Below the pieces are notes generated by a model that was not told the origin of the DNA, ran no database searches, and saw only the letters and a list, made by a program, of their open reading frames with translations. This document shows positions 1 through 46,571 of a DNA stretch of 46,571 nucleotides, piece after piece. Numbering within the stretch: position 1 is the first letter of the stretch; each line of letters starts with the position of its first letter. This DNA is from an uncultured Hyphomicrobiaceae bacterium. Lineage in GTDB: Bacteria > Pseudomonadota > Alphaproteobacteria > Rhizobiales > CAMYJA01. The stretch lies in assembly GCA_947258705.1 (NCBI GenBank), contig CAMYJA010000015.1, positions 51,936-98,506 on the forward strand, in the 5' to 3' direction. A program made the translations under genes and the position numbers.

Positions 1-257
1 CGGGGTTCATGTTTCGGGTAGTACCAGCGGCCCATAATCTTATAGGGCTTGCCGAGTTTGCGTATGCCGCCGCCAAGCGGGATATTGGTGACATTTCTCT
101 GAAAGCCCGGTGCGGCGAGATTTGAAGAGCTGGAGGGACCGGAACACGCGGCGAGCGCCAAAGACGAGGCCATCAGCATGATCAGCGAGAAAACCCGTGT
201 CCTGACATGCGATCCATAATGCGCGAAATTATATCTGCAATGACGCGTGCCGCGCAT
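1..257 (-). CDS. rlpA: RlpA-family lipoprotein (septal ring lytic transglycosylase), N-terminal part
   Basis: About 85 residues are present and the rest runs off the left edge. The N-terminus has basic residues, a hydrophobic segment and a lipobox ending LALAAC (Cys near residue 38), so the protein is probably a lipoprotein exported to the outer membrane. After a Ser-rich linker comes GKPYKIMGRWYYPKHEP, the conserved entry to the RlpA double-psi beta-barrel domain, whose members cleave denuded peptidoglycan at the septum. The start is an ATG at 257 preceded by AGGA; shorter starts would leave a very short signal peptide. The catalytic domain lies outside the window, so activity cannot be judged. 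Confidence 0.8.
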   Translation of the reverse strand, partial: MRGTRHCRYNFAHYGSHVRTRVFSLIMLMASSLALAACSGPSSSSNLAAPGFQRNVTNIPLGGGIRKLGKPYKIMGRWYYPKHEP

Positions 258-676
258 CAGGCGATGTCCTGTAAGGCTCGGCCGGGCCTGTTCTCTTCCG
301 CTTGTATCCCACAACATATTCGACGTGCCTCAATAAACCTGCATGACCCTGGATGCGCGCTGCTTTTTTCGATTGTTGTTTTCGCGCATAAATTCATCGT
401 CTTTAAGGCACTCTATGAGAGTCGTTTTAGGATTTGGCAAATAAAGATGGACAAGAATCGGTGAGATTTGCCGATAAAATCCGGATTAAATCCGGATTAA
501 ATCCGGATCAAATGCGAATAAAATTTTATGCATTTTCGTTGCCCGGGCCGGTCCTGCCGCGCCATTCCCCGGTCCACCTCACCATATCAGGCAAATGAGA
601 CCTTGAGCCCGGGCCGATTTGGCTCTATCTCGGGGGAGCAAATCGCGCGGTACCGTTTCAGGTGCGCGCGGCAAAC
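258..676. other. Intergenic region between rlpA and tRNA-Ser
   Basis: No convincing gene is seen in these roughly 420 bases. Short open frames exist on both strands but lack ribosome-binding sites and recognisable protein patterns. The region should hold the rlpA promoter at its left side and the tRNA promoter at its right. The only clear structure is a short tandem repeat near its middle. Confidence 0.6.
477..509. repeat. Three tandem 11-bp units
   Basis: The unit AAATCCGGATT occurs three times head to tail; only the last base of the third copy differs. Each unit contains the palindrome AATCCGGATT, so the array could form alternative hairpins or be a multi-site protein target. Function is unknown. 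Confidence 0.75.
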
Positions 677-766
677 GGATGGGTGGCCGAGTGGTTGAAG
701 GCACCGGTCTTGAAAACCGGCAGGCGTGCAAGCGTCTCGTGGGTTCGAATCCCACCCCATCCGCCA
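677..766 (+). tRNA. tRNA-Ser (anticodon UGA)
   Basis: A 90-nt class II tRNA. The acceptor stem pairs GGATGGG with CCCATCC, the D-arm starts TGGCCGAG, the anticodon TGA is at 711-713 in the loop CTTGAAA, there is a long variable arm, the T-loop is GGTTCGAATCC, and the 3' CCA is encoded. The UGA anticodon reads UCA and related UCN serine codons. It is followed directly by a terminator hairpin. Its 3' half is duplicated downstream. Confidence 0.95.
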
Positions 767-768
767 GC

Positions 769-790
769 AGCAACTTAGTTGCTTTTCTTT
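769..790 (+). terminator. Rho-independent terminator of tRNA-Ser
   Basis: A 6-bp stem AGCAAC/GTTGCT with a 3-nt loop is followed by TTTCTTT just after the tRNA 3' end. Confidence 0.75.
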
Positions 791-901
791 AATTTTCGGC
801 TGATATACGGGCTAGCGCCGCGACGAACCCACCTCATAAAGTTTATCGCCGGCCAATATATGTCCGGCGATGGGGGTTCGAATCCCACCCCATCCGCCAG
901 C

Positions 902-920
902 AGCAACTCGGTTGCTTTTC
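902..920 (+). terminator. Duplicated terminator hairpin
   Basis: AGCAAC/GTTGCT with loop TCG, followed by TTTTC. It is the second copy of the tRNA-Ser terminator inside the direct repeat. Confidence 0.6.
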
Positions 921-980
921 TTCAATTTCGGCTGATATATGGGCTAGCGAGACAAGGTTTAGCACCTTTTTCGAGACCGC

Positions 981-1364
981 TTATCTCGACAAGAAGGCAG
1001 ATCCGCTATGGCCGCCGCCATTCCAGTAAATGGTCCGCCCGGATTTTCGTACCCGGTAGCATATTGAACGGCCTTCAAACAGCCGCTTCCATTTCTGGCA
1101 TAATTGACGGCCCCTGACCCACCAACGGCCGTTATCGGATGAATGGCCCACAAATTTGGCCAATTTCGGAGAACTGCCGGCCATGGTGCCGTTCGAGCGG
1201 TAATGAATGGGCATGGTGCCGAGACCAGTCGACAGGTGAATGACCTGGCCTTTGATGACCGATTTCAACTGGCTGCCGGTCAGATATGTGCCGCCCGCCT
1301 GAGCGCCATTGGAAATGGACAGGCACAGGATAAGCCAAAGACTGGCAAGAGATGAACGTGTCAT
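981..1364 (-). CDS. Small secreted protein of unknown function
   Basis: 127 residues. An N-terminal signal peptide (MTRSSLASLWLILCLS... to about AQA at 23) points to the periplasm. The C-terminal half has a spaced aromatic and cysteine pattern, GRWWVRGRQLCQKW followed by GRSICYRV, then a glycine-rich tail. The W-x-C...C-Y spacing resembles small exported alphaproteobacterial proteins of the DUF995 type, but I cannot assign it firmly. The two Cys may form a disulfide. It is convergent with the tRNA-Ser duplication. An FNR/FixK-like palindrome lies about 34 bp upstream of the ATG. Confidence 0.65.
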   Translation of the reverse strand: MTRSSLASLWLILCLSISNGAQAGGTYLTGSQLKSVIKGQVIHLSTGLGTMPIHYRSNGTMAGSSPKLAKFVGHSSDNGRWWVRGRQLCQKWKRLFEGRSICYRVRKSGRTIYWNGGGHSGSAFLSR

Positions 1365-1722
1365 GGAAATAGCCCTTAAATGATCGGAATGGGCTTATTG
1401 ATTTAGATCATGTCGAGATTGTGGCCAAGGGCGAGCCTGTGGACAGCGCCACAAAAAAGCGTGAGCATGCTCTTATCCGTTTGAAACCGTTCAGGAATTG
1501 TTTTGCCGTTTTTTCCTTGAGGCCTGGTCCCTGGAGGTGATCGGCACAATATTTTTCAAGACTGGCAAATTGGTGGGGCATGGTTGCGGGCGAGAAAGCT
1601 TTGAGGCCCCGCGCCCGTATACGCCAATCTGAAAAAGGCCTTTATGCGTGTGAAGGCGGGGAATATGGTAGACTATGAACTAAACCGGCGCCTGCCGGTA
1701 TGCGTGTGCAGGGAATAATAAA
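1365..1722. other. Divergent intergenic region before the RND efflux operon
   Basis: About 360 bases with no supported gene. It separates the minus-strand secreted protein from the plus-strand efflux genes and should contain promoters for both. No TetR-type repressor gene is adjacent and I see no strong operator palindrome near the efflux start. Confidence 0.5.
1398..1411 (-). promoter_or_regulatory. Candidate FNR/FixK-type box
   Basis: TTGATTTAGATCAT fits TTGAT-N4-ATCAA except for the last base. It lies 34-47 bp upstream of the small secreted protein's start and 312 bp before the RND operon start. A single chance match cannot be excluded. Confidence 0.35.
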
Positions 1723-2889
1723 GTGAATAAACCAGTGTCCAGGCGTTTGCAGTTTATTGCGATTTTCGCGCTTGCAGGGATGGCTGTCGTGCTGTGGATG
1801 GCGTGGGACCGGTTTGGCAACGCTGCCGCCGATATATCCCAAACGGCGGCCGAACCGGCGGGGAAGAAAGCGAAAGGCGGCAAGCGCCGGGGTGTGCCGG
1901 TGATCGTTGCCCGGGTTCAAGAAGCCAGAAACGACGAGACCGTGGCCGCCGTCGGTACCGCCCGCGCCAAACGATCGGTAATGATCCATGCCAAAACGGA
2001 TGGCGTCATTACGGCGTTCAATCCGAAGGCGGGCGATCGCATTGCCAAGGGCGACTTGATTTTTGAAATCGACAGAACCAAGGCCGAGCTGGCCGTCCAG
2101 ATCGCCAGGAAAAAGCTCGAGGAAGCGAGCCGGCTGTTCGACCGGTCAGAGCAGTTGCGCCGTCGCCGCGTCAACTCGGGCGCGAGGGTCGAGGATGCGA
2201 GAACCAGCCTCGAACGGGCCGCGCTGGAATTAAGGCAGGCGGAGGAGCTTCTGAGCGACTTGCGTATCCGGGCGCCTTTTAACGGCACTGTCGGCATCGC
2301 AAAGGTGGAGGTCGGCGACCGGGTCACGACGACAACTCCGATCATATCGCTCGATGCGCGCGAAGAGTTGCTCGTCGAGTTTGAGGTCGCGGAAAAATTC
2401 GCGGCGCGCATATCGACCGGCGGCCCCATCACCGCCATGACGCCAAGCCATGAAGGCAAGCGGTTTTCCGGACGAATACAGCATATCGACAGCCGGGTCG
2501 ACCCGACTTCGCGCACCGTCATGGTCCGGGCCGTCATTCCAAACGAAAACGACAAGCTGCGCCCGGGCATGTCGTTCGCCGTGGAACTTGCCCTGCCCGG
2601 CACGACGCATGCAGCCGTACCCGAATTGTCGCTGCAATGGCGCAAGGGAGAAAGTTATGTCTGGATCGTGAAAGAGCGAAAGGTCCGAAAGGTTCTTGTC
2701 CACACGGTCAAGCGTCTCAACAGTATCATTCTGGTGGCCGGCAAGCTGGCGCCAGGCGACCTCGTTGTGGTCGAAGGCGTGCAGCGGCTGCGGCCGGGCC
2801 GCAAGGTGTTCTACAAGAAACCCAGATCTCCGGCAGATGATGACAGCGAGAAGCGGTCCGCCAACACAATCGACAGCGGGAAAGGCTGA
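1723..2889 (+). CDS. RND efflux periplasmic adaptor (membrane fusion protein)
   Basis: 388 residues, normal for the AcrA/MexE-type HlyD-like family. It bridges an inner-membrane RND pump and an outer-membrane channel. An N-terminal membrane anchor or signal (residues 9-27) is followed by a Lys/Arg-rich linker, the first lipoyl half-motif (AKTDGVITAFNPKAGDRIAKGDLIFEID in part), a helical hairpin around 115-175 (ARKKLEEASRLFDRSEQL onward), the second lipoyl half (APFNGTVGIAKVEVGDRV), then beta-barrel and membrane-proximal domains. The start is GTG, with AGGGA about 10 bases upstream. The pump gene begins 6 bases after the stop. No outer-membrane factor gene follows. The substrate cannot be told from sequence. 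Confidence 0.9.
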   Translation: MNKPVSRRLQFIAIFALAGMAVVLWMAWDRFGNAAADISQTAAEPAGKKAKGGKRRGVPVIVARVQEARNDETVAAVGTARAKRSVMIHAKTDGVITAFNPKAGDRIAKGDLIFEIDRTKAELAVQIARKKLEEASRLFDRSEQLRRRRVNSGARVEDARTSLERAALELRQAEELLSDLRIRAPFNGTVGIAKVEVGDRVTTTTPIISLDAREELLVEFEVAEKFAARISTGGPITAMTPSHEGKRFSGRIQHIDSRVDPTSRTVMVRAVIPNENDKLRPGMSFAVELALPGTTHAAVPELSLQWRKGESYVWIVKERKVRKVLVHTVKRLNSIILVAGKLAPGDLVVVEGVQRLRPGRKVFYKKPRSPADDDSEKRSANTIDSGKG

Positions 2890-2895
2890 CGCGCC

Positions 2896-5800
2896 ATGAG
2901 TCCGGCCAACGACCTTCCCGCCCTGAGCGTCCGCCGGCCCTATCTCGCCGCGGTTATGAACCTGCTGATCATTATCGCGGGATTTGGCGCCATATTCGGC
3001 GTCGAAGTGCGCGAGCTTCCCGATGTCGACCGGCCTATCGTCACCGTCCGGGCGAATTATCCCGGCGGATCGCCGGAAACCATAGATGCCGAAATCACCA
3101 GCGTCGTGGAAGGCGCGGTTGCCCGCGTCAATGGCGTTGTCGAGGTGCGCTCGTCGAGCGAGGAAAACAATTTCCGCGTTCGCGTCGTATTCCGTCCGTC
3201 GGTCGATCTTGTCACCGCGGCCAATGATGTACGCGAGGCGGTCAGCCGGGTGCAGCGTGAATTGCCCATTGGGGTCGAGAACCTTTTTGTCATCAAGGCG
3301 GATGCCGATGCGCAGTCAATCATGCGGCTTGCGGTCTCCAGCGAGGAATTGCCGATCGAAGAGGTCACGAGGAAGGTCGAAGACGAGATCGTTCCGGAAC
3401 TGACCTCGGTTGCCGGGGTGGCCGACGTGCGGCTGTTCGGCAAGCGCGAACGTGTCATGCGTGTGACGATCGATCCGATGCGATTGGCGAGCTACAAATT
3501 ATCCGTGGCCGATGTGGTCGAGGTGCTCAAAAACGCCCGTTACGACGTGCCCGCGGGAAGCTTCAAATCATTCGAGCAGGAAGTCGTGGTGCGGGCCAAT
3601 GCGTCGGTGACGCGTCCGGACGCGATCGAGAAGCTGATCATCCGCGATCCCATTCGTATCGGCGATATCGGCAATGCATTTTTTGGACCGGCCGACGCGG
3701 AGAGCATCGTCCGTCTCAATGGCCGCACGGTCATTTCCCTGGGCATCATACGCCGCGCTCAATCGAACACGGTTGCGATTTCACGGGATGTCGACAAGGT
3801 GGTCGAAAAACTCAACCGGCGTTTGAAGGGCGTCCGGATCACGAAAACTTCGGACGATTCAGTTTTCATCAAAAGCGCTATTTCCGAGGTGCTGATCTCG
3901 TTGTCGCTGGCGGTGCTCATCGTCGTCACCGTGATTGCGCTCTTTTTCGGCCAGTTAAGAGCGGCTCTCATCCCGGCCGTGGCCATACCGGTGGCGCTGA
4001 TTGGCACGATTGCAGCGATCTGGCTGCTCGGCTTTTCGCTGAATTTGATCACGCTGCTGGCCATCGTTCTGGCAACGGGGCTCGTTGTCGATGACTCGAT
4101 TGTGGTTTTGGAGAATATTCAGAGGCTCAAATCAGAAGGAGTGAAGCCGCGCGCCGCTGCCGTGCTTGGGACGCGTCAGGTGTTTTTCGCGGTTGTCGCC
4201 ACAACGGCCACGCTGGTTTCCGTATTTCTGCCGATCTCGTTCCTGCCATCGACCGCCGGACGGCTGTTCGGCGAGTTCGGTTTCGTTCTGGCGGTGACGG
4301 TCTGCATTTCGACCTTCGTCGCTTTGACCGTGGTGCCGATGCTGGCCGCGCACCTTTCCGGCAACAAATCCGCCGACGGTACCGCAGGAGACAGTCTTAG
4401 CTCAAAAATGATCAATTACGTCGCCGGCGCCTATGCGAAGGGGCTGGATTTTGCGCTGGCGGCGCCAATGCTCGTTCTGGGGCTGTGCGGCATTGTCGTT
4501 ATCGGTGCCGTCATCACCTATTCCGCTCTCGGGGAAGAACTGGTGCCTGAAGAGGACAGGGGCATGATCACGGTGCGCCTGACCGGACCCGACGGGGTCG
4601 GCCTCGATTATACCGACCGGCAGGTCGAAAAAGTCGAAAAGATCGTTCAACCCTATATCGACGAAGGCACGGCGTTGAGCCTTTTCACCATTACCGGACG
4701 TTTCGATCTCAATCGCGGGCAGATCAGTACGCCGTTGCGCGACTGGTCGGAACGCACAAGGACGGAAGGCGAAATTGCCCGGAGCATCAACAAGAAGCTG
4801 AAACTTATACCCGGCGCCCGGGCGCGCGTTCGCCGCGGCAACAGCCTGGGCTTGCGCAATGCCGATGGCGGCATCCGCTTCGCGTTGACAGGTTCCAATT
4901 ATGAGACCATTGCGGAAGCTGCCGACAAATTCGTGATTGCGATGGAAGAGCAGGTTCCGCAGATACAAAATTTCCGTATCGAATTCCGCGCCACTCAACC
5001 CCAATTGTCGGTCAGCATCGACCGCCGCCGGGCGACGGATCTCGGCGTTTCGATCGGCAACCTGGCGTCAGCCGTGCAGGTGCTGGTCGATAATGACGAG
5101 GTTGCCGAACTGACAATCGACGATCAACGGGTGCCTGTTATCCTGCAGGCCATGGCTGGCGCGGTCGACGACCCAACCGATCTGCACAATCTTTATGTCG
5201 GCGCCGCCGGCGGGCGGCTGGTGCCGTTGTCGCAACTCGTGACTTTCAAGGAAAATGCGATTGCCGCGGAACTTGACCGGCATGGCCAGCGCCGGGCGGT
5301 CGAGATATTCGGCGATCCGGTGCCAGGCTATTCGTTGCGCGAGGCGGTCGAAGCCGTGCGTGCCGCCGCAGACAGGGGGCTGCCGCCCGGCATCGGGCTT
5401 TTGTTCCTCGACGAAGCCGCGACGCTGAACGAAACCTCCTATGGCGTCACGGTAACCTATCTTGTCGCGCTGTTGATCGTGTTTCTCGTTCTCATCGCGC
5501 AATTCGAAAGCGTGAGCAGTGCTCTGGTGGTCCTGTTGACGGTTCCCTTCGGCATCTGCGCCGCGGTCTTCGCACTGGCCGCGACGGGAACGTCGATCAA
5601 TATCTACAGCCAGATCGGCGTGCTGATGCTGATCGGGATCATGGCCAAGAATTCAATTCTCATGGTCGAATTTGCCGATCAATTGCGCGAGGCGGGCGCC
5701 GGTGTCCTCGATGCCGCGCGCAAGGCTTCGATCGTGCGGCTGCGGCCGATCACCATGACCATGATTTCAACCGTGTTGGCAGGGCTGCCCCTGATCCTCG

Positions 5801-6006
5801 GCGGTGGCGCCGGCGTTGAAGCGCGCGCGGCCATTGGCTGGGTGGTTTTCGGCGGGCTGGGTCTCGCCGGTATCTTTACGTTGTTTCTGACACCCGCGCT
5901 TTATGTCCTCATTGCCGGACTGGTCAGGCCGCGCAACAGAGAGACCGAGCTGATTGCGCATGAACTCGAAGAAGCGGGAAAGGATTTCAAAACCGCAGCT
6001 GAATGA
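2896..6006 (+). CDS. RND-family efflux pump, inner-membrane transporter
   Basis: 1036 residues, typical of AcrB/MexF-type proton-driven trimeric exporters. The first transmembrane helix is at about 15-35, followed by a large periplasmic loop, a TM2-TM6 block around residues 335-490, a second periplasmic loop, and a C-terminal TM block around 855-1010. The TM4 proton-relay aspartate pair is visible as D399-D400 in LVVDDSIVVLEN. The repeat-half motif GIMAKNSILMVEFAD lies in the C-terminal membrane domain. It is translated directly after the adaptor and forms a two-gene operon with it. Family membership is very secure; drug versus metabolite substrate is unknown. Confidence 0.95.
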   Translation: MSPANDLPALSVRRPYLAAVMNLLIIIAGFGAIFGVEVRELPDVDRPIVTVRANYPGGSPETIDAEITSVVEGAVARVNGVVEVRSSSEENNFRVRVVFRPSVDLVTAANDVREAVSRVQRELPIGVENLFVIKADADAQSIMRLAVSSEELPIEEVTRKVEDEIVPELTSVAGVADVRLFGKRERVMRVTIDPMRLASYKLSVADVVEVLKNARYDVPAGSFKSFEQEVVVRANASVTRPDAIEKLIIRDPIRIGDIGNAFFGPADAESIVRLNGRTVISLGIIRRAQSNTVAISRDVDKVVEKLNRRLKGVRITKTSDDSVFIKSAISEVLISLSLAVLIVVTVIALFFGQLRAALIPAVAIPVALIGTIAAIWLLGFSLNLITLLAIVLATGLVVDDSIVVLENIQRLKSEGVKPRAAAVLGTRQVFFAVVATTATLVSVFLPISFLPSTAGRLFGEFGFVLAVTVCISTFVALTVVPMLAAHLSGNKSADGTAGDSLSSKMINYVAGAYAKGLDFALAAPMLVLGLCGIVVIGAVITYSALGEELVPEEDRGMITVRLTGPDGVGLDYTDRQVEKVEKIVQPYIDEGTALSLFTITGRFDLNRGQISTPLRDWSERTRTEGEIARSINKKLKLIPGARARVRRGNSLGLRNADGGIRFALTGSNYETIAEAADKFVIAMEEQVPQIQNFRIEFRATQPQLSVSIDRRRATDLGVSIGNLASAVQVLVDNDEVAELTIDDQRVPVILQAMAGAVDDPTDLHNLYVGAAGGRLVPLSQLVTFKENAIAAELDRHGQRRAVEIFGDPVPGYSLREAVEAVRAAADRGLPPGIGLLFLDEAATLNETSYGVTVTYLVALLIVFLVLIAQFESVSSALVVLLTVPFGICAAVFALAATGTSINIYSQIGVLMLIGIMAKNSILMVEFADQLREAGAGVLDAARKASIVRLRPITMTMISTVLAGLPLILGGGAGVEARAAIGWVVFGGLGLAGIFTLFLTPALYVLIAGLVRPRNRETELIAHELEEAGKDFKTAAE

Positions 6007-6016
6007 CCGCAGTGGT

Positions 6017-7063
6017 TCAGCTTTTCGATCTATGTCCGCGTTTGATGAAATCGGCAATCCGGTCCCCGAGATCTTCGCCGTGCAGATCGCGGAAGAAATG
6101 ATCGGCGCCGCCAATGACCGCCTGCTCCACATTCTTGAGGTAGGGGCCCGCGGCAATCGCCCGGGGCAGATCGGGTACGATATTGTCGTTGCCGCCGGAC
6201 ACGACCAGAGCGGGTATCGAGATATAACGAAGTAGACGCGGTGTGAAATAATAGGGATTGGGCGCGTAATAATCGACAAAGGCGTCGGCCGTGACACGGG
6301 TTTTCGGGCAATTCAGAAAGCCCGTATCGGTCATCAGCGTCATTCCTTCAAATTCTGTTTTCCGTTTGCGGGCTTCGTTCAGAACCGGGCCCAACAGCGA
6401 CTTGAACCGCCTGGGATAAGACGTGCGAATTTTTTCAAAGGTCCAGGTCATGGGGGCGATCAGCACAACGTTCTTCACCACCGGATCGGGTTTGGGGAAT
6501 TTGCCGCCATAGCGGATTTTTTCAACGCCGCCCGGCTGCGGTCCATTGCCGGAAACCGGGATCATGGAAATATTCTCAACGTTCTCGGTGATGCGCCCAA
6601 CAAGACCGCCCTCCGCATTGATGCGGTTGAGGGCCATATAAAGGGCCACCTGATTGCCGCCGCGGGAGTGGCCAATGAGGGTGACGCGCTTTGCACCGGC
6701 AATTTTCAACCAGGATATCCAGGATCTGATTTCGTCCACCGCATCCAGGTGCCGGTGATTATGCTCGATATCGCACGGATAAGGGCCTTCCCTGCGATCA
6801 AGGCCGAGGCTCAGGGTGATTGCCAGCGAATTGAGGCCTCGGGCCCTCAGGTTTTCCTGCAGCGTGGCGATCATCTCCATGCGGTTGTGGGACATTGTAC
6901 CGTGGACAATGAGCGCGACGCCGTTTTTGAGGCTCTTGCCGTCCGCCAGCTCCAGATTGCCGCGGAGGTCGAGGCCCTGGAACTCATGGATCACTTCTTC
7001 CGCCCGAACGTTTCCAGGCAGGAGAAATATCAGCGCCAGCAGAATGACCAGTCCCGGTTTCAT
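6017..7063 (-). CDS. Exported alpha/beta hydrolase
   Basis: 348 residues from the ATG at 7063; an in-frame ATG at 7099 would add 12. A clear signal peptide (MKPGLVILLALIFLLPGNVRA) sends it to the periplasm. Alpha/beta-hydrolase features are the oxyanion-side VHGTMSH, the nucleophile elbow GHSRGG, a likely acid in SGGNDNIVPD and a catalytic His in GGADHFFRDL. It is homologous over most of its length to the hydrolase at 34120-35034, sharing ELADGK, MxMIATLQ, GHSRGG and HFFRDL. The substrate is unknown; esterase or lipase activity is possible. It converges on the RND operon with only 10 bases between the stops. Confidence 0.85.
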   Translation of the reverse strand: MKPGLVILLALIFLLPGNVRAEEVIHEFQGLDLRGNLELADGKSLKNGVALIVHGTMSHNRMEMIATLQENLRARGLNSLAITLSLGLDRREGPYPCDIEHNHRHLDAVDEIRSWISWLKIAGAKRVTLIGHSRGGNQVALYMALNRINAEGGLVGRITENVENISMIPVSGNGPQPGGVEKIRYGGKFPKPDPVVKNVVLIAPMTWTFEKIRTSYPRRFKSLLGPVLNEARKRKTEFEGMTLMTDTGFLNCPKTRVTADAFVDYYAPNPYYFTPRLLRYISIPALVVSGGNDNIVPDLPRAIAAGPYLKNVEQAVIGGADHFFRDLHGEDLGDRIADFIKRGHRSKS

Positions 7064-7211
7064 TTGTCTCATATGTTGTATTGGCATTTTACCCAGCATA
7101 AGTGACTCGTCCCGTTGCCGCCAGCGAACCCTTCGCGGCTAACGGCGGCATGTCGGCAAACCAGCCGTCTTATCCGCACTATAATGAGGCGGATTATGGC
7201 ATTCCAATGGT

Positions 7212-7964
7212 TTATCCGCCGGTCAAATCGCCGGTTCCCAAGCGCTTTTCCTTCTGGCGCCGGCGTTTGCGCTTGGCCAGCACATTGAGCGTTTCCACAA
7301 GAACCGCAAATGCCATGGCGAAATAGATGTAGGCGCGCGGGATATGGAAATGCAGGCCGTCGGCTATCAGGGCGACGCCGATGAGCATGAGAAAACTCAG
7401 GGCAAGCATTTTTGTCGTGGGGTAGCGTTCGATGAAATCGGCAATTGCGCCGGAGGCAAAATACATGACGATCATCGAGAGCACGACCGCCGTGATCATG
7501 ATTTCGACGAATTCGGTCATGCCGATGGCGGTGACGATGGAATCAACGGAGAAAATGATGTCGATGACAATGACTTGTGCGATCACCGCGAAAAAGCTGC
7601 TGGTCGCCTTGGAGGCGGGGTCGTCGTCATGTTCAATATCACTATGAATTTCCAGCGTGGCCTTGGTGAGAAGGAACAATCCGCCAACCAGAAGAATGAT
7701 GTCGCGCCAGGAAAAGCTTTGGCCGAGAACTGAAACGATTGGCTCGCGCATGGCGATCAGGATCGACAGTCCGAGCAAGAGAATGATGCGAAACACCAAT
7801 GCGAGCGCGAGACCGATCTGCCGGGCGAGCGTGCGTTTGGCGCCCTCAAGTTTGGAGACGACAACGGAAATGAACACGACATTATCGATACCGAGAACGA
7901 TTTCCATGACTGTCAACGTTAGAAGGCTGGCCCAGATTTGGGGATCGCTGAGGGAAAATTCCAT
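7212..7964 (-). CDS. TerC-family integral membrane protein
   Basis: 250 residues with about seven hydrophobic segments. Family signatures are MEIVLGIDNVVFISVVV near the N-terminus and IDIIFSVDSIVTAIGM in the middle, whose acidic residues inside membrane helices are characteristic of TerC/YgaP-like proteins (TerC, Alx, YceF). Members are linked to tellurite resistance, manganese export and metal homeostasis. The C-terminus is basic (AKRKRRRQKEKR). No ter operon genes are nearby, so this is a stand-alone member. A perfect 14-bp palindrome 29 bp upstream of the start could be an operator. Confidence 0.88.
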   Translation of the reverse strand: MEFSLSDPQIWASLLTLTVMEIVLGIDNVVFISVVVSKLEGAKRTLARQIGLALALVFRIILLLGLSILIAMREPIVSVLGQSFSWRDIILLVGGLFLLTKATLEIHSDIEHDDDPASKATSSFFAVIAQVIVIDIIFSVDSIVTAIGMTEFVEIMITAVVLSMIVMYFASGAIADFIERYPTTKMLALSFLMLIGVALIADGLHFHIPRAYIYFAMAFAVLVETLNVLAKRKRRRQKEKRLGTGDLTGG

Positions 7965-7992
7965 TTAAGCCCGTCCGTTATTGGCGAATATG

Positions 7993-8006
7993 ATTTGCAT
8001 GCAAAT
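7993..8006. promoter_or_regulatory. Perfect 14-bp palindrome upstream of terC-type gene
   Basis: ATTTGCATGCAAAT is fully self-complementary and sits 29 bp upstream of the terC-type start, where a dimeric regulator could act. It is not a known box to me. Confidence 0.35.
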
Positions 8007-8096
8007 AAAATCGAAATGCATCTTAAGCCAGCATGCCGCGCAGGTAAATTGCTGAGACGGTGCTGACATAGTCCATGATCCGATCCGTTTCAACCT

Positions 8097-8852
8097 TCAC
8101 TTACCGGCATTTCCGGCCGGATTCCCGTTGCGCTCATCGCCACGCCACAGGGTGCCGTTGAGTGCGACGAGGCAAAAACCGTAGAGCGCCGCGACCGCCA
8201 GGATAATCCTTGCGACCGGTGCCTCGGCGTCGAAACCAACGCTCACGATCCAGATCGATGCGGCCGCGCCAAGGGCGGTCACCAGCAATGTCAGGGGACG
8301 CAGCTTGCGGTTCCGAACCGGATGCGCCCAACGCAGCGGCATAAAGGTCAGCGCCGCGAATATGAGGATAACGATCGCGGCTCCCGGTTTGGACGGCTGG
8401 AATATGAACAGATAAAAAATCACGACATTCCAGATGGCCGGGAAGCCGGTGAAGGAATGATCTTCGGCTTTGCTTCTGGTGTCAGAGAAATGATAGAGCG
8501 AGGTCAGGAGGATGACGGACGCCATGAACAGCGATTGGTGCACGGGCAGCATGCCCGATTTTACCAGAGCCACGGCCGGGACAAACACGTAGTTCAAATA
8601 ATCGACAATGAGGTCAAGACGGCCACCGCTGAAGCGCTGATCGGATTGCACCTTGAAGCTGCGGGCGATGGGGCCGTCAATGGCGTCGATGACGAGGGCC
8701 AGTCCAAGCCAGATAAAAGCCGTTTCCCACTGCCGCTCATAGACTGCCTCCAGGCCCATGAGGGCGATGACAGCACCCGAGGCGGTCAGGCTGTTTATCA
8801 GGAACAGGAGCATCGACTGGCGGCTTACATTCGGCATGGCGGGGATATGCAT
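8097..8852 (-). CDS. pcs: Phosphatidylcholine synthase
   Basis: 251 residues with about eight membrane segments. It carries the CDP-alcohol phosphatidyltransferase motif as DAIDGPIARSF...GGRLDLIVDY, that is DG-x2-AR-x8-9-G-x3-D-x3-D with all acidic residues kept. The spacing and the IVDYLNYVFVPA continuation match bacterial Pcs, which condenses CDP-diacylglycerol with choline to give phosphatidylcholine, rather than PgsA or PssA. Pcs is common in alphaproteobacteria that associate with eukaryotes or take up choline. It is monocistronic between the terC-type gene and a small exported protein. A second ATG six codons in is an alternative start. Confidence 0.88.
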   Translation of the reverse strand: MHIPAMPNVSRQSMLLFLINSLTASGAVIALMGLEAVYERQWETAFIWLGLALVIDAIDGPIARSFKVQSDQRFSGGRLDLIVDYLNYVFVPAVALVKSGMLPVHQSLFMASVILLTSLYHFSDTRSKAEDHSFTGFPAIWNVVIFYLFIFQPSKPGAAIVILIFAALTFMPLRWAHPVRNRKLRPLTLLVTALGAAASIWIVSVGFDAEAPVARIILAVAALYGFCLVALNGTLWRGDERNGNPAGNAGK

Positions 8853-8977
8853 CGAAGGCTTGTGAAAAATGACGTGTCAATTCAGGCAAAATAAAAGAGA
8901 GCGGAAAATGCCCTCTTGAATTTAACTTTCAATTCTGAGATCGACCGATTGCACGGGCGTTTTCGAATGTGAAGCTC

Positions 8978-9364
8978 CTAGAAACGGTGCTTCACCGTAC
9001 CGCGGATCATTACATCGCCATCGGTCGGATCTTCTTTGGCTGCCGAAGAATTGACGTCGGATTGTTCCTTGGCGCCGTAAAGCAGGTCGAGGCCGAAATC
9101 AAGTTTCGGCAGGACGCCAATTTTTCCAAGACCTGGAATATTGATTTCCGTGCCTTCCGTGGGCTTCTGGCCGGCAGATGGCAACGACAGTTCCGCAGCG
9201 CCTGGCATTGCAGCATCCACTGGCGGTGCATTCTTACTTGCGCCGCTTTCAGCCGCCGCCGTAGCGTCCGGCGAAATCTGTGTTTCCTGAAATGCGTCTG
9301 CCGGTGCGGCCATAAATGCCGTCACGCAGACAATCGCCATTAATCTGAACAAATTAATCACCAT
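8978..9364 (-). CDS. Small exported protein, unknown function
   Basis: 128 residues. A signal peptide is clear (MVINLFRLMAIVCVTAFMAAPADA). The middle is rich in Ala, Ser and Pro and probably unstructured. The C-terminal 50 residues have a patterned segment (INIPGLGKIGVLPKLDFGLDLLYG) and end VMIRGTVKHRF; the terminal aromatic recalls an outer-membrane strand, although the protein is too short for a full barrel. I cannot name a family. It stands alone on the minus strand, and a CtrA-type box lies about 180 bp upstream. Confidence 0.6.
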   Translation of the reverse strand: MVINLFRLMAIVCVTAFMAAPADAFQETQISPDATAAAESGASKNAPPVDAAMPGAAELSLPSAGQKPTEGTEINIPGLGKIGVLPKLDFGLDLLYGAKEQSDVNSSAAKEDPTDGDVMIRGTVKHRF

Positions 9365-9542
9365 AAACCCCGCACCACTTTTGAATACCTTATAGAATGA
9401 CTATTAACATCAGGAAATTCAAGCATGTTCCGACACCGGTTAAACATCTGTAAATATAGGCTTTTTTTAATGTTTGCATAGCCAGGCGTGGCGTTTTGGC
9501 AACAAAATCACTGCTGAATCGAACGAATCACCTGGCTAAAGA

Positions 9543-9557
9543 TTAACGATTCGTTAA
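9543..9557. promoter_or_regulatory. Candidate CtrA box
   Basis: TTAACGATTCGTTAA is an exact match to TTAA-N7-TTAA, the full CtrA recognition element of alphaproteobacteria. It lies about 180 bp upstream of the start at 9364. Identity by consensus only; binding is inferred. Confidence 0.4.
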
Positions 9558-9679
9558 ATATATTGCGGCAGTTGGGCATGAGCTGGGCTGAACTTTGACG
9601 AAAAATGAGCATTGTCGGCGACGGCCTGAGCGGCAGAGCCCGATCAGGACCAATGAAAAGCCGCGGCCCGATGATCGCA

Positions 9680-9727
9680 ACACTGAACGATCCCGACACT
9701 GCACGATCCCGACACTGCACGATCCCA
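9680..9727. repeat. Three tandem 16-bp units
   Basis: ACACTGCACGATCCCG is repeated three times; the first copy has one internal change and the third a change in the last base. It lies just beyond the terminator of the first porin gene. No spacers, so not CRISPR. Confidence 0.75.
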
Positions 9728-9737
9728 ATTGATCCCC

Positions 9738-9771
9738 AAAAAAAAGCGGCCCCTCGAGAGGAGCCGCTTTC
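9738..9771 (-). terminator. Terminator of porin 1
   Basis: Read on the minus strand, AAGCGGCTCCTC pairs with GGGGCCGCTT around a TCGA loop and ends in a T-run. The same hairpin, with nearly identical sequence, follows the second porin gene. Confidence 0.85.
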
Positions 9772-9794
9772 TATTCAATTCTAGAACGTCGTGC

Positions 9795-11060
9795 TTAGAA
9801 TTTGATGGTTCCGCCGATGACGGTTGCATCATATTCGTCGTCAGTTGCATCGCCGTCTGCATCTTCTTCAAAGTGACGATAGCCGATGAACATCTGGAAG
9901 ACGGCCGAGTCGAAGTTCTGAACAACGCCCAGACCCCACATCGTGCCTTCAGAGTCATTAGCCGCACCGAACGGATCCAGCTCGGAGTGCCAGTACTCGG
10001 CATAAGCGCCGGTCTTGCCATATCCGAACCAGTTTTTCAGGACACCAGCCTTGAGATAGTAGAACTGGTAGTCTGTGTTCGTGCCACCACCGGTCTGAAG
10101 GTCCGACTGTCCAGCTGCGACATTGAAGTTGAAGCCTGTCGGTTTATGCAGGACGCCACCGGAGCCCATGAAGCACTGCTGACCGAACGGTGAGAAGCCG
10201 CCCGACACGTTTCCGCAACCACCGGAATCACGTCCACCAAAGATCTGTTCGTCTTCGGTTTGGATGTAAGCAACGCCGCCAGCGACCTTGAAGTCGCCGA
10301 ACTGACCTGCATAGCGCAGGGCTGCATCCCAGTAATCGCTTTCACCCCAGGAGGCGCTCATGACGAAGCCAGCGATTTTCGGGCTGTCATAGCGTACCCG
10401 GTCACCACGTCCACCACCGTCAAGGTTGTTGAAAAGACCGCGTGGGACGAAGCTGCCACCCATGATCGATGCATTAACGTTCGAACGGGCGTGGAATCGC
10501 GTGCCCGAGAGATCGATCTGAGAGATGCCGTCCGATGCCGTGTGGCTGTGACCCCAGGAGACCGTACCGAATTGCTTCGATGTCAAGTGGAGCACGCTAT
10601 GGCGCAGCACAAGACCTTCGGCCTCGACACCGTCATCACCGTTGCCGGGAAGATTGCCGGTAGTGGTTTGATGAATCAGCGTATCGCCGATACCCCACTC
10701 ATATCTGTAGCCGACCGAGATATCAGGCGTGATTTTGGCACCGCCCTTGATGCCCCAGCGCGAAATACCGCTCATCGCGATATCGACGCCGTATACATCG
10801 GAGCGCGAGTTGCCTGCGCCGTTGTCATCTTCCCAAATCAAAAGTGCACGGGTTACAAAGCCGTAGATTTTTACGGAAACCTTGCGGTTGCCCTTGCGTA
10901 CAGTTGTGGCCTCGAGTTCCGCAACGCGTTCCTCGAGATCAGCACAGCAATCACCACCGAGACCGCCAGCCTGAGCCGGTGTCATCAGTCCGCCAGCAAG
11001 TATACCGGCGGCTGCGATGATCGCGAAACGACTTGATGTTTTCATCAGTCCCCCAATCAT
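9795..11060 (-). CDS. Alphaproteobacterial outer-membrane porin (paralogue 1)
   Basis: 421 residues from the ATG at 11060, which has GGAG 7 bases upstream; the longer frame would need a TTG. A signal peptide ends near AQA. The mature N-terminus GGLGGDCCADLEERVAELEATT is a short coiled coil with paired Cys, followed by RKGNRKVSVKIYGFV, the usual entry to the barrel in porins of this group. The rest alternates beta-strand-like segments and Gly/Asp/Asn-rich loops and ends in TVIGGTIKF with a terminal Phe, the outer-membrane insertion signal. It is a passive channel for small solutes. The second copy at 12642-13889 is similar along its whole length; the loops differ most. Confidence 0.92.
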   Translation of the reverse strand: MIGGLMKTSSRFAIIAAAGILAGGLMTPAQAGGLGGDCCADLEERVAELEATTVRKGNRKVSVKIYGFVTRALLIWEDDNGAGNSRSDVYGVDIAMSGISRWGIKGGAKITPDISVGYRYEWGIGDTLIHQTTTGNLPGNGDDGVEAEGLVLRHSVLHLTSKQFGTVSWGHSHTASDGISQIDLSGTRFHARSNVNASIMGGSFVPRGLFNNLDGGGRGDRVRYDSPKIAGFVMSASWGESDYWDAALRYAGQFGDFKVAGGVAYIQTEDEQIFGGRDSGGCGNVSGGFSPFGQQCFMGSGGVLHKPTGFNFNVAAGQSDLQTGGGTNTDYQFYYLKAGVLKNWFGYGKTGAYAEYWHSELDPFGAANDSEGTMWGLGVVQNFDSAVFQMFIGYRHFEEDADGDATDDEYDATVIGGTIKF

Positions 11061-11826
11061 TTTATTCTCCAATCCAAATCTTTTTCATGTCCGTATCACG
11101 CAAATGCTCCATGCCCGAAGGCCGACCACCTGCATTTGTGAGCCTGGAACGCGCGCGAATTTACGGACGCACGGATCTCAAGGCGACGCCTAACGCATTA
11201 CTGGATTACTGATTATGGGAGATACGCCCCACGTATACTCTCGGTACTCGAACGGTACTCGCAAGCTCTTGAGATCAAAAGGTCCGGGCGGGATTTGAGC
11301 CGATCGTGATGGCTCGTTTTCCGCCTTTGATGGCCGCCCCAGCACTCATGAGCGCAACAGGGTGGCACGCCTTTAATAGATCTCACACGCGAAACTGTAG
11401 AATCTATGGTTTAATAAATACTTGATCGGCAAGGTCAGCGTAAACCATTTCCGCCCAATCGACAGGCAAATCACCCCCGCCTGTGTCTAAATGGTCACTC
11501 TGCCTCCCGCCAAGCCCTAATTTTTCCGGTTTTACCGATTCTGATAAAGGCGGAGAATGTTAACAACTCACCCTCTTATCCGCCCCTTCGAACATGAATC
11601 CCGGGTTTTGGACGTTATCACTGCAAATATGTGACAGCGATTCGCCGGATTTACGATGAGAAAACAGGGGACGTTACGTGAACTCTGGTTATGGGCAGGG
11701 GATCTGTGGTTATGGGGGGGGGGGCTGTGGTTATTGGTATCGGATCTGTCGGCCAGGTGCCCTATGGCGGCAGGCAAGTGACAGGCGGAGGAATTCCCCC
11801 GCCTGTCATCTTTACTCGTATTGCGG
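11061..11826. other. Intergenic region upstream of porin 1
   Basis: About 770 bases with no supported gene. The part next to the porin should hold its promoter and a long 5' leader. The distal part contains GGTTATGG-type near-repeats and an 11-G run. Open frames of 69 and 185 codons cross this area, but their compositions are unlike proteins and one overlaps the DsrE-type gene antisense. Confidence 0.5.
11714..11724. repeat. Run of eleven G
   Basis: A mononucleotide G11 tract between imperfect copies of CTGTGGTTATGG. Such tracts are prone to length change. It lies about 100 bp downstream of the DsrE-type gene and about 650 bp upstream of porin 1. Confidence 0.85.
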
Positions 11827-12263
11827 TTATGGCCGCAAGTAGCTGTAACCCTTTTCCTGAAGCGAGATCAGCTGGATCACACCGGAAGGTACTTTTTTGC
11901 TTCCGAAATGAGGGCAACGTCCTTGCCGGCTTTCTTGCTCATCTTGCGATGGGTGTTGCCGCAGGCAGAAAACTTGATGTTCGAATTCGCCAGCGCCATC
12001 GAAGCGATCCGGGCTTTCACCGGGCTGGTATCGGCGCGGAACATGTGCAGTCCGGGCCCATAGGCGACGACTTCCACGGAGACGGTATCGCCCTTCTTCT
12101 TGTAGTAGTTGATGGTGTTCTGGACGTTATTGAGGGTCATGCCCATGACCTTCTTGTCGTTCTCATCAACATGAAACGCAACTTTGTGGTCAGCCGCGAA
12201 AGCGGCCCCGCTGGCAAATGCCAATGCTACAAGTGCAACCACTACTGAAGTCAGCCGGTTCAT
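11827..12263 (-). CDS. Secreted DsrE-family protein, full length only after a -1 frameshift
   Basis: In the first frame the product is 128 residues and stops at a TGA at 11877-11879. It has a signal peptide (to about AFA at 23), then a DsrE-like fold with VEVVAYGPGLHMF and a Cys in FSACGN. Family members end with a segment like VPAGVV...GWAYIRP. Here that segment (VPSGV...GYSYLRP, 21 residues) is present in the -1 frame immediately after codon 124 and ends at a TAA at 11827-11829, giving about 145 residues. The switch point is A_AAA_AAG in the correct phase. Either programmed slippage, a real one-base lesion or a homopolymer sequencing error explains this. The start is secure (GGGAG 7 bases upstream). 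DsrE relatives handle sulfur or redox chemistry; the exact role is unknown. Confidence 0.75.
11892..11898 (-). other. A_AAA_AAG slippery heptamer
   Basis: On the minus strand the codons GCA AAA AAG place the heptamer exactly as X_XXY_YYZ. This is the class of site used in bacterial dnaX -1 frameshifting. The zero-frame stop follows four codons later. A pairing CCTTCC with GGAAAAGG downstream is possible but begins only 3-4 bases after the site. Confidence 0.5.
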
Positions 12264-12417
12264 ACGTATTCTCCCATAAGTTTATAGTTATTGTTTTAGC
12301 CCGGCTACGGTAGCACCCGCCCGATGCCGTTACTATCGGGGGCAACACCGGCTTCGATCAAAACCTGTCACGTTTTTGTGACCGTGAGGCGGGTGCGAAC
12401 TATGGGCGGGTATGATG

Positions 12418-12462
12418 CTTCATCCTTCGAGACGCGAAATGAATTCGCTCCTCAGGATGAGG
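12418..12462. repeat. Intergenic palindromic repeat, copy A
   Basis: Arms CATCCTTCGAGACG... and ...CTCCTCAGGATGAGG form a long imperfect hairpin. It resembles CTCATCCTGAGGAG...GTCTCGAAGGATGAG elements that recur between genes in Hyphomicrobiales. Copy A and copy B are in opposite orientation. Confidence 0.65.
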
Positions 12463-12491
12463 TTTTTATCTTTCCCGATCAACCCGCCACG

Positions 12492-12545
12492 CCTCATCCT
12501 GAGGAGAGCATGTGGCTAAGCCACAGCTCGTCTCGAAGGATGAGG
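12492..12545. repeat. Intergenic palindromic repeat, copy B
   Basis: CCTCATCCTGAGGAG at the left pairs imperfectly with CGTCTCGAAGGATGAGG at the right, with an inner hairpin TGTGGCTAAGCCACA. Same family as copy A, inverted relative to it and 30 bp away. Confidence 0.7.
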
Positions 12546-12582
12546 TTTTTTATTTTGTGGCGCCCTCCCGACGATCACGCGC

Positions 12583-12614
12583 AAAAAAAAGCGGCCCCTC
12601 GAGAGGAGCCGCTT
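12583..12614 (-). terminator. Terminator of porin 2
   Basis: The same GC-rich hairpin as after porin 1 (AAGCGGCTCCTC/GGGGCCGCTT on the minus strand) with a T-run, evidence that the porin duplication included its terminator. Confidence 0.85.
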
Positions 12615-12641
12615 TCTGTATTTTACGCTGGTAAGTTCGAC

Positions 12642-13889
12642 TTAGAACTTCATGCTGCCACCGAGGAGAATCGAGGATGATTCGTCGCTCGTCGGATCAC
12701 CAGGCTGGTCCTCTTCATAGAAGCGATAGCTGGCGAACATCTGGAAGGCGGCTGCATCGAAGTTCTGGACAACGCCCAGTCCCCACATTGTGCCTTCTGC
12801 CGTCGTGTTGGCGCTTGTGTCTTCCTGCTCGGAAGCGAAGTACTCGCCGTAGATGCCGGATTTACCCATGCCGAACCAGTTCTTCAGGAAACCAGCCTTG
12901 ATATACCAGTAAGTGTCCTCGTCGGTATCACCAACCGCGATCCCGTCGTCACGCTTGCCAGCAGCGAAGTTGATGTTGAAGCCGGACGGGGTATGGAGAA
13001 TACCACCGGAACCAATCAGGCATTCCTCACCAAACGGTTGAGTGCCACCTGACACGTTGGCGCAACCGCCGGAGTCACCCGTGGTGCCATCGTCTTCGGT
13101 CTCGATATAACCGATGCCCGCGGCAACTTTGAAGTCACCGAACTTTTGCGCGAAGCGAAGAGCCACATCCCAGTAGTCACTTTCACCCCAGGACGCGCTC
13201 AAGACGAAGCCGGCCAGTTTTGGCGTGTCGTAACGAACCCGGTCACCACGTCCACCGCCGTCAAAGTTGGCGAACAGTCCGCGTGCAACAAATCCGTCCA
13301 CGAGCGTGTTGTTCACGTTCGAACGTGCGAAACGCTTGGTGCCCGAGAGGTCGATCTCCGCAACCTTGTCAGACGCCGTATGGCTGTGACCCCAGGACAA
13401 CTTGCCCATGCTCTTCGATTTTATGTGGATGACGTTATGGCGAAGTGCCAGACCTTCGGCTTCGGCGCCGTCATCATCGGTCGGGCTTGTGTTGTGGAGC
13501 AGCGAATCGCTTGACGACCATTCAAACTTGTATCCAACGGATACGTCTGAGTTGATCTTGGCACCGCCCTTGATGCCCCAACGTGAAATACCGCTCATGG
13601 CGATATCGACATTGTATACATCCGAATTGCTGAGACCAGCGCCGTTGTCTTCGTCCCAGAACAACACTGCGCGGGTAATGATGCCGTAAAGCTTGACGGA
13701 AACCTTGCGGTTGCCCTTGCGTACAGTCGTTGCTTCAAGTTCTGCAACACGCTCTTCCAGATCTGCACAGCAATCTCCACCGAGACCACCAGCCTGAGCT
13801 GAAGAAAGCGCGTAGCCTGTCATAAAAATACCAGCCGCTGCCGCTAAGGCAAACCGACTGGATGTCTTTAAAAGTCGTCCCCCGATCAT
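12642..13889 (-). CDS. Alphaproteobacterial outer-membrane porin (paralogue 2)
   Basis: 415 residues. It opens MIGGRLLKTSSRFALAAAAG with a signal peptide to about AQA, the coiled-coil head GGDCCADLEERVAELEATTVRKGNRKVSVKLYG, and beta-barrel repeats such as MSGISRWGIKGGAKI, LSWGHSHTASD, NNTLVDGFVARGLF and GGRGDRVRYDTPK that are also found in paralogue 1. It ends LLGGSMKF. GGAG lies 10 bases before the ATG. The order on the minus strand is porin 2, DsrE-type gene, porin 1, each well separated, so they are probably independent transcripts. The paralogues may be expressed under different conditions or differ in pore selectivity. Confidence 0.92.
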   Translation of the reverse strand: MIGGRLLKTSSRFALAAAAGIFMTGYALSSAQAGGLGGDCCADLEERVAELEATTVRKGNRKVSVKLYGIITRAVLFWDEDNGAGLSNSDVYNVDIAMSGISRWGIKGGAKINSDVSVGYKFEWSSSDSLLHNTSPTDDDGAEAEGLALRHNVIHIKSKSMGKLSWGHSHTASDKVAEIDLSGTKRFARSNVNNTLVDGFVARGLFANFDGGGRGDRVRYDTPKLAGFVLSASWGESDYWDVALRFAQKFGDFKVAAGIGYIETEDDGTTGDSGGCANVSGGTQPFGEECLIGSGGILHTPSGFNINFAAGKRDDGIAVGDTDEDTYWYIKAGFLKNWFGMGKSGIYGEYFASEQEDTSANTTAEGTMWGLGVVQNFDAAAFQMFASYRFYEEDQPGDPTSDESSSILLGGSMKF

Positions 13890-14384
13890 GATTTTATACT
13901 CCGTGGACTAACGCTACTAAAACTTAGAGGCCCGTTTACGAGAACCTCCGTGACTAATGGTCGTATGCAAAAATCCGCGCTTGTTGCGAATGGCCTACTA
14001 ACCAACCGTGATCAGGAATAGCGTGAATGGCCGGGAAGTGTAAACAAAATAAGTCCGCCTTGACACACATCCGAATCATACTGTGGCGATTGGGTCACGT
14101 TTTTGTGTATGGATGGGTTGGGCGCGGCCGGGGGTTCAGGGTATTAAGTGAATAAATACAATGCTCTAAGCCCCTTTGGTGGGTAATGTGCCAGCATGGA
14201 AAAGCAATGTGACTTTCACCGGTTTTTGCCATTGCCCGGTGGAAAACCCGGGTTGTTTCAATGAATTGGACACATACAGCCACCGAATGCGCCAGTATGT
14301 CAGGTTTTGAAAATCCGTAACCGGATGGATGGCGTGTCCTCATGGTGAGGAGGCGCATGAAATGCGCCGTCTCGAACCATAAGA
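13890..14384. other. Intergenic region upstream of porin 2
   Basis: About 500 bases without a supported gene. The right end carries another intergenic palindrome. The left part should hold the porin 2 promoter. Confidence 0.5.
14338..14382. repeat. Intergenic palindromic repeat, copy C
   Basis: CCTCATGGTGAGGAGGCGCA, then an ATGAAAT centre and TGCGCCGTCTCGAACCATAAG. The inner GGCGCAT/ATGCGCC arms pair perfectly and the outer TCATGGT/ACCATAA arms nearly so. It is a variant of copies A and B, abutting the end of the metallo-beta-lactamase gene, where it could also act as a 3' stabilising hairpin. Confidence 0.65.
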
Positions 14385-15251
14385 TCATTTGCTCTTGCGC
14401 AGCGGCACCTTGATATAGGAGACGCCATTGTCCTCCGGCGGCGGCATATGGCCGGCGCGGATATTCACCTGAAGCGAGGGATACAGCAGCAGCGGCGTCG
14501 CCAGATCCTTGTCCCGTGCTTCTCGGGCGGCGGCAAATTCGTCCTCGGTCACGCCCGCAATCAGGACATTTTTGCGAGATTCGCCCACAGTCGTCACCCA
14601 GGCGTTCTGGTCGCGGCCCTTTTCTGGCAGGTAGTCATGGCAAAGGTAAAGCTTTGTCTCCTCCGGCAGAGAAAGAATCTTCTGGATCGACCGGTAAAGC
14701 TGACGCGCGTCGCCGCCAGGAAAATCGGACCTGGCCGTGCCGTAGTCGGGCATGAACAAAGTATCGCCGACAAAGGCCGAATCGCCGATCAGATAGGTGA
14801 GATCGATGGCGGTGTGGCCCGGCGTATACATGACCTCGGCTTCCATCTCGCCGATGGTAAACCGGTCGCCGTCCAGAAAGAGGTGATCGAAGATGGCCGG
14901 ATCGGTTTCCAGGCCGTTTTTGTAATTGAATATATTGTTCCAGGTGGTCTGAACGTCCTTGATATGATCGCCAACAGCGATTTTACCGCCGAGTTCGTCC
15001 TTGATATAAGGCGCTGCCGTCAGATGATCGGCGTGGACATGGGTTTCGAGAATCCATTCGATTTCCAGCCCCTTCTCCCGGACATAGGCGATCACCTCAT
15101 CCGCATGAGCCGTCGAGCGGGCGCCCGACTTGGGATCATAATCAAGCACAGGATCGAGTATGGCGGCTTTATTCGTCGCCGGATCCATAATGACATGGGT
15201 TACGGTTTTCGTCATGTCGTCGAAAAATGATTGCACTTCCGGGGTCGTCAT
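14385..15251 (-). CDS. MBL-fold hydrolase, ETHE1/Blh-type persulfide dioxygenase
   Basis: 288 residues. The metal motif is THVHADHL (H-x-H-x-D-H), with further ligands in TPGHTA and a late His in LCHDY. The length and the sequence DPVLDYDPKSGARST match the group of ETHE1/Blh persulfide dioxygenases and CstB-like enzymes, which oxidise glutathione persulfide or related sulfane sulfur to sulfite. AAGGAG lies 7 bases before the start. It is divergent from two YeeE/YedE-type genes, as in bigR-type sulfide detoxification loci, but no ArsR-type regulator or DUF442 sulfurtransferase is present. Activity on persulfide is inferred; a generic glyoxalase II-like role is less likely. Confidence 0.82.
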   Translation of the reverse strand: MTTPEVQSFFDDMTKTVTHVIMDPATNKAAILDPVLDYDPKSGARSTAHADEVIAYVREKGLEIEWILETHVHADHLTAAPYIKDELGGKIAVGDHIKDVQTTWNNIFNYKNGLETDPAIFDHLFLDGDRFTIGEMEAEVMYTPGHTAIDLTYLIGDSAFVGDTLFMPDYGTARSDFPGGDARQLYRSIQKILSLPEETKLYLCHDYLPEKGRDQNAWVTTVGESRKNVLIAGVTEDEFAAAREARDKDLATPLLLYPSLQVNIRAGHMPPPEDNGVSYIKVPLRKSK

Positions 15252-15420
15252 CCCACTGCTCCTTCAAGATTGTCCTTAGCGGCGCCTTGCTTCACAGCCG
15301 TCAGCACCGATATGCGGCCTTTTAGCAGCCATTTTCACCAATTGAAGGCAAATCCGGCTTCCCTGCCCAAGCAGCCCTGACGTCATGCCGGAGGAAATTT
15401 ATCATAACTTCCGGTTACGC

Positions 15421-15480
15421 CGCGGATTAATCCGGCGCAGATTGATCTGGCGCAGATTGATCAGGCACAGATTGATCAGG
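15421..15480. repeat. Four tandem 15-bp units
   Basis: Units CGCAGATTGATCTGG, CGCAGATTGATCAGG and CACAGATTGATCAGG are consecutive, preceded by a diverged first unit CGCGGATTAATCCGG. Each contains a GAT..ATC-like dyad, so the array may present repeated protein sites. Confidence 0.75.
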
Positions 15481-15515
15481 CCGTTTCCTTGCCTCCAAGA
15501 AATTACTTGTAACAG

Positions 15516-15529
15516 TATATTCGAATATA
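15516..15529. promoter_or_regulatory. Candidate operator palindrome in the sulfur cluster
   Basis: TATATTCGAATATA is a perfect 14-bp palindrome in an AT-rich stretch between divergent sulfur genes. It fits the type of site bound by ArsR-family persulfide sensors such as BigR or SqrR, but the match to their exact consensus is unverified. Confidence 0.4.
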
Positions 15530-15714
15530 TATATGATAAAACAATTCTAAATCAACAATAGGGGACAACAGAATTATCCCCGCTTGAGACGGCATATCCG
15601 GAAGCGCCCGATACAGCTTAACAGCGTACGCTTCCCATTCACCTTGGGATTTAAGGCAATTATCGGCTTTTTTCCAGAGTGCCGTCGCGGAGATTTTTTG
15701 GGAGAAAAGCAATC

Positions 15715-16137
15715 ATGGAAAATTTTACACCCTGGACGGGATTGATCGGCGGTCTCATGATCGGTCTGTCATCGGCTTTCTTTCTTCTGACGACCGGACG
15801 GATCTCCGGTATTTCAGGCATTATTGAAGGTGCGATGGAGCCCGGACAATCCGGCTATGGCTGGCAGATCGTTTATTTGCTGGGTCTGCCGCTTGGCGCG
15901 ACGATGGTCGGCATGTTTCTCCCCCAGTACCTGCCCGAGATCAAGGTCACGGCATCGTGGCCGGTTCTGGCGCTTGCGGGTTTTATCGCCGGATATGGCG
16001 CACGGCTCGGCAATGGATGCACATCGGGTCACGGGGTCTGCGGACTGCCGCGGCTCGCACCGCGTTCCATTATCTCCACAGTGGTCTTCATGAGTGTGGC
16101 TGCGCTGACGGTGTTCGTCACGCGCCATGTATTTTAA
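15715..16137 (+). CDS. pmpA: YeeE/YedE-family membrane protein (PmpA-like)
   Basis: 140 residues from the ATG at 15715, preceded by GGGAGAA; the frame could extend upstream only through a GTG. Four hydrophobic segments are visible. The family signature GYGARLGNGCTSGHGVCGLPRLAPRS is intact in its Gly and Cys positions. YeeE/YedE proteins move thiosulfate or other sulfur compounds across the inner membrane; the Cys in NGCTSGHGVCG is typical of them. It is paired with a second short YeeE-type gene 24 bases later, the split form known as PmpA/PmpB beside Blh enzymes. Confidence 0.82.
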   Translation: MENFTPWTGLIGGLMIGLSSAFFLLTTGRISGISGIIEGAMEPGQSGYGWQIVYLLGLPLGATMVGMFLPQYLPEIKVTASWPVLALAGFIAGYGARLGNGCTSGHGVCGLPRLAPRSIISTVVFMSVAALTVFVTRHVF

Positions 16138-16161
16138 AGCGAGCCTAGAAAGGATATTGTC

Positions 16162-16614
16162 ATGATGTGGATTGTTTCTCTGCTTGCAGGATCACTATTT
16201 GGCGCCGGCCTGACGATTTCGGGCATGGTCAACCCTCAGAAGATTCTCAATTTCCTCGACTTCGCCGCCATTTCCTCCGGTGGATGGGATCCGACGCTGG
16301 CCTTCGTATTCGCCGGAGCGGTCACCGTCATGGCGGTAACATACCCCTTTCAGAAGCGGCTCGCCTCACCAATGATCGGTTCGACATTCCACCTGCCGGG
16401 ACGCCAGGATATCGACATGCAACTGGTTGCCGGCGCCACCATATTCGGCATTGGCTGGGGACTGGTAGGGATCTGCCCCGGACCGGCGATCGCCGCTTTT
16501 GCCGTGACCAAGGTGCATTTGGCCGAATTTTCCATTTTCTTCGCAGCCCTGTCGGCCGGCATCATCCTGCGCATGGTGACAAAGAACCGGGTACAAGCCG
16601 TCCCGGCGGAATAA
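16162..16614 (+). CDS. pmpB: YeeE/YedE-family membrane protein (PmpB-like, DUF6691 type)
   Basis: 150 residues, four predicted membrane helices. It starts MMWIVSLLAGSLFGAGLTISGMVNP and carries FGIGWGLVGICPGPAI, the second half-signature of the YeeE/YedE fold, with its Cys kept. AAAGGA lies before the start. With the preceding protein it probably forms the complete transporter. The cluster suggests import or export of sulfane sulfur linked to the divergent persulfide dioxygenase. Confidence 0.82.
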   Translation: MMWIVSLLAGSLFGAGLTISGMVNPQKILNFLDFAAISSGGWDPTLAFVFAGAVTVMAVTYPFQKRLASPMIGSTFHLPGRQDIDMQLVAGATIFGIGWGLVGICPGPAIAAFAVTKVHLAEFSIFFAALSAGIILRMVTKNRVQAVPAE

Positions 16615-16722
16615 TCTAATCAAACAAACCGTTCTCCGGCCATGAAGCTGGCCTGATCCGCACCCGCTGTGGTAATCGTAACCGATCTGCAGATTTAACG
16701 GATGTTGTGTCAGGCGGCTTTC

Positions 16723-18000
16723 ATGAGCGACAGCGATATTGCAATTGTCGGAACCGGACCGGCCGGGCTGGTAACAGCGCTGGCGGTGGCCGCGAAGGGC
16801 CATGACGCGGCTCTGATCGGCCCGCGTCCGCGCAATGATCCGGAACGTCCCGACACGCGCACGATTGCGCTTTTCGAGGGGGCGATTTCCCTTCTCAAGA
16901 ATATCGGCGCATGGCAGGCCTGCGCGGGCGATCATACGCCGCTTGAGGCCATTCGCATTATCGACGATACGGGCAATCTCTTTCGCGCACCGGAAATTCT
17001 GTTCGAAGCGCGGGATATCGAGCGCCAGGCCTTTGGCTACAACATAGCCAATGCGCGTCTCGTCGCGGCACTCTTTGAATGCGTGCTTGCTCAAGACAAT
17101 CTGACATTCATTGAAACGTCCAGGGTTGTCGATGTGCGGACACATGACGATCATGTGGAGATCGAACTCGAGGATGGCCGCAGCCACCGGGCCAGGCTGC
17201 TGGCAGCGGCGGACGGGCGCAACTCGCTCTGCCGCGCGGCGGCCGGCATCGAAGTGACGCGCTGGGACTATCCGCAGACGGCGATTGTCTGCAATTTCAA
17301 ACACACATTGCCCCATGACAACATTTCCACCGAGTTTCACCGCAAGGCCGGACCGTTTACGACGGTACCCATGGGCGGCGGCGGTGGCGGCATAGGTGCG
17401 GATATTGGTGCGGATATTGGTGCCGATGCGGATGCCGGCCACATGTCGAGCCTTGTCTGGGTGGAAGCGCCCGGGGAAGCGGACCGCCTCAAGGCGCTCA
17501 ACGATGCGGGCTACATGGCCGAGATGGAAACCCATCTTCAGGGCCTCCTTGGTTCGGTCACCGCGATCGGGCCGCGGGCGGTGTTTCCGCTCGCCGGCAT
17601 GACGGCCAGGGAATTCGCCAGGAACCGCATCGCGCTCATTGGCGAGGCGGCGCATGTGGTGCCGCCGATCGGCGCACAGGGGCTCAATCTGAGCTTTCGC
17701 GATGCAGCCTATCTGGCGGATTGTGCGCTAAGCGCACCTGGTAATAGCGAAGGCAAGCATGACCCCGGGATGCAATCGGTGATTGACGCTTATAATGACG
17801 CCCGGCGGCGTGACGTCGAGAGCCGCGCCTGGGGGGTCGACCTTCTCAATCGCGCACTCATCAGCGAACATTACCCGATGCAGTTCCTGCGCGGGCTCGG
17901 GTTGCATATGCTGCACGCCATGCCGCCGCTCAAGCAGGCGGCCATGCGCGCCGGCATGAAGGCGGACGGGGCGCTGCCGAGCCTGATGCGGGAGGGGTGA
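16723..18000 (+). CDS. UbiH/UbiF/COQ6-family FAD monooxygenase
   Basis: 425 residues from the ATG at 16723; an in-frame ATG at 16702 adds seven. The FAD-binding GTGPAGL is at residues 9-15, the second FAD motif is LIGEAAHVVPPIGAQGLNL near 305, and DGRNSLCR fits the conserved DG motif. The family hydroxylates the ubiquinone ring using NADPH and O2, but the exact position cannot be told from sequence. Around residues 215-240 there is a low-complexity stretch of Gly followed by three GAD(I/A) units, encoded by a 12-bp tandem repeat near 17395-17430, which is not usual for the family. It probably lies in a surface loop. No other ubi genes are near. Confidence 0.85.
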   Translation: MSDSDIAIVGTGPAGLVTALAVAAKGHDAALIGPRPRNDPERPDTRTIALFEGAISLLKNIGAWQACAGDHTPLEAIRIIDDTGNLFRAPEILFEARDIERQAFGYNIANARLVAALFECVLAQDNLTFIETSRVVDVRTHDDHVEIELEDGRSHRARLLAAADGRNSLCRAAAGIEVTRWDYPQTAIVCNFKHTLPHDNISTEFHRKAGPFTTVPMGGGGGGIGADIGADIGADADAGHMSSLVWVEAPGEADRLKALNDAGYMAEMETHLQGLLGSVTAIGPRAVFPLAGMTAREFARNRIALIGEAAHVVPPIGAQGLNLSFRDAAYLADCALSAPGNSEGKHDPGMQSVIDAYNDARRRDVESRAWGVDLLNRALISEHYPMQFLRGLGLHMLHAMPPLKQAAMRAGMKADGALPSLMREG

Positions 18001-18263
18001 ATGCCGGCTCGTTCATCCCTGATGGTTGACGACCACAATGATTATGGGCCTGATGATTTTTGGCTTGTCCTACTGCGGACATTGACGCGAAAGAGTTCGG
18101 CGTCTTTAATCGGCCCATCGCGCCATAAGGCTCTGCCGGATGGTGCGGCACCGGTCATCTGCGGTTAGATATCGTTTTGTGATCTGGCATAAGCGATGCA
18201 ATACAGGGATGGTGAAACCAACTTTTGGCGGGCGTGGAGTTTGGCGCCGGGGACTTTGCAAAT

Positions 18264-18836
18264 ATGTCGGCTGAATCTCTACTATATTCCGATGCGGCGT
18301 GTGATCAGGCGGCTGCCCTGGTTGGCAAATGCAAGGGCGAAAATCTTGGCCTTGTTACAGTGGAACATTGCACGGGGGGCCTGGTTTCGAATTGTATCAG
18401 CGCCGTGCCCGGGGCTGCCAGCGTGTTCGATTACGGCTTTATCGTTAACAACGAAAAGGCGCAAACGACCCTGCTTGAGGTGTCTGAAACGGTGATGTTC
18501 CGCCAGGGCATCGTCAGCGCGCCCGTGGCGCGGGCCATGGCGGAAGGGGCCGCCAATCATGGCTCTCAGAATGGCGTTGCCGGCCAGCGGTTTTTGGCGC
18601 TTGCCATTGCCGGGCGGATTGGCGGACAGGCGGGCCAAGCCATTCAAAATAGCCGCGCCCATATGGCGCTTGCCCTCAAAACAATGAGCAGCCCTGCGCA
18701 TATGCGTCATATCGAGCATCAGTTCGAAGCCGATCATCCAGAGAAAATTCGCCTGCGGATGGTCGAAGCAATGTTGACATTTGCAGTAACCACACTGGAA
18801 GAACTGGCCCCAAGAGGGATAGGGTTGGCGACATGA
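18264..18836 (+). CDS. Divergent CinA C-terminal-domain protein (PncC-like)
   Basis: 190 residues from the ATG at 18264; the frame upstream would need a TTG. It aligns with the nicotinamide-nucleotide amidohydrolase (PncC) domain: VEHCTGGLVSNCISAVPGAASVFDYGFIVNNEKA and APVARAMAEGAANH. In active enzymes the first motif is ESCTGG with a catalytic Ser; here it is EHCTGG. The later GIAGPGGG and KPVG loop is replaced by GVAGQRFLALAIAGRIGG. The C-terminal helix pattern is kept. It may be inactive or have another substrate. It lies between the UbiH-type and LpxL-type genes with gaps of 200-260 bp. Confidence 0.72.
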   Translation: MSAESLLYSDAACDQAAALVGKCKGENLGLVTVEHCTGGLVSNCISAVPGAASVFDYGFIVNNEKAQTTLLEVSETVMFRQGIVSAPVARAMAEGAANHGSQNGVAGQRFLALAIAGRIGGQAGQAIQNSRAHMALALKTMSSPAHMRHIEHQFEADHPEKIRLRMVEAMLTFAVTTLEELAPRGIGLAT

Positions 18837-19037
18837 TACAGGGCTCGTGCCGGTCCTCATGCATGCGGGCGTGACGGCGGGTTGGGGACGGATAGGTCTG
18901 GCTGAGCTTGATGCGGGAGGGGTGTTGAGGCATGGGGCGACGTCTCGGTCTCCGGCCAACAATTCGCTTGCAATTCAGGCCCAGCTTTGGCACGTGATCG
19001 GAATTGTTCAACCCGCCCCGATACCCGGCTTCCATCA

Positions 19038-19937
19038 ATGCCCTCACGACAAGACCTCCAATACAGGCTCGAATATGCGCTCCTCAGGGGCGTGATCGGA
19101 TTTGTCCGGCTGTTTCCCCTCGATACCGGCGTGGCGATTTCGGCGTGGGCCTGGAAAATGCTCGCCCCTTACGGCCGCCGGCACAGGCGCGCGCTCGACA
19201 ATATCGCCCGCGCCTTTCCGGACATGCCCGAGGATGAGCGCGAAGCGATCATCATGAAGATGTGGGCAAACCTCGGACGAGTGATGGCGGAGACCATGCA
19301 ACTCGACCGTATTCTACACGATCCCGACCGGATCGAACTTATAAGCACGCAACTCATGAACCGCTACAAGGGCAAGATGGGACCGGCGGTCTGTCTTTCG
19401 CTGCATACGGGAAACTGGGAACTGACCATGTGGCCGCTGGTGCAGGCGGGGGCCAATCCCGCGGCAGTCTACCGGCTGGTGAAAAATCCCTATGTCGACG
19501 CCTATCTCAGGGACCAGCGCAAGGAAATCTATCCGGGCGGGCTGTTCGCCAAGGGGCGGAAGAAGGGCACGACCACGGGCATGGAGACAGCGCGCATGCT
19601 GAACTCTTATGTGCGTGAAGGCGGACGGCTCGGATTTCTCGCGGACCTTTACGACCGCAAGGGTTTGCCGGTGGCTTTTTTCGGCCATCCCGCGCCCTCC
19701 ACCCCCTTCCCGGCCATGATGGCGCGGCGTCTTGGCGCTCGTATCTGGATCGGACGCAGCATTCGCATCGGCGAAGCGTCACGATTCAAGCTTGAGATGA
19801 AGGAGCTCAAGGTGCCGCGGACGGACAATCAGGCCGACGACATCAAATGGATCGTTGCCGCCAGCCAGGCCCAGTTCGAAGAATGGATCCGGGAATATCC
19901 CGAACAGTGGATGTGGTCGAACCGGAAATGGGGTTGA
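19038..19937 (+). CDS. lpxL: LpxL/HtrB-family lipid A acyltransferase
   Basis: 299 residues from the ATG at 19038 (MPSRQDLQYRLEYALLRG). The N-terminal amphipathic/membrane segment is at 15-45. The acyltransferase motif is SLHTGNWE, fitting H-x4-(D/E), and a later conserved pattern is GRLGFLADLYDRKGLPVAFFGHPAPS. The family transfers acyl chains to Kdo-lipid A or lysophospholipids at the inner leaflet. The length is normal. No strong ribosome-binding site is seen before the chosen ATG; a start 17 codons earlier is possible. Confidence 0.8.
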   Translation: MPSRQDLQYRLEYALLRGVIGFVRLFPLDTGVAISAWAWKMLAPYGRRHRRALDNIARAFPDMPEDEREAIIMKMWANLGRVMAETMQLDRILHDPDRIELISTQLMNRYKGKMGPAVCLSLHTGNWELTMWPLVQAGANPAAVYRLVKNPYVDAYLRDQRKEIYPGGLFAKGRKKGTTTGMETARMLNSYVREGGRLGFLADLYDRKGLPVAFFGHPAPSTPFPAMMARRLGARIWIGRSIRIGEASRFKLEMKELKVPRTDNQADDIKWIVAASQAQFEEWIREYPEQWMWSNRKWG

Positions 19938-20240
19938 AAAAATTAATTTTGCCTCACGTGCTGTTCATTGCGGCCACTTAGTTGCCGCAATGGCACTCCG
20001 GCGGGGCAGCACCAAGTGCCGATATTGACGACAAAGGTTTTTGTCTGGTTGAACCGATATGTTTATGCGGCATGGTCGGAGCTGGTTGATGGGCGCGATT
20101 GCCGCACGGCTATTTTGGGCGCCAATAGTCTGGCCGACCTTGGGCAATTTTTTACAACGATGAAATGAGGCTTGCCTGATGCCATGCTCTCTGCCATGCA
20201 GACTAAAATCAATTGCCAAGGATAAACGAGGCTCTGACAA
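19938..20240. other. Intergenic region upstream of the CoA-ester lyase
   Basis: About 300 bases. One inverted repeat, ATTGCGGC/GCCGCAAT with a 9-nt loop at 19967-19991, follows the acyltransferase and may be a weak 3' hairpin, though it has no T-run. Frames of 66 and 94 codons exist but show no protein-like pattern. Confidence 0.45.
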
Positions 20241-21299
20241 ATGGCACATACACGCACCCCGTCAAACTTTTACAAACCTCTGGCCATCGGCGCACCCGAT
20301 CCCTATCGCGCGCAGCCGGTCCGGCTGGAACGGATGATCCATTTCGTACCGCCGCATATCGAGAAGATCCGGGCGAAAATTCCGGAGATCATCGCCGAGG
20401 CCGACGTGGTTCTGGGAAATCTGGAAGATGCCATCGCGGCGGATGCGAAAGAGGCCGCGCGGGCCGGGTTTATCGAAATGGCGCGGGAGAACGAGTTCGG
20501 CGGGACGGGGCTTTGGACGCGCATCAACTGCCTCAACAGCCCCTGGGCGCTCGATGATATCATGGAGATCGTGCCCGCAGCCGGCAACAAGCTCAATGTC
20601 ATCATGCTGCCCAAGGTTGAGGGCCCGTGGGATATTCATTATCTCGATCAGCTCCTGGCGCAGCTCGAAGCCGCCAATGGCATCGCCCGGCCGATCGGGA
20701 TTCATGCCATTCTGGAAACCGCCCAGGGGGTCAATAATATCGAAGATATCGCCGGCGCCAGTCCGCGCATGCACGGCATGAGTCTCGGGCCGGCCGACCT
20801 TGCGGCATCGCGCGGCATGAAAACGACGCGGGTCGGCGGCGGACATCCGGGCTATGGCGTGCTGGCCGACAGGGACGGTTCCAACAAAGACGATACACGC
20901 GCCTTTTATCAGCAGGACCTCTGGCATTTCACAATCGGCCGCATGGTCGATGCCTGTCTGCATTTCGGACTGAAACCCTTTTACGGGCCATTCGGCGATT
21001 TTTCGGATGCGGACGCCTGCGAGGCACAGTTTCGCAACGCTTATTTGCAGGGGTGTCTCGGGGCATGGTCGCTGCATCCGAGCCAGCTTGCCATTGCCAA
21101 GAAGGTGTTCAGCCCGGACCCGGACGAGGTGGCGTTTGCGAAACGCATAATCGCGGCCATGCCTGACGGCACCGGGGCGGTCATGATCGACGGGAAGATG
21201 CAGGATGACGCCACGTGGAAACAGGCCAGGGTGATCGTCGATCTGGCAACACTCGTGGCGGAGAAGGATCCCGACCGGGCTGCGCTTTATGATTTGTAG
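20241..21299 (+). CDS. HpcH/HpaI-type CoA-ester lyase (malyl-CoA lyase-like)
   Basis: 352 residues. The sequence follows the CitE/Mcl family: [18 protein letters not shown] (metal-binding region), [13 protein letters not shown] (Arg contact), [38 protein letters not shown] (Glu ligand) and [13 protein letters not shown] (Asp ligand). These Mg-dependent enzymes cleave or form (S)-malyl-CoA or beta-methylmalyl-CoA. Compared with usual 300-320 residue members there is extra sequence around 205-230 ([18 protein letters not shown]). No glyoxylate or ethylmalonyl pathway genes are nearby, so the substrate is uncertain. GAGG lies about 10 bases before the ATG. Confidence 0.83.
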
Positions 21300-21513
21300 G
21301 ACCGTTTGGCGGCCGTTTTGTTCGAACCGTCCATTTAACGGGTGTTGGTGCGTTCACGTTACACCGGCCCATTAAACAACGTCATTTCAGGCCCCCGGCC
21401 GAAATCGGATGTTGACAAAACCATCCGCCATCGTTTGAACTAGCCGCTAACAACAGCGTCCCAAGGTCAACGCCTTGAATTATACCGGAGTAGTTTTGCG
21501 TAAACCGTTCACA

Positions 21514-21837
21514 ATGCGCCAGGCCAAATTCTCGATCGGGCAGATCGTTCGGCATAAGTTTTATCCCTTCCGGGGGGTGATTTATGACGTTGATCCCTCA
21601 TTCGACAATACGGATGAATGGTGGGAGTCGATCCCCGAGGATATTCGTCCGAACAAGGACCAGCCCTTTTATCATCTGCTCGCCGAAAACGACGAGACGG
21701 AATATGTCGCTTATGTCTCAGAGCAAAATCTGCTTTCGGACGAGAGCGGCGAGCCCGTGCGCCATCCCCAGGTCGCGGAATTTTTCGGTGGACTCGAAGA
21801 CGGCATGTACCGCCCGCTGGCGGTCCAGGAGCATTAG
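21514..21837 (+). CDS. hspQ: Heat-shock protein HspQ
   Basis: 107 residues from the ATG at 21514. The start MRQAKFSIGQIVRHKFYPFRGVIYDVDP is diagnostic of HspQ, which binds hemimethylated DNA and acts as a specificity factor for Lon protease in enterobacteria. DQPFYHLLAENDETEYVAYVSEQNLL completes the domain. The longer open frame from 21475 begins with TTG and adds 13 unrelated residues. It stands alone and is followed by a bidirectional-type terminator. Confidence 0.92.
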   Translation: MRQAKFSIGQIVRHKFYPFRGVIYDVDPSFDNTDEWWESIPEDIRPNKDQPFYHLLAENDETEYVAYVSEQNLLSDESGEPVRHPQVAEFFGGLEDGMYRPLAVQEH

Positions 21838-21969
21838 GCCCTGTGCGCAGGAAACCGATGCCTGACAATTGTGCCGCCCATATCTCCAGCAATTTTACCG
21901 GTAATTTTTCAGATTGTCCGGCTGAACATTGATATCTTCATGAGCGGCAATCGCATGAGCCCGAAAACA

Positions 21970-22006
21970 AAAACCGCCCGGAGCGGCCTCTGCCCCGGAC
22001 GGTTTT
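21970..22006. terminator. Bidirectional terminator between hspQ and the IalB-type gene
   Basis: AAAACCG-C-CCGG pairs with CCGG-A-CGGTTTT, giving A/T tails on both sides. It lies between convergent genes, so it can serve both. Confidence 0.75.
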
Positions 22007-22058
22007 AGAAGCCCGAATTTCGAGCTTGCTGTTTCAGGCCGTTACATGCAAGCCCGCA

Positions 22059-22757
22059 TCAGTTCTTTTTCTTCTTGTCTTCTTCAGCCTTCTTTTTGCG
22101 CGCTTCCTGAACTTTTTTGGCATATTCGGCCTGACGGGCGCGAATGAGCTTGTAGAGCTTTTTGCGCGCCTCGGCATATTTCTTGGGATCGATCGGCTTG
22201 CCTTTATACGTGGCTGAAAATCCGGTCAGGGGCATTTTCAATTCATAGATCTTGCCCGATACCGTGACCGAGGCAACCGTGACTTCCTTGCCCTTCGCCA
22301 GGTCGGCGATGAGCTTTTCGTTGGCAGCCTGTTCGGCGACACAACCCTGAACGCCACAGAACATGTATTTCAGGGGAATGCCCTTTTTCGCGTCGTCGAT
22401 CTTGATCTGCGTACCGGCCGGGATCACCATGTTCAGCGGTACCGTTACAAGCACGCGCGGCTCTTTCTGGCCTTCTATGGTGCGGATCGCGACGGCGGCA
22501 CGTACCATGCCCGACAAAGCATCGATGTTCTCCGTCTGGGTGATGCAGACATTCTTTTTTACTTTGGGTTTTTTCGGATCCGTAGCCACCCTTTCACAGA
22601 GCTTCACCCAGGCATTGGACGGCTTTTTGGCATCTGCGGCCTTTTTCTGGGCGCTGGCGAGCGTTGTTGAGCCGGCAATGGCGATGAGTGCTGCGGCACA
22701 CAGGGTTGCGGTCTTGACCGTACCGCGTCTCAACAACTCAAAATTCCTGGTAAACAT
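22059..22757 (-). CDS. IalB-family exported protein
   Basis: 232 residues. A signal peptide ends around LASA (residue 35). The core follows the invasion-associated locus B family: SNAWVKLCERV, KNVCITQTE, EPRVLVTVPLNMVIPAGTQIKID and LKYMFCGVQGCVAEQ, with four conserved Cys likely forming disulfides. The last 50 residues are very rich in Lys and Arg (KKVQEARKKKAEEDKKKKN), an extension past the usual domain. The family is common in free-living alphaproteobacteria and is not itself proof of pathogenicity. AAAGG lies upstream of the ATG. Confidence 0.85.
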   Translation of the reverse strand: MFTRNFELLRRGTVKTATLCAAALIAIAGSTTLASAQKKAADAKKPSNAWVKLCERVATDPKKPKVKKNVCITQTENIDALSGMVRAAVAIRTIEGQKEPRVLVTVPLNMVIPAGTQIKIDDAKKGIPLKYMFCGVQGCVAEQAANEKLIADLAKGKEVTVASVTVSGKIYELKMPLTGFSATYKGKPIDPKKYAEARKKLYKLIRARQAEYAKKVQEARKKKAEEDKKKKN

Positions 22758-23115
22758 TGAACAAACCTTTCATCCTTGAGACCGCAATCGCGCTGCCTCA
22801 TTGTAGTATAGCTCTCCATAAAACTCGTATCGTGCCTCATTCGCCTGAATTAAGGCAATCCCGTGACAAATGGGAATGTTAGCTTGGGACAAAGGGCCTC
22901 GAACCGGCGAACCGTGGTAAATGTATCACGGTTGATGGGCCGGGAACTCGCACAGCGCTGCAAATGCTGGTCACTAAAGGGGCGCGTTTGTGTTAGAGGC
23001 TTGTCCAGCAGATCCAACGCTGGTTGACCGGATGTCCGCCCGTGATTGGCCTTAACAGCCGGCGCAATTCGCCGATTTGTCGCTTGAGCATCTCTATAGC
23101 GGGGACGAAGTCAAT
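22758..23115. other. Divergent intergenic region
   Basis: About 360 bases between the IalB-type gene and the peptide-binding protein gene. No gene, repeat or clear operator seen. Confidence 0.45.
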
Positions 23116-24900
23116 ATGAAACAGTTAATTTCAGCCCTTGTGGTCTTAACGGCAGGCCTTGCCAGTGAAAGCGCTGCGCTTGAACCATCGCACGGCATTG
23201 CCATGCATGGGAAACTCAGGCATGCCCCGGATTTCGCCCATTTCAGCTATGTCAATCCGGATGCGCCGAAGAACGGCGTGTTGAGGCTGGGCATCCAGGG
23301 AAGTTACGACAATCTCAATCCGCTGATCGTGCGCGGCGTGGCGGCGGCGGGCCTGCGCGAATATGTCTTCGAAAGCCTTATGGCGCGGGCCATGGACGAG
23401 CCGTTTTCGCTTTATGGACATATTGCCCAATCGGTGGTGGTGCCGGATGACCGGAGTTTCATTACATTCACCCTGCGCAAAGAGGCCAGGTTTTCGGACG
23501 GACGGCCGATCACGGCCGATGATGTGGTTTTTTCTCACAAACTCCTGCGCGATCACGGCCGACCTAATCACCGGTCGCATTATTCGAAAGTCGACCGGGT
23601 CGAAAAACGCGGCGCCCTTGAGGTCCGGTTTGTCTTTAAAGCGGGGACGGACCGGGAGATGCCGCTGATCATGGGGCTGATGCCGGTTTTGCCTAAACAT
23701 GTCTACAAGCCCGAAAGCTTCGAGCAGACAACGCTGCAAAAGCCGGTGGGAAGCGGGCCTTATGTGGTGGACAGGATGGAGGCCGGCAAAACCATCACCT
23801 ACAAGCGCAATTCCGATTACTGGGCGAAAGACCTCGCGACCACGCGGGGACGGTTCAATTTCAATGAGATCCGCTATGATTATTACCGCGATGCGGCGGC
23901 ACTTTTCGAAGCCTTCAAAAAGGGGCTGATTGATGTGCGCTATGAAGGGGATCCCGGCAAATGGTCGAACGCTTACGACTTTCCGGCGATCAAGAATGGC
24001 CTGGTCAAGCGCGAGGCATATGATCTTGGCTTCCCGTCCGGCATGTCGGCGCTTGTGTTCAATACGCGCAGGCCACTTTTTCAGGACAAGCGCGTGCGCC
24101 GCGCGCTGACGCTTCTTTTTGATTTCGAATGGATCAACAAGAACCTCTTTCATGGCAGCTATGTGCGGACGCAGAGTTTTTTCGACCGCTCGATCCTGTC
24201 GTCCCATGGGCGCAAGGCGGATGCATTCGAGGCCGGGCTTCTCAAGGCCCATATGGAGGAGATCGACGGCGAGATATTCGCCGGCCGGCACATTTTTAAC
24301 CGGGCCAATTTGCGGGCGGCCCTGAAGATTTTCAAAGAGGCCGGATATGCGCTCAAGAACGGACGGCTCGTGAACGGCAAAACCGGCGAACCCTTCGGTT
24401 TCGAGATTCTGGCGGCCTCGCGCTCTCAGGAGCGGCTCTTTCTCAATTATGTGAATTCTCTCAAGCGGGCCGGGATCGCGGCGCGGATCCGGCTGGTGGA
24501 TTCGGCGCAATATCAGCGCCGCCGTCAGACGTTCGATTTCGACATGCTGCAGAACCGCTGGGGCGCGTCGCTCTCGCCCGGCAATGAGCAGATCCACCGA
24601 TGGGCTGCGAAATATGCAAACACCGACGGCAGTTTCAATCTCGCCGGGGTCAGGAGCGCGGCCGTGGACGCCATGATCACCGCGATACTCGAAGCCCGCA
24701 GCCACGAGAATTTCGTCTCCTCGGTGCGCGCGCTCGACCGGGCATTGTTGTCGGGAAATTACGTCGTGCCGCTTTATCACCTGCCGAAGCAATGGATTGC
24801 CTATTGGGCGCGGGTGGCGCATGCGGCCAAGGTCTCGCTTTACGGCTATCCCATGGACAGCTGGTTTTACAAGGGCGCGGGAGACGGAAAGACGCAATAG
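23116..24900 (+). CDS. ABC-type peptide-binding protein (family 5, YejA-like)
   Basis: 594 residues from the ATG at 23116, with GGGGAC upstream. A signal peptide ends near SAALE. Family-5 features are GVLRLGIQGSYDNLNPL, FTLRKEARFSDGRPITADDVVFS and KPVGSGPYVVDRMEAGKTITYKRN. HGIAMHGKLRHAPDFAHFSYVNPDAPKNG at the start is characteristic of the YejA group, which feeds peptides or microcin C-like compounds to YejBEF. No permease or ATPase genes are adjacent, so it is an orphan binding protein here. A 588-codon open frame runs antisense to it, a by-product of high GC. Confidence 0.9.
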   Translation: MKQLISALVVLTAGLASESAALEPSHGIAMHGKLRHAPDFAHFSYVNPDAPKNGVLRLGIQGSYDNLNPLIVRGVAAAGLREYVFESLMARAMDEPFSLYGHIAQSVVVPDDRSFITFTLRKEARFSDGRPITADDVVFSHKLLRDHGRPNHRSHYSKVDRVEKRGALEVRFVFKAGTDREMPLIMGLMPVLPKHVYKPESFEQTTLQKPVGSGPYVVDRMEAGKTITYKRNSDYWAKDLATTRGRFNFNEIRYDYYRDAAALFEAFKKGLIDVRYEGDPGKWSNAYDFPAIKNGLVKREAYDLGFPSGMSALVFNTRRPLFQDKRVRRALTLLFDFEWINKNLFHGSYVRTQSFFDRSILSSHGRKADAFEAGLLKAHMEEIDGEIFAGRHIFNRANLRAALKIFKEAGYALKNGRLVNGKTGEPFGFEILAASRSQERLFLNYVNSLKRAGIAARIRLVDSAQYQRRRQTFDFDMLQNRWGASLSPGNEQIHRWAAKYANTDGSFNLAGVRSAAVDAMITAILEARSHENFVSSVRALDRALLSGNYVVPLYHLPKQWIAYWARVAHAAKVSLYGYPMDSWFYKGAGDGKTQ

Positions 24901-24948
24901 GCAGGGCGGCAAGTCCCGCGCCGCCGCTCCTTATTTGAAATGTTACGA

Positions 24949-25383
24949 TTATTGTTTCGTCAGAACAGCCACAAGTGCGTCGGGTTTGTCGGTGCCGATG
25001 AGGGTAGTCCTGCCGGAGTGCTCGGTGACGGCGACGGCATCAAAGCCGGAGACATTGTAAAGCCAGCCCCGGGGCGTGTAGCGGATGCCCCAGCCATACC
25101 ACCATTTGGTTTTGACCGGCTCGGCGCTTTTGATGTCGGCGCGGGCAATGGATTTCCTCCAGAAACCCGGACCGAAATGCCATTTCAATTCGCTTTCGCT
25201 GACGCTCACCGTCAGGGACGAGAAAAGCCAGCCTATGAGCAGCAGAAGAACGGTAACGGCACCGATGATCTGCCAGACGACGAGTTGATTAACCGCGAAG
25301 GCAATGACGAGCTGGATGGCCGCGGCCGTCCAGAGCGCCCATAAGATCAATTGCCCTTTCTGGGTATGGCGATAATTGCTCAT
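24949..25383 (-). CDS. Membrane protein with two N-terminal helices, unknown function
   Basis: 144 residues. Two hydrophobic helices (about 12-30 and 34-54) precede a soluble domain beginning LTVSVSESELKWHFGPGFWRKSIARADIKSAEPVKT, with strands and WGIRYTPRGWLYNVSGFDAVAV. This resembles small bacterial proteins with a PH-like domain after a membrane anchor. It is followed by a 75-residue small protein and kdsA further upstream on the same strand, so co-transcription is possible. Confidence 0.7.
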   Translation of the reverse strand: MSNYRHTQKGQLILWALWTAAAIQLVIAFAVNQLVVWQIIGAVTVLLLLIGWLFSSLTVSVSESELKWHFGPGFWRKSIARADIKSAEPVKTKWWYGWGIRYTPRGWLYNVSGFDAVAVTEHSGRTTLIGTDKPDALVAVLTKQ

Positions 25384-25440
25384 GATTCAATCCGTTGTGT
25401 GTCTGCGCCCCGGCGTCCTCCCGCTCAATTGAGCTGCGCG

Positions 25441-25668
25441 TCACGCCTTGTCGACCCAGACGATGCGTGTCCCGCCGGCGTCATCGGTGTCGCGGTGGTC
25501 GTGAATCGTTTCGATATCTTCGGCGCTCGCGTAAATATTAATGCTGTATTTCTCGCCGAGCCAGACAATTACGCATTGACCGTTCGAGAACTGGCAGCCC
25601 TCGGCGACAATGCCGGTGCCGGACACGCCGGAAATGTCCTTGTAACGGAGAAGCTTGAAACGCCTCAT
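25441..25668 (-). CDS. Conserved small protein of unknown function
   Basis: 75 residues. It opens MRRFKLLRYKDISGVSGTGIVAEGCQFSNGQCVIVWLG, a pattern I associate with a widespread small protein family, and ends GGTRIVWVDKA. It is beta-rich and cytosolic. A good ribosome-binding site (GAGGTGAGGG) precedes the ATG. It begins 18 bases after the stop of kdsA on the same strand, so it is probably in that operon. Confidence 0.7.
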   Translation of the reverse strand: MRRFKLLRYKDISGVSGTGIVAEGCQFSNGQCVIVWLGEKYSINIYASAEDIETIHDHRDTDDAGGTRIVWVDKA

Positions 25669-25686
25669 CCCTCACCTCTCACTCCT

Positions 25687-26523
25687 CTACCCCTTGCCCG
25701 CCTTGACCACAGCATCGAGTTGCATCAACCTTTCAAGGAGCGCTTCGAGCTCGTTGAGCGGCACCATGTTGGGACCGTCGGACGGGGCGTTGTCGGGGTC
25801 CTCATGGGTTTCGATAAAAAGCCCGGCCACACCCACGGCCACGGCGGCGCGGGCGAGAACGGGTACGAATTCGCGCTGGCCGCCGGAGGTTGTCCCCTGC
25901 CCGCCCGGCTGCTGGACGGAATGGGTGGCGTCGAATATCACCGGACAGCCGGTCGACGCCATTTGCGGCAGCGCGCGGAAATCGGTGACCAGGGTGTTAT
26001 ATCCGAAACTTGTGCCGCGTTCGGTCAGCAGAATATTGGGATTGCCCGCGTCGAGCACTTTGCTCATGACGTTTTTCATGTCCCAGGGGGCGAGAAACTG
26101 CCCCTTCTTGATCTTGACGACCCGTCCCGTTTTCGCCGCCGCCACCAGCAAATCGGTCTGGCGGCAGAGAAAGGCCGGGATCTGCAGCACATCGACGGCT
26201 TCGGCCACTCTCGCGCACTGATCAGGTTCGTGAACATCGGTGAGGACAGGCAGACCCGTCGTCTCACGGATTTCCGCGAAGATCGGCAGGGACTCCTCCA
26301 GTCCCAGTCCACGCTGACTGGCCGAACTCGTGCGGTTGGCCTTGTCGAAAGACGCCTTGAAGACAAGCCCGATGCCGAGGCGTTCGGATATCTCCTTCAG
26401 GGCCCCGGCCATTTCCAGCCCGTGTTGCCGGCTTTCGAGCTGGCAGGGGCCTGCGAAGACCATGATGGGCGCATCATTGGCGATTTCAATCGTGCCGATG
26501 CGCACGGTTTTGGCGGGATTCAT
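25687..26523 (-). CDS. kdsA: 3-deoxy-8-phosphooctulonate synthase
   Basis: 278 residues from the ATG at 26523, the usual KdsA length; an ATG 15 codons earlier has no ribosome-binding site. It condenses phosphoenolpyruvate with arabinose 5-phosphate to Kdo 8-phosphate for lipopolysaccharide. Hallmarks are [70 protein letters not shown] and [29 protein letters not shown] closes the barrel. Downstream of pyrG in the same direction, as in many alphaproteobacteria. Confidence 0.96.
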
Positions 26524-26673
26524 GAATTTCTGGATCCTTGTTATCGGTCGGGAGGGATTATCTAGCATATTGATATGGCCGATGCGAGCCCTGGAGGCGC
26601 GGCGAAAAGACCAAGCTCAAAGCCACAGGCCCGCTCCCGCCAGCCCGGACCCGGCGGTGCCGCAGATCCCCGC

Positions 26674-28719
<2,046 letters not shown>

Positions 28720-30147
28720 ATGGCTAAATTTGACTTCTTCCCCAGAACTTTTTTCTCTTCCATCATTTCCGATGATTCGGTCCATGGCAGCATGCTGCGC
28801 CTCGTGGCGTTGCTGTCCTTGACGATATTCACCGCCGAGGCGGTCATCATGACCATTCTTGGCTATGCCGGTCCGGACAACAAGCTCATCGAGGGACTGA
28901 TCGATTCAGTGCTGTTAACGGCCGCAGTGTTCCCTGTTCTCTATTTTTTCATCGTCAAGAATCTCGAAAATAAAAATCAGGCCCTGACGGACGCCAGGGA
29001 GCGTGTTCGCAATACCTGCGACCGGCTTGAGCAGAGGGTGGTGGAGCGCACCAGGAAACTCAACAGGGTGGTCGTACGGGCGCGCAGCCGCGAGCACGAG
29101 ATGTCCGTTCTTGGCGAAGTCAGCCATTTGTTCCAGACCTGCAGGACATTTGACGAGGCGCGCGACGTGGCCGCGAAAGAGTTGCCCCGTCTCTTCTCCG
29201 GCGCGTCGGGGGCCTTGATGATGGTCAATAGTGATGGCAGTTCGCTCGAAAAGATTGCCGAGTGGGGCGATTTCCGCGGCTTCAAGGAAGGCTGCAATAT
29301 GTCAAAATGCCCTGCCACATTCAGCAAAGACCAACAGAGATCCAAGGCAAAATACGGGGTGTCCGATTGCAGCCAGCTGATGCCCTCGGAATCAGCCTGG
29401 AATATATGCCTGCCGATGAAGTCTTTCGGCCAGGCCGTCGGAACCCTGTTCCTCGAGGCCCCCCGTGGCATGGCCGATGGCGGTAAAATGGACGACCAGC
29501 TTGTGCGCGGTCGGACCACCTTCTACCAAACCGTTGCGGAAAGCCTGTCCGTCTCGATTGCAAATCTGCGGCTGCGCGAGGAGTTAGAACAGCAGGCGCT
29601 CAGGGATCCTTTGACCGGGCTCTATAACAGGCGCTACCTTGTCGACTATCTCGAACGTGAGCTGATGCGCACCGCCCGCGAAGCGTTGCCCCTCAGCATC
29701 ATCATGCTCGACATCGACCACTTCAAGAGGTGCAACGATACCTATGGTCACGACGCGGGTGACACGGTGCTCAAGGAACTTGCCGCGGTTCTGGACGAAT
29801 GGACGCGTGGCGAGGACGTCGTCTCGCGCCATGGCGGCGAGGAATTCGTCGTCGTTCTTCCCGGAACGGATCCCGAAACGGCCATGCGCCGTGCCGACGT
29901 TTTGCGCGAGGCGGTTGCCGCTCTCAACCTCTCACATCAGGGCCAGGAGCTGGGTCAGATCACCATCTCGGCCGGCGTCGCCACCTGCCCCGATCTCGTC
30001 AAGGACAAGGCTGCCTTGATCCGCGCCGCGGACCAGGCGATGTACCGTTCAAAACAAAACGGACGTAACCGTGTCACCCTTGCCGCCGATCAGACAGGAG
30101 GGACAAGTCCCTCGTCCGATGAACAGCTTCTCAAATTATCCGCCTGA
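28720..30147 (+). CDS. Membrane-bound GAF-GGDEF diguanylate cyclase
   Basis: 475 residues. Two transmembrane helices (about 24-46 and 53-77), a coiled-coil linker (85-125), a GAF domain (130-280) and a GGDEF domain (295-460). The catalytic loop is GGEEF at 372-376 and the product-inhibition site RxxD (R363-D366) lies five residues before it, so an active, feedback-inhibited cyclic di-GMP synthase is expected. The GAF domain belongs to a subtype with spaced Cys (in NMSKC, VSDC and WNIC), possible redox or ligand contacts. It is the first gene of the inserted block and reads towards the redox pair. Confidence 0.92.
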   Translation: MAKFDFFPRTFFSSIISDDSVHGSMLRLVALLSLTIFTAEAVIMTILGYAGPDNKLIEGLIDSVLLTAAVFPVLYFFIVKNLENKNQALTDARERVRNTCDRLEQRVVERTRKLNRVVVRARSREHEMSVLGEVSHLFQTCRTFDEARDVAAKELPRLFSGASGALMMVNSDGSSLEKIAEWGDFRGFKEGCNMSKCPATFSKDQQRSKAKYGVSDCSQLMPSESAWNICLPMKSFGQAVGTLFLEAPRGMADGGKMDDQLVRGRTTFYQTVAESLSVSIANLRLREELEQQALRDPLTGLYNRRYLVDYLERELMRTAREALPLSIIMLDIDHFKRCNDTYGHDAGDTVLKELAAVLDEWTRGEDVVSRHGGEEFVVVLPGTDPETAMRRADVLREAVAALNLSHQGQELGQITISAGVATCPDLVKDKAALIRAADQAMYRSKQNGRNRVTLAADQTGGTSPSSDEQLLKLSA

Positions 30148-30550
30148 TCCTTTTCGAATTTTCTGCCAAAGCTCTGACTTGGGCACGCAGAAACGGCCAT
30201 CCGAAGGACGAAACGCATCGAAGACCTAATGCCCCCGAAGACCGGACAAGAATTAATCTCGCTTTCCATTTAAAGTGTAATTCTTGTTCGGTCGGGGTTT
30301 TCGCTGTTTCAGCGCGATCACGTATTTTAACCCCTCACTATTACCGCTGGTATAGCCGGTAGCCGGCGCCCGGGCTTTTGTCCGGGCTCGCTGCAAATGA
30401 TCCGATCCCGGTCCGATCCGATCCCGAGCCGCCGGCATGGCCGGCCGGCAATATCCCCCGTCTGAAATTCCGCGTTTGCATAGGCCGCTTTGTTTATTTA
30501 TGATCTTTCAGCCAGACCTGTTGCCGGAAACACCGAAGGGGGAGCGCGCC
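30148..30550. other. Intergenic region before the ferredoxin-reductase gene
   Basis: About 400 bases without a credible gene. It has a 16-bp inverted repeat at 30240-30293 and GATCCGATCCC-type near-repeats around 30398-30427. The frame of the next gene is open from 30437, but the ATG at 30551 has the convincing ribosome-binding site. Confidence 0.5.
30240..30293 (+). terminator. Long inverted repeat, possible terminator of the cyclase gene
   Basis: GACCGGACAAGAATTA and TAATTCTTGTTCGGTC pair over 16 bp with one G-T wobble, around a 22-nt loop, followed by GGGGTTTT. It lies 93 bp after the cyclase stop. It could instead be a protein site or a small RNA element. Confidence 0.5.
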
Positions 30551-32050
30551 ATGACCCAGCTTTTGAACGTATCGAGGGCCGCGCGACTGGCTGGCGTCTC
30601 ACGCCACGAAATTCAAAACAAAATCGGCTCGGGCCAGCTTGAGACTTTTGAGGGCGAAGTCAAGATCACCGATCTCCTGCGCGTCTTCCCGCAGATCGAT
30701 CTCGATCGCGATCCGACATTCGAGCATCTGGAAAAGATCAAGGCCAATGCCCAGCCCAAATTTCCCTGGCAACAGAACGAGCTTCCCAGCGTCGAAGTGC
30801 TGTTGCGGAGGGTGCAGACGCTGACCGGCCTGCTGGTGCAGACCAAGAGCAAGCTCGACCGGAACGTCGAGCTTCTTGAAAACGTGACACGGGATGTGGC
30901 CGACCTTTCCCAGGAGAAAAGCCTGAGCGCAAATGCCAGGGACCGGATCAGCAGCCTGCATCAAGTGTTGACCGAAAGGCCGGATGCAGGGGATTTGCAG
31001 CCGAACGACGCCGCCATCCTGTTTACGCGGAACCTGCTCCTGCACATCATCGCTCCCAATGTTCAGTTTATACCAAGCGGTCACGAATTCCTGGTCGAGG
31101 GTGGGGATACGGTTCTGGACGGTGCAATCAGGTCGGGACTGAATGTGACATATGGCTGCAACGACGCAAGCTGTGGCGGCTGCAAGGCGCGGGTCATTTC
31201 CGGACAGGTCGTCGAGACGCGGTCACCCAACTGCAAGCTCAGCGACCATGAGAAGCAGATGGGCTACACGCTTATGTGCTGCAATACCGCCGTCACCGAC
31301 CTTGTGCTCGAGGCGGCCGAAATCAATTCGCCCGCGCAGCTTCCGGGGCAGAGCGTCGAGACCGTCGTGGCCGGCACGCAGGAGTTGAGCGACGACATGT
31401 CGCTGTTGCACCTGAAGACGCCAAAGTCACAGAATTTCCGCTTTTTTGCCGGACAGAGCGCGACGCTGGCTCTGAACGGGGGAGCCAGGACGACATTCCC
31501 GATCGCCAGTTGCCCCTGCGATGGCGAAAATCTTCATTTTCACGTACCAAAGCCCAGGGATGAACAGCACTATGACGAATTCCATGATTTGCAACGGGGC
31601 GATTCAGTGACGGTTAGCGGCCCCGTAGGCGATTTCGTCCTGCGCGACGACTCGACCAACCCGACCTTGTTCATTGCCTGCGACGGTGGGTTCGCACCGG
31701 TCAAATCCCTTATCGAACACGCCATCTCCATCGACAAGATCGAGGCCTATCACCTTTACCGCTTCGCATCGCCCGACATGACGGCCTATTACGACAATCT
31801 CTGCCGGTCCTGGCGTGACGCGTTCGACAATTTCAATTACACCGAGCGGGAATTGAGCGGCGACCCGGCCGCAGCCATGTCGGCCATCGCCGACGATCTC
31901 CCCGACCTCAGCCGGTTCGATGCCTATGTCGCCGGCCCCAGGATGTTTGCGGAAGCCACGAAAAGGACGCTGGTCGAAAACGGCCTGCCGGCGGATCGTC
32001 TGAGCTTCGAGATTCTACCGGACAGGGAGTTTCATCTCAAAGCCGGATAA
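30551..32050 (+). CDS. Fusion of HTH-like head, coiled coil, [2Fe-2S] ferredoxin and FNR-type reductase
   Basis: 499 residues from the ATG at 30551 (GGGGGAG 7 bases upstream). Residues 1-50 (VSRAARLAGVSRHEIQNKIGSGQL...VKITDLLRVFP) look like a MerR/excisionase-type helix-turn-helix. Residues about 80-140 are a heptad-rich coiled coil (VQTLTGLLVQTKSKLDRNVELLENV). A plant-type [2Fe-2S] ferredoxin follows with Cys 203, 208, 211 and 243 (CNDASCGGC...MCC). The rest is an FAD/NAD reductase module with FFAGQSATLAL and ACDGGFAPVKS at about 376-386. It should pass electrons between NAD(P)H, flavin and iron-sulfur. The next gene is a DsrL-like flavoprotein 115 bases on. The HTH-ferredoxin join is unusual; whether the head binds DNA is unknown. 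Confidence 0.82.
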   Translation: MTQLLNVSRAARLAGVSRHEIQNKIGSGQLETFEGEVKITDLLRVFPQIDLDRDPTFEHLEKIKANAQPKFPWQQNELPSVEVLLRRVQTLTGLLVQTKSKLDRNVELLENVTRDVADLSQEKSLSANARDRISSLHQVLTERPDAGDLQPNDAAILFTRNLLLHIIAPNVQFIPSGHEFLVEGGDTVLDGAIRSGLNVTYGCNDASCGGCKARVISGQVVETRSPNCKLSDHEKQMGYTLMCCNTAVTDLVLEAAEINSPAQLPGQSVETVVAGTQELSDDMSLLHLKTPKSQNFRFFAGQSATLALNGGARTTFPIASCPCDGENLHFHVPKPRDEQHYDEFHDLQRGDSVTVSGPVGDFVLRDDSTNPTLFIACDGGFAPVKSLIEHAISIDKIEAYHLYRFASPDMTAYYDNLCRSWRDAFDNFNYTERELSGDPAAAMSAIADDLPDLSRFDAYVAGPRMFAEATKRTLVENGLPADRLSFEILPDREFHLKAG

Positions 32051-32053
32051 GTT

Positions 32054-32075
32054 GCGACTTGACTGGCAAAGTCGC
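32054..32075 (+). other. Intercistronic hairpin
   Basis: GCGACTT and AAGTCGC pair perfectly around an 8-nt loop, 3 bases after the ferredoxin-reductase stop. There is no T-run, so it is more likely an mRNA-stabilising element than a terminator. Confidence 0.4.
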
Positions 32076-32165
32076 GATCGGGCGGCCAGACTGCGTGACA
32101 GCCAAAGCCCTCGGTCCGGATCGTTTTAGATCGCTTCACGACATGCCAGAGGGAGACCCGCTGCC

Positions 32166-34115
32166 ATGGATCAAAAAGAACGCAACTTCCGCCGATACAA
32201 GGATGGCGAGGAGTACGATGGTTTTGAGCTTGAAGAAAAGATCTTCCAGCAGGATACCTCCTATAAATGTCCGACCTATGTGCACCGCACGCCGCCATGC
32301 CAGGGCAGTTGTCCGGCCGGTGAGGATATACGGGGCTGGCTTAATATCGTCCGCGGCATCGAAAAACCACCGGGCGAGATGGCCGAGGAGGAATTGGGAT
32401 GGGCCAAATACGCCTTCCAGCGCGCCACCGACGCCAATCCCTTCCCTGCCATAATGGGGCGGGTCTGTCCGGCGCCATGCGAAGACGGCTGCAACAGGAA
32501 CGAGGTGGAGGACCGTGTCGGCATCAATTCGGTCGAGCATTTCATCGGCGATTACGCACTGGAAAACAAGCTGCCGCTGCACCCGCCTGCCGATTTTACC
32601 GGCAAGAAAGTCGCACTCGTCGGCGGCGGCATTGCCAGCCTCACCTGCGCTTATCAATTGCGCCGCATGGGCCATGCCTGCACGATATTTGAAGGGCGCG
32701 CCATGCTCGGCGGCATGATGCGCTACGGCATTCCCGGCTACCGCACCCCGCGCGACGTGCTCGACGGTGAAATCGACCGCGTCATCTCCATGGGCATCAA
32801 CGTCATGACCAACACCAAGGTCGGCGTCGATGTCGAACTCGAGGAGCTCGAGCGTCACTACGACGCCATTTTCCTGGGGCTCGGCGCCCAAGGCGGTTCG
32901 CCGCTGCCAGTGCCGGGCGCCTCGGAGGCAACCAATTGCATCAGCGGAATATCCTTTCTCGATGCCTTCAATGACGGACGGCTGAAACATTCGGCGCAGC
33001 GGGTCTTGGTGATCGGCGGCGGCGATACGGCGATGGACGTGGCAGCCGTCGCGCGCCGTCTTGGACATATCACGCAGCAACACGAGAAGGACAGGCCGGA
33101 ATATGTCGTGCTGGGGCATACGACCCATGACGTCGCAACCGCGGCGCGGCGCGAAGGCGCCGATGTCACCGTCATCTACAGGCGGCCCATCGAGAGCATG
33201 CCGGCGGCCAAGATGGAGGTCCAGCATATACAGCAGGAAGGCGTGAAAATACGTGGCTCTCTCGCTCCCGTCGAAGTCGTTCTCGACGCGCCGGACAGGG
33301 CGAAGGCGCTGCGCGTCGTCGAGGCCGACTGGAGCTCGGGCAAGATGGAAATAAAGGAGGGCAGCGAGTTCGACATCGAATGCGACCTCATCGTCGCCGC
33401 CATCGGGCAGGTCTGCGAGTTCACCGGAATCGAGGCGTTCGACAATGGCCGCGGGCTTGTGAACGCGGACGCTTATTTCAGGTGGCCGGAGCGGGAGGGC
33501 ATATTCGTCGCCGGCGACGTTGTGCGTCCGCATCTTCTGACAACGGCGGTCGGTCAGGCCTCGATCGCGGCCAACAGCATCGACCATTATCTGCGCAATA
33601 TGGAATTGGACAGCCTGCCCAAGGTCAATGTCCATCATTTCAGCCTGCACGAAAAACTTCGTGAAACGGGGCTCCAGCCCCAGGAGTACGACCACGTTGC
33701 GGAGATGGGCACGGACAGCGCCGATTACGCCATTCATAATTATGAAAACCGCGCGGCAAACCAGATCGTACCGGCGGACGAGCTTTTTCTTGGCCATTTC
33801 GATCATGTCGATCGTTTCCTGCGATCGGAAAAGGACATTCACTCGGAAAATGTCCTGGGGCATTTTGACGAACGCATCTATGCGCCGACGCCGGAAGAAG
33901 CTCAGAAGGAGGCCGACCGCTGCATGAGTTGCGGCATTTGTTTCGAATGCGACAATTGCATGATTTATTGCCCCCAGGACGCCATCTTCAGGGTGAAGAA
34001 GGATAAGGCGACCATGGGCCGGTATGTCGATACGGATTACGACAAATGCATCGGCTGTCACATCTGCGAGGATGTCTGCCCGTCCGGCTATATCAAAATG
34101 GGGCTGGGAGCATGA
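32166..34115 (+). CDS. DsrL/GltD-like NAD(P)H oxidoreductase with C-terminal 4Fe-4S ferredoxin
   Basis: 649 residues. The N-terminal GltD-like iron-sulfur region has CQGSCPAGEDIRGW and VCPAPCEDGCNR. FAD binding is at about 148-165 (KKVALVGGGIASLTCAYQL), NAD(P) binding at about 279-295 (VLVIGGGDTAMDVAAVARRLG), and an insertion of about 28 residues follows. FVAGDVVR marks the second FAD contact. The C-terminus holds two 4Fe-4S clusters starting at Cys586 (RCMSCGICFECDNCMIYCP and KCIGCHICEDVCPSGYI). The length and layout match DsrL, the NAD(P)H:acceptor oxidoreductase of sulfur metabolism, but no dsrAB is present. It probably works with the preceding ferredoxin-reductase; the partner and direction of electron flow are unknown. 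Confidence 0.85.
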   Translation: MDQKERNFRRYKDGEEYDGFELEEKIFQQDTSYKCPTYVHRTPPCQGSCPAGEDIRGWLNIVRGIEKPPGEMAEEELGWAKYAFQRATDANPFPAIMGRVCPAPCEDGCNRNEVEDRVGINSVEHFIGDYALENKLPLHPPADFTGKKVALVGGGIASLTCAYQLRRMGHACTIFEGRAMLGGMMRYGIPGYRTPRDVLDGEIDRVISMGINVMTNTKVGVDVELEELERHYDAIFLGLGAQGGSPLPVPGASEATNCISGISFLDAFNDGRLKHSAQRVLVIGGGDTAMDVAAVARRLGHITQQHEKDRPEYVVLGHTTHDVATAARREGADVTVIYRRPIESMPAAKMEVQHIQQEGVKIRGSLAPVEVVLDAPDRAKALRVVEADWSSGKMEIKEGSEFDIECDLIVAAIGQVCEFTGIEAFDNGRGLVNADAYFRWPEREGIFVAGDVVRPHLLTTAVGQASIAANSIDHYLRNMELDSLPKVNVHHFSLHEKLRETGLQPQEYDHVAEMGTDSADYAIHNYENRAANQIVPADELFLGHFDHVDRFLRSEKDIHSENVLGHFDERIYAPTPEEAQKEADRCMSCGICFECDNCMIYCPQDAIFRVKKDKATMGRYVDTDYDKCIGCHICEDVCPSGYIKMGLGA

Positions 34116-34119
34116 GGGG

Positions 34120-35034
34120 TTAGTGGAGAGATCCCGTCTTCTTCAGAAACGCATCAATCGCCTCAAGCACGTCATCCGCGTAAAGGTCGCGGAAGAAATG
34201 TCCGGCGCCGTCGATTGTCGTCGTCTGCACGTTTTTGCCCGGGCCGTGCTTTTTAATCTTCTTGTCGAGATCGATCACGACCTTGTCGTCGCTGCCGACG
34301 ATGACGAGTGTCGGCTTTTTGATCCGGGGCAGCAGGGAGGGCGTGTCGAGACGATCGGGCTGGCCGTAATATGACACGAAAGCCGCCGCTGTCACCGACG
34401 TATCGCGGCAAGACATCAGACCGGCATTCTTGATTACCTCTCCGCCTTTTCCCTCCTGCACCATTTTACGCGCCTTTTTCAGCACCGGATCGAGGGCGGC
34501 GCCATAGCGCCTCTGATAAGCAGCCGGATCGGTGTTTCCGGCCGTCGCCGCCGCCAACAGGACAACAGATTTGATCGTTGGCAAGTCTTGCCCGGCGGCA
34601 TATAGCGCCGTCTGAGCACCACCGCGTGAATGCCCGAGCAGCACGATGCTCTTCGAACCCTGTTTTTCCAGCCATTTCACCCAGGCGCCGATATCATGGA
34701 CGGCATCGTCATTCCGGTGGCGGTGGGTGATTTTACAATCGTAAAATCCGTGCCTGTTATCCTGTCCAAGGCCGAGATTTATGGCGAGCGTATTATAGCC
34801 GTTCTCGGTCAGCAGGTTTTGAAGGGTGGCAATGAGTTCCATGCCATTATGTGCGAGCGCGCCATGGGTGATGATAACAGCCCCGTCGGACAGCGTTTTC
34901 CCGTCGGCCAGTTTCAATTCGGCATTGAGTTTCAAGTCATCGCGGCTGATGACAATTTCCTTTGCCAACGCCGCACAGGCGCTGAAGCCGACGACCGCGA
35001 CGATCAAGCAACGAATAAACGCAATGGAACGCAT
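34120..35034 (-). CDS. Exported alpha/beta hydrolase, paralogue of the one at 6 kb
   Basis: 304 residues from the ATG at 35034 (GGAGAA upstream); an ATG six codons earlier is possible. A signal peptide runs to about AALA. The active-site elements are ITHGALAHN, nucleophile GHSRGG, acid in VGSDDKVV and His in GAGHFFRDL. It shares with the 6-kb hydrolase LKLADGKTL, MELIATLQ, AINLGLG and the HFFRDL ending, so the two are homologues of one subfamily. Its stop is 4 bases from the stop of the convergent DsrL-like gene. Periplasmic esterase or lipase; substrate unknown. Confidence 0.85.
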   Translation of the reverse strand: MRSIAFIRCLIVAVVGFSACAALAKEIVISRDDLKLNAELKLADGKTLSDGAVIITHGALAHNGMELIATLQNLLTENGYNTLAINLGLGQDNRHGFYDCKITHRHRNDDAVHDIGAWVKWLEKQGSKSIVLLGHSRGGAQTALYAAGQDLPTIKSVVLLAAATAGNTDPAAYQRRYGAALDPVLKKARKMVQEGKGGEVIKNAGLMSCRDTSVTAAAFVSYYGQPDRLDTPSLLPRIKKPTLVIVGSDDKVVIDLDKKIKKHGPGKNVQTTTIDGAGHFFRDLYADDVLEAIDAFLKKTGSLH

Positions 35035-35262
35035 AACTGTTCTCCAGATCACTGACGTTCAGGACGATTTGGACCCTCATTGAGAAAAAAATCCGACAAT
35101 ATTTCTTGCAGATAAATATTGCCGGGTCCACCATAATGTTCGCCCGTACCACCGGTGGCCGGATCGCGTTGCCGCCCCAGGTGGACAGGGCGTTCATATG
35201 CCGGGAGACGATCCGGGCAGATGAAATGAATTCACTGATTATTGCTCAATATGGAGGGATCG

Positions 35263-35739
35263 ATGTTCAGACTTTGGGCCGCCGGGTTTGTTGGAATTGG
35301 TTTTGGCGTCGTGCTCGGTTTTTTTCTTTTTCCCTATGTATTTCCGCCACCCCCGGCCACCGAAATGCTGAGCGAGGCAGATCGCGGTCAAGCGGTCGTC
35401 GCGGAAGGCATGTTCATTCACGCGAATCCCGCCGACCCCATCCATTACGGCAAGGGCCGGGTGACGCTGCGACGGAATTCGGTGTTTCTCGGCGAGGATT
35501 TCGAAGTCGGCCCGGGGCCGAAATTCCATGTCTATCTGGTGCCGGGCGGAAACATTCGAAATTCGGGCGATCTCGGTCAGCAGATGTTTGTCGATCTCGG
35601 GCGGCTCAGGGCTTTCAAGGGCAGTCAAAGATATGCCATTCCCGCCGGTCTCGATCTCAGCAAATTCAAGAGCGTCATCATCTGGTGCGAGCAGTTTTCG
35701 GTACTCATTTCACCGGCTGACCTGAAGCACAGAAGTTGA
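35263..35739 (+). CDS. Membrane-anchored DM13-domain protein
   Basis: 158 residues from the ATG at 35263 (GGAGGGATCG upstream). One N-terminal membrane segment (LWAAGFVGIGFGVVLGFFLF) is followed by a Pro-rich linker and a DM13 domain: GMFIHANPADPIHYGKGRVTLRR, GPGPKFHVYLVPGG, KFKSVIIWCEQFSVLIS. The Cys in IIWCEQF is the conserved residue behind the proposal that DM13 domains act in electron transfer. The domain probably faces the periplasm. It lies at the far end of the redox block and converges with secG, 26 bases between the stops. Confidence 0.85.
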   Translation: MFRLWAAGFVGIGFGVVLGFFLFPYVFPPPPATEMLSEADRGQAVVAEGMFIHANPADPIHYGKGRVTLRRNSVFLGEDFEVGPGPKFHVYLVPGGNIRNSGDLGQQMFVDLGRLRAFKGSQRYAIPAGLDLSKFKSVIIWCEQFSVLISPADLKHRS

Positions 35740-35765
35740 TTGAAAGGCCGGCGGCGACCGTCTGA

Positions 35766-36182
35766 TCAACGCGATTGCGGCACGATCGGGCGCTTGGGCG
35801 TATCGAGCTGTTTAAGGAGGCCGCCTGGAGCGGTGCCTGGGGCGGTGCCTTTGGCCGCATCCCCTGCTGCCCCGTCAGCGCCACCGCCGGGCGCTGTTTG
35901 ACCGGCTTCGCTCTTGACCTCATCAAAAATAGACGTCGGGGCTGTGCTCTTTTTCGCGAGAATGGCGAGGGTCAGGGATGTTGCGAAGAACAATGCCGCC
36001 GTAATGGCTGTCGCGCGGGTGAGCAGATCGGCTGTGCCGCGGCCAGACATGAAACCGCCGCCGCCGCCGCCACCGCCGCCACCGCCAATGCCGAGGGCGC
36101 CGCCCTCGGAGCGTTGCAGCAGAACAAGGCCGACCAGCGCGGCCGCGACCATAAGATGTATGACGAGCACGACTGTGGTCAT
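35766..36182 (-). CDS. secG: Preprotein translocase subunit SecG
   Basis: 138 residues. It starts MTTVVLVIHLMVAAALVGLVLLQRSEGGALG, the first membrane helix and the conserved QRSEGG motif, and has a second helix (ATAITAALFFATSLTLAIL) at about 57-75. Between them is a run of eleven Gly, coded by GGC/GGT/GGA-type codons, then FMSGRGTADLLTR. The C-terminal tail is Pro/Gly/Ala-rich, as is common in alphaproteobacterial SecG. It assists SecYE in export. Same strand as tpiA, with a small gene between. Confidence 0.93.
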   Translation of the reverse strand: MTTVVLVIHLMVAAALVGLVLLQRSEGGALGIGGGGGGGGGGGFMSGRGTADLLTRATAITAALFFATSLTLAILAKKSTAPTSIFDEVKSEAGQTAPGGGADGAAGDAAKGTAPGTAPGGLLKQLDTPKRPIVPQSR

Positions 36183-36376
36183 GGCTCAAATCCTCGAATA
36201 ATGTTTCCGGTGACTGATTTGCCCGTCTTGTAGCTGAATTCTGATTATATGACCAGATGATATTTTGTTCTGACGCTGCCCTGCCCGGGGCAGGTAAAAC
36301 AAGTCAATCGGTTTGATCATACGGCCCGTGGCGCGCTCGGCCATTCAATTTCCATAACGTTCAATTTCAGTAACGT

Positions 36377-36808
36377 TCAATTTCCGGAAAATGGATGGAA
36401 CCCTGCATCAGCCGACGAGGTCTTCTTTTTCTTCTTGATGTTTTTTTTGCGGATGATTTTCTTTTTCTTACCCGGTGCGGCTTTCTTTTTCTTTATCTTC
36501 GGCTTTTTCTTTATTTCCGGTTTGTGCCCGTCCGGGCACTGAAACATGATTATTTCGTCCAGCTCCAGAAAACGCGCGATCTTCTCGATCCGTCCGGACG
36601 ACAGATTTTCGAGCGCCCAATAGGGCCCGTTGCTCATGTCGTCCTTGAGCCCGGTGCTCAGCAATTCGGCGTGTTCCGCCGCGAGGACTTTGCAGATTTT
36701 CCTGTCCTTCATCTCGGCATTGGCCGGCGCCGATGCGAGAAACAGGGCAATCAGGGCGATCAGGGCAAACGAAATCCTGCTCGATTCACCCCTGCTATTG
36801 GCGGTCAT
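36377..36808 (-). CDS. Exported protein with Lys-rich tail, unknown function
   Basis: 143 residues from the ATG at 36808; an earlier in-frame start at 36868 lacks a signal-peptide shape. The signal peptide (FALIALIALFLASAPANA) leads to a short domain with two Cys (KICKVLAAEHAELL and MFQCPDGHKPE). The last 45 residues are almost entirely Lys with Pro, Gly, Ile and Ala, likely disordered and able to bind anionic polymers. No family recognised. It lies between tpiA and secG, which usually adjoin. Confidence 0.65.
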   Translation of the reverse strand: MTANSRGESSRISFALIALIALFLASAPANAEMKDRKICKVLAAEHAELLSTGLKDDMSNGPYWALENLSSGRIEKIARFLELDEIIMFQCPDGHKPEIKKKPKIKKKKAAPGKKKKIIRKKNIKKKKKTSSADAGFHPFSGN

Positions 36809-36989
36809 ATTGCTTCGTTCCCCGTTTTTTTCCGATGCCAGTATCGGACCTGAAGAGCAATTCCGCAAGTAAAACAGAAGTTTAACCCGATGACCGGATT
36901 CAGGATGTGTTCAATCGGCATCGCTGAACAGGGGCGCCGCCGTCATTTCCAACTCAAAGGTCCGAGGGGGTAGTGTAATGCGGGGCCGG

Positions 36990-37751
36990 TTAACAATATG
37001 CTGCGATGATGCCGAGAAAATCCTCCGCCTTGAGGCTGGCGCCGCCGACGAGCGCGCCATTGACATTTTCGACACTCATCAGTTCGCGCGCATTGTCGGG
37101 CTTGACGGAACCGCCGTAGAGGATGCGCATGCCGCTGGCCGCATCGGCGCCTAGATGCGCGTCGAGTTCCTGGCGGATGGCGCCGTGAACCTCGGCGACG
37201 TCGGCGGTGGTCGGCGTCAGGCCGCTACCGATCGCCCATACCGGTTCATATGCGATTATTGTGTTCACGCCCGTGCAGCCCGCCGCGATCGACCCCCTGA
37301 TCTGGGTGGTGACGATGTCGAGGGTCTCGCCGGCGCGTCTCTGCGCCTCGGTTTCGCCGATGCAGACGATGGCCGTGAGCCCGGCACGATGGGCCGCGCG
37401 GGCTTTTTCCAGCACCATGGCGTCCGTTTCGCCATGATCGGCACGCCGCTCAGAATGGCCGACAATAACGGCGCTCGCACCTGCGTCCTTCAGCATCTCC
37501 GCCGAGATGTCGCCGGTATGGGCGCCCGAGGCATTGGCATGGCAATCCTCGCCGCCGGTCGCCACGGGCGATCCCTGCAATCTGTCCGACATTGCGCGCA
37601 ACAATGTTGCGGGCGGGCAGATCATGACATCTGCGTTCGGATTGAAATCGCCGGCGCTCAAGCGTGTCATGACGGCTTCGGCTTCAGGCAGTGACGCTGT
37701 TGTGCCGTTCATCTTCCAATTGCCGGCGACCAGTGCGCGAATATCACTCAT
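36990..37751 (-). CDS. tpiA: Triosephosphate isomerase
   Basis: 253 residues. It interconverts glyceraldehyde 3-phosphate and dihydroxyacetone phosphate in glycolysis. Catalytic parts are all present: the Lys in VAGNWKMNG, the electrophilic His in VIVGHSERR, the Glu in [13 protein letters not shown], and the phosphate-binding YGGSVKPDN and [14 protein letters not shown] lies 6-7 bases before the ATG. It is divergent from the ppiD-like gene. Confidence 0.97.
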
Positions 37752-37915
37752 ATCTGCTCCCTAAAATATTATTTTATTTATTTCGTTGATTCACAGGGAC
37801 ACCTCATGGCATTCGTTGATGAACGAGGTCAACATTTCATTTCCTTTGCCTTCACCCGGCCTGTGCTCGACGGCACAGCGGGAAAACGCAATGCTGAAAA
37901 CAGAGATTTAAAAAA

Positions 37916-39808
37916 ATGCTTGATTCATTGCGCAAGAGCGCCGGTTCCTGGATTGCCAAAATATTTATCGCCCTTCTCGTGTTGAGTTTCGCAGTCTGGG
38001 GTATCGCCGATATTTTCACCGGAATTGGCACACGTACCGTGGCGACGGTCGGCGACACCGAAATATCGACGGAAGAATACCAGCAGGCTTTCGAGATCCA
38101 GGTTCAGAATTTGAGCCAGCGGATGGGGCGCCGTCTTTCGACGCAGCAGGCACAGCAGCTCGGCATCGACCGGCAGGTTCTCGCAAGCCTCATTGGAGCG
38201 GCTGCGCTCAACCATCAGGCGGCGGAGCTGAGCCTTGGCATCAGCAATAAGGCGATTGCAGATTCCGTTCAATTGGATCCGGCGTTTCGCGGGCTCGACG
38301 GGCAGTTCGACCGCAACCGATTCATCGAGGTGTTGCGCATCAACGGCCTAACGGAACAGGGCTACATCTCCCGGCAGCGAAATGCCGTCATCCGCAATCA
38401 AATCGTCAACTCGCTTTTTACGTCGATTAAAATTCCAGAAATCTACACCGAGGCCGTCGACCGGTTCAGCCGCGAGAAACGCGTGCTCAAATATGTGGTT
38501 CTGCCATTATCGAAAGCGGCCAAGATAGATGCTCCAAATGACGATGCCTTGCGGAAATTTCATCAAAGCAGGAAACGGCTGTTCACGGCGCCCGAATACC
38601 GCAAGATAGGACTGCTCGCGGTTCAGCCTTCCGAGATCAAAAAGACCATCAAGGTCACGGATGAAGAAATCAGGGCCCAGTATGATCCCGATCCGGCGCG
38701 GTTTGGCGAGCCGGAAAAAAGACGCGTGCAACAAATCGCGTTTACCGATGAAGCCGCCGCCAATAAAGCCCATGCGGAGCTGAAGGGCGGAAAGTCGTTC
38801 GAGGCCGTTGCCAAGGCGAACGGCTTCAGCGAAAGCGAAATTGATCTCGGAACCATCGCCGCAAGCGGAATGTCCGACAAAAAAATCAGGGATGTGGCAT
38901 TTGCGCTCAAGAAAGGCGCCTATAGCGCGCCCGTCACAGGCGCGCTCGCGACGGTGATTGTGAAAGTCACCGACATCAAACCGGCCGTGAAGAAGAGCTT
39001 CAGCGATGTAAAGGCCAAGATCGCGGACGGGATCGCGCTCGAACGCGCGCAGAACAAGGTTCAGGATCTCCTGGATCAAATCGAAGACGAACGCGCCGGC
39101 GGTGCATCCCTTGCGGAAATTGGCGCCAAGCTCGAGCTCAACTACCGCACCATCGCGGCGGTGGACCGCTCGGGGAACGGCGCGGACGGCAAGCCGGTGA
39201 AGGACGTTCCCGTGCTCGAGCAAGTGATACGGGTGGCTTTCGGTTCGGATGTGGGGGTTGAGACGGATGCCATCGAAACAGGAGATGGCGGATATGAATG
39301 GATCGAGGTCCTGGATGTAACACCCGAAAAACTGAAGGCGTTCGACAAAATAAAGAACGAGGTCAATACGGAATACATGAAGGTGGAGCAAAGCCGCGCC
39401 CTGGCCAAGCTGTCGAACGAGCTTATCGAGCGCATTAAAAACGGCGAGGACCTGGCCACGGTTGCGCGCTCACTGCGTTTGCCCGTCAAGACTTCAAAGC
39501 CGGTTAAACGCAGCGAGACCCAGAAGGATCTGACGCAGGCCGCCGTCAAACAGGCATTTGCACTCGGTAAAAACGGTCTCGGCGCTGCCGGGGGCGAGAA
39601 AAGCACAACACGGGTCCTGTTTCAGGTGAGCGACGTGATCGCGCCCGAACCGTTGAAAGACGAGGAGGCAAAGCGCGAGAAGGCACGGATATCGCAGACT
39701 CTTCTGGAAGATTTTCTGGCGCAATATGTCCGAGGGCTTCAGGACGAATACGGCGTCCGGGTAAACGAAGGGGTGTTTCAGCGCATAACCGGACGGGATC
39801 AAGGCTGA
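37916..39808 (+). CDS. ppiD: PpiD-like membrane-anchored periplasmic foldase
   Basis: 630 residues. One N-terminal helix (WIAKIFIALLVLSFAVWGIADIF) is followed by a SurA_N-type chaperone region (VGDTEISTEEYQQAFEIQVQNLSQRMGRR), a parvulin-like peptidyl-prolyl isomerase domain around 255-360 (RRVQQIAFTDEAAANKAHAEL...ARG-like GLATVIVKV) and a long helical C-terminus. PpiD aids folding of newly translocated proteins at SecYEG. It is the first gene of the plus-strand run into trpE, 61 bases before it, an arrangement common in alphaproteobacteria. The ribosome-binding site is weak. Confidence 0.9.
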   Translation: MLDSLRKSAGSWIAKIFIALLVLSFAVWGIADIFTGIGTRTVATVGDTEISTEEYQQAFEIQVQNLSQRMGRRLSTQQAQQLGIDRQVLASLIGAAALNHQAAELSLGISNKAIADSVQLDPAFRGLDGQFDRNRFIEVLRINGLTEQGYISRQRNAVIRNQIVNSLFTSIKIPEIYTEAVDRFSREKRVLKYVVLPLSKAAKIDAPNDDALRKFHQSRKRLFTAPEYRKIGLLAVQPSEIKKTIKVTDEEIRAQYDPDPARFGEPEKRRVQQIAFTDEAAANKAHAELKGGKSFEAVAKANGFSESEIDLGTIAASGMSDKKIRDVAFALKKGAYSAPVTGALATVIVKVTDIKPAVKKSFSDVKAKIADGIALERAQNKVQDLLDQIEDERAGGASLAEIGAKLELNYRTIAAVDRSGNGADGKPVKDVPVLEQVIRVAFGSDVGVETDAIETGDGGYEWIEVLDVTPEKLKAFDKIKNEVNTEYMKVEQSRALAKLSNELIERIKNGEDLATVARSLRLPVKTSKPVKRSETQKDLTQAAVKQAFALGKNGLGAAGGEKSTTRVLFQVSDVIAPEPLKDEEAKREKARISQTLLEDFLAQYVRGLQDEYGVRVNEGVFQRITGRDQG

Positions 39809-39869
39809 TGGCGGCAAGCGCGTCGGAGGCAATCGTGCATTGCTGCGGGGCTCAGCGAAAGAGCTGGCC

Positions 39870-41417
39870 ATGAGGAGCATGCCGGAACGCGCGACTTCAG
39901 TATCCCTGCAGCCGAAATACGCCAGTTTTCAGAAAACCTACAAGGCGAAGAAGCCGCAACTGGTTCGGACGACGCTTGTGGCGGACCTTGAAACACCTGT
40001 GTCGGCCATGCTCAAACTCGCGGGCGACAAGCCCTACAGCTTTTTGCTCGAGTCGGTCGAAGGCGGGGCCGTGCGCGGCCGGTATTCGATTATCGGGCTC
40101 GATCCTGACATTATCTGGCGCGCTTCCGGGTTAAACGCCGAGATCAACCGCTCCGCACGGGAAGACGCGGAGACGTTCGAACCCCTTGAAAAGCCGACAC
40201 TGGATGCGCTGCGCGATCTTCTTGACGAAAGCCGTATCGATTTTCCCGACACTTTGCCGCCGATGTCCGCCGGCGTATTCGGTTTCATGTCCTACGATAC
40301 GGTGCGGCTGGTCGAAAAGCTCGAGGGTGGCAATCCCGATCCGCTGAACGTGCCGGACAGCGTCATGATCCGGCCGACGATCATGGTCGTGTTCGATTCC
40401 GTCAAGGATGAAATCTGGGTACTGACGCCGGTCTATCCGAAAAAAGGAACGACGGCGAAAGCCGCCTATGCCGAGGCCAGGGCGCGGATCTCGGGCGTTA
40501 TCGAAAATCTCGATGCCGCCCTGCCCCATCTCTCTCAGACCGACGCCAAGCATCCGGCGCTGCCGAAACAGGTCTCCAATACGAGCCCCAAGGACTATAT
40601 GGCGATGGTCCGCCGGGCGAAAAAATACATCGCGGCGGGCGACATATTCCAGGTGGTGCTCAGCCAGCGTTTCTCGGTGCCTTTCACCCTGCCGCCCATA
40701 GCGCTTTACCGCGCGCTCAGGCGCATCAATCCCTCGCCCTATCTTTTTTATCTCAACTTCGGCGGATATTCGATTGTCGGCTCCAGCCCGGAAATTCTGG
40801 TGCGGGTGTCTGGCGACGAGGTGAACATCCGGCCGATCGCCGGAACGCGGCCGCGCGGCAAAACGAGGGCAGAGGACGAGGCGCTTGCGGATGAGCTTCT
40901 GCATGACGCCAAGGAACGGGCCGAACATCTGATGCTGCTCGATCTCGGGCGCAATGATGTGGGGCGGGTGACGAAAACGGGCAGTGTCGAGGTTACCGAC
41001 AGCTTCTTTCTCGAATATTACAGCCAGGTCATGCATATTGTCTCGAATGTCGTGGGCAGACTTGCGCCGGGACTGGATGCCGTGGACGCGCTGATGGCCG
41101 GATTTCCGGCTGGCACGGTATCGGGGGCTCCCAAGGTGCGCGCGATGGAGATTATCGACGAGCTTGAACGCGACAAGAGAGGACCATATGCCGGGTGTGT
41201 CGGCTATTTTTCCGCCGATGGGGATATGGATACCTGTATTGTGCTCAGGACGGCGATTATAAAGGATGGCGTGATGCATGTTCAGGCCGGTGCCGGACTG
41301 GTGGCGGATTCCGTGCCGAAACTGGAACAGGCCGAATGCATCAACAAGGCCAAGGCGCTTTTCAAGGCGGCAGAAGAAGCGGTGCGCTTCGCCACCGGGG
41401 GGTCAAATGCGAAATAG
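39870..41417 (+). CDS. trpE: Anthranilate synthase component I
   Basis: 515 residues from the ATG at 39870; the frame is open from a TTG at 39840 and a further ATG lies at 39879. It converts chorismate to anthranilate using ammonia from TrpG. The tryptophan feedback site LLESVEGGAVRGRYS is intact. Catalytic-domain motifs are GDIFQVVLSQRF, GSSPEILVR, IRPIAGTRPRGKTR, LLDLGRNDVGRV and FPAGTVSGAPKVRAMEII. It is not fused to TrpG. No leader peptide with tandem Trp codons or attenuator hairpin fits into the short gap after ppiD. Confidence 0.96.
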   Translation: MRSMPERATSVSLQPKYASFQKTYKAKKPQLVRTTLVADLETPVSAMLKLAGDKPYSFLLESVEGGAVRGRYSIIGLDPDIIWRASGLNAEINRSAREDAETFEPLEKPTLDALRDLLDESRIDFPDTLPPMSAGVFGFMSYDTVRLVEKLEGGNPDPLNVPDSVMIRPTIMVVFDSVKDEIWVLTPVYPKKGTTAKAAYAEARARISGVIENLDAALPHLSQTDAKHPALPKQVSNTSPKDYMAMVRRAKKYIAAGDIFQVVLSQRFSVPFTLPPIALYRALRRINPSPYLFYLNFGGYSIVGSSPEILVRVSGDEVNIRPIAGTRPRGKTRAEDEALADELLHDAKERAEHLMLLDLGRNDVGRVTKTGSVEVTDSFFLEYYSQVMHIVSNVVGRLAPGLDAVDALMAGFPAGTVSGAPKVRAMEIIDELERDKRGPYAGCVGYFSADGDMDTCIVLRTAIIKDGVMHVQAGAGLVADSVPKLEQAECINKAKALFKAAEEAVRFATGGSNAK

Positions 41418-41440
41418 CCCATATCGGCAAGGCCGGACGG

Positions 41441-41956
41441 ATGCGTAGAATTTCCCTGTTCAGACATGCCAAGTCGGATTGGAGCGATCTCGACAAAAGC
41501 GATTTCGATCGGCCCCTCAACATCAGGGGGAAGAAGGCGGCGCCTCTGATGGGCGCCTATATGAGCGAACAGGGAATTGCACCCGGCGTGATTTATTGTT
41601 CGCCTGCAAAGCGCGCGCGCGCGACGCTCGATCTTGTCGCGGACCAGTTTACGCATGGGCCGGAAATCATTTTCGAGGACGGTCTTTACATGGCGGATGC
41701 GCGGACCATGCTCGATCTCGTTCACAATCTGTCGGACAGTTGCGATCATGTGATGATCGTCGGACATAATCCGGGATTGCATGTACTGGCCCTGGCCCTG
41801 CTCGAAATGGCTCACAATGAGGACTATCTGAAAATCATCGGAAAGTTCCCGACCGCCGCGCTGGCCGTGATCGAATTCGATTGCGGCAAATGGTCGGAGA
41901 TCCTGCCCGGGCGCGGGCGACTGCACCGTTTCATGAGCCCCAAGGCTCTAAACTGA
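41441..41956 (+). CDS. SixA-type histidine phosphatase
   Basis: 171 residues from the ATG at 41441. The catalytic His is in LFRHAKSDW (RHxK form typical of SixA-like enzymes), the second Arg in CSPAKRARATL and the second His in MIVGHNPGLH. SixA-type enzymes remove phosphate from phosphohistidine proteins or small phosphoesters. It sits between trpE (23 bases before) and trpG (56 bases after), so it is probably carried on the trp transcript. The open frame extends upstream into trpE, but that part has no protein pattern. Confidence 0.88.
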   Translation: MRRISLFRHAKSDWSDLDKSDFDRPLNIRGKKAAPLMGAYMSEQGIAPGVIYCSPAKRARATLDLVADQFTHGPEIIFEDGLYMADARTMLDLVHNLSDSCDHVMIVGHNPGLHVLALALLEMAHNEDYLKIIGKFPTAALAVIEFDCGKWSEILPGRGRLHRFMSPKALN

Positions 41957-42012
41957 CGCCGCTTTCCCCAGATCGCCTTGACAGATGACGCGGCGTCACC
42001 TTAAACGCTACA

Positions 42013-42630
42013 ATGCTTACACTTATCGATAATTACGACAGCTTCACCTATAATCTCGTGCACTATCTGGGCGAGCTTGGTGCCCGTTGCGAAGTGCACC
42101 GGAACGACCAGATTTCGGTTGATGCCGTTCTGGCTGCGAAACCCCAGGCCATCGTGCTGTCGCCCGGTCCGTGCACGCCCAATGAGGCCGGTATTTCACT
42201 TGAGCTCATCAAGCGGGCGGGCGGCAAGGTTCCGATTCTCGGGGTTTGTCTCGGCCATCAGGCCATCGGTCAGGTTTATGGCGGCAAGGTTGTGCGCGCG
42301 CCCGTTCTGATGCACGGCAAAATGTCGGATATCCTCCATAAGGGAACCGGTATTTTCAAAGGGCTGCCGAAACGCTTTTCCGCAACACGCTATCATTCGC
42401 TGATTGTCGAGGCCGACAGCCTGCCATCTGTATTGTCGGTCACGGCATGGACGGATGACGGTCTCATCATGGGGCTCAAGCACAAGAGACATCCCGTATA
42501 CGGGGTGCAGTTTCATCCCGAAAGCATAGCGTCTGAACATGGGCATGACATTCTTGCGAATTTCCTCGATATTGCGAAGATCAAACGCAAGCCCGTGCCC
42601 AAGCGCGTCTGGCCCCATGCGGCGGAATGA
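42013..42630 (+). CDS. trpG: Anthranilate synthase component II (glutamine amidotransferase)
   Basis: 205 residues. It starts [23 protein letters not shown]. The nucleophile Cys is in [12 protein letters not shown], and the His and Glu in [25 protein letters not shown] is the oxyanion region. It supplies ammonia to TrpE. TrpG often also serves as PabA; no other pabA is in view. Ends 33 bases before trpD. Confidence 0.96.
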
Positions 42631-42663
42631 CCGGTGCCCGCCGAACTAGAACCGAGTGGATAG

Positions 42664-43677
42664 ATGACCAAATTCAAGGAATATATGCAGCGGGTGGCCA
42701 ATGGCGACCTCTTGAGCGTCACGGACTCGTCCGAGGCATTCGACGCGATGATGTCAGGGGACGCCTCGCCGGTCGAAATGGCGGCATTTCTGGTGGGGCT
42801 CAGGGTGCGCGGCGAGAGCGTCGACGAGATCACGGGCGCGGCCCGGGTGATGCGCGCCAAGGTCACGCCGGTCACGGCGCCCGATGGCGCGATCGATACT
42901 TGCGGAACGGGCGGGGACGGCAGCGGCACGTTCAATATTTCAACTGCCGCAGCTTTCGTCGTGGCGGGAGCCGGCGTGGCGGTCGCGAAACACGGCAACC
43001 GGTCCATATCGTCGAAATCGGGCTCGGCGGACGTGCTGGCGGCGCTCGGGGTCAATCTCGACGTGGCGCCCGAACAGGTCTCGGACTGCATCGCCAAGGC
43101 CAATGTCGGCTTCATGTTCGCGCCCGCCCATCACTCGGCCATGAAACATGTCGGGCCGGTGCGTCAAGAACTTGGCGTACGGACCATATTCAACCTTCTG
43201 GGCCCGCTCGCCAACCCCGCCGGCGCCAAACGGCAGGTGATCGGCGTATACTCGGAAGACTGGATTGTGCCTTTGGCAGAGGTCCTCGATAATCTGGGAT
43301 CGGAGCATGTCTGGGTGGTGCATGGCGCCGACGGCCTGGACGAGCTGACCGTTACCGGCCCATCCCATGTGGCGGAACTCAAGGACGGCCAAGTGCGGAC
43401 ATTTGACGTGATGCCCGAACATGCGGGGCTGAAACGGTGGAGTGCGGCCGAACTCAAGGGCGGCGAAGCGGAGGAAAACGCCGCGGCCATCATGGCGCTC
43501 CTGGACGGCGCCGAGGGCGCTTTCCGCGATATCGTTGCGCTCAATGCGAGCGCGGCTCTCATCGTGGCGGGCAAGGCGGACGACCTCAAGGCGGGCGCCG
43601 CGCTGGCGGCGGAATCGATCGATGCGGGACATGCCAAGGCCGCTCTCGCGCAACTCGTTGCGCTGACAAACAGCTGA
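42664..43677 (+). CDS. trpD: Anthranilate phosphoribosyltransferase
   Basis: 337 residues. It transfers phosphoribose from PRPP to anthranilate. The signature run DTCGTGGDGSGTFNISTAAAFV is intact, followed by VAKHGNRSISSKSGSADVLAALG (PRPP, anthranilate and Mg contacts) and FMFAPAHHSAMKHVGPVRQELGVRTIFNLLGPLANPA. Length and order are standard. It ends 18 bases before trpC. Confidence 0.97.
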   Translation: MTKFKEYMQRVANGDLLSVTDSSEAFDAMMSGDASPVEMAAFLVGLRVRGESVDEITGAARVMRAKVTPVTAPDGAIDTCGTGGDGSGTFNISTAAAFVVAGAGVAVAKHGNRSISSKSGSADVLAALGVNLDVAPEQVSDCIAKANVGFMFAPAHHSAMKHVGPVRQELGVRTIFNLLGPLANPAGAKRQVIGVYSEDWIVPLAEVLDNLGSEHVWVVHGADGLDELTVTGPSHVAELKDGQVRTFDVMPEHAGLKRWSAAELKGGEAEENAAAIMALLDGAEGAFRDIVALNASAALIVAGKADDLKAGAALAAESIDAGHAKAALAQLVALTNS

Positions 43678-43695
43678 ATGTGCAATTAAAACACC

Positions 43696-44547
43696 ATGTC
43701 CGACATACTGACAGAAATCATCGCTTACAAGCGCCAAGAAGTGGCGGCGGCCAAGGCTTCCGTTTCACCGGACGACATGCGCGCGCGGGCCGAGGCGGCG
43801 GGGCCGGTACGGCCTTTTACGGGCGCGCTCAAGGCCATGCATGAAGACGGCCGGTTCGCGCTCATCGCCGAAATCAAGAAAGCCAGCCCGAGCAAGGGGC
43901 TCATCCGCGCGGATTTCGACCCTCCGGTGCTGGCGAAGGCCTATGAAGAGGGTGGCGCCGCCTGCCTTTCGATCCTCACCGACGGCCCGTCTTTTCAGGG
44001 CGCGCCGGAATATCTCATCGCGTCGCGCGACGCCACGAGCCTTCCCTGTCTGCGCAAGGATTTCATGATCGACCCCTATCAGGTGGCGGAGGCGCGGGCA
44101 TGGGGGGCCGATTGCATATTGATCATCATGGCGGCGGTGGATGACGGGCTCGCGGGGGCGCTTCTCGATGAAGCCGGCGCGCTCGGCATGGATGCGCTGA
44201 TCGAGGTTCATGACAGGGAAGAACTTGAACGCGCCCTGGCCCTTGAAGGTCCTCATGCGCAAAAACTCATCGGCATCAACAACCGCAATCTCAAGACCTT
44301 CGAGACGCGGCTCGAGACGACGGAGGAACTCGCACCGCTTATCCCCGAAGACCATATCATTGTTGGCGAAAGCGGGCTTTTCGCCCATGATGACCTGATC
44401 CGCCTGGCGGCTGCCGGCGTCAAAAGCTTTCTCGTCGGCGAAAGCCTGATGCGGGCCGACGACGTGGCGCTGGCCACACGGCAACTTTTAACCGGCGGGG
44501 CGGATGCGGGGGATGCGCAATTGTCTGATGGAGAGGCGCTTTCATGA
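43696..44547 (+). CDS. trpC: Indole-3-glycerol-phosphate synthase
   Basis: 283 residues, a single-domain TrpC without fused TrpF. Motifs are [82 protein letters not shown] and VGESGLF, giving the catalytic Lys and Glu of the barrel. The last 20 residues ([17 protein letters not shown]) are a low-complexity tail. Its stop overlaps the moaC start by 4 bases (ATGA), so the two are translationally coupled. Confidence 0.97.
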
Positions 44548-45038
44548 CCGGCAAAAAACTCACCCATCTCGACGAAAAGGGTGACGCGCATATGGTCGAT
44601 GTGTCGGACAAGGACGTGACCGAACGCGTGGCGGTCGCCGAAGGATATGTGGTGATGAAGCCGGAGACGCTCGAGCTGATCGAGACGGGCGGGGCGAAAA
44701 AGGGCGACGTGCTGGCGGCGGCGCGCATTGCCGGGATCATGGCCGCGAAACGGACCCATGAGCTTGTTCCGCTCTGTCATCCGCTGATGATTTCGGCCGT
44801 CAGCGTCGAATTCGAACGCAGTGATGCGCCGGCCGGCCTCAGGGTCGAGGCGAGCGTCAAGGTTGGCGGAAAAACCGGCGTCGAGATGGAAGCCCTGACG
44901 GCGGTCTCGGTGGCGTGCCTCACCATATACGACATGGTCAAGGCAGTGGACCGCTCGATGCATTTTACCGGGATCCGGCTTATCGAGAAGCGCGGCGGCC
45001 GGTCGGGGCATTACCGCGCCGATGACGGCGGGTCATGA
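44544..45038 (+). CDS. moaC: Cyclic pyranopterin monophosphate synthase
   Basis: 164 residues. MoaC makes cyclic pyranopterin phosphate in molybdenum cofactor synthesis. It opens with [28 protein letters not shown] and contains [46 protein letters not shown] (catalytic region) and [20 protein letters not shown]. It overlaps trpC and moeA by 4 bases each. Confidence 0.97.
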
Positions 45039-46261
45039 CGCTGCTTTCCGTCAGCGAGGCGATCAAACGCATATTGTCGGGTGCGGCACCGCTCGGTATC
45101 GAGGCGGTTGATCTCGCCCGCGCCCATGGGCGGTTCTTGAGGACCGATCTCGAGGCGCGGCTCACACAGCCGCCATTCGATGCCTCTTCAATGGACGGCT
45201 ACGCGGTGCGCGGGAAGGATGTGGCCGAGGTTCCGACCGTTCTAAACGTCGTCGGCGAAGCTGCGGCGGGTCTGGGCTATGGTGGCACGGTCGGGACTGG
45301 GCAGGCCGCGCGGATATTCACCGGCGCGCCGATGCCGGAAGGGGCCGATTGCGTCGTCATCCAGGAAAATACAGAAACCGTTTCGGATGGCGACGGTGCG
45401 CAGGTGCGCATTCTCGAAACCGCCGAACCGGGGCGCTTCGTGCGGCCGCGCGGTTTCGATTTTCAGGCGGGCGACGTTCTCATCCGGCAGGGGCGGAACC
45501 TGACGGCGCGCGACGTGGCGCTAGCCGCCGCCATGGGGCACGGCACGCTCAATGTCTCGAAGCGCCCGCGTGTCGCGGTTCTGGCGACGGGGGATGAGCT
45601 GGTGCCGCCGGGGGAGACGCCCGGAGCGCATCAGATCATTGCGTCCAATTCATTCGGGCTGGTGCCGATGATCGAAAATGCGGGCGGCGCCGCGAAACTT
45701 CTCGGCATTGCCAAAGACACGCGCGAAAGCCTGGACGCGCATATCGCGCAGGCGGAGGAGGCGGACATTCTCGTGACCATCGGCGGCGCGTCCGTGGGGG
45801 ATCACGATCTCGTCCATGACGCCTTGAGCGCGCGCGGGCTCGACCTCGATTTCTGGAAAATCGCCATGCGGCCCGGCAAGCCGCTGATGTTCGGACGGCT
45901 CGGACGGCAATTCGTGCTCGGGGTGCCCGGCAATCCGGTGTCGTCCTATGTCTGCGGGCTGGTTTTTCTGGTGCCGCTCATCAGGCGCCTCATCGGGCAT
46001 GACGCGGCAGAACCCGCCTATGAGACGGCGCGGCTGACGCGCGATCTCGAGGCCAACGGGCCGCGGCAGCATTATATGCGCGCCATATTCGACCAGACAG
46101 AGCAGGCGCAGAACGGCGGGTCATTGGGCGTCCGGACCGTCGAGTCACAGGACAGCGCGCGGCTGGCGCTTCTGCACGCGGCGGATTGCCTGATCGTCCG
46201 GGAAGTGAACGCCCCTGCCCTGGCGGCCGGGTCGGAGGTGCGTATTCTCCGGCTGGACTAG
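45035..46261 (+). CDS. moeA: Molybdopterin molybdenumtransferase
   Basis: 408 residues. MoeA inserts molybdate into adenylylated molybdopterin. Motifs are [78 protein letters not shown] and [21 protein letters not shown]. It starts inside the moaC stop (ATGA). Order trpC-moaC-moeA-lexA is well known in alphaproteobacteria. Confidence 0.97.
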
Positions 46262-46324
46262 GTTTTTCGGGCTCGGATGAGTTGTATAGGTCCGACTTTA
46301 TTGGGGCGCCATAAAACAGTTGCG

Positions 46325-46339
46325 GAACAGGCCGTGAAC
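46325..46339. promoter_or_regulatory. LexA (SOS) box upstream of lexA
   Basis: GAACAGGCCGTGAAC is GAAC-N7-GAAC, the reverse complement of the alphaproteobacterial LexA consensus GTTC-N7-GTTC. It is about 145 bp before the lexA start and implies autoregulation. A neighbouring dyad TGAACA-N7-TGTTCA overlaps its right half. Confidence 0.7.
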
Positions 46340-46484
46340 ATTTAAAGTGTTCATGATTTGTACGCATGTGTGATTCGGGGTTAGGGCCCACCGATTTATG
46401 TATCGGGCCGTGTTCGTCCTCAAATCACGTCGAACAGCCGATCGCGACAATTCGAACGAGCAACAAACAAAGGCGGGTGTCCTC

Positions 46485-46571
46485 ATGTTGACGCAGAAAC
46501 AGAAAAATCTCCTTTTGTTCATCAATGAAAGGCTGAAAAGCGAAGGCGTGCCGCCTTCCTTCGATGAAATG
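46485..46571 (+). CDS. lexA: SOS repressor LexA, N-terminal fragment
   Basis: The first 29 codons are present ([20 protein letters not shown]...PPSFDEM) before the window ends. This is the characteristic start of alphaproteobacterial LexA, the first part of its winged helix-turn-helix. Full-length LexA represses DNA-damage genes and cleaves itself with RecA. The preceding GAAC-N7-GAAC box agrees with the assignment. Confidence 0.9.

Follow-up and report, generated by a model that had tools for sequence, protein, structure and literature searches.

Two adjacent genes in an uncultured Hyphomicrobiaceae bacterium raise the question of what a DsrL-like flavoprotein (P0003) and a helix-turn-helix (HTH) fusion protein (P0002) do in a window, the whole 46,571-nucleotide stretch of DNA analysed here, that carries no dsr genes. 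The NAD(P)H gain of a lithotroph depends on the fate of the electrons from sulfur oxidation by rDsrAB. The first-pass annotation took the two genes for a two-gene redox module that could shuttle electrons from NAD(P)H to an unknown acceptor. Both are genuine open reading frames, as described there (Table 1). For P0002, the ATG at 30551 is favoured over the in-frame ATG at 30437, since the homologues begin at the same residue and a AGGGGGAG-type ribosome site lies upstream.

Table 1. Coordinates of the two genes, their features and the nearby DM13 gene in the window
Feature	Position	Strand	Description
P0002 (gene 1)	30551-32050	+	499 aa; winged-HTH, coiled-coil, [2Fe-2S] Fer2 and FNR-fold fusion in one chain
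P0002 HTH head, residues 1-48	30551-30694	+	MerR/Xis/BldC-like winged helix
P0002 coiled-coil/helical segment, residues 81-142	30791-30976	+	From the model; coiled coil is helix 81-120
P0002 [2Fe-2S] ferredoxin domain, residues 170-255	31058-31315	+	Ligands C203, C208, C211 and C243 invariant
P0002 FNR-fold domain, residues 266-489	31346-32017	+	From structure comparison
P0002 invariant SCPC, S320-C323	31508-31519	+	At the position of the FAD-binding RxYS motif
P0003 (gene 2)	32166-34115	+	649 aa; second DsrL, DsrL-1A-like, YRR/NADP-type
P0003 DsrL-1A-type insertion in NAD(P) domain, residues ~301-331	33066-33158	+	Absent from NfnA-type relatives
P0003 YRR motif, residues 338-340	33177-33185	+	Aligned with YRR of Nfn proteins
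P0003 C-terminal dicluster [4Fe-4S] ferredoxin domain	33921-34082	+	
DM13 protein	35242-35739		PF10517

The DsrL layout proposed for the second protein was borne out. P0003 scored 685 bits against NCBIfam NF009410 (cut-off 516) and consists of an N-terminal Fer4_20 domain, a GltD-like core and a C-terminal part for two [4Fe-4S] clusters, with all predicted N-terminal and C-terminal [4Fe-4S] ligand cysteines kept. It is 58% identical to the operonic DsrL of the same genome over residues 7-648 and 78-81% identical to its orthologues in three relatives (G011, G058 and G095). Its length, aligned insertion and linker are the same as those of operonic DsrL proteins, and the insertion is missing from Nfn proteins. 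The operonic DsrL of the same genome has TLF where P0003 has YRR. As YRR replaces the S/T-x-x (NAD-type) motif, which P0003 lacks, the protein is labelled DsrL-1A-like and not DsrL-1A. Published DsrL kinetics associate YRR with NADP(H) and sequences lacking it with NAD(H), and YRR in DsrL was reported only for DsrL-2 (PMC7596348); a literature search found the term YRR motif together with DsrL in this paper only. With this motif at the phosphate site, P0003 should use NADP+, and judging from the sequence it has apparently switched from NAD to NADP. The NAD(P)H link proposed earlier was judged likely.

The statement that dsrAB is missing held for the window but not for the genome, in which a complete rdsr locus (L041) with dsrAB and its own DsrL lies on contig C2 (dsrA, E 3.8e-171 in a profile search). 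This refutes the idea of P0003 as an orphan DsrL in a dsr-free genome, and the acceptor therefore need not be unknown. P0003 and its orthologues in the three relatives lie outside the dsr operon. In the DsrL tree, which holds no DsrL-2 sequences, the YRR lineage is split from the usual alphaproteobacterial DsrL with a support of 100/100. YRR DsrL is located inside the dsr operon in two other alphaproteobacterial lineages; P0003 groups with such operonic YRR DsrLs of G527 and G696/G782, and also with the YRR DsrL of G048, where it stands in tandem with an SLF DsrL, indicating that the YRR lineage can serve as an operon's own DsrL. RuBisCO was present in 8/8 YRR-DsrL genomes examined and also in most dsr-positive relatives. 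NADPH supply for autotrophy was rejected as a discriminating factor, because RuBisCO occurs in 22/26 dsr-positive alphaproteobacteria and is not diagnostic. Downstream, a DUF6866/Sfum_1244 gene is suspected to correspond to DsrS of A. vinosum. The nearby DM13 gene mentioned in the first-pass annotation is real, but no link to the pair was found, and on a casual look no DM13 gene was noticed beside the orthologues.

P0002 and P0003 are encoded on the same strand, 115 bp apart and with no terminator-like site between them. This adjacency was seen in this genome only. Orthologues of the two are on separate contigs in G011, G058 and G095, which rules out a conserved operon, and a gene of either type can occur without the other, so that the two-gene module was not upheld. 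Among 26 dsr-positive alphaproteobacteria, six had both a YRR DsrL and the HTH domain, two had only the former, two only the latter and 16 neither, a loose co-occurrence (p 0.003 by genome, 0.07 by family).

The fusion of an HTH head, a coiled coil, a ferredoxin and a reductase-like part in one protein was confirmed, with Fer2 and the FNR fold recognised and the helix modelled. Fold prediction also bore out the HTH-like character of the head, which is a winged-HTH fold. The AlphaFold model of residues 11-50 (block-mean pLDDT 91-95) runs strand-helix-turn-helix-wing-helix, and its structural matches are Xis, BldC and MerR proteins (Xis 4j2n, Z 6.0 and rmsd 1.8 over 47 residues; BldC, Z 5.8), with CbpM (3ucs) also among them. 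The HTH_17 profile matched weakly in 7/10 members of the family, and a PDB sequence search with the HTH-coiled-coil part for a family label returned only coiled-coil noise. Residues R18, Q22, I25, G28, L30, F33, G35, L42 and P47 of the head are invariant in the family; R18 and Q22 belong to the recognition helix, in which positions 23 and 24 are mostly basic, and residues 1-50 of P0002 carry a net charge of zero. Pfam detected Fer2 at E 2e-10 but matched the FNR-like part only weakly (FAD_binding_6, E 0.008). NCBIfam and PDB profiles (BenC, T4moF) recognise that part clearly, as does the fold: Fer2 plus FNR gave Z 28.0 against 5ogx and 26.1 against 1krh, and the FNR domain gave Z 26.4 against the FAD/NAD region of NqrF. 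NAD_binding_1 was recognised in one homologue.

All 78 HTH fusions carry SCPC and none of them (0/78) carries RxYS, while ordinary relatives have RRxYS. In addition, the CGP catalytic-Cys motif is AGP in the fusions inspected. The loss of RxYS makes ordinary reductase activity doubtful, and the plain FAD/NAD reductase seen in P0002 by the first-pass annotation had to be given up. Stand-alone SCPC Fer2-FNR copies without the HTH are present in dsr-positive genomes, and G008, G696 and G782 encode the HTH-coiled-coil part on its own, as a small protein.

The fusion is a marker-like companion of Dsr: dozens of sulfur oxidisers with dsr genes have it, and it is almost confined to such organisms. 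It was present in 5/53 dsrA-positive and 0/345 dsrA-negative Pseudomonadota genomes (naive Fisher p 3.5e-5). Among 75 further, independently found carriers, 62 had dsrA and 8 more had DsrL (70/75), and in 5/75 neither dsrA nor a close DsrL was detected. In G337, the fusion gene lies in the dsr neighbourhood and adjoins a tauD-like dsrQ gene, and at locus L111 it lies between soeABC/SQR-like genes and dsrAB. Since the fusion is absent from most other sampled dsrA-positive genomes, it is not essential to Dsr. The possibility that its HTH-coiled-coil domain had been overlooked in other dsr-positive groups was rejected, as a sensitive profile, run on 44 dsr-positive genomes and 36 others, picked up only two matches, both weak (E 1.7e-5 and 6.4e-4). 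A literature search found no paper combining the features of the fusion and no name for it.

Based on gene content, homology, motifs, predicted folds and co-occurrence, P0003 and P0002 are on balance probably auxiliary components of the reverse-Dsr pathway of sulfur oxidation, located outside the dsr operon; within this model we infer the docking of P0003 on rDsrAB and its choice of nucleotide, as well as DNA binding by P0002 and any regulatory target. By analogy with the studied DsrL enzymes, P0003 would dock on rDsrAB, and electrons from the oxidation of sulfane sulfur to sulfite would travel via its [4Fe-4S] clusters and then FAD to a pyridine nucleotide. P0003 with YRR would reduce NADP+ and the operonic DsrL with TLF would use NAD+, and the cell could choose NADH or NADPH as output, or drive the reaction backwards from NADPH. 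On the best reading, P0003 would thus give rDsrAB an alternative exit for electrons that is linked to NADP. It could instead be a DsrL-derived NADPH:acceptor oxidoreductase drawn away from rDsrAB and feeding, for example, P0002 or another sulfur enzyme, as its location away from the dsr operon in this genome and the three relatives, the adjoining Fer2-FNR protein and the frequent reuse of GltD-like modules as electron-input units might suggest; but such recruitment is unlikely given that the same lineage provides the operonic DsrL in G527 and G696/G782 and the in-operon tandem in G048, that every DsrL cluster ligand is kept, and that adjacency to P0002 is not conserved. A heterodimer of P0003 and the operonic DsrL, forming a single rDsr complex with mixed NAD/NADP use, is quite improbable because the operonic YRR DsrLs of G527 and G696/G782 need no SLF partner, even though the tandem of G048 would suit it and, next to the homodimeric DsrL of A. 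vinosum, a DsrL1-L2 heterodimer has been proposed for a tandem dsrL1L2 operon (PMC7596348). The shuttle as first proposed, conserved, driven by NAD(P)H and unrelated to Dsr, is hardly credible: the shared strand and the short gap free of terminator-like sites speak for it, but the genomic evidence contradicts it, with both genes strongly dsr-associated and no conserved adjacency.

P0002 is tentatively regarded as a DNA-binding redox sensor, the sensor part being built from an oxygenase-type reductase, because the layout of winged HTH, coiled coil and sensor is MerR-like and the FAD signature is replaced by the invariant SCPC. This is slightly favoured over a somewhat doubtful reading of P0002 as a true NAD(P)H reductase of the Dsr pathway, in which FAD on the altered FNR fold would pass electrons to the [2Fe-2S] cluster, and the head and coiled coil would dock not on DNA but on a partner, be it a component of rDsr, a sulfur carrier or some other acceptor. 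The four invariant Fer2 cysteines, the confidently modelled FNR fold and the NAD_binding_1 match in a homologue are consistent with a reductase, and in CbpM a head of MerR type serves for protein docking; the missing RxYS and the change from CGP to AGP argue against it, as does a recognition helix whose invariant and basic residues are those expected for DNA contacts. The HTH-free SCPC Fer2-FNR copies suit an enzyme better than a sensor or regulator. Two further points against the sensor are the zero net charge of residues 1-50 and the lack of a conserved operator-like repeat in the aligned upstream regions of five orthologues, although the latter is not decisive for DNA binding. It is rather speculative, and on the unlikely side, that proteins of the P0002 type are transcription factors of a new, redox-sensing class with a degenerate oxygenase-reductase sensor, which would control Dsr sulfur oxidation across many Pseudomonadota, and one of which here adjoins an NADP-switched second DsrL.

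If the preferred model is true, a DsrL-1A-like enzyme with an NADP motif lets some bacteria send sulfur electrons to NADPH, which is useful for CO2 fixation, and the rule that DsrL-1 is NAD-linked and DsrL-2 NADP-linked needs to be read by sequence motif and not by clade. P0003 resembles DsrL-1A, the rDsrAB partner of the Allochromatium vinosum type, in domain order, cluster cysteines, the insertion of about 32 aa, the long linker, NF009410 and the presence of rDsrAB in the genome, but differs in having YRR in place of S/T-x-x, in being a second copy outside the dsr operon and in its lineage, which is distinct from that of the usual alphaproteobacterial DsrL. With DsrL-2 of the Desulfurella amilsii type it shares YRR, the mark of NADP(H) specificity, whereas the insertion described as a DsrL-1A trait and the oxidative-type dsr operon with dsrEFH set it apart. 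The Myxococcales SURF_8, with a dsrL1L2 tandem, likewise combines two DsrL proteins with an oxidative dsr operon, although its pair stands inside the operon and the second copy here is remote. P0002 has the Fer2 and FNR order and fold of oxygenase reductases of the BenC, T4moF and GcoB type (Z 25-28), but unlike them it has no RxYS, AGP instead of CGP, the invariant SCPC, an added HTH and coiled coil, and a Dsr-linked distribution. In its order of winged-HTH head, coiled coil and sensor-like C-terminal part, it recalls the MerR regulators SoxR, MtaN and HiNmlR and the heads of Xis and BldC, from which it differs in its sensor, in its putative DNA binding and in a sequence match that is weak and limited to HTH_17.

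In the genome that holds the window, a dsr operon is located on another contig (C2, locus L041) in the order tauD-like, dsrA, dsrB, dsrE, dsrF, dsrH, dsrC, dsrM, dsrK, dsrL, dsrO, dsrP, glycosyltransferase-like and dsrN. The tauD-like gene is the dsrQ of the literature, dsrA was matched by its model TIGR02064 (E 3.8e-171), and an ORF between dsrL and dsrO looks by its sequence like dsrJ. The first-pass annotation had described a redox module without dsr genes; this holds for the window but not for the genome, and the Dsr-free framing was mistaken since the operon sits on contig C2. The operon has its own dsrL, and P0003 is therefore a second DsrL. The observation itself is real and biologically meaningful, and both genes were confirmed at their annotated positions, P0003 lying 115 bp downstream of the fusion P0002 on the same strand. 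They are flanked by a GGDEF gene and an alpha/beta hydrolase within a housekeeping region (kdsA, pyrG, secG, tpiA, a PpiD-like gene and trpE, names read from translations).

Coordinates of P0002, P0003 and other features (in the window, or in loci labelled L)
Feature	Location	Strand	Remark
P0002, fusion	30551-32050	+	499 aa; ATG start common to homologues
P0003, second DsrL	32166-34115	+	649 aa
DM13 protein (PF10517)	35242-35739		near secG; WCEQ motif and hydrophobic N-terminal stretch; no link to P0002/P0003 found
Extra DsrL, G696 and G782	L164:9188-11155; L166:207-2117		one per genome, outside dsr operon; SRE instead of YRR
Headless SCPC-type Fer2-FNR, dsr+ alphaproteobacteria	L042:9315-10349; L057:12299-13333; L006		L042 is on contig C8 of the window's genome
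Separate small HTH-coiled-coil protein	L172:9504-9935; L056:2592-3056
Sfum_1244-family (DUF6866) gene	L111:11781-12842 and 20 other loci		downstream of fusion in many betaproteobacterial loci
P0002 orthologue with sseA-like (3-mercaptopyruvate sulfurtransferase) gene directly after it	L047:6126-8526; L068-L071		g12-type relatives

P0003 shares 58% identity with the operonic DsrL, belongs to NF009410 (685 bits, cut-off 516), has DsrL-type cysteine clusters at both ends and carries in its NAD(P) domain the insertion described for DsrL-1A by Loffler and colleagues (PMC7596348). At its phosphate site it has YRR, which aligns with the YRR found in Nfn proteins; the operonic copy has TLF there. The same study found an S/T-x-x motif in DsrL-1 sequences and a preference for NAD(H) in A. 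vinosum DsrL-1A; DsrL-1B was restricted to NAD(H) and DsrL-2, which has YRR, to NADP(H) (PMC7596348). By analogy with characterised DsrL, P0003 would pass electrons from rDsrAB through its [4Fe-4S] clusters and FAD to NADP+.

Among the DsrL genes fetched, YRR was found in the window, G095, G058, G011, G048 (second copy), G527, G696 and G782, the remainder having S/T-type or SRE motifs. The operonic DsrL of G527 and of G696/G782 is of the YRR type, and in the G048 operon an SLF copy precedes a YRR copy. A tree of 27 sequences places the YRR proteins in one clade (99/98), within which a secondary switch to SRE also occurs; the usual alphaproteobacterial DsrL lie outside it (100/100). With SRE in the extra copies of G696 and G782, the cofactor motif of a duplicated DsrL has changed once more.

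The claim of a two-gene module was not upheld: the orthologues lie on separate contigs in G011, G058 and G095, and either gene also occurs without the other. Of 26 dsr+ alphaproteobacteria, six carried both and 16 neither; the YRR DsrL occurred alone in two, as did the HTH domain in two others. What links P0002 and P0003 is common membership of Dsr sulfur oxidation.

The P0002 structure was modelled from 59 homologues (mean pLDDT 88), and residues 1-165 separately from 33. The predicted N-terminus comprises a strand, helix-turn-helix, wing and helix, with a further helix of 40 residues behind them. Residues 2-48 matched Xis 4j2n (Z 6.0, rmsd 1.8, 47 aligned) and BldC (Z 5.8), and at lower scores MerR-family proteins including SoxR; for so small a domain, modest Z values of this kind are to be expected. 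Together with HTH_17 matches in seven of ten family members, this bears out the HTH-like head proposed earlier. The rest of P0002 matches BenC, T4moF and GcoB, and all four Fer2 cysteines are invariant in the family. Ordinary Fer2-FNR relatives retain R-x-[YF]-S, whereas at the FAD-binding RxYS position of BenC all 78 fusions have SCPC (RxYS 0/78); the CGP motif is AGP in P0002 and in those homologues that were inspected. It can therefore not be taken for granted that P0002 binds flavin or carries out NAD(P)H chemistry. Possible roles of the invariant CxC are those of a thiol switch, of a site for metal or persulfide, or of a changed contact with flavin.

We tentatively favour P0002 as a DNA-binding redox sensor on four grounds: the HTH, coiled coil and sensor follow one another in that order, the recognition helix is conserved and basic (invariant R18 and Q22, often K/R at 23 and 24), three genomes encode a stand-alone HTH-coiled-coil version, and the flavin motif is lost. 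A docked reductase is a close and slightly less probable possibility, in favour of which are the precedent of CbpM and the SCPC Fer2-FNR copies that stand alone. In G000 (the window's genome) and G008 the stand-alone SCPC gene immediately precedes glutaredoxin- and nitrilase-like genes, and the small HTH-coiled-coil gene of G696 adjoins a universal-stress-protein-like gene.

In an even draw of 398 Pseudomonadota genomes, the head domain was found in five, all with dsrA, which 53 genomes carried (naive p 3.5e-5 with phylogeny ignored, the five carriers representing five families). The head domain was absent from many other dsrA+ genomes, even by a sensitive profile. A non-exhaustive search of 84,980 species with a single peptide pattern retained 80 loci. 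Many of these come from established lineages of sulfur oxidisers, e.g., Thiobacillus, Sulfuritalea, Sulfuricella, Gallionellaceae, Sulfuricaulis, Thioploca and Halobeggiatoa. Of the 75 genomes behind them, 62 had dsrA, and a close DsrL was present in eight without a dsrA match.

The neighbours of the fusion vary between loci. In G337 it adjoins the tauD-like gene of the dsr cluster, and L111 reads soeABC-like, SQR-like, unassigned gene, fusion, Sfum_1244 family, CMD-Rieske, tauD-like, TusA-like, dsrA. A gene of the Sfum_1244-family cluster, which might be DsrS, lies at most about 1.3 kb downstream in 20 of the 80 loci.

DsrL and dsr-linked redox proteins are an already known kind of system. 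In Myxococcales two DsrL copies stand in tandem (PMC7596348), whereas here the second is remote from the operon, an arrangement of the P0003 type not found in the literature searched. As far as that literature goes, the Dsr-linked system has two new variants here, a DsrL-1A-like paralogue with YRR and the fusion with SCPC.
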